Shown piece after piece: positions 1 to 45,513 of a stretch of 45,513 nucleotides of DNA. The notes beneath the pieces are model-generated. The model was not told where the DNA came from. It searched no databases and saw only the letters and a program-made list of their open reading frames with translations. The stretch is from NCBI RefSeq assembly GCF_002532075.1, contig NZ_LYXE01000103.1, forward strand, positions 1 through 45,513, written 5' to 3'. A program made the translations under genes and the position numbers. Source of the DNA: Candidatus Chloroploca asiatica. Lineage in GTDB: Bacteria; Chloroflexota; Chloroflexia; Chloroflexales; Chloroflexaceae. Positions within the stretch are counted from its first letter, which is position 1, and every line of letters starts with the position of its first letter.

Positions 1-54
1 CCCCAGGCCTCAGGGCTGAGGCAACGGCGTTGGGGTTGCGCCCCAAACTCCCGT

Positions 55-97
55 TTTTGGTTCGTGTTGGCGGCGAAGCCGCCAACACGAACCAAAA
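55..97. repeat. Long perfect hairpin
   Basis: A 20-bp perfect inverted repeat (55-74 and 78-97) has the 3-nt loop GAA and the core GGCGGC-GAA-GCCGCC. It starts in a T tract and ends in an A tract, so it could end transcription in either direction. A second 10-bp hairpin follows at 104-126 (core GCGGC-GCA-GCCGC), and a small one lies at 135-151. They fill the region before the NUDIX gene and belong to the hairpin family seen at other gene ends in this window. Confidence 0.7.
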
Positions 98-171
98 CAT
101 CTCGTGGAGCGGCGCAGCCGCTCCACACCCCACTCCAGGCCTTGAGCCTGGCAAACAGACTTGATCCAACT

Positions 172-180
172 TGGTATACT
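172..180 (+). promoter_or_regulatory. Possible extended -10 promoter of the NUDIX gene
   Basis: TGGTATACT is an extended -10 element (TG-N-TATACT) 30 bases before the start codon at 210. No convincing -35 box is seen, which is common for extended -10 promoters. A GAAAGG ribosome-binding site at 195-200 precedes the ATG. Confidence 0.3.
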
Positions 181-209
181 GAAAAGATATACATTGAAAG
201 GCCGGACCT

Positions 210-623
210 ATGTCTATTCGTGCGGTAGGTGCCGTGGCCTTGCGTGGCACGTCCACCGGGCACATTGAAGTCTTGCTCATCAAAAAGCGTGGTGGCATGT
301 GGACACTTCCGAAAGGCCGGGTCATGCCAGGTGAAAGCGATGACGACGCGCTTTGCCGTGAATTGTACGAAGAGACTGGGCTGCGTGGTGAGGTTGGTGA
401 ACCAGTGTCACAGGCCTTTTATCGCGTTGTCAAAGCTGGTCGGCGTCGGCGCAAAGTCGTTGCCTATTATCTTATTGTACAGCCAACCGGCAATCTTCGC
501 CCTGGCAAACAGGAAGGGATCGAAGCGGTCCGCTGGTTCGAGGTCTCACGCGCCCTCAAACGCATTGGCCGCCCACGGATACGGGCTGTGCTGCAAGCCG
601 CAATGACCCTGCTCAATCCATAA
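210..623 (+). CDS. NUDIX hydrolase
   Basis: A 137-residue NUDIX hydrolase. Such enzymes cleave a nucleoside diphosphate linked to another group (damaged nucleotides, sugar nucleotides, dinucleoside polyphosphates). The NUDIX box is complete: G at about residue 36, E six residues later, then RELYEETGL, matching GX5EX7REUXEEXGU, so the Mg-binding glutamates are present. The length fits a single-domain member. The early part (VLLIKKRGGMWTLPKG) resembles bacterial members related to diadenosine polyphosphate hydrolases, but the substrate cannot be read from the sequence. The gene ends 10 bases before the converging permease gene, with no terminator hairpin between them. A GAAAGG ribosome-binding site supports the ATG. 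Confidence 0.9.
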   Translation: MSIRAVGAVALRGTSTGHIEVLLIKKRGGMWTLPKGRVMPGESDDDALCRELYEETGLRGEVGEPVSQAFYRVVKAGRRRRKVVAYYLIVQPTGNLRPGKQEGIEAVRWFEVSRALKRIGRPRIRAVLQAAMTLLNP

Positions 624-633
624 GATCAAGCCA

Positions 634-2487
634 TCACCGTTCGAGTTTGTACGGCACGCTGATCACCGTCTTGCCGGCCCGAAACATCAGCGCCGCACGC
701 AACAACAATCCCGTCTGATTATGCAGCAAATGTTCCCACCAGCGTGATGGAATAAACTCAGGCAAAATCACCATGACCTGGTCATCACGATAACGTCCCT
801 CGATCTCCTGCACATATTTGAGCACTGGGGTCACCAGCGAACGATAAGGCGAGTCGAGTACGACGAGCGGCACATCGCAACCCCATTCCTCCCAGCGGGA
901 TCTGATCCGCATGCCCTGGTCTGGCTCAAGGTTGACATAAACAGCGGTTACATTGTCTGGGGCAAGCGCCCGCCCCAGTTCTAGTGCCGGCAGCATCCCT
1001 TTGTGAACCCCACTGACGAGGACGACCGCCGTCAGGCGGCGAATCGGTTGCGGACGGACAGCCGTGGTCAGCGAGAGTTGTTCGGCCACGCGGGTATAAT
1101 GACGGGCGATCACCTGAAAGCCCAAAACTAGGATTGGAATCACGATGATCACAATCCATGCCCCGTGGATAAACTTGGTGAGCGCCAGCATCACCAGCAC
1201 TACACCGCTGAGCAACGCCCCGATCCCACTGATCAATGCCGCTCGCTCGCTGCCGTTGGTCTGCGTACGCAGATTGCGGCGCACCATCCCGAGTTGTGAA
1301 AGGGTAAATGAGGTAAAAACACCGAGCGTATAAAGGGGCAGCAGCGCAATGGGATTCGCTTGGAAGAGCACAACGAGCACCGCGGCCGCAATGCCAAGCA
1401 CCAGAATGCCATTGGAAAAGACCAGGCGCTCACCGCGGTTGGCAAGCTGGCGGGGCAAAAAGCGATCACGCGCCAGGAAGAAGGCCAGCCGTGGAAAATC
1501 GGCATACCCTGTATTCGCCGCAAGTACCAGGATCAACGCCGTCGCAACCTGGAGCAGGACGTAGATCGGGCCGATCCCAAAGACGCCCCGGGCCAGTTGC
1601 GAAAGCACCGTCTCATTCGTGACACTATTTGGCGTCACCCCGTAGAGGTTCGCCAGATAGGTGATCCCAAGAAACATCGTCACCAACAGCACGATCATCA
1701 CCGTCAGGGTCGTGGCGGCATTGCGTGCTGCCGGTGGTTTGAAATCCTGGACGTTATCGCTAATCGCTTCGATCCCGGTCAAGGCTGTACAGCCTGCCGC
1801 AAACGCCCGCAGAATCAGCCAGGCACTGATCAATTCGGCGTTGACCGGCGGCTCGATGCTGGCCGGTGGCGGAAGATCGGGCGCTCCAACGATGAAATAG
1901 CGGATCAAGGCATACGCGATCATGCCTAAAATGCTGAGCACAAAAATATAGGTGGGCAGCGCAAAGAGCAACCCTTTATCGCGAATGCCGCGTAGGTTGA
2001 GCAAGGTGATCGTCGCAATGAAAATGAGCGCTAGCCCCACTCCATACTCGCGCAGCCCTGGATACCCGAGGGCTCCGGCAAGCGAGGTGATCGCCGCCAC
2101 CCCGGCCGAGATGCTCACCGCTACCGTCAGCACATAGTCAACGAGCAGTGCCCCCGCCGCCACAAGCCCTGGCACAACCCCGAGGTTTTCACGGGCCACA
2201 ATATAGGCCCCACCCCCACCCGGATAGGCGTGGATCGTCTGGCGGTATGAAATGCCAACGATGACCAGTAACGCCGTGATGGCCAGGCTGATCGGGAGGG
2301 AAAGCCCGAGGGTAAACGTGCCGGCGATGATCAAGACGGCCAGGATTGCTTCGGTGGCATAGGCGACCGACGAGAGGGCATCTGACGAAAAGACTGCGAG
2401 GGCGGTATGTTTCCGCAACTGGTCGCGGTTCTCTGACTCAGTTGGAATCGGCTTGCCTAGTAACAGCCGTTTGAATGACGAAGACAT
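634..2487 (-). CDS. APC-superfamily permease with C-terminal cytosolic domain
   Basis: A 617-residue inner-membrane transporter of the amino acid-polyamine-organocation superfamily. The N-terminal signature SSDALSSVAYATEAIL and the segment YRQTIHAYPGGGGAYIVA are typical of the large permeases annotated as amino acid or putative potassium transporters. About 12 hydrophobic segments cover residues 40-475. The last 130 residues (VVLVSGVHKGMLPALELGRA onward) form a soluble domain resembling universal-stress-protein folds. The start at 2487 (MSSSFKRLLLGKPIPTE) fits the family better than an upstream in-frame ATG at 2562, which would add 25 unrelated residues. The ligand is unknown. The gene converges on the NUDIX gene and follows bchZ on the same strand after a hairpin and tandem repeats. 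Confidence 0.85.
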   Translation of the reverse strand: MSSSFKRLLLGKPIPTESENRDQLRKHTALAVFSSDALSSVAYATEAILAVLIIAGTFTLGLSLPISLAITALLVIVGISYRQTIHAYPGGGGAYIVARENLGVVPGLVAAGALLVDYVLTVAVSISAGVAAITSLAGALGYPGLREYGVGLALIFIATITLLNLRGIRDKGLLFALPTYIFVLSILGMIAYALIRYFIVGAPDLPPPASIEPPVNAELISAWLILRAFAAGCTALTGIEAISDNVQDFKPPAARNAATTLTVMIVLLVTMFLGITYLANLYGVTPNSVTNETVLSQLARGVFGIGPIYVLLQVATALILVLAANTGYADFPRLAFFLARDRFLPRQLANRGERLVFSNGILVLGIAAAVLVVLFQANPIALLPLYTLGVFTSFTLSQLGMVRRNLRTQTNGSERAALISGIGALLSGVVLVMLALTKFIHGAWIVIIVIPILVLGFQVIARHYTRVAEQLSLTTAVRPQPIRRLTAVVLVSGVHKGMLPALELGRALAPDNVTAVYVNLEPDQGMRIRSRWEEWGCDVPLVVLDSPYRSLVTPVLKYVQEIEGRYRDDQVMVILPEFIPSRWWEHLLHNQTGLLLRAALMFRAGKTVISVPYKLER

Positions 2488-2585
2488 AAGTTCTGCGCTC
2501 CAGTGCGTCAAGATCGCACAATCTGCGACCTTGATCGTAGCACCAGACCTGTTGTGATTCAATGATCTAAGGTAGAGGTTTAATT

Positions 2586-2624
2586 CTTGTGGGGCGCGGC
2601 GGCAAAGCCGCCGCGCCCCACAAG
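2586..2624. terminator. 18-bp perfect hairpin between bchZ and the permease gene
   Basis: An 18-bp perfect stem (2586-2603 and 2607-2624) closes on the loop AAA and has the core GGCGGC-AAA-GCCGCC. On the minus strand the stem is followed by AATTA rather than a T run, so termination efficiency is uncertain. It lies downstream of bchZ and upstream of the permease gene, both on the minus strand. Confidence 0.5.
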
Positions 2625-2634
2625 TAGGGGCACC

Positions 2635-2713
2635 CCTTGCGGGTGCCCGTCCTTGCGGGTGCCCGTCCTTGCGGGTGCCCGTCCTTGCGGGTGCCCGTCC
2701 TTGCGGGTGCCCG
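2635..2713. repeat. 16-bp tandem repeat downstream of bchZ
   Basis: The unit GGGTGCCCGTCCTTGC occurs four times without change (2641-2656, 2657-2672, 2673-2688, 2689-2704). A partial unit (GGGTGCCCG) follows, and a partial CCTTGC precedes. GGGGCACCCC just upstream can pair with GGGTGCCC in any unit, so the RNA could form alternative hairpins. The array lies in the 3' region of bchZ (stop at 2766). Such an array is prone to copy-number change. Confidence 0.9.
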
Positions 2714-2765
2714 CCAGTTTCGTATGATGCAATCGCACCGCGCCCCGTCCCACAAGGCGTGATCG

Positions 2766-4286
2766 TTACCCCTGGCGGATCGCTTCTTCGATGATCGGCA
2801 GTGAAACCTCAGTGAGCCCACGGGTGCGGGCCATGCTTTCGGCGGCTTGGCGCAGTGACCGGCTCGCGCTGATGCGGGCCAGGAAGGGCACCTGTTCAAT
2901 GGCTGCGTTGAGCCGCTCGGTGGCCTCTGTGCTCCACGGCATGGTGCGGCTGGCCGCCTCCTTGTCTGCGTTGGTTGGCGGTGGCCCGGGCGGTGGTCCT
3001 TGCGGTGGCCCGCCTGGACCGCTCGGCGGCTTGATCGTCTCGACCGGCAAGAAGTTGAAGACCATGTCGTAAAAACGGTTGACGAGTTCTTGCATGATGT
3101 TGGCGGCACCAGCATAGCCCATAAAGGGCGTGCCGGTGGTGCGCCGCACGACTGGCCCCGGGAAGGTGGAGGGAATATAGTGGGTTGCCCGCGCATTCGC
3201 TTCGGCCAGGTAGATCTTTTCGTTGATGCTGCCAAAGACAAACGCAGGTGCTTTGGTGTGCAGCCGTTTGCGGATCTCGATATTGTCGGGTTCGTCGTCG
3301 CGCCGCGGACGTCCCGAACTCCACGCGATTTTCATGCCGAGTTCTTCGCCAAGCAGTTGCCGCAACCCTTCGACATAACTCCGCCCGCCCACAATCGCAC
3401 AGTCCACCGTCGCAAACCAGTCGCTCTGTGGGCCTCGCCAGAGATCCCAGACAGGCTGGAGAGTGGTACGCTTTTCGCGTTCGATGAAGGCTTCTACTTC
3501 GGCGGTTGGCGTGCCGATGAGGGCACCGAGTTCGCGCAGGAAAGCGGTGGTGCCAAAGACGCCAAAGGGCGCAAAAAGGTAGGGTCGCTCGAGTGCCTGC
3601 GCCAGCGGTTCGCCAAACTCGCGGTAGAGCACGACGTTCACCGCTGCGTCAGCTAGGTGTGGCGTCGCCGCGATGCTTCCCTCATACGGATAGACCAGAT
3701 TGATCTCGCCGCCAATGCCGGTGATGAGCCGACGCACTTCGTGCAAGTCGGCGGGCGCATTGAAGCATCCCAGCGATGGGCCAAGAATATTGACGAGCTT
3801 GGGCGAACGCGGCGGCGACTCAGGGGCGACAAAAGGCCGCCCATATTCCTCCCAGGCAAAGAGCAACGCCCGATCCCGCCCGGTCCACTCATCCTGCTCG
3901 AGCGACTGGCTCCAGAAAAAACGGGCTTCGGGATCGATCTGCGCCACCAGACGCCCGTGATCTGCGCTGATCATCTCGCTCTCGGCGGTCGAGACCACGA
4001 CCAAGCGTTTCCCTTCGAGACTGCCAATCGTGCGAAGGTCATCAATCGTTCGGATCAGGGCCTTTGCGGTACCATTGATCACATCTTCTTCGCGGATCGA
4101 GGTGGGCGTCAGATTATCCATATGGGGCAGCGCATCGGTATAGTCAGTGACGGCCATGCCGAGCAGGTTGTAGCAACCGATGGGGGCATCGCAGACAATA
4201 TGGATATCAGGAAAACAGCCAAAGACCCAGGAAGCGCCCCAGTAGGACGACGAATCAGAAATATCTCTGATCAACTGAATAGTCAT
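2766..4286 (-). CDS. bchZ: Chlorophyllide a reductase subunit Z
   Basis: A 506-residue catalytic subunit of chlorophyllide a reductase (COR), the nitrogenase-like enzyme that reduces ring B of chlorophyllide a on the way to bacteriochlorophyll. BchZ pairs with BchY to hold the Fe-S cluster and substrate; BchX supplies electrons but is not in this window. The N-terminus (YWGASWVFGCFPDIHIVCD, then GCYNLL) carries the conserved cysteines, one of which is a cluster ligand in the family. The C-terminus from about residue 450 (MPWSTEATERLNAAIEQVPF to LTEVSLPIIEEA) is the small domain shared with BchB/ChlB. Between them is a Gly/Pro linker (about residues 422-438). The ATG lies 3 bases after the bchY stop, and its GAGGAGG ribosome-binding site sits inside the end of bchY, so the two are likely translationally coupled. 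Confidence 0.96.
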   Translation of the reverse strand: MTIQLIRDISDSSSYWGASWVFGCFPDIHIVCDAPIGCYNLLGMAVTDYTDALPHMDNLTPTSIREEDVINGTAKALIRTIDDLRTIGSLEGKRLVVVSTAESEMISADHGRLVAQIDPEARFFWSQSLEQDEWTGRDRALLFAWEEYGRPFVAPESPPRSPKLVNILGPSLGCFNAPADLHEVRRLITGIGGEINLVYPYEGSIAATPHLADAAVNVVLYREFGEPLAQALERPYLFAPFGVFGTTAFLRELGALIGTPTAEVEAFIEREKRTTLQPVWDLWRGPQSDWFATVDCAIVGGRSYVEGLRQLLGEELGMKIAWSSGRPRRDDEPDNIEIRKRLHTKAPAFVFGSINEKIYLAEANARATHYIPSTFPGPVVRRTTGTPFMGYAGAANIMQELVNRFYDMVFNFLPVETIKPPSGPGGPPQGPPPGPPPTNADKEAASRTMPWSTEATERLNAAIEQVPFLARISASRSLRQAAESMARTRGLTEVSLPIIEEAIRQG

Positions 4287-4289
4287 ATG

Positions 4290-5603
4290 CTATGCTTCCT
4301 CCTCAGAAGCAGGCGGGGCAAAGAAATCGACCATGCGCTGGTAGAGCGGCTGGCGATTCATTAAATCACGCACAAAGGTGAGCGAGCCCATCACTCCGGC
4401 GGCAAGGAAGAGGGGGCGAACACTCAGGATATTGGTATAGTAGACCGACGGAATCGCAAGTTCTTTGGCATGCGCGGCGAGCGTGGTCGTCCCAATGACA
4501 AGGTCAAACGTCCAGTGCTCCATCGCCGCCTTATCGTCCTCGATCGCCTTGCGATAGACAATGGCCTCGGTACCACGGGCTTTGAGCCAGGCTTCATCGG
4601 CGGCGGTCAGCATGCTCGGGCCAATGCTGGTACTGATGTAGGGCACGTGGGCCCCCCCCTCCACCAGCAGACGGGCATAGAGCATCTCGTTGCCCTCGTA
4701 CCCTGAGAGCATAATCGTCGCGCCTTTCAGCGGTTGGCTGGCGAGGAAACCCTTGATTACGGCAACCTCTTCCTCGGCCACCCGTTCGACGAGATCTTCA
4801 TCGAGGTCGAGCGCTGCGCCAACGGCTCGCAGCCAGGCGACACTCCCTTCGGCCCCGACCGGGGCTCCCGAGACGACGCCGACCCCTCGTTCACGCATCA
4901 GGCTCACGGTTTCACGGTAGAAAGGATGGACGGCGGCCACGGCAGCAGCGCGTCCAGCTAGTTTCAACTCATCAACGTGACGCCCCGGCAGGGTTGTCAT
5001 CAAACGCCCGCCCATCTTGCGCAGCACGCCATCGATCAGCAGCGGGTCAGCGGGAAAGACTTCGCCAAGCAAGGCCAATGTCCCCGGCTCGGTCTCGGCA
5101 CTCGGATCGAGAAACCGGCGCATCACCGCCGCCAGCGCAATATCCTTGGCCTCGGGATGGGAATGGATCGCATAGGCTGGCACCCGCACGAGCACGACCG
5201 GCTTGCCATCAATCTCGGTCGGCAGCAACTCCTCGGCGAGCCCCGCAGTCTCGGCGACACAGAGCGAAAGCACCGGAATAACCGAGACATTCTGCTCTTT
5301 GGCGGCCTCCGTGATCGCGGCAAGCGCAGCCTCCTGCACCAGGCCACCCGAAAGCTCGGCGGTACCGAGGGCGGGGGCAATAATGCTCTTGCGCGACGCA
5401 TAAAAATGGGTCACAAAGGTCAACCCATAGAGACATCCGGTATCGGTAATCATCGCTGGTTGCGCACCCTCGATCCGCGAGAGCACCCGCAAAGCACCAA
5501 ACGCAGGGCACATCGTCTGCGGATGAAGTTTGCACGTCCCTTCTTTGAATGGCTCCTGCGGTTTCTCATCACCGGCAGGAGTCAACGGTATTATTTCAGC
5601 CAT
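4290..5603 (-). CDS. bchY: Chlorophyllide a reductase subunit Y
   Basis: A 437-residue partner of BchZ in the NifD/NifK-like catalytic component of chlorophyllide a reductase. Near the N-terminus, GTCKLHPQTMCPAFGALRVL and ITDTGCLYGLTFVTHFYASR supply conserved cysteines that in the family help bind the [4Fe-4S] cluster. The rest fits the Oxidored_nitro fold, including LSGYEGNEMLYARLLVEGGA and a C-terminal half with FDLVIGTTTLAAHAK. The length is normal. It is the first gene of a bchY-bchZ pair transcribed away from a sensor kinase gene. AAAGG about 10 bases before the ATG is the ribosome-binding site. Together with bchZ it shows that the host makes bacteriochlorophyll. Confidence 0.96.
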   Translation of the reverse strand: MAEIIPLTPAGDEKPQEPFKEGTCKLHPQTMCPAFGALRVLSRIEGAQPAMITDTGCLYGLTFVTHFYASRKSIIAPALGTAELSGGLVQEAALAAITEAAKEQNVSVIPVLSLCVAETAGLAEELLPTEIDGKPVVLVRVPAYAIHSHPEAKDIALAAVMRRFLDPSAETEPGTLALLGEVFPADPLLIDGVLRKMGGRLMTTLPGRHVDELKLAGRAAAVAAVHPFYRETVSLMRERGVGVVSGAPVGAEGSVAWLRAVGAALDLDEDLVERVAEEEVAVIKGFLASQPLKGATIMLSGYEGNEMLYARLLVEGGAHVPYISTSIGPSMLTAADEAWLKARGTEAIVYRKAIEDDKAAMEHWTFDLVIGTTTLAAHAKELAIPSVYYTNILSVRPLFLAAGVMGSLTFVRDLMNRQPLYQRMVDFFAPPASEEEA

Positions 5604-5620
5604 GAAGCAGTAACCTTTGT

Positions 5621-5642
5621 TTCGTTCACGAACAGACTGTTC
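5621..5642. promoter_or_regulatory. Overlapping palindromes at the bchY transcription start
   Basis: Two short inverted repeats overlap here: TTCGT-TC-ACGAA (5621-5632) and GAACAG-A-CTGTTC (5630-5642). They cover the expected start of the bchY transcript just downstream of its -10 box, which is where a repressor would be expected to bind. The binding protein is unknown. The adjacent two-component regulator and the Crp-like protein at 8915 are the nearest candidates, by position only. Confidence 0.35.
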
Positions 5643-5648
5643 CTCGCC

Positions 5649-5654
5649 ATTATA
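5649..5654 (-). promoter_or_regulatory. -10 box of the bchYZ promoter
   Basis: A perfect TATAAT on the minus strand lies about 45 bases before the bchY start codon. No good TTGACA-like -35 box is found 16-18 bases further upstream, which suggests dependence on an activator. A 15-bp palindrome, AGCTTCC-G-GGAAGCT, at 5693-5707 lies upstream, between the two divergent promoters. Confidence 0.4.
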
Positions 5655-5720
5655 ACGTCACTTGCTTGCTTTATGTGCAGCTTTTTTCACAAAGCTTCCG
5701 GGAAGCTGTATCACCGCTGC

Positions 5721-5750
5721 TTGCCGGGGCATGCAACGCCGTGCTATACT
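5721..5750 (+). promoter_or_regulatory. Promoter of the sensor kinase operon
   Basis: TTGCCG (5721-5726), an 18-base spacer, then TATACT (5745-5750) lie 28 bases before the kinase start codon. The spacer holds ATGCAACGCCGTGCTA (5731-5746), which is repeated exactly at 20459-20474 beside the B12 operon promoter. Confidence 0.5.
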
Positions 5751-5777
5751 AGCGTCAAGCATTGTTGCAAGGGAGAA

Positions 5778-6806
5778 ATGGTTGTGAGCTCAGCACCGTC
5801 AGCGCTCCTTGAAGCTGCGCAGGCGCTCATTACTGATCAAATTGCCCATTTGCGAACCTTACATCAGTCGGCCCACCAGCGTTTGACCCAGCTTGAGGCT
5901 GAGTTGCGTGCGGCCGAGCGCCAGCTTGATGAACTGGTGATGCAGGGGCGTTTTCTTGTTGAACGCGGTCAACCAGTCCCGCCCGGCTTCACCCAGCGCG
6001 AGCAGCAGGTGCGCAAAGACTATGAAGCGCTCAGTAGTGAACATGCTACCCTGCGCCATACCCTCCGTCAACTTGATCAGCTGATCCGCCAAATCGAGAT
6101 GAGCAGTGCGACGCTGAGTGGGAGTAGTGAGGGTGAACCGGCAGATCCATGGGCGCAGGCGCTACGGGCGCAGGTGATCATGGGGCGCGAAGAGGAACGT
6201 CAGCGTTTGGCCCGTGAAGTCCACGATGGCCCGGCGCAGGTGCTTGCCAATGGGTTGATGGGCGTCGAACGTTGCCAGACGCTCTTGGCGAGCCAGCGGT
6301 TCGCTGAACTCGGGGTTGTCCTTGATCAACTGGGCGAGAATGCGCGTGAAGGGCTGCGTGAGGTACGCAGCTTTATTGCCGAGTTACGCCCGGCCAAACT
6401 TGATGAACACGGTTTGCGTGGGGCCTTGCTCGAATATATCCGCCGTTACCACGAGATCGTCAATGCGTCGGTGAAGGTTGACATCGATCCTCTGCCCCGC
6501 CTCCCTGCTGAAATCGAAATTGTGCTCTATCGCCTCGTCCAAGAAGCCCTCCAAAATGCCAGGAAACACGCGCCGGGTGCCCCGATTGCGGTGCATTTGC
6601 ATCTGCATCAGGGCAACCTGCTGTTGAGTATTCGTGACGAAGGCCCGGGCTTTGACCCCCGTGAAGTGATCCGCCGTGCCGGTCGTGAAAGTTGGGGCCT
6701 GACCAGCATGCGTGAACGCGCTGAGTTGATCGGTGCCCATTTTGTCGTCACGACGCGCCCTGGGCATGGTACTGAGGTGACGGTCAGTTTGCCAATGGTG
6801 AAATAG
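5778..6806 (+). CDS. DegS-like sensor histidine kinase
   Basis: A 342-residue cytoplasmic histidine kinase with no membrane segment. Residues 1-110 are a charged coiled coil like the DegS sensor region. A HisKA_3 dimerisation domain follows, with REEERQRLAREVHDGPAQVL, where H149 is the expected phospho-acceptor. The HATPase domain has the N box (LVQEALQNARKHA), G1 box (DEGPGFDP) and G2 box (GLTSMRERAEL). It should phosphorylate the response regulator that starts 2 bases after its stop. The ATG at 5778 is preceded by AAGGGAG; the reading frame stays open far upstream over bchY, but that part is not coding here. The gene is divergent from bchYZ, so the signal may concern light, oxygen or redox; this is inference only. 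Confidence 0.88.
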   Translation: MVVSSAPSALLEAAQALITDQIAHLRTLHQSAHQRLTQLEAELRAAERQLDELVMQGRFLVERGQPVPPGFTQREQQVRKDYEALSSEHATLRHTLRQLDQLIRQIEMSSATLSGSSEGEPADPWAQALRAQVIMGREEERQRLAREVHDGPAQVLANGLMGVERCQTLLASQRFAELGVVLDQLGENAREGLREVRSFIAELRPAKLDEHGLRGALLEYIRRYHEIVNASVKVDIDPLPRLPAEIEIVLYRLVQEALQNARKHAPGAPIAVHLHLHQGNLLLSIRDEGPGFDPREVIRRAGRESWGLTSMRERAELIGAHFVVTTRPGHGTEVTVSLPMVK

Positions 6807-6808
6807 CT

Positions 6809-7525
6809 ATGTTAAATCCGATTCGTGTGCTGATTATTGATGACCATCCCCTCTTTCGCCAGGGCATTCGCTGGAGTCTCTCGGACGCCGCGGATATCGA
6901 GGTCGTTGGTGAGGCTGAAAATGGGCAAGAAGCCTTGAAGTTGACAGAGTTGTTGCATCCTGATGTGGTGCTGGTTGATATTAATTTGCCCGGGCTCAAT
7001 GGCCTCGAAGTTGCCCGCGTGATCAAACGCCGTGCGCCACGCATGGGCATTATCGTGCTGAGTGTCTATGAAGACGATGACCAACTCTTCCAGGCGATTA
7101 AGGTGGGCGCTTCAGCCTATTCGTCCAAAGATGTGCATCCCGAAAAGCTGCGCCTCTATATCCGTGAAGTCGCCCTCGGTAAATATTTGATCAATGATGT
7201 GGTGCTCGCCAGGCCCGTTGTCGCTAGTAGGGTGTTGCATCAGTTCCGTGAACTCGCTAGCAGCGAAGATGAACAGACAAGTGCGCTCTTTGCCCCGCTG
7301 ACGAGTCGTGAAATCGAGATTCTTGATTGTATCGCTCGCGGTCTTTCTAATAAAGAGATTGCCAGTGAATTGAATATCAGCAGTCAGACGGTCAAGAATC
7401 ATATTACGTCCATTCTTTCGAAGCTTCAGGTCAATGACCGTACGATGGCCGTGATCTATGCGATCAAGCGGGGCTGGATCAAAATGGGCTATAATGCAGA
7501 AGATGAACCCGCTCCCGCTGAATAA
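6809..7525 (+). CDS. NarL/FixJ-family response regulator
   Basis: A 238-residue response regulator. The receiver domain has the acidic pair IIDDHP (D11, D12), the phospho-acceptor D57 in VLVDINLPG, and K104 in the conserved ASAYSSKD stretch, where the serine before the lysine is usual for this class. A LuxR-type helix-turn-helix (LTSREIEILDCIARGLSNKE to SQTVKNHITSILSKL) fills the C-terminus. It is encoded right after the sensor kinase and is almost surely its partner. A linker of about 25 residues joins the domains. The target genes are unknown; the divergent bchYZ promoter with its palindromes is the nearest candidate. Confidence 0.93.
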   Translation: MLNPIRVLIIDDHPLFRQGIRWSLSDAADIEVVGEAENGQEALKLTELLHPDVVLVDINLPGLNGLEVARVIKRRAPRMGIIVLSVYEDDDQLFQAIKVGASAYSSKDVHPEKLRLYIREVALGKYLINDVVLARPVVASRVLHQFRELASSEDEQTSALFAPLTSREIEILDCIARGLSNKEIASELNISSQTVKNHITSILSKLQVNDRTMAVIYAIKRGWIKMGYNAEDEPAPAE

Positions 7526-7526
7526 G

Positions 7527-8762
7527 ATGAGCATAATGCAAGATCTGGACAAATACGCTGATGTGATTGTTCGTGTTGGTCTCAACCTTCAGGCTGGGCA
7601 GCGCCTGATTATTCGTGGCGATCTCCAGACGGTGGCGCTGGTACGCGCCGTCGCTCGTAGTGCCTATCAGTCCGGGGCGCGACTCGTTGATGTAATCTGG
7701 GGCGATGAGCAGTTGATGCTGGTGCGCGCCCAGGAAGCCCCGCGCAATTCCTTTGACGAAGTACCGACCTGGCTGCCCCAGGCGATGCTGGGCTATCTCG
7801 AAGCCGGGGATGCTTTGCTCTCCATCCATGCCGCGACCCCGACGCTGCTCGCCGGCCAGGATCCCGAAGTGATCAGCACGATGATGCGGGCCAATGCACG
7901 CGCCTCGAAACCAGTCAGTGAACTCGTCCAACGCAATGCGTCGGCCTGGACGGTGATTGCGTTTCCGACGCCCGGTTGGGCGGCGCAGGTCTGCCCCGAT
8001 CTTCCCCCTGATCAGCAGATGGAGCAGCTTTGGCAGGCGATTGCTACCGCGTGTCGCCTTGATGCACCTGACCCCGTTGTGGCCTGGCAGCGCCATGTGC
8101 AGGAACTTGATGCGCGCAGTGCCTATATGAATGAGCGTCGCTATCAGGCGCTTGTCTACCGTGGCCCTGGAACCGACCTGACGGTCGGGTTGGCCGATGG
8201 GCATCTCTGGGCCGGCGGTGGCTCGGTCAGTGAACGTGGCCAGGCTTTTGTGCCGAATTTGCCGACCGACGAGATCTTTTCGTTGCCCCACGCCCAGCGC
8301 GTCGAAGGTGTGTTGCGTTCCTCGCGGCCTCTCAATTATGGCGGCAATCTGATTGACGATTTCACGCTGCGTTTCGCCCAAGGCCGCGTGACTGATCTCA
8401 GTGCATCCGTTGGCGAAGAGACCCTGCGTCGTCTGGTGGCAACTGATGAAGGTTCCGCCCGCCTGGGTGAAGTCGCTCTGGTGCCTGTCAGTTCGCCGGT
8501 TGCCCGTACGGGTCTGCTCTTTGCCAATACCCTCTTTGATGAAAATGCCGCCAGCCACCTCGCTTTTGGCAATGGCTATCGCTTCTGTATCGAGGGCGGT
8601 TCCGACCTCACTGATGAAGCCTTTGCTGCTGCCGGGGGCAACCTCAGCATTGTCCACGTCGACTTCATGCTTGGCTCAGCCGAGCTTGACATTGATGGCC
8701 TCAATGCCGATGGCAGTACCGAGCCGGTGATGCGTGCGGGTGAGTGGGCGTTTGCCGTCTAG
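7527..8762 (+). CDS. M29 family aminopeptidase
   Basis: A 411-residue metallo-aminopeptidase of the thermophilic AmpS/AmpT (M29) family, which removes N-terminal residues from peptides in the cytoplasm. The N-terminus (DKYADVIVRVGLNLQAGQRL) and YRGPGTDLTVGL are typical. The C-terminal metal domain includes EGVLRSSRPLNYGG, GEVALVPVSSPV, TLFDENAASHLAFGNGY and a late HVDFM, which hold the expected Glu, His and Asp ligands. The ATG at 7527 lies one base after the regulator stop; a second in-frame ATG at 7536 (MQDLDKY) is equally plausible. It may be co-transcribed with the two-component genes, but no functional link is evident. A strong hairpin follows the stop. Confidence 0.9.
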   Translation: MSIMQDLDKYADVIVRVGLNLQAGQRLIIRGDLQTVALVRAVARSAYQSGARLVDVIWGDEQLMLVRAQEAPRNSFDEVPTWLPQAMLGYLEAGDALLSIHAATPTLLAGQDPEVISTMMRANARASKPVSELVQRNASAWTVIAFPTPGWAAQVCPDLPPDQQMEQLWQAIATACRLDAPDPVVAWQRHVQELDARSAYMNERRYQALVYRGPGTDLTVGLADGHLWAGGGSVSERGQAFVPNLPTDEIFSLPHAQRVEGVLRSSRPLNYGGNLIDDFTLRFAQGRVTDLSASVGEETLRRLVATDEGSARLGEVALVPVSSPVARTGLLFANTLFDENAASHLAFGNGYRFCIEGGSDLTDEAFAAAGGNLSIVHVDFMLGSAELDIDGLNADGSTEPVMRAGEWAFAV

Positions 8763-8768
8763 GTGTTG

Positions 8769-8821
8769 TAGCTTTGCGCACGAAAAAGCCAGCATCGCTG
8801 GCTTTTTCGTGCGCAAAGCTA
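8769..8821. terminator. 25-bp perfect hairpin terminator
   Basis: A perfect stem of 25 bp (8769-8793 and 8797-8821) with loop ATC lies 7 bases after the aminopeptidase stop. The inner part, AAAAAGCCAGC-ATC-GCTGGCTTTTT, is a classic bidirectional intrinsic terminator. Unusually, the stem continues without a mismatch for 13 or more further base pairs beyond the T run. Confidence 0.85.
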
Positions 8822-8861
8822 TGGTGCCTGCGGGCTGAAGGCCCCAAAATCCTGGTGTCTG

Positions 8862-8870
8862 TGATACAAT
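8862..8870 (+). promoter_or_regulatory. Possible extended -10 promoter of the Crp-like gene
   Basis: TGATACAAT is an extended -10 element 45 bases before the ATG of the Crp-like regulator. The -35 region is weak. Confidence 0.35.
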
Positions 8871-8914
8871 ACCTAGAGCAACGCATACGTTCACGATATG
8901 GTGGAGAAGAGCCT

Positions 8915-9577
8915 ATGGACGCCTTGATGGGTAACGCCCCTGTGCAGCACGTGCTGCAGACCACTGTTGAGCGTCTGGGAAACGTCCAGGGCTTCAGGCG
9001 CCACAGTTATGTGTATACACCAGGCCAACCCGCTCACGCGCTCTACTTTGTGCAGAGCGGGCAGGTGAGCCTGCAGTTATTGTCCAATGAAGGCCGGGTC
9101 TTGACGCTTAAAGTGGTTGAGCCAGGTCAGTTTTTTGGGCATAGTGCGCTCGAAGGTAGCGGCGCGTATGATACGTATGCGCAGGCGCTCTTGCCTGTAC
9201 GTGTCGTTGCGGTGCAGTCCACCACGCTCCGCGAAGCTGTGGCAACAACTCCCGGTCTGGCGAGTGCGTTGATTGATATGCTCGGGCAACATCGGCTGGC
9301 GGTTAGCCGCCGAATTGATGAAGTGGCCTTCAAATCGGTGCCCGCTCGGCTCGCGTCAGTCTTGCTTGAGATGTCAGGCGACCAACCTGAATCCAACCAG
9401 CCACGCCAGCGCGTGCCACGCCGTACCCATCAGCAACTCGCCGAGATGATCAACGCCTATCGCGAAACCGTCACCAAAGTGATTAACCAGTTTCGCGATG
9501 CCCACCTGCTCGATATTGATCGTTCGGGGATTACCCTGCTCAATCTTTCACGCCTCCGCGAGCTCTCGCAAAGTTAA
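8915..9577 (+). CDS. Crp/Fnr-family transcriptional regulator
   Basis: A 220-residue regulator. Residues 15-125 form a cyclic-nucleotide-binding beta-roll (GQPAHALYFVQSGQVSLQLL, then VVEPGQFFGHSALEG). A long dimerisation helix follows, then a Crp-type winged helix with RTHQQLAEMINAYRETVTKV as the recognition region. There is no cysteine cluster for an Fe-S centre as in Fnr, and the cAMP-contacting Arg-Ser/Thr pair is not obvious, so the ligand is unclear. The start at 8915 is set by GGAGAAG upstream; the open frame extends further 5' through the preceding hairpin but lacks family similarity. It is monocistronic, between two strong hairpins. Confidence 0.88.
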   Translation: MDALMGNAPVQHVLQTTVERLGNVQGFRRHSYVYTPGQPAHALYFVQSGQVSLQLLSNEGRVLTLKVVEPGQFFGHSALEGSGAYDTYAQALLPVRVVAVQSTTLREAVATTPGLASALIDMLGQHRLAVSRRIDEVAFKSVPARLASVLLEMSGDQPESNQPRQRVPRRTHQQLAEMINAYRETVTKVINQFRDAHLLDIDRSGITLLNLSRLRELSQS

Positions 9578-9588
9578 CCGACGTTCCC

Positions 9589-9633
9589 CATAGATCGCAG
9601 CAGGCCAGCAAAGCTGGCCTGCTGCGATCTATG
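9589..9633. terminator. 21-bp perfect hairpin between convergent genes
   Basis: A 21-bp perfect stem (9589-9609 and 9613-9633) with loop AAA and core GGCCAGC-AAA-GCTGGCC lies between the convergent Crp-like and PspC genes. There is no T run right after the stem, so it may terminate weakly or act mainly as an RNA 3'-end stabiliser. Confidence 0.65.
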
Positions 9634-9641
9634 CACCACCT

Positions 9642-10124
9642 CTACTTGCGTAGCAAATAGATTCCCACTGCTACCAGTGACGCCGGAAACACAATCCAGG
9701 TGAAGCCGGGCCAGATAATCTGTAAAATGATAAAGATCCCTAGCCCCAGCAACACGTAGCCGAGCATCCGGTTGCCCTGGGTCGCTGGCTGACTCTCATG
9801 GTGTGGCCTGCCGCCGCCGACGTTGTTGATCGGCACTTCTTGTTCAGGCCCACCGGTCTCCCCCGTCATCGCATCAACACGCAGCCGCTGCGTCTTGCCT
9901 GTGGCTACAAAGACCTGGCTCACTCCCGCGCCCTCGGCTGGCTCTTGTGGCATAATCAGCCAGAGCAAAGGGTAGAGCAGGATCGCCGGCCCACTAAGCG
10001 CCAGCAAGACAAAAATCAAGCGGACAATGGCTGGATCTATGGTGAGATAACGGGCGATCCCGGCGGCTACGCCAGCGATCATCCGATCATTGCGACTGCG
10101 CATCAAGCGGGTTGTCGTATTCAT
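9642..10124 (-). CDS. PspC-domain membrane protein
   Basis: A 160-residue membrane protein. Residues 8-60 are a PspC domain (RSRNDRMIAGVAAGIARYL, TIDPAIVRLIFVLLAL, then a membrane segment ending in LLWLIMPQE), the type linked to envelope-stress responses. A polar linker follows (residues 62-115). Two short hydrophobic stretches end the protein (MLGYVLLGLGIFIILQIIW and FPASLVAVGIYLL), like the small membrane domain often fused to PspC. The ATG at 10124 has a strong GGAAGGAA ribosome-binding site; the longer open frame upstream is not expected to be translated. No phage-shock genes are nearby. Confidence 0.85.
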   Translation of the reverse strand: MNTTTRLMRSRNDRMIAGVAAGIARYLTIDPAIVRLIFVLLALSGPAILLYPLLWLIMPQEPAEGAGVSQVFVATGKTQRLRVDAMTGETGGPEQEVPINNVGGGRPHHESQPATQGNRMLGYVLLGLGIFIILQIIWPGFTWIVFPASLVAVGIYLLRK

Positions 10125-10225
10125 TGTTGTTCCTTCCGTCACTACCTTCCGTTCACTTGTCAATGAGACGGTGCGCAGCGGGGAATAGTTGCAACAAGTG
10201 GCGCTTCGCGCCTTTGCGCCAACCT

Positions 10226-10987
10226 TTACGGCTGAGGCAGACCAAGTTTGCGGCGACGGGCGGCGATCTGTTTCATATGCTGACGCCGCACAACCAGCTT
10301 GCCCCAGAGTTGGATCAATTGCACGCCGGTACGCCAGAGCCGCGGAAAGTTGAAGAACTGGCTCTGCCCATAGGTGCGGTGATAGTGATGCACCGGTACC
10401 TCGGCAAAGCGGTACCCGGCATCCTGTAACTTTTTGACCAACTCTAGACAAATGGTGCCACTGTCCGACTCAAGTTCGACTACATCAAAGACGTCACGCC
10501 GGATCAGCCGGAAGTCACAGTCAACATCGCGTAACTTGAAGCCAAAGAGCACCTTGACCGTATGATGGTAGACGCGCCCGATGATCTTGCGGTGCAAGGG
10601 GTCAGAACGATCGATTTTCCAGCCATTGACAATATCAACCCCGTCATGCATGGCGGCAAGCAGTAGGCGTAGCTCACGGGGGTCATACTGGGCATCACCG
10701 TCGGTGTAAAAGATCAAATCCTTGGTGGCACTGGCAAAGCCGACCCGCAAGGCCCCGCCATAGCCGAGCGGTTGACGATGGGTAAAGACCCGCAGACGGG
10801 GGTAGTGGGCAGCGAGTGACTCGAGTACCTGTACGGTATAATCGGTGCTGCCATTCTCGACCACAATTACTTCGTAATCGTCAGTCAGATCCTCTAACGT
10901 TTCGATGGCACTGATCACCATGCTACCAATGGTGCCTGCATCGTTGAAAGCCGGAAAGAAAGCCGTAATGCTGGGCCGCTCGGTCAT
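10226..10987 (-). CDS. Family 2 glycosyltransferase (DPM1/DPG-synthase-like)
   Basis: A 253-residue GT-A glycosyltransferase. It has ITAFFPAFNDAGTIGSMV at the start, DYEVIVVENGSTDYTVQVL for nucleotide-sugar binding, and the metal-binding motif DGDAQYDP at about residues 96-103. The pattern is close to dolichol- or undecaprenyl-phosphate mannose/glucose synthases, which transfer a sugar from a nucleotide to a polyprenyl phosphate. No transmembrane segment follows the catalytic domain. AAGGAT lies before the ATG. No other glycan genes are adjacent, so the glycan served is unknown. Confidence 0.88.
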   Translation of the reverse strand: MTERPSITAFFPAFNDAGTIGSMVISAIETLEDLTDDYEVIVVENGSTDYTVQVLESLAAHYPRLRVFTHRQPLGYGGALRVGFASATKDLIFYTDGDAQYDPRELRLLLAAMHDGVDIVNGWKIDRSDPLHRKIIGRVYHHTVKVLFGFKLRDVDCDFRLIRRDVFDVVELESDSGTICLELVKKLQDAGYRFAEVPVHHYHRTYGQSQFFNFPRLWRTGVQLIQLWGKLVVRRQHMKQIAARRRKLGLPQP

Positions 10988-11110
10988 GCTGCTATCCTTA
11001 AAACTCGCGGGCTTTTGCCACGCGGCGATTATAGCATAGGTACTCGCTACGATATGTTATCATGAAGTCTCAGAAGGTGGGTAGGTGCGTTCTTGGCGCG
11101 CGTGTCTATG

Positions 11111-11162
11111 GTAGTGCTGACTTCAGTCGGCTAAGCCGGACGCCGACTGAAGTCGGCACTAC
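11111..11162. repeat. Long inverted repeat in the spacer
   Basis: Two 21-base arms (11111-11131 and 11142-11162) pair with one mismatch around a 10-base loop. The arms contain GACTTCAGTCGGC and GCCGACTGAAGTC, themselves near-palindromes. A shorter repeat, AGCCGGCTAAAGCCG, follows near 11190. The spacer lies between two divergent genes (10987 minus and 11238 plus), so it is not a terminator for either. It looks like a small palindromic mobile repeat. Confidence 0.6.
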
Positions 11163-11237
11163 CGGATTAAGTTCTTGAAGACCATTAGCCGGCTAAAGCC
11201 GACACGCCTCGATAGATATAGATGAGGAGGAATGAAT

Positions 11238-11594
11238 GTGGGTGTCTGGACGTATCTGATCATTGGTGTGATCCTCTTTGAGGTCTGGTATCTGGTGGCG
11301 TTTCTGTATGCGTATCGCCAGATAGGCGAGCGTCTGTTGTTATTGCCAGCGCTGCAGGCCTTGCTGATGCTGCTTGCCTTTGCGTACCTGGCCGTAGCTT
11401 CGGTTGTTGGCTTTGATATCAATATGGGTGTCTTCATTGCGTTACTCGTCACCGCGATGCTGATCTCGCTCTTCTGGCGACGCAATCCCAATGGCCTCAC
11501 CCGGTTTATCAAGAGCTATCCGCGTGGCACGCTTGATGTGCTCGGTTTTCGCCAGCCGTCGCTTGATCTCAAGCGCCGTGTTCGCACCAAATAA
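11238..11594 (+). CDS. Small four-helix membrane protein, function unknown
   Basis: About 118 residues, mostly hydrophobic, with segments at about residues 4-24, 33-55, 58-75 and 70-85, then a basic tail (RRNPNGLTRFIKSYPRG to KRRVRTK). I do not recognise a family. The strong GAGGAGG at 11224-11230 is only one base from an ATG at 11232 but is well spaced for an in-frame GTG at 11238, so GTG is preferred; the ATG start would add two residues. It stands alone between a repeat-rich spacer and the histidine-rich gene. Confidence 0.6.
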   Translation: MGVWTYLIIGVILFEVWYLVAFLYAYRQIGERLLLLPALQALLMLLAFAYLAVASVVGFDINMGVFIALLVTAMLISLFWRRNPNGLTRFIKSYPRGTLDVLGFRQPSLDLKRRVRTK

Positions 11595-11633
11595 AACGTC
11601 GCTTTCCTGCGATGATATCTCATCTACAAGGGC

Positions 11634-11661
11634 TTGTCAGCGCATCAGGATACGGTACCAT
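11634..11661 (+). promoter_or_regulatory. Possible promoter of the His-rich gene
   Basis: TTGTCA (11634-11639) and TACCAT (11656-11661) are separated by 16 bases, about 65 bases before the ATG at 11726. The -10 match is poor. Confidence 0.22.
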
Positions 11662-11725
11662 AGACCTATCAGTCGGTACGCTGAAACCAGCACGGTTTTC
11701 AGGCATGGTATGAGGAGATAACGCA

Positions 11726-12052
11726 ATGAGTTGTACGCAACACGAGAACCATCCGCATGTGCATAGCGAGCATTGCGGCCATGTACGGGTACGCCACGAG
11801 GGGCATGTTGATTATCTGCACGATGGGCATCTGCATCATACCCACGCGGGCCATTACGATGAGCATGTGATTGCGGTGAGTGCAACCAATCCCGATGGCT
11901 GCGCCCCCATTGCGTGCGCATGTGGTCATGTCGGCTGTGGGCATCCGCTCGTGCCCCACGGCGACCATTTCGACTATCTCGTCGACGGGCGCCTGCACCA
12001 CGTTCACGGCGACCATTGCGATGATCACGGCCCCCTTGAGGTCGTTGCCTAA
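11726..12052 (+). CDS. Histidine-rich, duplicated metal-binding protein
   Basis: A 108-residue cytoplasmic protein with about 26 histidines and several cysteines, built from two similar halves. Each half has CGHV, then H-x(3-4)-H-x-DYL-x-DG-x-LHH, then H-x-x-H-x-DEH or H-x-x-H-CDDH. Such patterns bind transition metals (Zn, Ni, Co or Cu). It could serve as a metal store, chaperone or sensor; no transporter or regulator is adjacent, and I cannot name a characterised family. GAGGAGA precedes the ATG. A hairpin at 12062-12086 follows the stop. Confidence 0.75.
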   Translation: MSCTQHENHPHVHSEHCGHVRVRHEGHVDYLHDGHLHHTHAGHYDEHVIAVSATNPDGCAPIACACGHVGCGHPLVPHGDHFDYLVDGRLHHVHGDHCDDHGPLEVVA

Positions 12053-12061
12053 CCTACATTC

Positions 12062-12086
12062 GGTGGGAGGGCGCAGCTCTCCCACC
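12062..12086 (+). terminator. Hairpin after the His-rich gene
   Basis: GGTGGGAG (12062-12069) pairs with CTCCCACC (12079-12086) around a 9-base loop, 10 bases after the stop. No T run follows, so it is a weak or Rho-assisted terminator at best. Confidence 0.4.
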
Positions 12087-12112
12087 ACTCCCTTGCTTGA
12101 AGCGCCGTGTAC

Positions 12113-12149
12113 ATGAGAACTGGAATAAATATGGCAATATGAGAACTTG
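12113..12149. repeat. Direct repeat ahead of the toxin-antitoxin pair
   Basis: ATGAGAACTGG (12113-12123) and ATGAGAACTTG (12139-12149) are spaced 26 bases apart in the leader of the toxin-antitoxin genes. Repeats in this position often bind an autoregulator; binding by these proteins is not established. Confidence 0.35.
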
Positions 12150-12170
12150 TAGATACATAAGGTAATCTTT

Positions 12171-12479
12171 ATGACAACAATTTATCTGGAGACAAGTGAT
12201 GATGCGACTCAGGTGCGTTCCCTGGTTGATGCAGCTATCAAGCGCGAAATTGCTCACCTTGAACTAGCTCTTACCCTGGCTAAACAGCGCTTGATTCCAT
12301 TTGAGGAGAAGCATGGGGTTTCATCCGAACGCTTTATGAGTTCTATGACAGCCGAAGATCTTTCCGGTGGTGATGATGAGTATATTCAGTGGGCCGGTGA
12401 ATATGCTTTAGTACAAGATTTGCATATGAAAATCAACCAATTGCGAGGTGTCACGTACCGTGATTCAGGCATATTATGA
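12171..12479 (+). CDS. Probable antitoxin of a TumE-type pair
   Basis: A 102-residue acidic helical protein. The pattern LALTLAKQRLIPFEEKHGVSSERF followed by GGDDEYIQWAGEYAL resembles the small proteins commonly encoded just ahead of TumE-type toxins, which neutralise them. No classical DNA-binding fold is evident. AAGGT precedes the ATG. The downstream toxin gene starts inside its 3' end, a typical coupled arrangement. The assignment is from pattern memory plus gene order, not a search. Confidence 0.7.
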   Translation: MTTIYLETSDDATQVRSLVDAAIKREIAHLELALTLAKQRLIPFEEKHGVSSERFMSSMTAEDLSGGDDEYIQWAGEYALVQDLHMKINQLRGVTYRDSGIL

Positions 12480-12843
12480 TCAGATAACAACCATACTTGA
12501 ACCATATGCCGCGACTCGCCTTGTGTTGCATGCTCAGATCAATATGGAAACCCGCCCTGGTGGACAGGGCTATCTCTCTGGCTCAATCACCTTCCAGGAT
12601 GGCTCAGTGTTGTTTTTGCGCGAGTACTTAAGTGTTTCTGGGTCGAATGTACAGCGCGTGATGTATAGCTATCATTATCAGGACGAAGCCCAGCAATTGC
12701 GATTTCGCTATGACAATGCGTTGCACCGACCTCATCTCGGAACACGCGAGCACAAACATACTCCTGAAGGCATTATTGAGGGAGTGTCACCAAGCTTAGC
12801 AGAGGTGTTGCACGAGATTGTGGCCGCTATAGATCCAGTATGA
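12460..12843 (+). CDS. TumE/DUF6516-family toxin-like protein
   Basis: A 127-residue protein with the signature GSITFQDGSVLFLREYLSV, then YSYHYQDEAQQLRFRYDNAL and HRPHLGTREHKHTP, which is the core of the TumE/DUF6516 family (the toxin half of a toxin-antitoxin pair). The conserved Arg, His and Asp cluster is intact. GAGGTG at 12445-12450 is well spaced for the GTG at 12460; an earlier GTG at 12448 is possible. The gene overlaps the antitoxin gene by 20 bases in another frame. The toxin's molecular target is not settled. Confidence 0.8.
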   Translation: MIQAYYDQITTILEPYAATRLVLHAQINMETRPGGQGYLSGSITFQDGSVLFLREYLSVSGSNVQRVMYSYHYQDEAQQLRFRYDNALHRPHLGTREHKHTPEGIIEGVSPSLAEVLHEIVAAIDPV

Positions 12844-12876
12844 TGAATTTAACGTTTTTTAATATTGTTTTCAGCG

Positions 12877-14520
12877 TTATTTCTGTTGCAACCCTTGCAA
12901 GGCGTTGCTGGCGGTGAGCCAGCCGCGGCCGGGGAAGATGCGGGCGATCTGCGGGGCGAAGAGCGGTGAGTTGCCGAGCACGTTCCACGGGGGGCCGTCG
13001 GCAATCAGGCCGCCTTGTCCGAGAATCAGCACGCGGTCGGCAATTTCGGCGACAAATTCGACATCGTGTGAGACGACGATGATCGCGCTGCCTTCCCGAC
13101 TCCATTGGCGCAAGAGGCCGCCGAGCATGGCTTTGGCTTCGTAGTCGAGCCCCCGCGTTGGTTCGTCAAGCAGCAACCCTCCCGGTCGCGTGATGCTGAT
13201 CGCTCCCAGGGCGACCCGCTGCCGTTCGCCGATGCTCAGGTCGCGTGGGTAGCGCTCGCGCCGTTCGCTTAGCCCCAGTTGCGCAAGCAGTTCGTCAATG
13301 AGCGCTTCGTTCACCGGCAGGCGGTGGTTGCGCAGGGTGGTGCGCAGTTCGTCGGCGACGGTGTCGGCGAAGAGCATGCTGTCTGGTTCCTGGGGCAGGC
13401 AGGCAAGCTCGCGGCTGATCGCGGCAACATCGCGCCCGGCAATGGAACGCCCTGCAATGCGGATCTCGCCTCGCCGTGGCCGCAAGAGGCCGATCATGCA
13501 TTTGAGCAGGGTGCTTTTGCCGATGCCGTTGCGCCCCATGAGCAGGGTGATTTCGCCCGCCGCAATGGTCAGATCCAGGTTGCGCAAGACCGGTGTGTTG
13601 CCGTAGCCTGCTTCGAGGCCACGTATTTCTAGGTAGGGACGCGGTGGTCTGGTGGGGCCTGTTGCACTGGCCCGCCCCGCCTCCCCGGTCTTCCCCACAG
13701 CTATTGCATCCTGTTGGGCCAACCCTTGCCTCGTGGCAAAGGGACGTGCCTCTTTGACGCTCAGGGGCAGCGGCTGCCACCCGGCGGCACGCGCTACGGT
13801 GACCAGCGGCGGGCAGAGCGGACTGGTCGCCAGAATTTCACGCGGGGGGCCGCTGACTACGCGCCCGGCCCGATCAAGCGCTACAACGAGATCGACGATC
13901 GGCAAGACCCGCTCGGAGCGATGCTCGGCGAGCACGATCGTCAGCCCCAGGTCGTGATTGAGCCGCACCAGCGCTTGCAAGACGTCGTCCGCCGATTGCG
14001 GGTCAAGTTGGCTCGTTGGCTCATCGAGCACCAGCACCTCTGGTTGCAAGGCGAGTGTTGCGGCAATTGCCACGCGCTGACGTTCGCCCCCCGAGAGCGT
14101 CGTCAGCAACCGGTCGCGTAGCGGCGCGAGATCGAGCAGGTCAAGCACCTCTTCGACCCTGATGCGCAGTTGCTCGCGTGGCACGGCCGCATGTTCTAGC
14201 GCAAAGGCGATCTCGTCTTCGACCCGCTCCAGCACAAATTGCGCCTCGGGGCTTTGAAAGACCATGCCGACATGGCGACTCATTACCCGTGGCCCGAGGG
14301 CAATGGGATCATAAGCGGCGATCCGCACGCTGCCCGCAACCTCGCCGCCACTGAAGTGAGGCACGAGCCCGTTCAGACAGCGGAGCAGCGTTGATTTGCC
14401 GCTGCCCGATGGGCCAATCACCAGCGTAAAGCTCCCGGCAGGCAGCGTCAGGCTCACTTGGTCGAGACAGACCTGCGGCTGGTCAGGGTAGCGATAGGAT
14501 AGCTGCGCAAACTCAATCAT
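12877..14520 (-). CDS. ECF transporter energising ATPase, fused double (EcfA-EcfA')
   Basis: A 547-residue protein holding both ATPases of an energy-coupling-factor transporter in one chain. Domain 1 (residues 1-270) has Walker A GPSGSGKST, a Q-loop (FQSPEAQFV) and signature LSGGERQRVAIA followed by VLVLDEPTSQLDP. Domain 2 (about residues 290-547) has GRNGIGKST, LSIGERQRVALG and LLLDEPTRGLDYEA. FQSPEAQ is typical of EcfA. A linker at about 255-300 joins them. It is the last gene of the riboswitch-led operon, and its ATG overlaps the end of the EcfT gene by 4 bases. It should power vitamin import through EcfT and the S component encoded just upstream. Confidence 0.93.
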   Translation of the reverse strand: MIEFAQLSYRYPDQPQVCLDQVSLTLPAGSFTLVIGPSGSGKSTLLRCLNGLVPHFSGGEVAGSVRIAAYDPIALGPRVMSRHVGMVFQSPEAQFVLERVEDEIAFALEHAAVPREQLRIRVEEVLDLLDLAPLRDRLLTTLSGGERQRVAIAATLALQPEVLVLDEPTSQLDPQSADDVLQALVRLNHDLGLTIVLAEHRSERVLPIVDLVVALDRAGRVVSGPPREILATSPLCPPLVTVARAAGWQPLPLSVKEARPFATRQGLAQQDAIAVGKTGEAGRASATGPTRPPRPYLEIRGLEAGYGNTPVLRNLDLTIAAGEITLLMGRNGIGKSTLLKCMIGLLRPRRGEIRIAGRSIAGRDVAAISRELACLPQEPDSMLFADTVADELRTTLRNHRLPVNEALIDELLAQLGLSERRERYPRDLSIGERQRVALGAISITRPGGLLLDEPTRGLDYEAKAMLGGLLRQWSREGSAIIVVSHDVEFVAEIADRVLILGQGGLIADGPPWNVLGNSPLFAPQIARIFPGRGWLTASNALQGLQQK

Positions 14521-15548
14521 GGTAGATAACGGTCGCCCAGGCGTACCGCCACAGGCATCAGCAGGCCCATCAGGGCGAGGGCGAGCAGTGGCTCGAAGAT
14601 TGGCAATTGCAACATCGGATAGGGCGTGTAGGCGAGACTCGCCCGCCCCGGCCATGGTGCCAGCACGGCGATCAGGGTCAGGCCGGCCCCAAGCAACACT
14701 ATCATATCACGGATGCCCCGGCGATAGAGGCGATAGCGCGTGCGCGGGGCTTGCTGGCCCGACTCACGCAGCGCCCAGAGGATCAGGCCAGTGCCGATGA
14801 GCATGGTCAGACTTGCCGCCACGACTTGCCCCCAGGCGAACTGCAAAAGCAGCCCGGCAAAGAGGGCGGCCAGCCCGCCGACGAGCATCATTCTGACCTG
14901 ATTGGAGGGCGGATCGGCGGCGAAGCCGCGCGCCGCCATCGCTTCGGCGAGCTGCAAGGCTCGTTCGAGTCCCCCAATCAGCAAGGGCAGCAGCAGTGGC
15001 AGCCCGTCGCGCCAAACCCGCACCTGATGCCCCCGGAGTTGCTGGGCTTCACGGACTTGCCCGGCGAGCCGGATCGTCAGCGGGACATAGGTGACGGCGA
15101 CGCTCATCACGACGGCCAGCGGATAAAAGGCGCGGGGCACGAGGCTGATCAGGGCGCTGATTGGCATCGCGGTGCCAAACGCGCCAAATCCGGCCACCAG
15201 CGCACTGAGCACCAACCCGTTGATCATGCCAAAAACGACGGCTTCGAGCGTGATCGGGCCACCGATCAGCCACCACGACGCCGGCAGCGCCACCAGCACC
15301 GTATCGCCATAGCGGATCGTTGCGGCATTGAAGAGCGCGCCAAACGAAACCGCGATCACCGCAAAGAAGATCGGATCAAGCGGCGTCGCGCGCCCCGTCG
15401 GGCGTTCGGTTTCGGCCACGAGGGTGAGCCCGAAGAGCAGGAGCAGCAAATAGAGCGGATTCCGCGTAAGCGACACCGTCAACAGCGTCGTACCCAGCCA
15501 GATCGTCCAGGTGACCGGATGCACCAGCAGCAGCGAGCGCGGCGTCAC
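14517..15548 (-). CDS. ecfT: ECF transporter transmembrane component T
   Basis: A 343-residue membrane protein of the CbiQ/EcfT type, which couples ATP hydrolysis in EcfA to toppling of the substrate-binding S component. At least six hydrophobic segments are present. The two short Ala-Arg-Gly-like coupling motifs are represented by LRGHQVRVW and AMAARGFA, in the cytoplasmic helices that contact the ATPases. The start is a GTG at 15548 in a GTGA overlap with the S-component stop; GAGGGA lies just before it. The longer open frame to 15956 overlaps the S gene and has no similarity there. At about 340 residues it is longer than typical EcfT (about 265), with extra C-terminal membrane segments. 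Confidence 0.9.
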   Translation of the reverse strand: MTPRSLLLVHPVTWTIWLGTTLLTVSLTRNPLYLLLLLFGLTLVAETERPTGRATPLDPIFFAVIAVSFGALFNAATIRYGDTVLVALPASWWLIGGPITLEAVVFGMINGLVLSALVAGFGAFGTAMPISALISLVPRAFYPLAVVMSVAVTYVPLTIRLAGQVREAQQLRGHQVRVWRDGLPLLLPLLIGGLERALQLAEAMAARGFAADPPSNQVRMMLVGGLAALFAGLLLQFAWGQVVAASLTMLIGTGLILWALRESGQQAPRTRYRLYRRGIRDMIVLLGAGLTLIAVLAPWPGRASLAYTPYPMLQLPIFEPLLALALMGLLMPVAVRLGDRYLP

Positions 15549-16369
15549 AGTCCCTCGCTCAGCGGTGCTTGCCGCAACACAAACGCAAAGCGGCGCTGGA
15601 ACCGGCGCAAGACGCGCAGAATTGGCCCACCAAACGCGGCAATAAGCAGACCATTGCCGAGACTCCCTGCGATATCCCAGAGCAGCGACGTCGCAAGGTA
15701 GAAGGTCAGATAGCGGCGCACCGTCTCGATCAAGCCGATGCCTGCCTGCCAATATTGTTCCACCGGGCCGCTCGCAAAAGGCCAAAACCAGAGGTTCATG
15801 ATCGCCCCATACCCAAACCCCCAGATCGCCCCAAAGACGGCGAGCACCAGCACCTCGCGGTAGCGCCCGACGCCTCCGAGCAACTGGATTGGCCCCCGAC
15901 AAAGCGGTGCCGTCAGACCGACCCAACCTGCCGTCAGCATCTGAAAGGGCAGCCACGGACCAACGCCGCCGGTAATCAGCGCCGAAACGAGCAGCGTCAT
16001 TGTGCCCATCAAAAAGCCAAACGAGCCACCAAAGAGATAGCCGGTGAGGATGATCAGGACGAAGATCGGTGAAAAGCCGCCGGGCAACGGTAACGCAACA
16101 TCAATAAAGCGCAGGATCGCATTCATCGCCACGAGCACCCCGAGCAACGCCACAAGCAACGCATGCTCGGCAGCGCGCTGCGCCTCCAACAACAGCGCCA
16201 GAAAGCTCAGGCCCACCAGGGTCGTCAGGATCACTGGGGCTGTCCCAGCGTGCGCCACCCCGCCTCCACTCGTCGCCATCGTCGGCAACCAGAACGGATA
16301 GAGAAAGGCAATGATCCCGATCACCGTCGTGAATCCGATGATCATCCCGCTCATCAACCGGTCACGCAT
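15545..16369 (-). CDS. ECF transporter substrate-specific (S) component, probable cobalamin/corrinoid type
   Basis: A 274-residue polytopic membrane protein with about six hydrophobic segments. The central block NAILRFIDVALPLPGGFSPI, then GYLFGGSFGFLMGTMTLLVS and GVGPWLPFQM, resembles S components of the CbrT/CblT kind reported for cobalamin. It would bind the vitamin in the membrane and deliver it when coupled to EcfT/EcfA. Substrate assignment rests on the riboswitch and on the exported capture proteins encoded upstream. The ATG at 16369 lies next to the stop of the DUF4430 gene, with AGGGGA as ribosome-binding site; an open frame from 16429 would overlap that gene. Confidence 0.85.
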   Translation of the reverse strand: MRDRLMSGMIIGFTTVIGIIAFLYPFWLPTMATSGGGVAHAGTAPVILTTLVGLSFLALLLEAQRAAEHALLVALLGVLVAMNAILRFIDVALPLPGGFSPIFVLIILTGYLFGGSFGFLMGTMTLLVSALITGGVGPWLPFQMLTAGWVGLTAPLCRGPIQLLGGVGRYREVLVLAVFGAIWGFGYGAIMNLWFWPFASGPVEQYWQAGIGLIETVRRYLTFYLATSLLWDIAGSLGNGLLIAAFGGPILRVLRRFQRRFAFVLRQAPLSEGL

Positions 16370-16370
16370 A

Positions 16371-17627
16371 TCACGTCCCCTGCTCACGGCGTGAACGTGC
16401 CGCAACGAGGGCCCCGGCAAGGGCGACACTCATCACCAGAAACCAGGTCAGGCCCTGGCGCTGATTGGTTGGCGCTGGTGTCGGTGTGGGCACCGCCGTT
16501 GGCGACGGCTCAGGCGTGGCGGTCGGGGTTGCCGTTGCCACCGGGATGATCGTCGGTTCCTGGAACGTGACGGTCGGTCGCACCACTGTCGGTTCAGCCC
16601 CTGCCTGTTGCACCATCGGCAGCCAGACCGGAGCGGGCGAAGGAGTTATCAGGGCGATCAGGGCCATCGTCTGATCGGGCGTCTCTTCGGGCGTCGTTTC
16701 GTAGGCAGGATCGGGCTGCGTCGAGATCACTGCTGCCTCGCTCACTGGCGTTGGGGGTGCAATGGAGGGAACTTCAGGGAGACCAGACGCGGGCGTTGCC
16801 GTGCTTGCGACAGTTGGCGTTGGTGGCGCTAGCGTCGCTGTTGGCGGCACCGCCGTTGCCGTGGCTTGCGTAGTGGCCGTGGCAGGCAGCGCCGTTGCGG
16901 TCACGGTTGTTGGCGAGGGTTGCGGCGTACTGGTTGCCACGGGCATGATCACCGGCGCATCGGTGGGCGGCGGTGGCGCAGCAGGCGCATCGGTTGGCTG
17001 AGGCGTGGCCGTCGCGGCGCTGGTCGCGGTTGGCGTTGCAGTCGCCGTGGGTGTCGCAGTCGCCGTGGGTGTCGCGGTCGCCGTGGGCGTTGCGGTCGCC
17101 GGTGGCACACAGATCTCCTCGAAAGGCACGGCAGGCGGTTCTACGCCAAGGCCAATGCCGCCTGGCCCCCACGACCAGCCGTCAACATCGCCATCCTGCA
17201 GGATGCGTGAACTCGAGCCCCCCTGTGAAAAGACCCAGCGATTGTTATTCCATTGATAGTAGGCCCAGTAACGACACTGCTGGCCTGGGGCAAGCGTACA
17301 CTGACAGAAACAGCCCTCGGCGGGATAATTGCAGCCTACCTGTTCGATCTTGCAGACGGCCGATCCCTGACCGGGATCAAAGGCCACAATGGTGGTCAGC
17401 CCTGACTGGCGCAAAGCCTGTTCCCCCGTCATCTGCCCCGCCGCGCCAAGGTCAACGCATGCGGTGCGTACGCTGCCATCGCCAAACTGCACGACGAGCC
17501 CCGCCTGCGCCGGGTTCTGCGCAACCGGGGCCGCCAGACTCGCCGGAATGGCAGGCACAAGCCCGCTCAACAAGGCAAGACAGCTTAACATAAAAATAGA
17601 GGCAGTGAGTTTGAACAGGTAGCGCAT
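16371..17627 (-). CDS. Secreted DUF4430 (transcobalamin C-domain-like) protein with membrane anchor
   Basis: A 418-residue exported protein. Residues 1-33 are a signal peptide. Residues 43-160 form a DUF4430-like domain: TGEQALRQSGL, then RYWAYYQWNNNRWVFSQGGS and LQDGDVDGWSWGPG. This beta domain is the one found at the C-terminus of intrinsic factor/transcobalamin. At least six cysteines (around GCNYPAEGCFCQC) suggest disulfides or metal binding. A long Thr/Pro/Ala linker with ATPTATATPTAT repeats (about 175-385) ends in one membrane helix (LTWFLVMSVALAGALVAA) and RSRREQ, so the domain should be displayed outside on a stalk. It lies between the alpha/alpha-barrel gene and the ECF S gene, which suggests it hands the vitamin to the transporter. 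Confidence 0.85.
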   Translation of the reverse strand: MRYLFKLTASIFMLSCLALLSGLVPAIPASLAAPVAQNPAQAGLVVQFGDGSVRTACVDLGAAGQMTGEQALRQSGLTTIVAFDPGQGSAVCKIEQVGCNYPAEGCFCQCTLAPGQQCRYWAYYQWNNNRWVFSQGGSSSRILQDGDVDGWSWGPGGIGLGVEPPAVPFEEICVPPATATPTATATPTATATPTATATPTATSAATATPQPTDAPAAPPPPTDAPVIMPVATSTPQPSPTTVTATALPATATTQATATAVPPTATLAPPTPTVASTATPASGLPEVPSIAPPTPVSEAAVISTQPDPAYETTPEETPDQTMALIALITPSPAPVWLPMVQQAGAEPTVVRPTVTFQEPTIIPVATATPTATPEPSPTAVPTPTPAPTNQRQGLTWFLVMSVALAGALVAARSRREQGT

Positions 17628-17679
17628 CGTTTTTTCTGGCCTTCCACACGCGGAATGTTACGTTACCGTCTTTCGCGTT

Positions 17680-17770
17680 TCCGCCCCCCTCCTAACCTCC
17701 CCCCGCTTGGGGGAGGCGTCCGGCTCCCTCCCCCAGCAGGGGAGGGCTGGGGAAGGGGCGGACGGGCGTG
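17680..17770. repeat. C/G-rich paired hairpins between the two capture-protein genes
   Basis: The 155-base gap between the barrel gene and the DUF4430 gene contains CCTCCCCCCGCTTGGGGGAGG and CTCCCCCAGCAGGGGAG side by side. The two stems can also pair with each other. Such an element may limit read-through or stabilise the upstream mRNA. Confidence 0.6.
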
Positions 17771-17782
17771 AATGGTAACCCG

Positions 17783-20116
17783 TCACCGCAACACAAGCGG
17801 AAGATACGTTCGGAACGGCTCAACCGTTGTCACTGTCGTCAGGGTTGTGCTTACGGCATTGCCTGCCTGCACGCCATCGCTGTCGTTCACAATCGTGCGT
17901 AGTTCGTAGGTTCGCGGCATGGTTACGGGCAGGGTCGCGGTAAAGACGCCAGGTGCCCGCGTCAGCGTCGCTGTGAGCCATTCACTTGCCCCGGCGGCAC
18001 GCCATTCGAGTTCAGCAGTAGCGTCACCATTGAGATCACCGCCAAAGGGGAGGCTGACGGCAATGCTGTTGCCCCAGCGCCCCGTGGTTGGTCGCACGAC
18101 CAGGCGATCGGGATTGGGGCCGCGCAGAACCGGGACATACTGCGTTAGATCGGTTCCCGCCGGCAGCGGATAGCTGCGGGCGAGCAGCGCGGGCACCGCC
18201 TGCCAGGTCGCAAAGGCGTTCGCCGTCCCAGGCGTAAAGAACGAACCCTCTTCCCAGGTGTAGGTCAGCGGGCCATCGGGCTTCTGATAGAGACCGAGCG
18301 CGTCGAAGGGGCTGCGTCCAGCTTTGCGCCAGTTGCTGCGCAGATCTTCGCCCGCAGCGATCAGGCCCTGAATAGCGTAGGCCGTCGAGTTGGGATTACT
18401 CCAGCCACCAAGCGCATCCTGCTGGGTACGCAGGAAGGCGACCGCCGCGGCAATCGCCGGATCGTCTGGTGCGACCCCGGCGGCAATGAGCGCCTGCATC
18501 ACCAGGCCCGTCGTATCAACACTGCCCCACGAGCCATCTTCGGCATTCTGGCGCTGGCGCAGGAAATCAAGCGCCTCGTCGGGAATCGCTTCACCTGCGG
18601 CACGCAGGCCCAGGATCGCAAAGGCCTGACTGAGCGGAGTCGCCGCCCCGCTGCTAAAGCCACGCACAGCGGTGGTACTATAGGCGCCAGTCGGTTGGAG
18701 GGTTGCCTGAAGATCGGTGACAAGATTGAGCGTTCCCCCAGGACTAGCGGCAAAGGCGGTTGGATCTTCGCCCGCCGCAACGATGCCAAGGAGCGCCTTG
18801 CCCGTCGCTGCCGGGAAGAGATTGGTGCTGACATCGCCAGCGGTCGTGATCACACGGGTATAGGTCAAGACCTGATTGCGCAAGAAGGCGAGCGCCGACG
18901 CCCCACCGGGCTGGTTCACACTGTCGGGTGCAAAGCCTGCCGCGCTAACGGCCAAGATGACATCGAGCGTCGCCCCGACGTCGGGCGTTGTGCCAAACGC
19001 AGCCCATCCGCCACTGCTCGTCTGCGTTGTTTGCAGCCAGGCGAGCGCACGTTCGGCCCGCTGGCGGCTCCCAAAGATCGGCAGTGGCGCCTCGGCCAGC
19101 CCAGGGATCGCATTGGCGGTGCCAAGGGCATTGCCAAAACCGCCATCAGCCTGTTGCAGGGCCAGCAGCGCCGTCTGCGGATTGCCGTTGACGGCTTGCC
19201 AACTCAAGGTCACCGGGAAGAACCCGGCAGCGGCGGCGGCCTGGATCACGGCAGCCGTCGAGTCGGCATTCGGCGACCCATCGAAGCCCCAGCTCCCATC
19301 ATCGATCTGGCTCGCGGCGAGAAAGCCGAGCGCATCCTGGATCACCGGCGCGGTCGGGGCAACGCCATTGGCAAGCAGCGCCTGAACAATCAACGCGGTC
19401 GTATCAACATCGCCCCCAAACCCAAAGCCCCAGCTGCCATCGGTATCTTGCAGATCAAGAAGATAGGTCAGCGCTTGCTCTGAAGGCAAAGCTTGCTGTG
19501 CTGCCGCCAGACCAAGCAGCGCATAGGCCTGATTCAGTGGGCCGGCGGCACCACTGGAAAAACCGAGCGATGCGGTACTGCTATACGCGCCCGTCGCAGG
19601 CTGGTAGGTTGCCGTCAGCGCGGCAACCAGATCGAGCGGCTGCGCGGTAGGATCCGTCCCGTAGGCCATCGGATTCGCGTCACCGGCCACCGCCGCGATA
19701 ATCAGCATACCGAGACGACCGGGCAGCGGACGCCCCTGGAGATCGTGCGTATAGCTATAGGCGCGGGTGGTCAAATAATCGTGGACACTCTTGCCCTCGT
19801 CGCTGAGCAGATAGTCACCAGGCAGGCGGGCTGCGCCAAGGGCAAAGGCCACCCGGACACTCGTGAAATCATCGCTCTGGCCGGGGGTAAAGCCAACAAA
19901 ACCGCCATCGTTGCGCTGGACACCATTCAGATACACAAGCGCACGGGTGATCGGGGCCGTATCAAGAATGGGATAACTCGTCCGGGGTGTCGCAAAAGCC
20001 GCCGGTGCGGCCACCGGGGCAACGGCAGGAACGCGGGCCGCTGCGATGCCAACAAAACCAAGCAACGTACATACTGCCAGACCACAGGCCAGCACGAACA
20101 AACGAACCTGATGCAT
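17783..20116 (-). CDS. Secreted alpha/alpha-barrel (prenyltransferase/squalene-cyclase-repeat, transcobalamin N-domain-like) protein
   Basis: A 777-residue exported protein and first gene of the riboswitch operon. A signal peptide covers about residues 1-40. Two tandem alpha/alpha-barrel units follow (about 45-330 and 345-640), each made of helical repeats ending in motifs such as DGSWGFG, DGGFGN, GGWAAFG and GSWGSVDTTGLVMQAL. The fold is shared by terpene cyclases, prenyltransferases and the N-terminal domain of intrinsic factor/transcobalamin. The DxDD catalytic acid motif of squalene cyclases is not seen, and the protein is secreted, so ligand binding fits better than catalysis. The C-terminal 110 residues look like an Ig-like domain ending in YLPLVLR. 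GAGGAG spaced 8 bases from the ATG at 20116 sets the start; an upstream GTG at 20125 has no such spacing. Confidence 0.85.
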   Translation of the reverse strand: MHQVRLFVLACGLAVCTLLGFVGIAAARVPAVAPVAAPAAFATPRTSYPILDTAPITRALVYLNGVQRNDGGFVGFTPGQSDDFTSVRVAFALGAARLPGDYLLSDEGKSVHDYLTTRAYSYTHDLQGRPLPGRLGMLIIAAVAGDANPMAYGTDPTAQPLDLVAALTATYQPATGAYSSTASLGFSSGAAGPLNQAYALLGLAAAQQALPSEQALTYLLDLQDTDGSWGFGFGGDVDTTALIVQALLANGVAPTAPVIQDALGFLAASQIDDGSWGFDGSPNADSTAAVIQAAAAAGFFPVTLSWQAVNGNPQTALLALQQADGGFGNALGTANAIPGLAEAPLPIFGSRQRAERALAWLQTTQTSSGGWAAFGTTPDVGATLDVILAVSAAGFAPDSVNQPGGASALAFLRNQVLTYTRVITTAGDVSTNLFPAATGKALLGIVAAGEDPTAFAASPGGTLNLVTDLQATLQPTGAYSTTAVRGFSSGAATPLSQAFAILGLRAAGEAIPDEALDFLRQRQNAEDGSWGSVDTTGLVMQALIAAGVAPDDPAIAAAVAFLRTQQDALGGWSNPNSTAYAIQGLIAAGEDLRSNWRKAGRSPFDALGLYQKPDGPLTYTWEEGSFFTPGTANAFATWQAVPALLARSYPLPAGTDLTQYVPVLRGPNPDRLVVRPTTGRWGNSIAVSLPFGGDLNGDATAELEWRAAGASEWLTATLTRAPGVFTATLPVTMPRTYELRTIVNDSDGVQAGNAVSTTLTTVTTVEPFRTYLPLVLR

Positions 20117-20135
20117 TGCTTCCACTCCTCAAGGT

Positions 20136-20180
20136 ACAAACAAACAGCGACCGCACGACAAAAATGTCGGGCGGTCGCTG
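20136..20180 (-). terminator. Intrinsic terminator of the cobalamin riboswitch
   Basis: On the minus strand CAGCGACCGC and GCGGTCGCTG form the outer stem (20145-20180), and the inner CGACA-TTTT-TGTCG extends it, with one mismatch between. TTTGTTTGT follows at once. It lies between the aptamer and the first start codon, where a transcription-terminating expression platform is expected. Confidence 0.6.
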
Positions 20181-20282
20181 TAGATCTACCGGCAGGGCCA
20201 CGATCGCGGGACCAGGTGGCTGCACTACGGGTCAGTCATAATCGTCCGCCTTCCTCAAAGCACGCGAAGGAAAGGTCAGCAA

Positions 20283-20404
20283 AGATAGCGGCGCTCGACC
20301 TGACTCTGCATCCTTTGAGGGAGGCATTACAGTTGCGCGACAGTGCCGGACTCACACCGGCTTCGGCTTTCACCCTGATCATAAAACCAGAGGAACCGCT
20401 ATCT
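20283..20404 (-). promoter_or_regulatory. Cobalamin riboswitch aptamer
   Basis: The minus strand shows the conserved core of the cobalamin riboswitch in order: GGTTCC, then CCGGTGTGAGTCCGGCACTG (20360-20341), TCGCGCAACTGTAA, and the B12-box-like GCAGAGTCAGGTCGAGCGCC. The closing stem P1 is a perfect 9 bp (AGATAGCGG at 20404-20396 with CCGCTATCT at 20291-20283). It sits about 165 bases upstream of the alpha/alpha-barrel gene. High cobalamin should switch the operon off. This fixes the operon's role in B12 or corrinoid metabolism more firmly than any protein in it. Confidence 0.94.
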
Positions 20405-20473
20405 GACTGGAATATACAATTGGAAAATGTCCCGCGTCGCACCTCTTTTGTGAAGCATATGCAACGCCGTGCT

Positions 20474-20502
20474 ACTATAGCACCGGATTACCTCTGCGTC
20501 AA
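20474..20502 (-). promoter_or_regulatory. Promoter of the B12 uptake operon
   Basis: On the minus strand, TTGACG (20502-20497), a 17-base spacer, then TATAGT (20479-20474). The transcript would start about 60 bases before the riboswitch P1 stem. The -10 box lies in the 15-base palindrome GTGCTA-TAG-TAGCAC (20470-20484). The gene-free stretch 20117-20761 holds this promoter, the riboswitch, its terminator and the leader of the divergent gene. Confidence 0.6.
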
Positions 20503-20761
20503 CTTACACTACTCACCATCTAGGCCCAATACCTTGCAAATAAGCTCACGCGAAGGTACGCGAAAAACCTTCGCGCCTTTGCGCCTTGGCGTCAAAAAAA
20601 CAATCCTATCCTCATGGTAGAAGCGGCCCAAGGGCTATATCTGGTAGAATGATTCCTGGAGTGCTTGCCTGGGGCGGTGTGTGTGCCCTTGTCAAGCGAA
20701 ACTGGAGTTGTGGGGGGCCCCCCATGTGCAGTGTCGAAGCATCTATATTGGGAGTTTGAGT

Positions 20762-23497
20762 ATGAAGTTACGTTCTGATGGTGTGTTTCGTTTGTTACGG
20801 TTATGGCTTTTTGTTGCTTTATTGATGGGGATGGTCGGGATGGCCTTTGGGGTTGCCTCGACTACCGCTGAGGAAGGCTCGCTTGCTTCAGGTGGTTTGA
20901 CCGCCTACCTCCCCTTTGCGGCGCTCCCGCAACCGCCCGAACCGCCTCCACCCCCGCCTCCACCCCCGCCACCGCCTTTCCCTGCGCGCCAGGTGACGAT
21001 TCGCCCCGTACCGTTGTCCCAGGTGCAACGCGGCTCAACGCTGTCGGTTGAGTATCGCTTTCGTAACCAGAGCACTACTGATATGATTGCAAGCGACACC
21101 CTGCAACTGGTCTATCAGTCGCGCTTGCTTTCCTTTACGTCGGTAAGCCCAGCACCTGGGGATCGTTACCTTGCCCATGATGGCAGCACCGTGACCGTCG
21201 AAGTGCGGAATATCGCGCCCGGTGAAGAACGTCGTGGGCGGATCAATTTCTTTGTGCGCCGTGATGCGCCGCTGCAGTCGCGGATTGCCCTTTTTGCGGT
21301 CTTCCGCTGTACGCCAGACCAGACCTGTAACTCGAACCTGGCTGAAGTGGAAGTCCTTGTCAATGACGATGAGAGCACAACGGGCGGCATCTTTACCATG
21401 GGTGTTTCGCCGGATCGTGGCCCGGTTGGGACGGCCCATGTCTTCCAGGGGTCACGCTTCCTGCCCGGCGAAGAGTTCCGCACCTGGCTCAATATGCCAG
21501 GTGGCGGGGTCATGCCTCTCTCGATCACCGGGAATGCTGATGCCCAGGGCAATATCCGCTTCACCTTCGGCTCGGGTGGGCTGACCCAGGCGGGCTTCTA
21601 TAGCATGGTGGCCCACGGGATGAGCAGTTCGGTGCAGAATGTGGCCCCCTTCATTGTGCAGATCAATGGTCAGCCCGCGACGATGCCCGGGATGGCAGGC
21701 GGGGCTGAGTTGACGCTGCCCGTGAGTGCCTTTGAAATTCCTGCAACCCCTGTTCTCGCCGGAACGGGCGGTCTCGCCGGTACCGTGCGTGATGCAACGG
21801 GAACCGGGTTGGCCGGGATTGTCGTTGAAGTACTGGATAGCCAGGGTGACATCATCACCGTCACGCGCACTATTACTGATGGCGTCTATACCATTGCAAC
21901 TGGCTTAGAGACGGGAACCTATACTGTCAAAGCGTTGCCCGGCGCAACGGGCGATCCGGCGTTGGCGCTGCTTGGCACGATCAGCAGCGATCCGGTGCAG
22001 GTCACCGAGCCGAATCTGACGCCCGAAGTCAATCTGCTCGTGCCGGCAGTGGGTGCTTTGCGTGGAACCGTGACTGCCGATGGTACGCCCGTGGGTGCTG
22101 TGCGGGTGACTGCGGTTGATGCTGACGAGAACCCGGTTGCCGGGACACTCACCGATGATACCGGTACCTATACCTTGAGCAATGTCCCGGCAGGGACGTA
22201 CACGTTGCGCTTCGATCAGCGCGCCATCCGCAAGAGTGGGGCGTTTGGCTCAACAACGCTGGCCGATGTCGCGGTGACGGCGGGTGAGATCAGCCAGGTT
22301 CCGCCTATCGCTCTGCCGGCTTCGACCCAAACCGGTGCCATCCGTGGTACGGTCAAGGCTGCCGATAGCCAGGCCGGGCTCGGTGGGGTCATTGTTGTCC
22401 TGGCCCGCCTTGGGGCCAATGAGGCTGAGTTCCCGTTTGTCACCGTGACTCAGACCGATCCCGATGGCACCTATGTCAGCAAGCCGCTGCTCCCTGGTGC
22501 TTATCGTGTGCAGTTTGTGACCAGTTTTGCCTCGGTGACTACCACCCTCGGTTACGGTGGCGCACTCTATGCCAGCAACCCGGTGACCGTTACCGAGGGC
22601 CTGCTGGTCTCGAATGTTGATGCCGAACTGGTTGCCGGTGGCAGCATCGCGGGAACCGTCAGCGGCGATGGCGCTGATGGGCTTGCTGGTGTCTTGGTTG
22701 TAGCCACGGATGGCAACAACATCATCCGTGCGCTGGCGCGTACCAATGCAACCGGCGGTTACCGCATTGGCGGGCTCGAGGCGGGCGAGTATACCGTGCG
22801 CTTCCTGGCGAGTCGTGCGCCTGCGGCTAGTGTGCGGGCGTTCTTCAACAGCGCTCTCGATCCGGTTCTGCTTGGCGCAGGCGAAAATCTGAGCAACCGC
22901 GATATCACGTTGAATCGCGGCCATCAGATCATTGGCACGGTGACTGCCGCTGATACCGGCGCACCGCTGAGCCAGGTCATCGTGATCTTCGAGGACGACT
23001 TCACTGGAAGCGTCATCGGGGCGAGCCTCACCGATGCAACGGGTGCATATAGCTCACCGGCCATTGATAGTGGGTCATACCGTGTCCGCTATACGACCCG
23101 GCTCTCACCGAATGCAACGACGCGTCTCTATCAGAGTGTTGATGGGGACTCCTTCCTTGTACCGCGCTCATTGGGCACAACCAGGCGTGACATCGCCCTT
23201 GAGCCTGGTGGCGCGATCAGTGGCCGGGTTAGTGCCATAGCTTCGGGCGAAGGCCTGGCCGGCGTTGCGGTGGTGGCACGCGTCAACGGCAACGCCGTCG
23301 GCAGTGTGGTCACGGACAACTTCGGCCAGTACGACCTGGCTGGTCTGCCGGCTGGGGAAGTGACGCTGGATGTCTACACCGAAGCAACGCCGTTGCTCAC
23401 GGTGCGCCGTTACACGAGTGTCGTCGCCAGCGCAACCGTGACGGTGGTGGTTGGCACCACGGTCGAACAGGATCTGCAACTGGATCTTGTCCCCTAG
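20762..23497 (+). CDS. Large secreted repeat protein with carboxypeptidase-regulatory-like domains
   Basis: A 911-residue exported protein. A signal peptide (residues 1-38) is followed by LTAYLPFAALPQPPE and a run of prolines (about 57-75), probably a stalk. A first beta domain (about 80-190) resembles CARDB/DUF11 adhesive modules; a second spans about 200-310. Six similar beta-sandwich repeats of about 90 residues follow, each starting GxxxGTV or GxxSGRV and containing a turn such as GTYTLSNVPAGTYTLRF, as in CarboxypepD_reg domains. No protease or glycosidase residues are seen, so a surface or adhesion role is likely. The ATG at 20762 has GGGAG upstream. The protein has no C-terminal anchor. 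It is divergent from the B12 operon; its promoter probably overlaps the same region. Confidence 0.8.
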   Translation: MKLRSDGVFRLLRLWLFVALLMGMVGMAFGVASTTAEEGSLASGGLTAYLPFAALPQPPEPPPPPPPPPPPPFPARQVTIRPVPLSQVQRGSTLSVEYRFRNQSTTDMIASDTLQLVYQSRLLSFTSVSPAPGDRYLAHDGSTVTVEVRNIAPGEERRGRINFFVRRDAPLQSRIALFAVFRCTPDQTCNSNLAEVEVLVNDDESTTGGIFTMGVSPDRGPVGTAHVFQGSRFLPGEEFRTWLNMPGGGVMPLSITGNADAQGNIRFTFGSGGLTQAGFYSMVAHGMSSSVQNVAPFIVQINGQPATMPGMAGGAELTLPVSAFEIPATPVLAGTGGLAGTVRDATGTGLAGIVVEVLDSQGDIITVTRTITDGVYTIATGLETGTYTVKALPGATGDPALALLGTISSDPVQVTEPNLTPEVNLLVPAVGALRGTVTADGTPVGAVRVTAVDADENPVAGTLTDDTGTYTLSNVPAGTYTLRFDQRAIRKSGAFGSTTLADVAVTAGEISQVPPIALPASTQTGAIRGTVKAADSQAGLGGVIVVLARLGANEAEFPFVTVTQTDPDGTYVSKPLLPGAYRVQFVTSFASVTTTLGYGGALYASNPVTVTEGLLVSNVDAELVAGGSIAGTVSGDGADGLAGVLVVATDGNNIIRALARTNATGGYRIGGLEAGEYTVRFLASRAPAASVRAFFNSALDPVLLGAGENLSNRDITLNRGHQIIGTVTAADTGAPLSQVIVIFEDDFTGSVIGASLTDATGAYSSPAIDSGSYRVRYTTRLSPNATTRLYQSVDGDSFLVPRSLGTTRRDIALEPGGAISGRVSAIASGEGLAGVAVVARVNGNAVGSVVTDNFGQYDLAGLPAGEVTLDVYTEATPLLTVRRYTSVVASATVTVVVGTTVEQDLQLDLVP

Positions 23498-23514
23498 CTT
23501 TTGGAGGGGAGCGC

Positions 23515-23555
23515 GCACGCAAAAACGGCCAGCTTTGCTGGCCGTTTTTGCGTGC
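23515..23555. terminator. 19-bp perfect hairpin, bidirectional terminator
   Basis: A 19-bp perfect stem (23515-23533 and 23537-23555) with loop TTT. The inner part AAAAACGGCCAGC-TTT-GCTGGCCGTTTTT is a bidirectional intrinsic terminator between two convergent genes, with 6 extra base pairs beyond the T run. Confidence 0.85.
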
Positions 23556-23569
23556 ATCCGTGTAGATCC

Positions 23570-24817
23570 CTAGCCGGGTGCCCCTATCATCGACTCAGAG
23601 CGTCGTGCCAGGGCCGCATTTCGCGCCAGGAGTGTACCGCCAATGGCAAAGAGGAAGCTGAGCAGATAGACGAACCATCCCAGGAACGGCACCATGCCAA
23701 GCAAAACAATGACGGCAACACCCAGCATCAGCGTCGCGAGGCGGCTCGCATAGCGCCCGGTCGCCTGGAAGATGGCCTGCCCGAGCCAGAGACCCGTAAC
23801 GAGTGGGCTGAGTGTCCAGATAAGCACGATGGCACCGGTTAAGAAGAACCCAAACATGATCGCAGGCAGAGGCCCCCAGAAGAGCAGCAAGATGACACCG
23901 ATCAGGGTTGAGAGCAAGGGCAAGACGACGAGCAAGAGTGCGGCCACGAGGCCATAGAGCAGGGCTTTGCCAGGGCTCATCATAATGGCTCCCGCAGGTG
24001 TTGCCAGGGTCTGGGGCGCAAAACGCAACAGCAACCATGCGGCACCGGTAAAGCCAAGCAGCACTAACAGCAAGCGCAGTGTCTGGCTGAAGAGATTTGA
24101 CCCACCTCCAGTCGTCGCACTCGTTGCCTCTGGTTCAAAGCGGATCGTGGCGGCAACCTGATCAGGGAGGCTGATCTCCTCAGGCGCGGTATACGTCAAC
24201 TGACCAGCTACGCGTGCGGTGTCGGCGACGTCCAACGCGCCCACGCTCAACTGCGCATTGCCCTCTACCGTGCCTGCGAGCACGGCGCTACCGGCTGCCA
24301 CCAGAACATCATCGCCGACAGTGCCCTCAAGTTGCACCCCACCGGCAGCCACGATCACGCCGCCCCCAACCCGAGCATCGGATGCCACGACAAAGCCCTG
24401 CTGCACCGTTCGTCCACCGATAGGTGGGACAAAACCTGCGGGGCCATCGCCTCCACCTGCTGCAGCGAGCACGTGGTCACCGACCTCACCATGAATGATC
24501 ACCCCGGCGGCACCGGCGCGCAGATCGTCACCGACAACGCCATTGATGCGCACCTCGCCCGCGAGCGCGAGCAGATCGCCTTCAATCCTCCCATTTACCT
24601 CAACAAGACCAGCGAAGGCGACAAGATCGCCTTCAACCGTTCCATCAATATAGACCTCACCTGCGGTAACGATCAAATCAGAGGTCACGACCTGACCAGC
24701 CTCTAAGCGATAGACCTCGGTATTCGCCAGTTCAGCCGCGAGCGCTGGGCGACTGATCAGCAAGGCCAGCCCACCGACGCAGAGCACGAGCAACCAGAAC
24801 CTTGCCGTTGTCCGCAT
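23570..24817 (-). CDS. Bactofilin-like exported membrane protein
   Basis: A 415-residue protein. A signal peptide (1-28) is followed by beta-helix-like repeats from about 35-215 with the rhythm GEVYIDGTVEGDLVAFAGLV, GRIEGDLLALAGEVRINGVV, as in polymer-forming bactofilin (DUF583) proteins. The C-terminal half (about 240-410) holds four or five membrane helices. Known bactofilins are cytosolic scaffolds; the signal peptide and the C-terminal membrane domain place this repeat on the outer side of the membrane. AAGGAG precedes the ATG. The function is unknown, possibly envelope organisation. Confidence 0.8.
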   Translation of the reverse strand: MRTTARFWLLVLCVGGLALLISRPALAAELANTEVYRLEAGQVVTSDLIVTAGEVYIDGTVEGDLVAFAGLVEVNGRIEGDLLALAGEVRINGVVGDDLRAGAAGVIIHGEVGDHVLAAAGGGDGPAGFVPPIGGRTVQQGFVVASDARVGGGVIVAAGGVQLEGTVGDDVLVAAGSAVLAGTVEGNAQLSVGALDVADTARVAGQLTYTAPEEISLPDQVAATIRFEPEATSATTGGGSNLFSQTLRLLLVLLGFTGAAWLLLRFAPQTLATPAGAIMMSPGKALLYGLVAALLLVVLPLLSTLIGVILLLFWGPLPAIMFGFFLTGAIVLIWTLSPLVTGLWLGQAIFQATGRYASRLATLMLGVAVIVLLGMVPFLGWFVYLLSFLFAIGGTLLARNAALARRSESMIGAPG

Positions 24818-24839
24818 AGAAACTCCTTAGAACCCTTGC

Positions 24840-24886
24840 TTTACTCATCGAAAAAGCCAGCTATGCTGGCTTTTTCGATGAGTAAA
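24840..24886. terminator. 22-bp perfect hairpin after the sigma factor gene
   Basis: A 22-bp perfect stem (24840-24861 and 24865-24886) with loop TAT and inner core AAAAAGCCAGC-TAT-GCTGGCTTTTT. On the minus strand it lies 24 bases after the sigma factor stop. The T run is buried in a longer palindrome. Confidence 0.85.
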
Positions 24887-24910
24887 ACACTGGATTGTAG
24901 GGCGACAGCC

Positions 24911-26089
24911 CTAATCAAGGTACCCACGCAGCTTCTTCCCCAGGTGAGGATGGCGCAGCTTACGCAGGGCCACAGCCTCGATCTGGCGAATGCGCTCACG
25001 GGTAATGCCAAACTCAACGCCAACCTCTTCGAGCGTGCGATAGCGCCCATCCTTCAAGCCATAGCGCAGTTGTATTATCTTGCGCTCACGTTCGGGAAGT
25101 TTTTGCAGCACCTCTTCGATCTGCTCACGCAGCATCGAAACGGCGGCGGCCTCAGAAGGGGTCGAGATGCGATCATCCTCAATGAAATCGCCCATCCGTC
25201 CTTCACCCTCCTGCCCAACCGGCATTTCGAGGGAGAGCGGATGCATACTCGCTTCGAGGGTACGGCGCACTTTGCCCGCGCTGATGCCCATCGCCTCAGC
25301 GATCTCTTCTGGGGTTGGTTCACGCTGCATCGACTGCTGGAGCTTGTGGCTCGTGCGTTTAACCTGGCTAATTGCCTCACCCATGTGCACAGGAAGCCGG
25401 ATCGTGCGACTCTGATCCGCAATCGCCCGTGTAATCGCCTGACGGATCCACCAGGTGGCATAAGTCGAGAACTTATGTCCCTTGGTATAGTCAAACTTCT
25501 CGACGGCACGCATCAAGCCAATATTGCCCTCTTGCACCAGATCCATCATGGTCAGGCCATACGACGTGTATTTTTTGGCAATCGAAACCACCAGGCGGAG
25601 GTTGGCCTGGATCAAGTGTTGCCGTGCCTCCTGGCCTTGGGCAAAAGCACGCTCAAGCAAGAGGCGCTCGCGACTGGTCACATACTCTTCGCGTTCGAGG
25701 GCAACTTTTGCCGCATCGCCAGACTCCATCGCCTTGGCGAGTTGCACCTCTTGAGCCGCAGTCAACAGCGGCACCTGTCCAATCTCCTGGAGATACATCC
25801 GGACAGGATCATCAAACGCAATGTCAGCCAGATCATGCAGGTCGCTGACAGGTTCCTCATCACTGAGTTCGGTGATTTTTTCCAGTTCGGCCGCCGACTC
25901 AACGACTTTAATGCCTTCAGCTTGCAATCTAGCGTAGAGTTGATCAACCTCTGCAACTTCAAATTCTGGTTGCGGATACGCTTCAAGGATCTCACCATAC
26001 GTGAGATACCCTCGACTCCGGGCTAGCTCTAACAGCCGCTCGATCATCAGACCCGACTCCTGTGTGGATAGTTTGTGCTGCGTTACCAT
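24911..26089 (-). CDS. sigA: RpoD/SigA-type RNA polymerase sigma factor
   Basis: A 392-residue group 1/2 sigma-70 factor. A short region 1.1-like part ([20 protein letters not shown]) is followed by region 1.2 ([17 protein letters not shown]), region 2 ([20 protein letters not shown], then [20 protein letters not shown] for -10 recognition and melting), region 3 ([13 protein letters not shown]) and region 4.2 ([20 protein letters not shown]). The length suits a Gram-positive-style SigA. Whether it is the only primary sigma cannot be told; Chloroflexales often carry several. The start at 26089 ([10 protein letters not shown]) has GGAG upstream; an in-frame ATG at 26140 is less likely. A promoter at 26436-26465 implies a leader of about 340 bases. 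Confidence 0.93.
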
Positions 26090-26435
26090 CCTAATCTCCA
26101 GGAAACGCTTGACACCACTCGTCATATCAAGTGCTGCCAACAGCAGTCGTATGTACTTCTATCATACACATGCTGTCAAGCCTTTCCTGCCAACTTGCGA
26201 TATCAACGCTCACCCGGCGCAAGGATAGACTCTTCAGCATACCACGATCATTATGTCATCGCAATGCCAAAGAACGATGAAGGCCCGAGCGAGTTTGTTA
26301 CCCCACTCTGGCCCCTATGCCATCGTATGACCTGCATTAGCATAAAGAGAGGGTCGAGCTGGGTAGCTCCAACCCCATCAGGATCACACAATCGAAGGGA
26401 CGCGATCCTGGCACCCCGTTGATGTACTGGTTGCT

Positions 26436-26465
26436 ACTATAGCACTATCCCATGGTGAAAGTCAA
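26436..26465 (-). promoter_or_regulatory. Promoter of the sigma factor gene
   Basis: On the minus strand, TTGACT (26465-26460), an 18-base spacer, and TATAGT (26441-26436). The gene-free stretch 26090-26544 thus becomes a long untranslated leader. A second TTGACA lies at 26179-26174 but has no good -10 partner. I see no known RNA family in the leader. GTGCTATAGTAGCA here is identical to the -10 region of the B12 operon promoter. Confidence 0.5.
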
Positions 26466-26544
26466 CCCCTTATAGCGACCGTTATCGGGCGATTGCAGCT
26501 TTTGTCGTGGCCGTCAACGTGGCACCTACCGCTGAGGCAGACGG

Positions 26545-27030
26545 TTACCCCGCTTGCTTGCGTGCGGCTTCCTGGGCAGCGATGCGGCTAATGTGGGTCG
26601 CGAAGTCGCTATCTTCGCCTTCAAGCAGCAGCGGCAGCGTGGTGCGAAATTCTTCGCGCCGACACCATTCACGCATGTAGCCCTCCCACGAGCGCCAGAG
26701 ACGCTGCTGACGGGGGGGCATCTCCTCTTCGTAGACGAGAATGTAGGCTCGTTCAAAGAGCGAGACGAGGATGTCAAAGATGATCAGCCGTCGTTCTTGC
26801 TGATCGTCGCTCAGTGGCGGCGCTGTGCCGATCATGCGTAGGTGGAGATCGGGGTGCTCGAGAATGAGTTTTTGAAAGCGGACGTACTCATCAATCAGGG
26901 CGAGATAGACGGCTTCTTCGTCACGTTGTTCGGCCAGGCGCTGTTCGCGGAGATAGATCACAATGGCATAGGGTAGGCCAATAATGGTGACTATATAGCT
27001 CGCGATTTCGAGGATCGTCAGGAAGCTCAC
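26545..27030 (-). CDS. Single-pass membrane protein, function unknown
   Basis: A 161-residue protein with one N-terminal membrane helix (about residues 4-27, IASYIVTIIGLPYAIVIYL) and a cytosolic helical domain rich in Arg, Glu and Leu (EEAVYLALIDEYVRFQKLIL, LFERAYILVYEEEMPPRQQR, WRSWEGYMREWCRREEFR). The layout resembles small helical proteins such as DUF4760 members, but I cannot name it safely. It lies 14 bases after the OpuC-type permease gene on the same strand and may be the last gene of that operon. Confidence 0.7.
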   Translation of the reverse strand: MSFLTILEIASYIVTIIGLPYAIVIYLREQRLAEQRDEEAVYLALIDEYVRFQKLILEHPDLHLRMIGTAPPLSDDQQERRLIIFDILVSLFERAYILVYEEEMPPRQQRLWRSWEGYMREWCRREEFRTTLPLLLEGEDSDFATHISRIAAQEAARKQAG

Positions 27031-27044
27031 GGTATATCCTGTGG

Positions 27045-27668
27045 TTACGCATCCAACCCGCGCCGTGACCAGCGTTCGGCTTGGCGCAGCAGGGCGTTGG
27101 CCCCAAACGCGAGCAGGGAGACTGCAAGCGCTCCGGCGACAATTTTTTCCTGGTTGCTGCTACGGACACCGTCAAAGAGCAGCACCCCCAGGCCGCCAGC
27201 ATTGATAAAGGCGGCAATCGTGGCAATGCCAATTGTCGAGAGGGTTGCAATGCGAAGCCCGGCGAGCATGAGCGGCAGGGCCAGCGGGAATTCAACGATG
27301 ATCAGCCGTTGCCATCCATTCATACCCATGCCATTGGCTGCTTCAAGGATCGCGGCGTCGATTTCGGTCATGCCAACCACAAGGTTGCGCACCAGCACCA
27401 GTTGGGCATAGATGACCAGCGTGACGACCGCTGGCCAGTAGCCCAGACCCAACAGTGGGATCAGCAAGACCAGCAACGAGAGACTAGGGATCGTGTAGAG
27501 TATCCCCAGTAACCCGAGCACTGGCCCACGCAGCCGTGGAACCCGTACGAGCAGAATGCTCGTGGGCACGGCGATGACCAGGGCGATCGCCAGCGCCGAG
27601 AGCGTGAGCCAGAGGTGTTCGCCGAGCAGGCTGCCGACCGAGCGCCAGTTCTGGATCAGGTAGGTCAT
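27045..27668 (-). CDS. Osmoprotectant ABC transporter permease (OpuCB-like)
   Basis: A 207-residue inner-membrane permease of the glycine betaine/carnitine/choline (QAT) family. It has five or six membrane segments and the EAA-type cytoplasmic loop EAANGMGMNGWQRLIIVEFP, which contacts the ATPase. The ATG at 27668 overlaps the stop of the ATPase gene (ATGA). The open frame upstream to 27737 lies in that gene and is not coding here. It is the second of two permeases in this operon and would form a heterodimer with the one at 29689. Confidence 0.9.
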   Translation of the reverse strand: MTYLIQNWRSVGSLLGEHLWLTLSALAIALVIAVPTSILLVRVPRLRGPVLGLLGILYTIPSLSLLVLLIPLLGLGYWPAVVTLVIYAQLVLVRNLVVGMTEIDAAILEAANGMGMNGWQRLIIVEFPLALPLMLAGLRIATLSTIGIATIAAFINAGGLGVLLFDGVRSSNQEKIVAGALAVSLLAFGANALLRQAERWSRRGLDA

Positions 27669-28648
27669 CGTTGCGCTCCCAGAAGTGCCGTGTCTCGTAG
27701 CACTGCTTGCAGATGGTTCAGCGTCAACCGGCCACACATGCGCCCGTCCTCTACGACGACCAACCCCTCGTCACCGACGCTGAGCAGGCGGGTCAAGGCC
27801 AAACGCAGGTCATCCTGCGGATGCAGCGGCGTCAGGTCAGCAGTCTCATCGGTCGACGGTTGGAGACCAGGATGCGCGAGGGCTCGCTCGACGGTAATCA
27901 GGCTCAACTGACGGAGCAGATCGCTCGCACCAGTCAACTCGGCCACAAAGGGGTCTTCTGGTTGAGCGAGGAGCATGAGGGGCGGGGCAAACTGAATGAT
28001 CCGCCCATCCTTCATCACCATCACCCGATCAGCGAGCCGCAAGGCTTCTTCGATATCATGCGTCACAAAGAGGATCGTCTTGTGCAATTTGCGTTGGATC
28101 GCCATCAACTCATCTTGTAGGCGCGTACGCGTGATTGCATCGAGCGCCCCAAAAGGCTCGTCCATGAGCATCATCGCCGGATCGGCGGCCAGGGCGCGGG
28201 CCAGGCCGACGCGTTGTTGCTGCCCGCCCGAGAGTTGGCGTGGATAGCGTTGGCGAAACTCACGGGGCAAGCCAACGAGGTCGAGCAACGCATCGATACG
28301 TGCTTCGATGCGGTCGTTCGACCAGCCGAGCAGCCTGGGCACCACCGCGATATTCTGCGCGATGCGCAGATGCGGAAAGAGCCCGGTCTGCTGGATGGCA
28401 TAACCAATGCGCCGCCGCAACGCGGTGACCGGCATATCGCGGGCATCCACGCCCTCAATGAAGAAGCGGCCACTCGTCGGCTCATACAGCCGGTTGATCA
28501 TCTTGAGCAGGGTCGTCTTGCCGCATCCCGAAGGACCCAGCAAGACGATGAATTCACCTGGCTCAACCGTAAAGCTGACTGCATCAACGGCTGGCTGACT
28601 TTCGCCAGGAAATTGTTTGGTCAGTTCGTCAGCAACGAGCATGCTCAT
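27665..28648 (-). CDS. Osmoprotectant ABC transporter ATP-binding protein (OpuCA-like)
   Basis: A 327-residue ATPase with Walker A GPSGCGKTT, signature LSGGQQQRVGLARAL, Walker B MMLMDEPFGALDA and the switch histidine (FVTHD). The C-terminal 80-90 residues (AELTGASDLLRQLSLITVER to DEGLVVVEDGRMCGRLTLNH) are a reduced CBS-like region, which in OpuA/OpuC-type ATPases senses ionic strength or cyclic nucleotides. It powers uptake of compatible solutes. Start at 28648; an in-frame ATG at 28642 is also possible. A 28-bp hairpin separates it from the binding-protein gene upstream. Confidence 0.92.
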   Translation of the reverse strand: MSMLVADELTKQFPGESQPAVDAVSFTVEPGEFIVLLGPSGCGKTTLLKMINRLYEPTSGRFFIEGVDARDMPVTALRRRIGYAIQQTGLFPHLRIAQNIAVVPRLLGWSNDRIEARIDALLDLVGLPREFRQRYPRQLSGGQQQRVGLARALAADPAMMLMDEPFGALDAITRTRLQDELMAIQRKLHKTILFVTHDIEEALRLADRVMVMKDGRIIQFAPPLMLLAQPEDPFVAELTGASDLLRQLSLITVERALAHPGLQPSTDETADLTPLHPQDDLRLALTRLLSVGDEGLVVVEDGRMCGRLTLNHLQAVLRDTALLGAQR

Positions 28649-28674
28649 GGATGGAACCCTTAGATCTAATGTGC

Positions 28675-28737
28675 AGGTTCATCTTCCTGCTGGGAGCGAG
28701 GGTGGGACGCCCTCGCTCCCAGCAGGAAGATGAACCT
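28675..28737. terminator. 28-bp perfect hairpin inside the opuC-type operon
   Basis: The longest perfect stem of the window, 28 bp (28675-28702 and 28710-28737), has a 7-base loop and starts at the base next to the stop of the binding-protein gene. In this position, between binding protein and ATPase, such a stem usually protects the upstream mRNA and lowers downstream expression. Confidence 0.75.
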
Positions 28738-29676
28738 TTAGATCAAGCCCTGACTGGTCAGGAAATCACGCACGACATCGGGCACTTCGCGTTTGTCTGG
28801 CCCATCAACTTCCCAGTTGAGCCCCGACATCACTTCGCCTGTTAGCGATGCCGAGAGGCGATTGAGCAGATCGGCGATGGTCGGATTGGCCTCGAGGGTT
28901 GCCTGACGAATCACGGGGCTCACTTGATAGATTGGGTAGGCATTTTTATCGTCAACCAGGGGGCGCAAGCCGAGCCCGGCCAGTTGCCCATCCGTCCCAA
29001 AAGCGACGACAACCTCAACATCACCACGTACGAGCGCCTCATAGCGCAACCCACCGGTATCGAGTTGCACATAGTTGTCGCCGCCGAACTTCGGATCAAA
29101 GCCATAGAGCGCGAGCACGGCTTTGTTATCTTCGCGCTCGGGAAACTCGGGCGGCCCACCGAGCCGCAATTCACCCGAGAAGGGTACCAGGTCTGAAAAG
29201 CTCGTCACGCCCAACTCGGCAGCCCGTGCTTCGGTCATGGCAAAGGTATTGGTATTATTGAACGGGGCTGGTTCGAGCCAGGTGATTTGGAACTGGCTTT
29301 CATAGCCTTCGCGCAGCGCAGCCAGAATGCCAGCCGCATCGGCGATGGGCTCTTGTTTGAGGACCTCGAGCAGACCGGTTGACGTATACTCAGGGTAGAG
29401 ATCAATCTCGCCACTGGTCAGGGCTGTATGGGCAATTGGTGTGGCCCCCAGGTTGAGTTTGCGTTCGACGGTAAAGCCATTGGCTTCGAGCATCTGGGCG
29501 TACATTTCGCCTACGAGCAGTGATTCCGTAAAATTCTTTGAGCCGATCTTGACCGTCGGGTTGGCTGGTTGCCCATCACCCGGCCCAGCCGTCGGCTGTC
29601 CTCCACAGGCAGCCAGCACCAGCACAAACAGCAGGATCAGCGTTCCCGGACGCCATGCGCGCAACAACGTTCTCAT
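28738..29676 (-). CDS. Osmoprotectant ABC transporter substrate-binding lipoprotein (OpuCC-like)
   Basis: A 312-residue lipoprotein. The signal peptide ends in the lipobox LAAC (Cys at about residue 24). The mature part begins VKIGSKNFTESLLVGEMYAQ and has NLGATPIAHTALTSGEIDLY, then EYTSTGL, the hallmark of OpuAC/OsmF-type binding proteins for glycine betaine, choline or carnitine. Binding-site aromatic residues (for example in PEYTST) are present. AAGGAG is spaced 8 bases from the ATG at 29676; an earlier ATG at 29682 is too close to it. Confidence 0.93.
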   Translation of the reverse strand: MRTLLRAWRPGTLILLFVLVLAACGGQPTAGPGDGQPANPTVKIGSKNFTESLLVGEMYAQMLEANGFTVERKLNLGATPIAHTALTSGEIDLYPEYTSTGLLEVLKQEPIADAAGILAALREGYESQFQITWLEPAPFNNTNTFAMTEARAAELGVTSFSDLVPFSGELRLGGPPEFPEREDNKAVLALYGFDPKFGGDNYVQLDTGGLRYEALVRGDVEVVVAFGTDGQLAGLGLRPLVDDKNAYPIYQVSPVIRQATLEANPTIADLLNRLSASLTGEVMSGLNWEVDGPDKREVPDVVRDFLTSQGLI

Positions 29677-29688
29677 CACCATGTCTCC

Positions 29689-30333
29689 TTATGAACGATA
29701 CGACGTTGCCCATCGCTCGGCCTGACCAAGCAGCAGATCGCTGCCTAGGGCGAGCAGCGCAATAGGCACGGCACCAACCAGCATAATGCGTGGCTCGAAG
29801 AGGGCAAAGCCACGGGTAATAAAAATGCCGAGCCCACCGGCCCCAATAAAGGCGGCGAGCGTCGCACTTGAAATAACTTCAACCGCTGCGATCCGGATTC
29901 CCGCCAGAATGACGGGTAACGCGAGCGGCAGTTCGATCTGCAGCAACTGCTGCTGCACCGTCATGCCCATGCCCTGGGCAGCTTCAACAATGGCACGTTC
30001 AACGCCAAGCAGCCCAGCATAGACATTGATCAAAATCGGGGGGAGGGCCAGCACCGTGAGGGCAATCAAAGCCGGGGTGAAACCAGTACCAAGGTAGGGT
30101 TGGGCCAGAAAGAGGATCGCCAGACTGGGAACAAGGCGCAGCGTACCAACTGCATTGATAAGATACTGCGCACTGGCTGCGTGACGTGCAGCCCAGATCC
30201 CCAGTGGCAGGCACACGAGAATGCTGATGCCAAGGGCCGCTCCACTCAAGGTCAGGTGGCGTCCAAACTCGGTCCAGAAGCGCGTCTGATTGGCGAGATA
30301 GTAGGCGTAGGCCTCGCCCAGCAGTTCGATCAT
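29689..30333 (-). CDS. Osmoprotectant ABC transporter permease (OpuCD-like)
   Basis: A 214-residue permease of the same QAT family, first gene of the operon. It has five or six membrane segments and the coupling loop EAAQGMGMTVQQQLLQIELP. The C-terminal part (GAGGLGIFITRGFALFEPRI) matches the other permease of the operon. The ATG at 30333 is chosen; a TTG at 30339 is better spaced to CAGGAG and would add two residues. No clear promoter was found between it and the divergent TatB-like gene. Confidence 0.9.
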   Translation of the reverse strand: MIELLGEAYAYYLANQTRFWTEFGRHLTLSGAALGISILVCLPLGIWAARHAASAQYLINAVGTLRLVPSLAILFLAQPYLGTGFTPALIALTVLALPPILINVYAGLLGVERAIVEAAQGMGMTVQQQLLQIELPLALPVILAGIRIAAVEVISSATLAAFIGAGGLGIFITRGFALFEPRIMLVGAVPIALLALGSDLLLGQAERWATSYRS

Positions 30334-30467
30334 GAGCAAAGAGTCTCCTGGAAGCTGTGCGGAATGACGCCGCCTATGGTCTTCTTTTTATGTTCGCACA
30401 TTCACCGATGTACGTCAAATGCTATGGTAAGATGGTAGCAGAGCAAGCCTAGAGACGAAAGGCAGCG

Positions 30468-31337
30468 ATGGAGTTTTTTAATATTCATTTGACCGAGTTG
30501 CTGATTATTGCTGGCCTCGCTCTGGTGATCTTTGGGCCTGAGCGATTGCCTGAACTAGGGCGCTTCGCGGGCAAGCAGGTGGCCCGGTTTCTCGCCTGGC
30601 AACAGCAGTCACCTGAACTCCAGATGATCAATGAGGTGCGCGCTGAGTTTGAGCAAGAGATTGCGAGCCTGCGTGATGAGCTGGTGCGTACGCGCAAGCA
30701 GTTCGATATTTCACCTGATCTGACCAACATCCGCGATGAGTTGCGCCCGATGTTACGTTTGACCGACTCGGCGCCTACGCCTGCCGAGGCTATCGATCTG
30801 ATGGCTGGCGATTCCGCCCAGACGATCCTGCCTCCGCGTGAGACGAGCGCCGTGGCGGAGCTAGGGCCTGAGGTGGCGAACCTGACCGAGGTGGCACACT
30901 CGAATGGTGTGGTTGCGCCCGATGATCTTGCCGAGGCTGCCCAGACGGTGAGTGAGCAACTCGCTGTGCCACCACCACCGCTTGTGCCTGCCCCTGCCGC
31001 AGGGAGTGTGCCGACCCCACCACGCCCGGCGCGGATGGCGGCAACTCAGCCTACGGGTGTGCTCAACTCAGTGCAAGACTGGGCTTCTGTTGCACCAGTC
31101 GAGGGAACGATTACTGAACCGCAGACGTCTGACTCGCATGAGGTACCTGCACAGCCTGAGCCACAGCCAGCGACGGTAACGCTGAGTGTTGAAGAGCACG
31201 CCCAACTAGTGGGACAGCTTGAGGCTGTGACGATCGCACTGCACCATCTGGTTGCTGAATTGCGTGAACGGGGCCTCTTGAGCGAGTCGTGGTCGCCAGA
31301 GGGTGAAGTACAAGCGCAGGAGACGTTGTCACGGTGA
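30468..31337 (+). CDS. tatB: TatA/TatB-family translocase protein with long C-terminal extension
   Basis: A 289-residue protein. The N-terminal membrane helix LTELLIIAGLALVIFGPERL, the FGPERLPELGR hinge and the following amphipathic helix are diagnostic of TatA/TatB. The Glu in the helix start and the coiled part (NEVRAEFEQEIASLRDELV) suggest TatB, the partner that passes folded proteins to TatC. Residues 100-240 are an acidic, Pro/Ala-rich extension, well beyond the usual 100-180 residues; its end (VTLSVEEHAQLVGQLEAVTI) is helical. It overlaps tatC by 4 bases. AAAGG precedes the ATG. Confidence 0.88.
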   Translation: MEFFNIHLTELLIIAGLALVIFGPERLPELGRFAGKQVARFLAWQQQSPELQMINEVRAEFEQEIASLRDELVRTRKQFDISPDLTNIRDELRPMLRLTDSAPTPAEAIDLMAGDSAQTILPPRETSAVAELGPEVANLTEVAHSNGVVAPDDLAEAAQTVSEQLAVPPPPLVPAPAAGSVPTPPRPARMAATQPTGVLNSVQDWASVAPVEGTITEPQTSDSHEVPAQPEPQPATVTLSVEEHAQLVGQLEAVTIALHHLVAELRERGLLSESWSPEGEVQAQETLSR

Positions 31338-32116
31338 CGACCAAGACAGAACAAGGAACAAAGCCGCCCGCCTCGGGTAGCTCGACTGAAGATGAGCGCG
31401 CTATGTCGCTCATTGAGCATCTCAAAGAGTTGCGGATGCGCCTGGTGCGAGCGAGTATCGGGATTTTCATTGGGGTCGGTTTCGGGGTCTTTCTGGTGAT
31501 GGGGCCGTTCAAGCTGGTTGATCTCATTATCAATACCTTTGCGCCCCTGACTGATCGCCCGCCTGTGCAGTCGGTTGGCACAACCGAAGAGTTCACCAGT
31601 TATATGACGGTTGCCCTGACGGTTGGCCTGATTATGGCGATGCCAGTGATTGTCTATCAATTGCTGGCCTTCATTGTGCCTGGTTTGAACGAACGCGAAC
31701 GACGGATTATTTATATCTCGCTCCCGTTTGTGACCTTTTTCTTTGTGGCTGGTCTTGCTTTTGGTTGGTTTATTACGGTGCCAACGGCAATTCGTTTTCT
31801 GATTGGCTTTTCAGGCTCAGAATTAATCGAAAGTCAACCATCAGTTGCTAACTTTATTCGCACCATTACGACCTTACTCCTGATCAACGGCATTGTTTTT
31901 GAGTTGCCTGTGATCATCTATGTGCTGGCCTTTCTTGGCGTTGTCACTGCCAGCCAACTGGCAAAGTATCGCCGGTTTGCCTTTCTGGCGGTCGTGATTA
32001 TTGCTGCGTTGATTACGCCAACGGGCGATCCCATCAATCTGGCGTTGCTGGCCATTCCGATGTATTTGCTCTATGAGCTTGGGGCGATTATGGCGCGCTT
32101 TGTGCCAAAACGCTGA
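31334..32116 (+). CDS. tatC: Sec-independent translocase protein TatC
   Basis: A 260-residue six-helix membrane protein that binds twin-arginine signal peptides. It has the N-terminal MSLIEHLKELRMRLVRA, with the conserved Glu-Leu-Arg, and the loop FIVPGLNERERRIIYISLPF, with the conserved acidic/Arg residues of the signal-binding site. The sixth helix region (AFLAVVIIAALITPTGDPIN) is normal. The start is GTG in a GTGA overlap with the TatB-like gene. Confidence 0.95.
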   Translation: MTTKTEQGTKPPASGSSTEDERAMSLIEHLKELRMRLVRASIGIFIGVGFGVFLVMGPFKLVDLIINTFAPLTDRPPVQSVGTTEEFTSYMTVALTVGLIMAMPVIVYQLLAFIVPGLNERERRIIYISLPFVTFFFVAGLAFGWFITVPTAIRFLIGFSGSELIESQPSVANFIRTITTLLLINGIVFELPVIIYVLAFLGVVTASQLAKYRRFAFLAVVIIAALITPTGDPINLALLAIPMYLLYELGAIMARFVPKR

Positions 32117-32122
32117 ACAGAT

Positions 32123-32152
32123 TTGCGCCGCGCCCTCGCACGGTGCTATACT
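32123..32152 (+). promoter_or_regulatory. Possible promoter of the zinc-ribbon gene
   Basis: TTGCGC (32123-32128), an 18-base spacer, then TATACT (32147-32152), preceded by GGTGC as at other promoters here. The start codon is 50 bases downstream. The -35 match is weak. Confidence 0.32.
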
Positions 32153-32203
32153 GCAAAGAAGGGGTCGTTCGTTGGTGTCAGGTTAAACGAGGGGTAAAAG
32201 CAG

Positions 32204-32623
32204 ATGGTCGAGCGCATCTGTCCGGTGTGCCAGCATGGCAATCCAATGGAAAATCGTTTCTGTGGGGCGTGCGGGGCTTCACTTGAGCAGCATGCCTTGG
32301 CGCAACGCCCGTCTGATGCCCTGGTGATCGCCGGGCAGACGATCCCGCTCACGCAGGTGCGCCAGGTGGGCAAAGCTGTTGCCGTGGGGCTCGCCGCTGT
32401 TGCGGTCGAGGCGGGGATCGCGTGGTTGCGACGCCGTAGTGAGCCGACGAGTCTTGCCGTTGTTCCGCAAACGACGACGCTTACGCCGTCGCATGGGTTG
32501 CCGCAAGCCGAGGCTGTTTTCGGGGCGGTGACAATTGTTAGTCAACGTGTGGTTGAGATCTGGGATCATGGCAATTTGACCCGTCAAATTGTTGAAAAGC
32601 ACGTCTGGAAAAAAGAGGGTTGA
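32204..32623 (+). CDS. Zinc-ribbon protein with membrane segment
   Basis: A 139-residue protein. Residues 5-24 form a zinc ribbon, CPVC-x13-CGAC. A hydrophobic stretch at about 53-70 (GKAVAVGLAAVAVEAGIAWL) may cross the membrane. The tail is not recognised. It overlaps or abuts the next gene, the Gln-rich membrane protein, so both are likely one operon. Zinc-ribbon domains of this type (double-Cys 'zinc ribbon' at the start) are common on membrane scaffolds but say little about function. Confidence 0.75.
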   Translation: MVERICPVCQHGNPMENRFCGACGASLEQHALAQRPSDALVIAGQTIPLTQVRQVGKAVAVGLAAVAVEAGIAWLRRRSEPTSLAVVPQTTTLTPSHGLPQAEAVFGAVTIVSQRVVEIWDHGNLTRQIVEKHVWKKEG

Positions 32624-32628
32624 GTACC

Positions 32629-34320
32629 GTGTCACCATATGATCAGGTGCGGCAGCAGTTGCGCCCCCTCGGGTTGCGCCTCCGCTTGAGCGATACACTC
32701 TGGTTTGCCAGTCAGAGCCTCTGGGTGGCGACGCTGGCGATGGCCGGGGTGGCGTTGCTCGGGCGGTTGGTGCCGATTGCAAACTTGCTGTTGTGGGCGC
32801 TGCTCCCTCTCCTGATCTGGTTCCTCATCGTCCTTGGCTATGGCCTCTTCCGTCCGCTGCCGCTGGTGCGGGTCGCCCGCCGCGTGGACCTGATCCTTGG
32901 CCTGCGTGAGCGTCTGGCGACCGCTATCGAGTTGCACGACCGCGATGCGCACGATCTGTTGAGTGAACGGCAACAGGAGGATGCAGGCAGTGTCGCTCAG
33001 GCGCTCAAGGCTGGGCAGTTGCCGCTGCGGGTCGCCCGTACCCCCCTGCTCTGGTCGCTCGCTCCGCTTGCCTTCGCGCTTCTGTTACTCTTTGGTTTGC
33101 CCAATCCCCAGGATCTTGTGCTTGCCGAACGTCAGGCGGTGCAAGCGGCGTTACAGCAGACTGATCAGCAGTTGGCCGAGTTGCAGCAGCAGATCGCTGA
33201 AGATACGCAACTCTCGCCTGAAGATCGTGAGCAGATTCTCGCCGAGTTGCAGGCGTTGCAAGAGCAGTTGCGTAATAACCCCGGTGATCGCCAGGAGGCT
33301 CTGGCGGATCTGTCGGCGGCTGAGGCGCGGTTGCAACAGCGCCTTGACCCAAATAGCGATGCGCAGCGGGCGGCGCTTGAACAGATGGCGCGTAATCTAG
33401 AGAATCTCGCGGGTAACCAGCCTGGGCAGCGACCGAGTGTGGAGCAGGCCGCGCAACAACTCGAAGAATTGGCTCGCCAGCTTGACCAGTTGAGTGACGC
33501 TGAACGCGCCGAACTGGCCGAGCAACTCGGACAGCAGGCAGCCCAGCAGTCCTCGGCGAATCCTCAGGTGGCCCAGAATCTGCAGCAGGCGTCGCAGGCG
33601 CTTGAACAGGGCGATACCCAGCGCGCCGCCGAGCAACTTGCTCAGGCTGCGGATGAGGTGCGTCAGGCTCAAGAAGCGCTGGCGAACCAGCAGAGTACGC
33701 AGGAGTCGCTTGCCGAAGTGCAGGGGGCACGTCAAGAGGTCGCTGAGGCTGGTCAGCAAGGTCAGCAAGGCCAGCAGGCGCAACAGGGTGAGCAAGGCCA
33801 GCAAGGTCAGCAAGGCCAACAAGGTCAGCAAGGCCAACAAGGTCAGCAAGGTCAGCAAGGCCAGCAAGGTCAGCAAGGCCAGCAGGGCCAGCAGGGTCAG
33901 CAGGGTCAGCAGGGCCAGGGCCAGGGCCAGGATGGGCAACAACCCGGTGGTGGTGGCGGCTCGAATGCCGATAACCTTGGGGCCGGGCAGAGCAATAATC
34001 CGGGCAATGTTGATCCAAACCGACCTTCAGGTCAGCAAGGCAGTGGCTCAGGCAGCGAGGGCCTGGTCTATCAGCCCTTCCGCCCATCGGGCTTGCAGGG
34101 CGACCCCGATTTTGTCCAGGGTCAGCAGGGTTCAGGCGGAACCACCGAGACGCGACCGGGGCAGAGTACGCTGCCGGGCACGAATAGTCCGTCGGTCGTC
34201 CCCTATCAGCAGATCTTCCCCGAATATAGCCAGGCCGCCAGCGAAGCGCTCGATCGTGGATATATTCCTCCCCATTTGAAGGATTTTGTCCGGGACTATT
34301 TTTCGCAGCTTGAGCCTTAG
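32629..34320 (+). CDS. Gln-rich membrane protein of a MoxR/DUF58 cluster
   Basis: A 563-residue protein with hydrophobic helices near residues 20-75 and 135-155, then a long soluble part rich in Gln and Ala forming coiled coils (about 160-370). Residues 375-435 are QQGQQGQQG repeats, followed by a Gly/Pro-rich stretch and a conserved-looking end (PYQQIFPEYSQAASEALDRG, then HLKDFVRDYFSQLEP). The end matches proteins found with MoxR ATPases and DUF58 proteins, which suggests a shared complex. GTG at 32629 (GAGGG upstream) is preferred; TTG at 32620 is possible. The repeat (unit CAAGGTCAG) makes the length likely to vary. Confidence 0.75.
   Translation: MSPYDQVRQQLRPLGLRLRLSDTLWFASQSLWVATLAMAGVALLGRLVPIANLLLWALLPLLIWFLIVLGYGLFRPLPLVRVARRVDLILGLRERLATAIELHDRDAHDLLSERQQEDAGSVAQALKAGQLPLRVARTPLLWSLAPLAFALLLLFGLPNPQDLVLAERQAVQAALQQTDQQLAELQQQIAEDTQLSPEDREQILAELQALQEQLRNNPGDRQEALADLSAAEARLQQRLDPNSDAQRAALEQMARNLENLAGNQPGQRPSVEQAAQQLEELARQLDQLSDAERAELAEQLGQQAAQQSSANPQVAQNLQQASQALEQGDTQRAAEQLAQAADEVRQAQEALANQQSTQESLAEVQGARQEVAEAGQQGQQGQQAQQGEQGQQGQQGQQGQQGQQGQQGQQGQQGQQGQQGQQGQQGQQGQGQGQDGQQPGGGGGSNADNLGAGQSNNPGNVDPNRPSGQQGSGSGSEGLVYQPFRPSGLQGDPDFVQGQQGSGGTTETRPGQSTLPGTNSPSVVPYQQIFPEYSQAASEALDRGYIPPHLKDFVRDYFSQLEP
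33750..33932. repeat. GQQ-coding tandem repeat
   Basis: About 20 copies of a 9-base unit close to CAAGGTCAG or CAAGGCCAG encode Gly-Gln-Gln. It lies inside the Gln-rich membrane protein gene. Copies differ only at silent third positions, so the protein repeat is under selection or the array was recently amplified. Confidence 0.9.
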
Positions 34321-34426
34321 ACTAGGAAATAGCAACTAGGAAATAGGTGAGCGCATCAGCATACGATACTGTCAAGCCAGCATACCCAATTCTGAACCAT
34401 GTCTTAAACGTCTAGATGCAGATGCA

Positions 34427-34467
34427 AACGTCCTTGCCAGGCGATTACGTTGTTTGGCAAGGACGTT
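34427..34467. repeat. 13-bp inverted repeat in the spacer
   Basis: AACGTCCTTGCCA (34427-34439) pairs with TGGCAAGGACGTT (34455-34467) around a 15-base loop, about 105 bases after the Gln-rich gene. No T run follows, so its role as a terminator is uncertain. Confidence 0.5.
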
Positions 34468-34483
34468 GTAAGGAATTGACAGA

Positions 34484-34846
34484 GTAAGCTACCCAAGCCT
34501 AAAGGCTAGGGCTTTGCCCTGGCGCTCCTGGCAAGACGCCAGGATCCGAGCAGTACGGCCTGCTTACCGAGGCCCTGCCGGGCGAACCCAACAGCAGTTA
34601 CAGATGCGAACATCTGACCTTCAACCTTTTACCTATCGGAGATTTCCCCAATGGAACCCGCAAAGTTTCGTTGGACATGTGCCTGGAAGCCGGGTCCACC
34701 GGCCCGAGCCGGACTTGTGCCTTTGCACGTAACACAATTGTGCCAGAAAGAGCTGTTTGACGCAACCCAATGCGCTAAAGCGGCGAAAGCAGGGGCGTTC
34801 CTCCCACCGCTGAAAGCGGGTGGGTTTCCCGCCCTAAAGGGTAAAC
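34484..34846 (-). mobile_element. Possible IS200/IS605-family remnant
   Basis: The 530-base gene-free stretch before moxR has features of a shrunken IS605-type element read on the minus strand. The left side begins GTTTAC (34846-34841) and carries an imperfect hairpin, CCACCCGCTTTCAGCGGTGG. A 36-codon open stretch (34739-34629) with NCVTCKG near its start resembles the VTACG-like tail of TnpB. The right side has several stems, ends in CCTAGCCTTTAGGCTTGGG and then GCTTAC at 34484. TnpB itself is absent apart from the possible tail. The identification is by appearance only. Confidence 0.35.
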
Positions 34847-34850
34847 ATCT

Positions 34851-35864
34851 ATGAGTGAAGCTCTTCCCAAGACCGCGGCGGCGGTCAATCGGATTAGTCC
34901 TGATGAATTTCGTCGGCGTGCCCAGATGATCGAAGCTGAGGTGGGCAATGTGATTGTTGGGCAGCGTGAACTGATCCGCCAGGTTGTGGTGACGCTGATG
35001 GCCGGTGGCAATGCGCTGCTTGAGGGCGTGCCCGGTCTTGCCAAGACGACGCTGGTGCGGACGCTGGCTGATGTGATTGATTGTGGTTTTTCGCGCATCC
35101 AGTTTACGCCCGACCTGATGCCTGCCGATATTATTGGGACGACGCTGATCAGCGAAGATGAGCAGGGACGCAAGACATTCCGGTTTGAGCCGGGGCCGAT
35201 CTTTGCCAATCTGGTGCTGGCCGATGAGATCAACCGTGCGACGCCCAAGACGCAGTCGGCGCTGCTTGAGGCGATGCAAGAGCGCACGGTCAGTGTCGCC
35301 AAGACGATCCATAAGCTCGCGCCGCCCTTCTTTGTGCTGGCGACCCAGAACCCGCTCGAGATGGAGGGAACCTACCCGCTGCCGGAAGCCCAGCTTGACC
35401 GCTTTTTCTTCAAGGTCAATGTGCCTTTTCCGACCACGGCTGAACTGGTTGAGATTGCGCAGCGTACCACGGGCGAACGTCAGCCGACGATCCGCCACGT
35501 GACCAGTGGGGCGATGATTGTCGAGATGCAAGATCTGGCGCGAACGGTACCGATTGCGAGCCATGTGCTCGCCTATGCGGCCCGGGTGATTTCGGCGACC
35601 CATCCCGAGACCCGTGAGGCTTCGTCGGTCACAAAACAATATGTGCGCTATGGTGCGTCGCCGCGTGGCATGCAGGCGCTTATTCTCGCCGGCAAGATCC
35701 TGGCGCTGCTTGATGGCCGCTATAACGTCTCGTTTGCCGATCTCAAGCTGGCCGCGCTACCAGCGCTTCGCCACCGCGTGGTGCTCAATTTTGAGGCGCA
35801 GGCCGAGGGCGTTTCGCCCGATGAGGTGGTTAAAGGCGTGCTTGAGGCGATTAAAGAGGAATAG
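34851..35864 (+). CDS. MoxR-family AAA+ ATPase
   Basis: A 337-residue AAA+ ATPase with VGQRELIRQVVVTLMAGGNA, a Walker A variant LLEGVPGLAKTTLVRTL, Walker B LVLADEINRATPKTQSALLE, sensor 1 (VLATQNPLEMEGTYPLPEAQ) and the lid domain with SPRGMQALI (Arg finger region). MoxR proteins act as chaperones that load cofactors or assemble complexes, usually with DUF58 and VWA partners, here the next gene. The ribosome-binding site AAAGGG is part of the right-hand palindrome of the possible IS remnant, so that element may set translation of this gene. Confidence 0.95.
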   Translation: MSEALPKTAAAVNRISPDEFRRRAQMIEAEVGNVIVGQRELIRQVVVTLMAGGNALLEGVPGLAKTTLVRTLADVIDCGFSRIQFTPDLMPADIIGTTLISEDEQGRKTFRFEPGPIFANLVLADEINRATPKTQSALLEAMQERTVSVAKTIHKLAPPFFVLATQNPLEMEGTYPLPEAQLDRFFFKVNVPFPTTAELVEIAQRTTGERQPTIRHVTSGAMIVEMQDLARTVPIASHVLAYAARVISATHPETREASSVTKQYVRYGASPRGMQALILAGKILALLDGRYNVSFADLKLAALPALRHRVVLNFEAQAEGVSPDEVVKGVLEAIKEE

Positions 35865-35873
35865 GCTGGCCCT

Positions 35874-36761
35874 ATGACCACGACCGAACCGCTGCTCGAG
35901 AGCAGTTTTTTGCGCAAGCTCGATCGGCTGATGATCTTGACCCGGCGGGCAATGGCGGGTGAGATTCAGGGCGAACGTCGCAGTCCGCGCCGTGGTTCGT
36001 CGGTTGAGTTTGCCGATTTTCGCCCCTATACGCCCGGCGATGATATCCGTCAGATTGACTGGAACCTTTATGCGCGGATGGAGCGGGTCTTTCTCAAGCT
36101 CTTTGTGGCTGAGGAAGAGTTGACGGTTCATCTGCTGGTGGATACGAGTGCCTCGATGGATTGGGGAACGCCGAACAAGCTGCGGTATGCGACGAAGCTT
36201 GCCGCTGCGTTTGGCTATATTGCGCTGAGCAATCTTGACCGGGTGAGTGTGAGTGCGTTTGCGGCCGGCGCGACGCCGGTGCAGATGCCGAGTGTGCGCG
36301 GGAAACGGGGGGCTATTGGGCTCTTCACCTTTCTCCAACGCCTAGGGGTCAGTGGGGGCGGCAACCTTACCGAATCCTGTCGGCGCTATATGCAGACGGC
36401 CCGGAATCCAGGGCCACTTTTGCTCTGCTCGGATCTGCTTGATGCCAACTGGCAAGAGGCCCTCAAGACGCTGTCGTCGCGCCCGTTTGAGATTACGCTG
36501 ATGCATACGCTCGCCCCTCAGGAATTGTCGCCTGAACTCGATGGCGATTTTCGCCTGATTGATGTCGAGGGCGGGCCAGCCGTCGAGATCAGTGCCGATC
36601 TTGATCTGCTGCGCCGCTACCGCGAGCAACTTGCGGCGTGGCAAGATGAGATCGAGAGCTTTTGCAGTGGTCGGGGGATCGTCTACCTGCCGGTTGATAC
36701 GGGTGTTCCTGTCGAGGAGTTTGTGCTGGGGCGCTTGCGCAAACGAGGGGTCTTACGCTAA
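35874..36761 (+). CDS. DUF58 / VWA-like domain protein
   Basis: A 295-residue cytosolic protein with the DUF58 signature RRSPRRGSSVEFADFRPYTP followed by GDDIRQIDWNLYARM, then a von Willebrand A-like region (VHLLVDTSASMDW, with the DxSxS metal site). DUF58 proteins are encoded next to MoxR ATPases and probably form the substrate-binding arm of the chaperone. Start ATG at 35874, 9 bases after the moxR stop. It overlaps lipB by 1 base. Confidence 0.93.
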   Translation: MTTTEPLLESSFLRKLDRLMILTRRAMAGEIQGERRSPRRGSSVEFADFRPYTPGDDIRQIDWNLYARMERVFLKLFVAEEELTVHLLVDTSASMDWGTPNKLRYATKLAAAFGYIALSNLDRVSVSAFAAGATPVQMPSVRGKRGAIGLFTFLQRLGVSGGGNLTESCRRYMQTARNPGPLLLCSDLLDANWQEALKTLSSRPFEITLMHTLAPQELSPELDGDFRLIDVEGGPAVEISADLDLLRRYREQLAAWQDEIESFCSGRGIVYLPVDTGVPVEEFVLGRLRKRGVLR

Positions 36762-37450
36762 TGACGAGCCATGCTCCCCTCCGCCGGATGGATCTGATCC
36801 GTGGCGGGTTAGTGCCATACGCCGAGGCGCTGGCCTGGCAGCGGCGTCTGGTGGCGGCGCGTTCGGCGGGCGAGGTGCCTGATACGCTCTTGTTACTCGA
36901 ACATCCGCCCACGATTACGCTTGGGGTGCGTGCCGACCCTGCGCATGTGTTGCTCTCGGCGGAGCAACTGGCGGGACGGGGCCTTGCGCTGGTCGCCAGT
37001 GACCGCGGGGGCGATGTGACCTATCACGCGCCCGGCCAACTCGTCGGTTATCCTGTGCTCAAGCTTTCCCACCACGGTGCCGATCTCGGGCGTTATGTGC
37101 GCACGCTCGAAGAGGTCATCATCCGCACGCTGGCCGATTATGGCCTGGTGGGCGAACGCGTCGCCGGTCTGACGGGGGTCTGGGTACACGGAGGCACCGC
37201 CAAGATCTGTGCGCTCGGTGTGCGGCTCAGTGCGTCCGGCGTGACGTCGCACGGTTTTGCGCTGAATGTTGCCCCGGATCTCGCTGGTTTTGCGCAGATA
37301 GTGCCGTGCGGCATCAGCGATCGGGCCGTGACCTCGCTGGAGGCGCTGCTTGGCACGGCGCCAGCGCTGGTCGACGTTGAGCAGCGGGTGCTGGCCCACT
37401 TTTGTGCGCTCTTTGGCGTGACCTGTGAACCTCGGGACACGCCGTCATGA
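36761..37450 (+). CDS. lipB: Lipoyl(octanoyl) transferase
   Basis: A 229-residue enzyme that moves octanoate from acyl-carrier protein to lipoyl domains of 2-oxo acid dehydrogenases and the glycine cleavage system. The motif SDRGGDVTYHAPGQLVGYPV is diagnostic. The catalytic lysine is in TAKICALGVRLS and the catalytic cysteine in IVPCGISDR. The length is normal. It overlaps the DUF58 gene and the following binding-protein gene (ATGA), so it sits in one long transcript with them although the functions seem unrelated. LipA is not in the window. Confidence 0.96.
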   Translation: MTSHAPLRRMDLIRGGLVPYAEALAWQRRLVAARSAGEVPDTLLLLEHPPTITLGVRADPAHVLLSAEQLAGRGLALVASDRGGDVTYHAPGQLVGYPVLKLSHHGADLGRYVRTLEEVIIRTLADYGLVGERVAGLTGVWVHGGTAKICALGVRLSASGVTSHGFALNVAPDLAGFAQIVPCGISDRAVTSLEALLGTAPALVDVEQRVLAHFCALFGVTCEPRDTPS

Positions 37451-38517
37451 ACCTACGGCTAAAGCCTGTGGGCTTGTCCCTGGTGCGACGGCGACACTTC
37501 GTTTGGTTGATGGTACTCTTGCTGCTGGCAGGATGCACGCTAAGCGGGCAGCGTCTGCCTGCGGGCGATCGGCTGCGCCTGGCCTATTTTCCGAATGTCA
37601 CCCACGGGGTCGCGCTGGTTGGGGTTGCACGAGGTACGTTTCAAGAGGCGCTTGGCCCAGAGGTGACGCTGGTGACGACGAGTTTCAATGCTGGACCATC
37701 GCTGGTCGAGGCGCTCTTTGCCGGCGAGGTTGACCTTGGCTATCTCGGGCCGAACCCGGCGATCAATGGCTATGTGCGCAGCAACAGCGAGGCGGTGCGC
37801 ATCATTGCCGGGGCCGCCGAGGGTGGCGCAGCACTGGTGGTGCGCCCCGAAGCGGGCATCAATGGACCGTCCGATTTTGCTGGCAAGCGTTTCGCGACCC
37901 CGCAGTATGGCGGCACCCAGGATGTCGCCCTGCGCCACCTGATGCAGCAGTACGACCTCAAACCGGCGGATCGTGGCGGCACCGTCACCATTTTGCCGAG
38001 CCAGAACCCTGATATTCTGACGCTCTTTCGCAAAGGTGATCTTGATGGGGCCTGGGTGCCGGAACCGTGGGTTTCGCGGCTGGTACTGGAAGCGGGTGGC
38101 ACCGTCTTGATCGATGAGCGCTCGCTCTGGCCCGAAGGCCGTTTTATCAGCACGGTTCTGGTCGTGCATCCCCGTTTTCTGCGTGAGCATCCCGATCTGG
38201 TTGAAGCCTTCTTGCGTGCGCACGTTGATACCGTACAATACATGCAAGCGCAGCCTGCAACGGCAGCGCAGCTGATCAACCAGGAGATCGAGCGCATCAC
38301 GACACGGCCACTTCCCGAAGAGGTGCTGAAGCGTTCGCTCACGACCCTGGAGTTTACCTATGATCCCTTGCCCGCAACCCTCTTGCTGGCAGCGGATCAT
38401 GCCTACGCACTTGGCTTTCTGGGGGCAACGGAGCCCGATCTCCAGAATATCTACGACCTTGCATTGCTGAACAAGGTGCTTGGAGGGCAGGGGCTGGCAC
38501 CAATGGTGCTGCCATAG
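37447..38517 (+). CDS. ABC transporter substrate-binding lipoprotein (sulfonate/nitrate/taurine type)
   Basis: A 356-residue lipoprotein with signal peptide and lipobox LLAGC (Cys near residue 30). The mature domain (RLAYFPNVTHGVALVGVARG, SLVEALFAGEVDLGYLGPNP, KRFATPQYGGTQDVALRHLM) is an NMT1/SsuA-like fold that binds sulfonates, nitrate, taurine or a thiamine precursor. YLGPNPAINGY favours the sulfonate class. The ATG lies inside the end of lipB (ATGA). With the next two genes it forms a complete importer. Confidence 0.9.
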   Translation: MNLRLKPVGLSLVRRRHFVWLMVLLLLAGCTLSGQRLPAGDRLRLAYFPNVTHGVALVGVARGTFQEALGPEVTLVTTSFNAGPSLVEALFAGEVDLGYLGPNPAINGYVRSNSEAVRIIAGAAEGGAALVVRPEAGINGPSDFAGKRFATPQYGGTQDVALRHLMQQYDLKPADRGGTVTILPSQNPDILTLFRKGDLDGAWVPEPWVSRLVLEAGGTVLIDERSLWPEGRFISTVLVVHPRFLREHPDLVEAFLRAHVDTVQYMQAQPATAAQLINQEIERITTRPLPEEVLKRSLTTLEFTYDPLPATLLLAADHAYALGFLGATEPDLQNIYDLALLNKVLGGQGLAPMVLP

Positions 38518-38535
38518 CCTCGATTGGAGCGAAAC

Positions 38536-39393
38536 ATGGCAGAGCGACACCTCGTGGCGCAGCACGGGCAAGCGGTTGCTGGGAAGGCTGATGCGTTGGA
38601 TCAGCCTTCGGGTGGGATCTCGTTGGAAATTGTTGGCGTAAGCAAGCGTTTTCTCGCCCGTGGTCGTATGGTCGAAGCCCTTGCCCCGGTCGATCTGCAG
38701 GTCAAAGCGGGTGAACTGATCTGCCTGCTCGGGCCGAGTGGCTGCGGCAAGTCCACGCTCTTGAGCATCATTGCCGGGCTTGAACCGCCGTCGGGTGGTC
38801 TGATTCGGGCGGGTGGGCGCAAAGTGCAAGGCCCAGGGATTGACCGGGTCTTGCTCTTTCAAGAAGCGGCGCTTTTTCCGTGGCTTGATGTGCAGCATAA
38901 TGTCGCCTTTGGCTTGCGGCAGGCCGGTATGCCTGAAGCCGAGCGGATGCGCATGGCCCGCGAATATCTGGAACTGGTGCATCTGAGTGGATTTGAGCAT
39001 AGCTATGTGCATCAGCTTTCGGGCGGCATGCGGCAGCGGGTCGCGCTCGCCCGTGCGCTCGTGCTCAATCCGGCGGTACTCTTGATGGACGAGCCCTTTG
39101 GGGCGCTCGATGCGCTGACCCGTGATAAGTTGCAGATCGAACTCGAGACGATCTGGGCGGCCACCGGCAAGACGATCCTCTTTGTGACCCACAACGTGCG
39201 GGAAGCGGTGGCGCTCGGTGATCGGGTGCTTGTCTTTTCGCCGCGCCCTGGACGCATCATACAAGAATTTTCGATCACCCTGCCTCGCCCGCGGAGCCTC
39301 GAACATCACCAGACGATTGACCAGGCCCGCGAAATCCTCGCGGTGCTGCACGCTGGTCAACGTCCCGATGAGGAGGCAAACGATGAGTGGTGA
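38536..39393 (+). CDS. ABC transporter ATP-binding protein (SsuB/TauB type)
   Basis: A 285-residue ATPase with Walker A GPSGCGKST, Q-loop LLFQEAALFPWLDV, signature LSGGMRQRVALARAL, Walker B VLLMDEPFGALDA and switch FVTHNVREA. The FQEAALFPWLDV and FGALDALTRDKLQ pattern is typical of nitrate/sulfonate/taurine ATPases. An N-terminal extension of about 30 residues precedes the domain. GGAG is spaced before ATG 38536; an in-frame TTG at 38524 is less likely. Confidence 0.93.
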   Translation: MAERHLVAQHGQAVAGKADALDQPSGGISLEIVGVSKRFLARGRMVEALAPVDLQVKAGELICLLGPSGCGKSTLLSIIAGLEPPSGGLIRAGGRKVQGPGIDRVLLFQEAALFPWLDVQHNVAFGLRQAGMPEAERMRMAREYLELVHLSGFEHSYVHQLSGGMRQRVALARALVLNPAVLLMDEPFGALDALTRDKLQIELETIWAATGKTILFVTHNVREAVALGDRVLVFSPRPGRIIQEFSITLPRPRSLEHHQTIDQAREILAVLHAGQRPDEEANDEW

Positions 39394-40192
39394 GATGACG
39401 ACAATGCTTGCCGAACAACCACATCTCGGTCGGGCCAGAGTCATGCCGTGGATCCGACGGCTCATCTTTTACCTGATCCTGCTGAGCATCTGGGAAGGCA
39501 TCGTCCGCCTCGAAATCTGGCCGCCATATCTTTTTCCTGGGCCGCTGATCGTCGCCAACGCACTCTGGGAAGGAGTTACTCAGGGGCTCTTTCTTCCTGC
39601 GACCCTGGTGAGTCTGCGTCGCCTCGCGATCGGCTACAGCATCTCGCTTTCGCTTGGCCTCGTGCTGGGCTTGCTGCTCGGGCGCAACAAACTCATCCAG
39701 GAGACCGTCGGCTCGCTGGTGCTTGGCATGCAAGCGTTGCCGAGTGTGTGCTGGCTGCCATTGGCGATCCTCTGGTTTGGGTTGAACGAACGGGCGATCA
39801 TCTTTGTGGTTGTGCTCGGGGCGCTCTTTTCGATCACGCTCGGCGTCGAAGCCGGCGTCAAGAATACGCCGCCGGTCTACTTGAAAGCGGCACGCAACCT
39901 TGGCGCACGTGGGGTACGCCTCTATACCCAGGTGCTTTTGCCTGCGGCCCTTCCCGCGATCCTCAACGGGCTCAAACAGGGTTGGTCATTCGCCTGGCGC
40001 TCACTCATGGCTGGCGAGTTGCTCTACTATACCCTGAGCCTTGGCAACCTACTGCAGACCGGGCGCGACCTGAACGATGCGGCCCAGGTGATGGCGGTCA
40101 TGGTGATGATTGTTATCGTCGGTGTCACGATCGACCAGATCCTCTTTGCCCCCATCGAACGCCGCGTCCGCGAACGCTGGGGGTTGGCGTGA
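39383..40192 (+). CDS. ABC transporter permease (SsuC/TauC type)
   Basis: A 269-residue permease with five or six membrane segments and the coupling loop KAARNLGARGVRLYTQVLLP. The end (WSFAWRSLMAGELLYYT, then LLQTGRDLNDAAQVMAVMVM) is typical of sulfonate/nitrate importers. A strong AGGAGG at 39371 sets the ATG at 39383, overlapping the ATPase gene by 11 bases; longer open frames start inside that gene. A palindrome and a promoter follow for the next gene. Confidence 0.92.
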   Translation: MSGEMTTMLAEQPHLGRARVMPWIRRLIFYLILLSIWEGIVRLEIWPPYLFPGPLIVANALWEGVTQGLFLPATLVSLRRLAIGYSISLSLGLVLGLLLGRNKLIQETVGSLVLGMQALPSVCWLPLAILWFGLNERAIIFVVVLGALFSITLGVEAGVKNTPPVYLKAARNLGARGVRLYTQVLLPAALPAILNGLKQGWSFAWRSLMAGELLYYTLSLGNLLQTGRDLNDAAQVMAVMVMIVIVGVTIDQILFAPIERRVRERWGLA

Positions 40193-40196
40193 GTTG

Positions 40197-40222
40197 CGCT
40201 ATAGTCAAGATTGACTATAGCG
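40197..40222. promoter_or_regulatory. 12-bp palindrome, probable operator
   Basis: CGCTATAGTCAA (40197-40208) and TTGACTATAGCG (40211-40222) are a perfect inverted repeat with a 2-base centre. Its right arm holds the -35 box of the promoter of the MFS gene, so a bound repressor would block transcription. Confidence 0.55.
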
Positions 40223-40238
40223 TAAGATTGATTATAAT
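40211..40238 (+). promoter_or_regulatory. Promoter of the MFS transporter gene
   Basis: TTGACT (40211-40216), a 16-base spacer and a perfect TATAAT (40233-40238). The start codon is 67 bases after the -10 box. Confidence 0.6.
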
Positions 40239-40304
40239 AGGCGTTGGGTTTGGGGCTTACGGCCCCCAGGAATCTTCCTTCACAGCTTGTAGGACGGAGT
40301 TCCT

Positions 40305-41723
40305 ATGCACGCTCAGCGCCTTGATGCCGCAGTTGATGCGCTCTCACGTCGGCGGATTATGCTGGTTCTTTTTGTCGGGGTCTTTATGGCGGCGCTCGAT
40401 ACAGCAGTCGTTGCGCCTGCGGTGCCTGCCTTGCGCCAGGTGTTTGGGGTTGACAATAGTCAGATCGGGATGATTACGATCATCTTTAGTCTGGCAACGC
40501 TCAGCAGCACGACCTTGATGGCTGGCCTGGGTGATCGCTACGGGCGGCGCCCGGTCTACCTCTTTTGTGTTACCGGCTTTGCGCTCGGGTCGTTGATCAT
40601 TGCGATGGCTCCAAGTTTTACGGTGCTCTTGCTTGGGCGAGCGATCCAGGGTTTTGCTTCGGGTGGCGTGACGCCAACCGCGAGTGCGATGGTGGGCGAT
40701 GCTTTTCCGCGTGAAGAACGGGGCAAGGCGCTCGGTATGCTAGGGGCGACCTTTGGCATGGCTTTTCTGTTGGGGCCACTGGTAGCGTCGCTGATTCTGC
40801 TGGTCTTGAGTTGGCAGTGGATCTTTTTGATCAACCTGCCGGTCGCGGCAGTCGTGATCTGGCTCGGCCTGCGGAACTTGCCCGCCAAACAACTGGCCGC
40901 AAACCCGGCACCCCTCGATTGGGCCGGGGTGGTCGTGGTGGCCGTGATGCTGACCAGTCTGGTGCTCGGGATCAACCGGGTGCTCGACAACGCGCTTGGT
41001 TTGATGCTCTGGCCGGCGTTGCTTGGCCTGGCGTTGCTCTGTGTCCCGTTGCTGATCATGGTCGAGCGCCGCGCCGCTAGCCCGGTTGTACCGTTGCACC
41101 TCTTCTACTCACGTCAGCTTCGCCTGACCTACATCCTCTGTTGCGGGGCTGGTTTTGGCATGGGGAGTGTGATCTACATCGCCTCGGTCGCCGTCGCTGG
41201 GCTTGGCATTGCCGCCGAGCGAGCCGGACTCCTTTTGTTGCCTCTGGTGATTGCATCATCGGCGGGTTCGGTGATCTTTGGGCGCCTGCTCAATACCCTC
41301 GGCTCGCGTCTGGTCATGCTGATCGGCTTTGGTACGACCGGCCTTGGCTCGGCCTTGCTTGGCCTCACTGAAACGGCAGGGCTCTGGATCTTTTTGCCTT
41401 CCAGCATGCTGATTGGCCTTGGGGTTGGCATTATCGTCGGGGGCACGCTGCGCACGATTGTCTTGAACGAAGTCAACCTCGAAGAGCGTGGGGCCGCGCA
41501 GGGTCTGGTGAACGTAGGCATTAGCGTTGGCAACCTGCTCGTCGTTGCAACGCTCGGCGTGATTGCCGATGCCTGGGGCGGCGGGATGACCGGTCTTGCC
41601 ATCGCCTACCTCGCCTCGGCGGTCTGCATGGGCGTGATGTTCCTGTTGAGCCTGGGGCTCAAATCGCATGGCGAGGAATTAGCAACTGCTTTGGCGACGA
41701 GTGAGGCTTCTTCGGGTGCGTGA
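40305..41723 (+). CDS. MFS drug/metabolite exporter (DHA2, EmrB/QacA type)
   Basis: A 472-residue, roughly 14-helix major-facilitator transporter. It has the motif A-like GDRYGRRPVYLFCV after the second helix, FMAALDTAVVAPAVPALRQV at the start (the motif of drug/H+ antiporters) and LGRAIQGFASGGVTPTASAM. It would export a small molecule using the proton gradient. Its own operator-like promoter and the adjacent peptide and nitroreductase genes suggest a self-protection or product-export role. Confidence 0.92.
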   Translation: MHAQRLDAAVDALSRRRIMLVLFVGVFMAALDTAVVAPAVPALRQVFGVDNSQIGMITIIFSLATLSSTTLMAGLGDRYGRRPVYLFCVTGFALGSLIIAMAPSFTVLLLGRAIQGFASGGVTPTASAMVGDAFPREERGKALGMLGATFGMAFLLGPLVASLILLVLSWQWIFLINLPVAAVVIWLGLRNLPAKQLAANPAPLDWAGVVVVAVMLTSLVLGINRVLDNALGLMLWPALLGLALLCVPLLIMVERRAASPVVPLHLFYSRQLRLTYILCCGAGFGMGSVIYIASVAVAGLGIAAERAGLLLLPLVIASSAGSVIFGRLLNTLGSRLVMLIGFGTTGLGSALLGLTETAGLWIFLPSSMLIGLGVGIIVGGTLRTIVLNEVNLEERGAAQGLVNVGISVGNLLVVATLGVIADAWGGGMTGLAIAYLASAVCMGVMFLLSLGLKSHGEELATALATSEASSGA

Positions 41724-41742
41724 GTTTGCTGTGCCCCGCACT

Positions 41743-41797
41743 GGGCACGGGCGATGCCGGGCACGGGCGATGGTGTGGCCATACATCCGGGCACGGG
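41743..41797. repeat. 14-bp direct repeats upstream of the Os1348-like gene
   Basis: GGGCACGGGCGATG occurs at 41743-41756 and 41759-41772, and its first 9 bases again at 41789-41797. TATACT at 41814-41819 may be the -10 box of the downstream gene. The repeats could be binding sites, or simply a slipped repeat. Confidence 0.5.
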
Positions 41798-41847
41798 TTC
41801 CCGCAAGATGGTGTATACTCTAGACACCATCCCAAAGGATGCTCTCT

Positions 41848-42066
41848 ATGTCATTGGATGTTGTGCAGCAGGTTATTGGGCGGGCGATTACCGATGCTGA
41901 GTTTTGTCAGCAGTTGATTGAAGGCGCACGTAGCGCGTGTGCCGCCTATGAACTGACCGATGATGAACTCGATGCGCTTGATGCGCTTGATACCGAGAGT
42001 CTGAAGGCGTTTGCCGGGACGCTCGATCCGCGTCTGTCGAAGCGTGCCGGACGTGGTTTTATTTAG
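41848..42066 (+). CDS. Os1348-like (NHLP-clan) small protein
   Basis: A 72-residue protein resembling the Os1348 family, part of the nitrile-hydratase-like leader peptide (NHLP) group: MSLDVVQQVIGRAITDAEFC, then LIEGARSACAAYELTDDELDAL and LDALDTESLKAFAGTLDPRL. The pattern (helix, ALxxYxLTxxE turn, helix) is that of RiPP leader peptides. The tail (SKRAGRGFI) is short and has no obvious core with Cys, Ser or Thr to modify, so it could be a leader-like accessory protein. AAAGGA is spaced 8 bases from ATG 41848. The nitroreductase-family gene follows 14 bases later. Confidence 0.75.
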   Translation: MSLDVVQQVIGRAITDAEFCQQLIEGARSACAAYELTDDELDALDALDTESLKAFAGTLDPRLSKRAGRGFI

Positions 42067-42080
42067 GTTGCAGAGAAGCT

Positions 42081-42749
42081 ATGTTTGATCTTGCGACAAT
42101 TGATCATTTGCTTACGACAACCCGTTCGGTGCGCAAACGACTTGATCTGAGCCGCCCCGTTGAACCTGAGGTGATCGAGCGCTGTCTGGAGATCGCGACT
42201 CAGGCGCCGAGCGGGTCGGATCGCCAGCGCTGGCATTTTGTCGTGATTACTGATGCGACCCTGCGCCAAAGCATCGCCGAGATATATCGGCGTTCGTTTG
42301 CCGCCTATTTTGGCGCGCCGCAAGGTCCGCACGGGGGGCGTTATACGCCGACGAATGCTTTGCAAGCGTCGGCGATCTATCTGGCTGAGCATTTTCATGA
42401 AATTCCGGTGATGGTGCTCTTCTGTTACGAGGGGCGCGTCGAACAGCAAGGCGTCACGGCCCAGGCTTCACTCTATGGGTCGATCTTGCCGGCGGCCTGG
42501 TCGTTTATGTTGGCTCTGCGCTCCCGTGGCCTCGGTTCGGTCTGGACGACGTTGCACCTGCAGGAAGAAGCCGAGGTCGCGGCGTTGCTGGGGCTTCCGG
42601 CACATCTGACCCAGGCCGTGCTGTTGCCGGTGGCCTACTATACCGGCGACGATTTTCGCCCGGCGCAACGTGCCCCGGCCAGCGAACGTACGCACTGGAA
42701 TGGCTGGAAGCAACGCCGTGCGCCTGACGAGCCCGGCGAGGGAACCTGA
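42081..42749 (+). CDS. Nitroreductase-family flavoprotein
   Basis: A 222-residue FMN-dependent oxidoreductase. TTRSVRKRLDLSRPVEPEVI, CLEIATQAPSGSDRQRWHFV and VVITDATLRQSIAEIYRR are the FMN-binding core, and LRSRGLGSVWTTLHLQEEAE the second half. It resembles stand-alone nitroreductases more than the azoline dehydrogenases of peptide pathways. The substrate is unknown. It is 14 bases after the Os1348-like gene and is probably co-transcribed. Confidence 0.9.
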   Translation: MFDLATIDHLLTTTRSVRKRLDLSRPVEPEVIERCLEIATQAPSGSDRQRWHFVVITDATLRQSIAEIYRRSFAAYFGAPQGPHGGRYTPTNALQASAIYLAEHFHEIPVMVLFCYEGRVEQQGVTAQASLYGSILPAAWSFMLALRSRGLGSVWTTLHLQEEAEVAALLGLPAHLTQAVLLPVAYYTGDDFRPAQRAPASERTHWNGWKQRRAPDEPGEGT

Positions 42750-42754
42750 ACTGG

Positions 42755-44809
42755 ATGGGCAGATCAAGCGCGTTGCTCCAGGCCGTGCGTGGGCGGGAGG
42801 CAACTAGGCCAGCCGGTTCTTCTTCCCACAAAAGGCTGATCGATCAACTCTGGTTGGCCTTGCTGGTGGTGCCTTTTTTTGCCTGGCTGACCCTTGCGGC
42901 TGGCTACCAGTTCCCGGTCACGGTCAACGAGTCGCTTGCCGCTAATCCGTCGCCCCTCAGCTTCCGTGGCGTCTATCCGCCCGAGGCGGGGGCGTTTGGC
43001 TTTCAGCGCTGGACGACCGAGCAGGCGCAGATCCGTGTGCCTGGCGTTGGTTCGGCCCCCTTCGAGGTGCGCCTGCGCTTTTTTGGCTATCCTGATGCGC
43101 CCCCCGAACGGGTGGTACGTCTGAGTAGCGGGGCGCAGGTGCTTGCCGAGATGCAGGTACGCAACGGCATGCAAGAGGTGTGGCTGCTGGTGCCAGCGGG
43201 TTTGAGCGATCCGGCCAGCGGCGATTTTGTGCTGAACCTTGAGGTGCCGGGCTTTCGGGTTACCGATGACCCGCGCTTGCTTGGCGTCTCGCTTGACCAG
43301 CTGACGCTTTCCTCACGTCAACAAGGGATGGTGCCGCCGCCTTCAGGGATGGCGTTGCAACTCGGTCTCGTGGCGCTTTTGAGCCTGCTAGCCCTGCGGA
43401 TCAGCGGGGTGGCAACGCGGATCGCGCTGGGTCTCAGTGGGTTGCTGTGTGTTGGGGCGGGCCTGTTGGTCGCGGGGGGCGGTAGCACGAGCATTGCGTT
43501 GCGCCTGCAGGCTGCCTTGGCGCTGCCCGTGTTGGTTGAGGTGCTTACGTACACCCTTGTGCTCGCATTGACCCTCCGCCTCCCCGATCTCCGCCAACAC
43601 CGACCGATGCCCAATGCCCAGGCCCTGGTCCTGGTACGGCTCGCCGTGCTGCTCATCTTTGTCTTCCGGCTCACCGGGATGCTGCACCCGCAGTTTATCA
43701 ACATTGACCACGGCCTCCGCGCAAATCAGTTGCTGCTGATTGCCGACGGGCAAGAAGCGGTCGTGCGCGAGCGGCTCGAGCAACAGTACGAATGGGGCAC
43801 CCGTGAACCAGTGCCCTATAGCCTCGTCACCTACTATCTGCTCTTGCCGCTGACCGTCGTCTGGAGTAGCCCCTTTGAGCTGATCAAAGCCGTCAAAATC
43901 GTGACGGCCCTGCTCGAAGCCACCTTCCCGCTCTTGTTTCTTGCCCTGATGCGTCAGGGGCCACAGCCGCGCTGGGGGGCCGCGTGGGGCGGCCTGATCT
44001 ACGCCGGCTTGCCGGTCGGCTACCTCTTTTTTCACGACGGCAGCTTCCCGACCACCATCGGCATCTGGCTCACCCTGATGGCCCTGGTTGCGCTGCAATG
44101 GGCGCTCGAACCGGCACCGCAGGGCCAGACGTGGCTTCGCTGGAGCAGCGCCATCCTGCTGCTCGGCATCGCGATCGCTGCCTACGTCACGCATCTTGCC
44201 TTTATACCCTTTCTCATCGTCGCCATTGCAGGCAGCCTCTTTTTCTTGGGCGAAAGCCGCACGCGGCGTCAAGGCCTGATCCTGCTTCCCGCCGTCGGCC
44301 TGGCCTTTCTGGTCGGCTGGGTCATCGTCTACCGCAGCTACACCCTGACCCTCATTCAGCGCACCATCCCGGCCTATCTTGGGCTCATCGCGAGCGAAGG
44401 GAGCGTCGGGCGGAGCAGTGACACCTTTTTTGGCACGCCGATCAACAGCTTTCCCGAGCATCTCGTGGCGCACTTTCGCCTCTGGCCCGTGATGCTCGCC
44501 GGGCTTGTGCTCATCGTGCTGGTCTGGAACTGGCGAAACCGCTTCATCACCCACCTGGGGCTCGGTTACGCCGCGCTGCTGATCGCCACCTCGGTTGCCG
44601 AGCAATGGTTCGGGCTCTGGAACAAACACATGGTCTTCATTGCCCCGCTGGTTGCGCTGCTGAGCGGCCCTGGGTGCGCGTGGCTCTGGCAACGGGGCCG
44701 AGCCGGCAAGCTTACCGTCAGCCTGTTGCTCATCTGGCTCTTTTGGCAAAGCCTGACGGCGTGGGGCAACCGCGTGCTCTGGTATTTGTTGCCGCCGGGG
44801 GCGTTGTGA
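42755..44809 (+). CDS. Large polytopic membrane protein, GT-C-like
   Basis: A 684-residue membrane protein with about 12-14 hydrophobic segments and one long extracytoplasmic stretch between the first two helices (about residues 58-190). PQFINIDHGLRANQLLLIAD and the polytopic layout resemble GT-C glycosyltransferases (the ArnT/PMT type use an acidic motif in an early loop), but the usual DD/DE motif is not clear. Function is unknown; a glycosyl or lipid transferase is possible. It starts 5 bases after the nitroreductase stop, so translation is likely coupled. Confidence 0.75.
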   Translation: MGRSSALLQAVRGREATRPAGSSSHKRLIDQLWLALLVVPFFAWLTLAAGYQFPVTVNESLAANPSPLSFRGVYPPEAGAFGFQRWTTEQAQIRVPGVGSAPFEVRLRFFGYPDAPPERVVRLSSGAQVLAEMQVRNGMQEVWLLVPAGLSDPASGDFVLNLEVPGFRVTDDPRLLGVSLDQLTLSSRQQGMVPPPSGMALQLGLVALLSLLALRISGVATRIALGLSGLLCVGAGLLVAGGGSTSIALRLQAALALPVLVEVLTYTLVLALTLRLPDLRQHRPMPNAQALVLVRLAVLLIFVFRLTGMLHPQFINIDHGLRANQLLLIADGQEAVVRERLEQQYEWGTREPVPYSLVTYYLLLPLTVVWSSPFELIKAVKIVTALLEATFPLLFLALMRQGPQPRWGAAWGGLIYAGLPVGYLFFHDGSFPTTIGIWLTLMALVALQWALEPAPQGQTWLRWSSAILLLGIAIAAYVTHLAFIPFLIVAIAGSLFFLGESRTRRQGLILLPAVGLAFLVGWVIVYRSYTLTLIQRTIPAYLGLIASEGSVGRSSDTFFGTPINSFPEHLVAHFRLWPVMLAGLVLIVLVWNWRNRFITHLGLGYAALLIATSVAEQWFGLWNKHMVFIAPLVALLSGPGCAWLWQRGRAGKLTVSLLLIWLFWQSLTAWGNRVLWYLLPPGAL

Positions 44810-44894
44810 TGGATGCGTAACGCCGTTGATGCACGAACTCCACTGTGTGCCCCCAACCCGTTACGCCGCCGCCCAACGCTCCATCTCCTTCCGG

Positions 44895-45116
44895 TTATTT
44901 TGATCCGGGCGGCGTTGTTGTTTGACGAATTGCTGCAGCAAGCTCGGCCACGGTCATATGACCAAACAGGCGATCTTTTTCGGCAAGAGAATCGCCGACA
45001 CCGCGTGTGAATTGGTTGATAAAGCGTGCGGTGTTCGCGATGCCGAGTTCCTGCACCAGCACGCGTACGGCAATCTCGTTTATTTCGGTTAAGGCCAGAT
45101 AGGCGGTGGTACTCAT
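44895..45116 (-). CDS. Small antitoxin-like protein
   Basis: A 73-residue protein. [22 protein letters not shown], then [21 protein letters not shown] and [11 protein letters not shown], matches the pattern of small antitoxin-like proteins (ALxxLVxELGxxxAxRFLxQF...GD.T..RD...G..T.DE) commonly encoded next to PIN-domain toxins. Its ATG overlaps the stop of the PIN fragment (ATGA), so they were one operon. The full toxin seems lost. Confidence 0.65.
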
Positions 45117-45208
45117 ACAAGTATCGCCTCTGCCTCAAGCATGATGCGAGTTTGGCTGCGCTCGTCAAGCGGACGCTGTAAACTACATGTGTCAAAATAG
45201 ATACGCAT
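45113..45208 (-). pseudogene. PIN-domain toxin fragment (N-terminal 31 codons)
   Basis: The 31-codon frame reads [20 protein letters not shown] at its start and ends in LEAEAILV before a stop. This matches the N-terminus of PIN-domain ribonuclease toxins, including the first metal-binding Asp. Complete PIN proteins are about 130-150 residues, so more than three quarters is missing. The start has CAGGGCAG upstream. Beyond it the window shows the antitoxin-like gene instead of the rest of the domain. Confidence 0.6.
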
Positions 45209-45508
45209 CTGCCCTGACCCATTTCATAGGCTCAATCAACGACTGGCACCACTGGTCACGACATGGCAATTGTACCACATGGAAGAGAGGGAGTGACCTG
45301 ATCGAGCGCATCGGAATTGCCAGCCAACGCCCAGCTTCAGCGGCGCCGCTGGCAGGCGTTGGGATCGCTGCTGGCCGTCGGCACACGCCGACCGCTCAAA
45401 GTCGCGCCAGCGGTGTCGCGCTACAGCGCCATGTTGTAGGGCTACGTCAAAGTGGTAGCCCATCGTGTATCCTTCTGAAGGAATGATCGAACGCTTCAGG
45501 AGGACACG
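45209..45508. other. Gene-poor edge region
   Basis: No convincing gene is seen across these 300 bases. A 75-codon minus-strand frame (45463-45236, starting MGYHFDVALQ, with AGAAGGA upstream) is unrecognised and could be real or chance. An inverted repeat spans 45447-45512 (see findings). Confidence 0.4.
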
Positions 45509-45513
45509 ATGGA
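45509..45513 (+). CDS. Possible start of a gene cut by the window edge
   Basis: A strong CAGGAGG (45497-45503) is spaced 5 bases from ATG at 45509. Only the first codons are visible, so nothing can be said about the product. Confidence 0.4.

Follow-up and report, generated by a model that had tools for sequence, protein, structure and literature searches.

To our knowledge, the capture of trace cobamides outside the cell by bacteria lacking BtuB is poorly known, and the origin of the animal B12 carriers is an open question. Intrinsic factor (IF), transcobalamin (TC) and haptocorrin (HC) each consist of one chain, an alpha/alpha barrel followed by a beta domain, an order matched by some bacterial relatives of the proteins described here. 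According to passages of PMC5599065, the alpha and beta domains of human TC, once separated, assemble only when cobalamin is added, and the beta domain by itself can bind CNCbl. Among bacterial systems, ECF-CbrT of Lactobacillus delbrueckii (PDB 6FNP) transports cobalamin and also cobinamide, as stated in parts of PMC5997447, and excerpts of PMC6143338 describe BtuG of Bacteroides, encoded at riboswitch-associated loci, as capturing corrinoids at the cell surface for an importer. The locus analyzed here lies in a 45,513-nucleotide stretch of DNA (hereafter, the window) from the green photosynthetic bacterium Candidatus Chloroploca asiatica and quite probably encodes a corrinoid scavenging system in which a split, IF-like two-piece capture device feeds an ECF importer.

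Operon layout and control elements

The operon runs on the minus strand from a promoter-like site at 20502 to position 12877, with the riboswitch, a hairpin and the genes for the barrel, beta, S, T and A proteins in series, and conforms to the original prediction of a single minus-strand operon with a promoter and a cobalamin riboswitch. Its features are as follows.

20474..20502, minus strand: sigma-70-type promoter-like site, TTGACG-17 nt-TATAGT, with TG before the second hexamer
20273..20415, minus strand: cobalamin riboswitch aptamer (RF00174), scoring 49.6 bits where the gathering threshold is 31.5, full model 1-189
20144..20181, minus strand: hairpin with a stem of 11 bp + 5 bp, then a U-rich tract
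17783..20116, minus strand: exported alpha/alpha-barrel protein, 777 aa from ATG 20116, two predicted barrels, C-terminal YLP-like motif, near the SCO2321 family
16371..17627, minus strand: exported beta protein, 418 aa, with an IF/transcobalamin-type beta domain, Thr/Pro stalk and C-terminal membrane helix, near the SCO2322 family
17109..17516, minus strand: modelled beta domain, 136 aa, AlphaFold pLDDT 92.3, pTM 0.86
15545..16369, minus strand: ECF S component, CbrT-like, 274 aa from ATG 16369, PF12822 E 4.8e-9
14517..15548, minus strand: T component of the ECF importer, a CbiQ-family protein of 343 aa starting at GTG 15548, PF02361 E 1.3e-7
12877..14520, minus strand: ECF A component, 547 aa from ATG 14520, a single chain with two ABC domains

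The promoter-like site matches 10 of 12 hexamer positions (one such site found against a mean of 0.3 in shuffles), and the aptamer is the sole gathering-level match within the window. The segment 20126-20200 folds at -39 kcal/mol (z -6.25), with none of 200 shuffles equally good; the hairpin at 20144-20181 is absent from the list returned by a terminator scan, and its likely role is that of the expression platform, an intrinsic terminator. The true starts are likely ATG 20116 for the barrel protein and ATG 17627 for the beta protein, followed by those listed for S (1 nt past the beta stop), T (in a GTGA overlap with S) and A (in an ATGA overlap with T). A second riboswitch, accompanied by a BtuF-like lipoprotein, is present elsewhere in the window genome, and the operon is therefore not the sole corrinoid route of this organism.

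Folds and relationships of the encoded proteins

A signal-like N-terminus, a stalk rich in Thr/Pro and a hydrophobic C-terminal helix can be read directly from the beta protein. As a profile built from the beta alignment gave chance matches only against PDB sequences (best E 0.053), fold comparison was required. With the beta-domain model, Foldseek placed TC, HC, IF and 3u7z, which we take to be a DUF4430 structure, at the top, and VIA superposed them with Z 11.2-12.5 and rmsd 1.9-2.3 A over 96-99 residues (Z 11.2-12.3 for the TC, HC and IF beta domains alone; Z 12.5 and 1.9 A over 96 residues for 3u7z), against Z 5.7 for the next unrelated fold. The DUF4430 label originally given to this secreted protein is thus owed to its fold, and the stalk and helix also stand, whereas Pfam does not bear the label out: the window beta protein falls short of the gathering score of DUF4430 (PF14478), the window genome is essentially without a match, and the family matches 2 of 62 aligned beta domains (best E 0.078). 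Against the SCO2322 family (NF040672), 55 of the 62 domains match at E <=0.01, and the window protein scores 21.4 bits, under the curated cut-off of 85.

The double alpha/alpha-barrel protein proposed at the outset is supported by Pfam matches to SQHop_cyclase_C (E 9.8e-19) and SQHop_cyclase_N (E 8.9e-13); its two-barrel fold is predicted by way of a fused relative, with which it aligns over its full length and for which AlphaFold gave a model. The SCO2321 family (NF053823) matches at E 3.1e-28 and 98.8 bits, under the curated cut-off of 300. Cobalamin_bind (PF01122) remains below its cut-off for the window barrel (E 0.23; 10.8 against 25 bits); among relatives, it reaches E 0.027 and 13.9 bits in L044, and L040 and L076 are not listed. 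By sequence and by Z, the barrel is nearer to terpene cyclases than to TC. When a profile of the fused and barrel sequences was compared with the PDB, no TC, HC or IF appeared among the 60 of 68 matches listed, which comprised terpene cyclases, prenyltransferase beta subunits, TED domains (those of complement and macroglobulins) and a few others. With one fused ORF as a Foldseek query, ranks 1-13 were TC and HC, over about 420 columns. The comparison with PDB structures of TC and IF divides: the beta fold agrees, but barrel 2 plus beta of the fused relative superpose on TC/IF at an rmsd of about 22 A in a ligand-free model. The alignment used for folding was a smaller set, as MAFFT misplaced beta-only rows when many of them were added to the fused sequences.

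The predicted importer is likewise recovered, with an S component, a T component and an ABC ATPase, the set expected of an ECF transporter, all encoded in the window. PF12822, the only Pfam match of S, scores 36.9 bits against a threshold of 30.7, and PF02361 scores 32 bits against 25 on T; the fused EcfA-EcfA' chain contains two ABC_tran stretches (E 1.4e-58), exceeds the TIGR04520 cut-off (331 against 315 bits) and also matches cbiO. In a PDB search with a profile of the S family (28 members), 6fnp (ECF-CbrT) was the best of all chains (E 8.4e-8), with FolT behind it at E 0.0019, which relates the window S by sequence to CbrT-type cobalamin S components.

Occurrence in relatives, proposed mechanism and alternatives

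Across 400 Chloroflexota genomes, S and beta were found together in 94, S only in 7, beta only in 10 (3 of which rest on weak matches) and neither in 289, giving a Fisher p of 1.4e-70, uncorrected for relatedness. The proposed check of co-occurrence thus came out in favor of the pairing, and the arrangement, first pointed out for phototrophic Chloroflexota, is present there but not confined to them, being widespread in the phylum and found also in Actinomycetota. Among the 101 S loci fetched, 57 carry beta by the masked profile (58 by the unmasked one), and a cobalamin riboswitch lies upstream of all 57 (53 by core pattern and 4 by Rfam, the pattern missing some true ones, which an Rfam run on 30 loci added). 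Riboswitches were found at 0 of 4 S loci with barrel only and at 3 of 40 with neither barrel nor beta, at least 9 of these 40 having less than 2.2 kb upstream. T was searched with a single-pass profile, the iterated profile having drifted. Whenever a locus has both barrel and beta, the two are either fused or lie on one strand with the barrel on the 5' side of beta, in 36/36, 42/42 and 19/19 loci (partly overlapping sets), with order scored by domain positions, as untrimmed overlapping ORF ends misplace 10 loci (7, 2 and 1). Fifteen ORFs fuse the two, in both orders (L040/L136 and L045/L134 being the same contigs), and Brevefilum is among the relatives with a barrel-first fused chain.

Of 13 genomes examined in which S stands alone at its locus, 12 hold barrel, beta and T together elsewhere, and the last, G370, has a barrel and two beta proteins on a 5.6-kb contig; of 20 beta loci retrieved, 14 have a riboswitch, recognized by Rfam in 11 and by the pattern alone in 3, and 6 show none. 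In S-less relatives, barrel and beta adjoin a FecCD permease and an ABC ATPase (L222) or a Peripla_BP_2 protein (L223), and beta adjoins CobT and CobS (L224).

The original proposal that the IF/TC halves are exported as two proteins and supply an ECF importer draws support from the beta fold, the fusions in both orders and the co-occurrence of S and beta, and further from the riboswitches at all 57 beta-bearing S loci fetched, the CbrT-like S and the salvage and BtuC-type neighbors in some relatives. At low intracellular cobalamin, the riboswitch would let transcription through the hairpin, an off-switch logic suggested by the aptamer and the hairpin. The exported barrel and the membrane-anchored beta protein would form a two-piece capture device working like IF or TC, in which a corrinoid would be held between the two as they close around it, as the observed fold, linkage and fusions suggest; the Thr/Pro stalk would hold the complex at the membrane, the ligand would be handed to S, as its relationship to CbrT suggests, and T and the double ATPase would drive the corrinoid inward. 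The ligand is very probably a corrinoid, barrel and beta probably bind it jointly, and its delivery to the S component of this operon is somewhat probable. Against this reading count the barrel's greater proximity to terpene cyclases, its Cobalamin_bind score below the cut-off, the modelled domain placement unlike holo-TC, the beta-bearing S loci that lack a barrel, the 20 genomes keeping beta with no strong barrel match, the 6 beta loci showing no riboswitch and the second riboswitch of the window genome.

One alternative is that beta alone binds the corrinoid, the barrel having another surface job, such as holding the complex at the envelope or acting as an enzyme of terpene-cyclase or glycosidase fold. 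The barrel is missing at 21 of the 57 beta-bearing, riboswitch-preceded S loci; in G375 it lies on another contig, and the other 20 genomes (groups f25 and f49) have no strong barrel match anywhere, 9 lacking any match and 11 giving partial, weak matches that do not exceed 42 bits, where the window's genome reaches 327. As these 20 genomes keep beta, beta apparently can work without the barrel; the closeness of the barrel family to squalene-hopene cyclases, by sequence and by Z, and the binding of CNCbl by human TC beta alone (passages of PMC5599065) point the same way. The natural fusions in two orders and the strict barrel-then-beta gene order argue otherwise. The window barrel has no DxDD, the catalytic motif of class II terpene cyclases, which occurs as a string in only 4 of 103 barrel ORFs, and export would place the protein away from isoprenoid substrates; beta-only binding is considered unlikely. 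That the importer serves a precursor or component of corrinoids, be it cobinamide, alpha-ribazole or the base of the lower ligand, in place of complete cobamides is quite improbable: the pair or beta does adjoin CobS, CobT, an aminotransferase or a histidine phosphatase that we interpret as CobC-like in L213, L224 and L230, all of these being late assembly and salvage functions, and cobinamide is also carried by CbrT, but the beta fold is that of carriers of whole cobalamin, and the closest solved S component moves cobalamin as well (parts of PMC5997447). Uptake of cobalt or another B12-linked substrate, with the exported pair unrelated to it, is very improbable. In its favor, cobalamin riboswitches also govern cobalt ECF systems such as cbiMNQO of Clostridioides difficile (sections of PMC11477304), T belongs to the CbiQ family and cbiO is matched by the ATPase; against it, S has no Pfam match besides PF12822, its family profile finds CbrT best, and 94 of the 111 genomes with S or beta have both.

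If joint capture by barrel and beta is correct, functions would be assigned to two NCBI families with names that state no function, capture proteins would be named for many ECF B12 importers, and a natural split version would be available of a binder whose human counterpart assembles only with ligand. A wider proposal, for which we see the case as evenly balanced, is that of a bacterial intrinsic factor, a barrel-plus-beta surface carrier that clamps corrinoids as two chains or one, in either order, is wired by riboswitches to ECF or BtuC-type importers and may share descent with IF, TC and HC. The pair makes both bacterial capture and the origin of the animal carriers directly testable with two soluble proteins.

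Comparison with known systems

The window barrel and beta proteins fall near SCO2321 and SCO2322, below the curated cut-offs, and these families presumably represent the pair in Streptomyces; judging from gene numbering, they would be adjacent in S. coelicolor. The names SCO2321_fam and SCO2322_fam state no function. A single S locus from Streptomyces (L212) was retrieved; a riboswitch, T, A and S were seen in it, with no barrel or beta matches. In the literature covered (titles, the openings of abstracts and individual passages), no description of the arrangement was found. Rodionov et al. 2009, in a key paper on ECF systems, reportedly list genes of cobalamin ECF transporters (CbrTUV), as does SEED, and both may include accessory proteins.

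Class II terpene cyclases, such as squalene-hopene cyclase, are closest to the barrel in sequence and fold, but the window barrel lacks DxDD, is exported and belongs to a B12-riboswitch operon. With ECF-CbrT (parts of PMC5997447), the locus has S, T, ABC ATPases and a corrinoid context in common; it differs in forming an operon of its own under a riboswitch, with a T component to itself, two ATPase domains joined in a single chain and two exported proteins. The strategy of BtuG is the same, although BtuG, a seven-bladed propeller that acts together with BtuB, has a fold other than that of the pair (excerpts of PMC6143338). With the animal carriers, the window shares the beta fold (Z 11-12, about 2 A) and the pairing of beta with an alpha/alpha barrel. 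In contrast to IF, TC and HC, it has two separate chains in place of one barrel-first chain, two predicted barrels in the barrel protein, a beta protein tethered through its stalk and a membrane helix and, where the animal carriers have an endocytic receptor, an ECF importer as partner; the domain placement predicted in the ligand-free model of the fused relative also differs from that of holo-TC.

Operon layout and its two exported proteins

The single minus-strand operon of the original prediction was borne out, with a promoter-like site, a cobalamin riboswitch and the genes for an exported alpha/alpha-barrel protein (barrel), an exported beta-domain protein of the intrinsic factor/transcobalamin type (beta) and the S, T and A components of an ECF importer all located:

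20502-20474, minus: promoter-like site, operon start
20273-20415, minus: cobalamin riboswitch (RF00174, 49.6 bits)
20144-20181, minus: very stable hairpin (z -6.25), then U-rich tract
17783-20116, minus: barrel gene (squalene-hopene cyclase domain matches)
16371-17627, minus: beta gene (fold model; SCO2322_fam, sub-threshold)
15545-16369, minus: S gene (Pfam PF12822)
14517-15548, minus: T gene (Pfam CbiQ)
12877-14520, minus: A gene (two ABC domains by Pfam)

The last four genes are closely packed, with 1 nt between beta stop and S start and overlaps of GTGA (S/T) and ATGA (T/A). Close to the operon lies a small His-rich ORF (11726-12052, plus; 108 aa) without a Pfam match at E 1e-4, and a divergent gene (20681-23497, plus) encodes a protein of 938 aa that looks secreted and has six carboxypeptidase-regulatory-like stretches. 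The window also holds the chlorophyllide a reductase subunits BchY and BchZ (2766-5603, minus; BchZ narrowly below cut-off), which fit a phototrophic host.

As predicted, the beta domain is followed by a Thr/Pro-rich stalk and a C-terminal hydrophobic helix; a basic tail completes the chain. Its assignment to the DUF4430 type holds by fold and not by Pfam, which did not detect DUF4430 in the window protein; SCO2322_fam (NCBIfam) matched it below threshold and, with E-values no higher than 0.01, matched 55 of the 62 beta domains in the alignment. An AlphaFold model from this 62-sequence alignment (pLDDT 92.3, pTM 0.86) retrieved transcobalamin (TC), haptocorrin (HC), intrinsic factor (IF) and the solved structure 3u7z as the top 17 Foldseek rows (E 1.0e-3 to 5.8e-2, probability 1.00), and VIA-align placed it on 15 entries of these kinds with Z 11.2-12.5 and rmsd 1.9-2.3 A over 96-99 residues, after which the score falls to Z 5.7.

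The window barrel has squalene-hopene cyclase domain matches and a below-threshold match to SCO2321_fam (NCBIfam); a motif search found no DxDD, and the protein is not recognisable from its sequence as a cobalamin carrier. It can be aligned over its full length to the barrels of fused relatives, and statements on its fold come from the model of one of these, a Brevefilum protein (L134; pLDDT 90.9, pTM 0.85), in which two alpha/alpha barrels precede beta. Foldseek with L134 ranked TC and haptocorrin 1-13 (E from 1.7e-10), the matches spanning both barrel and beta; by Z, terpene cyclases come closest to its barrels (best 24.6). Barrel 2 plus beta aligned to TC/HC/IF with Z 19.6-20.7 and an rmsd of about 22 A; in this model both domains are recognisable, yet their relative placement is unlike that of holo-TC. 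The window barrel's C-terminal end, YLPLVLR (17783-17830, minus), is sub-threshold (E 0.18) for NCBI's YLP-box putative sorting motif.

Co-occurrence, gene order and fusion

Among 400 sampled Chloroflexota genomes, S was present in 101 (103 matches) and beta in 104. The two co-occur, both being found in 94 genomes, S alone in 7, beta alone in 10 (with weak matches for three, G100, G124 and G398) and neither in 289 (p = 1.4e-70, ignoring relatedness among genomes). The 101 S loci analysed (the window's own and 100 fetched, those cut by contig ends included; a second, minor match in G187:C15 and a weak one in G196 omitted) comprised 36 with barrel and beta, 21 with beta only, 4 with barrel only and 40 with neither, and an upstream cobalamin riboswitch accompanied 36, 21, 0 and 3 of these, respectively. 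The riboswitches of the 57 beta-bearing loci were recognised by core pattern (53), which had 0 matches in 1.4 Mb of mononucleotide-shuffled loci, or by Rfam (4). At least nine of the 40 loci with neither gene have less than 2.2 kb of upstream sequence; others are genuine stand-alone S genes.

Where one locus contains both genes, either the two share a strand and barrel precedes beta (5'), or they are fused: at 36 of 36 S loci, at 42 of 42 among the matches listed for 80 named GTDB loci, and, in a set of 20 beta loci drawn mainly from genomes with stand-alone S or no S, at 19 of 19 (sets that overlap partly, the named set including some contigs of the 400-genome sample). Beta follows barrel at a distance of 600 nt or less in 28/33, 34/37 (among the matches listed) and 16/19 unfused pairs, respectively; seven pairs are 2.7-3.0 kb apart, with T and A intervening. 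Two tandem beta genes adjoin one barrel at ten loci (L034, L037, L047, L057, L156, L162, L163, L168, L191, L209), and one 645-aa frame in G353 has two beta domains.

Barrel and beta share a single frame in 15 ORFs. Beta forms the C-terminal part in L145 and throughout the Anaerolineaceae/Brevefilum set (L040, L044, L045, L133-L136; L040 and L136 are one contig, as are L045 and L134), and the N-terminal part in L076, L138, L139, L141, L142, L148 and the partial L153. An additional 585-aa frame in G214 (C108) has both, and S, T and A are joined in one 1363-aa open frame at L076:8446-12534 (G128). Fusion in both orders is what would be expected of two proteins working in contact.

Importer, ligand and loci without S

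The best solved relative of the S family is CbrT (E 8.4e-8), with FolT behind; the deposited ECF-CbrT structure is 6FNP, and the complex is reported to carry both cobalamin and cobinamide (PMC5997447). In 13 genomes with stand-alone S whose beta locus was fetched, barrel, beta and T stood together in 12, with A in seven; in the thirteenth (G370), a short contig bears barrel along with two beta genes. In those 12, with ample beta contigs, barrel, beta and T are located away from S. The S genes without an adjacent barrel or T match are L050-L056, L058-L067, L069, L071, L073, L074 and L077.

A riboswitch was found at 14 of the 20 beta loci (Rfam recognised 11, the core pattern alone the other 3); the six that show none are L213, L222, L223, L224, L230 and L231. 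At L213, barrel and beta lie upstream of histidine phosphatase, CobS and CbiQ. Five S-less genomes were viewed (L222-L226): by Pfam, a FecCD permease and ABC ATPase adjoin barrel and two beta genes in L222, and a Peripla_BP_2 protein sits between barrel and beta in L223, which has two beta genes; CobT and CobS adjoin beta in L224; L225 resembles L222, judged by resemblance only; and L226 has barrel and beta. Given the CbrT-like S, the riboswitches and these Cob and importer neighbours, the evidence points to corrinoids as substrate, in keeping with the role originally proposed for the importer.

Beta without barrel, breadth and comparison with known carriers

One genome with beta and no barrel at its S locus (G375) has barrel on another contig. 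In 20 others (genome groups f25 and f49), no barrel match was found in 9 and weak partial matches in 11, of at most 42 bits, compared with the 327 bits that the window barrel scores in its own genome; these may be squalene cyclases. Beta could thus apparently work alone, with putative beta-only capture in f25 and f49. The loci in these groups that have riboswitch, beta and S, and in nearly every case T and A, without barrel, are L095, L100-L102, L106, L108, L109, L111-L113, L115 and L117-L125. The window's genome has a second cobalamin riboswitch (L001:1501-1650, contig C77) preceding a BtuF-like lipoprotein (L001:199-1275; PF01497, E 5.9e-44; NCBI BtuF model, E 6.7e-34, below its cut-off).

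Neither the importer type nor the beta fold is new. For the combination, split, fusions and breadth, no description was found in the open-access literature searched, the founding ECF survey lying outside that search. The arrangement is wider than phototrophs. Outside Chloroflexota, Knoellia (L200) and Phycicoccus (L205) have the full set of barrel, beta, T, A and S, while Nocardioides (L192) and Janibacter (L196, at a contig edge) have beta alongside A, T and S; the single Streptomyces locus fetched (L212) had neither barrel nor beta.

In the proposed mechanism, beta and barrel would enclose a corrinoid on the outside of the cell and hand it to S. Counting against this are the unlike domain placement in the L134 model, a barrel sequence that does not mark it as a cobalamin carrier, the 20 genomes that have beta but no strong barrel match, and the second riboswitch with its BtuF-like lipoprotein in the window's genome. 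Separately expressed alpha and beta domains of human TC are reported to assemble only upon cobalamin addition, in a paper that cites earlier work with the same ligand-dependent assembly for IF (PMC5599065); a natural split pair would thus be a workable binder.
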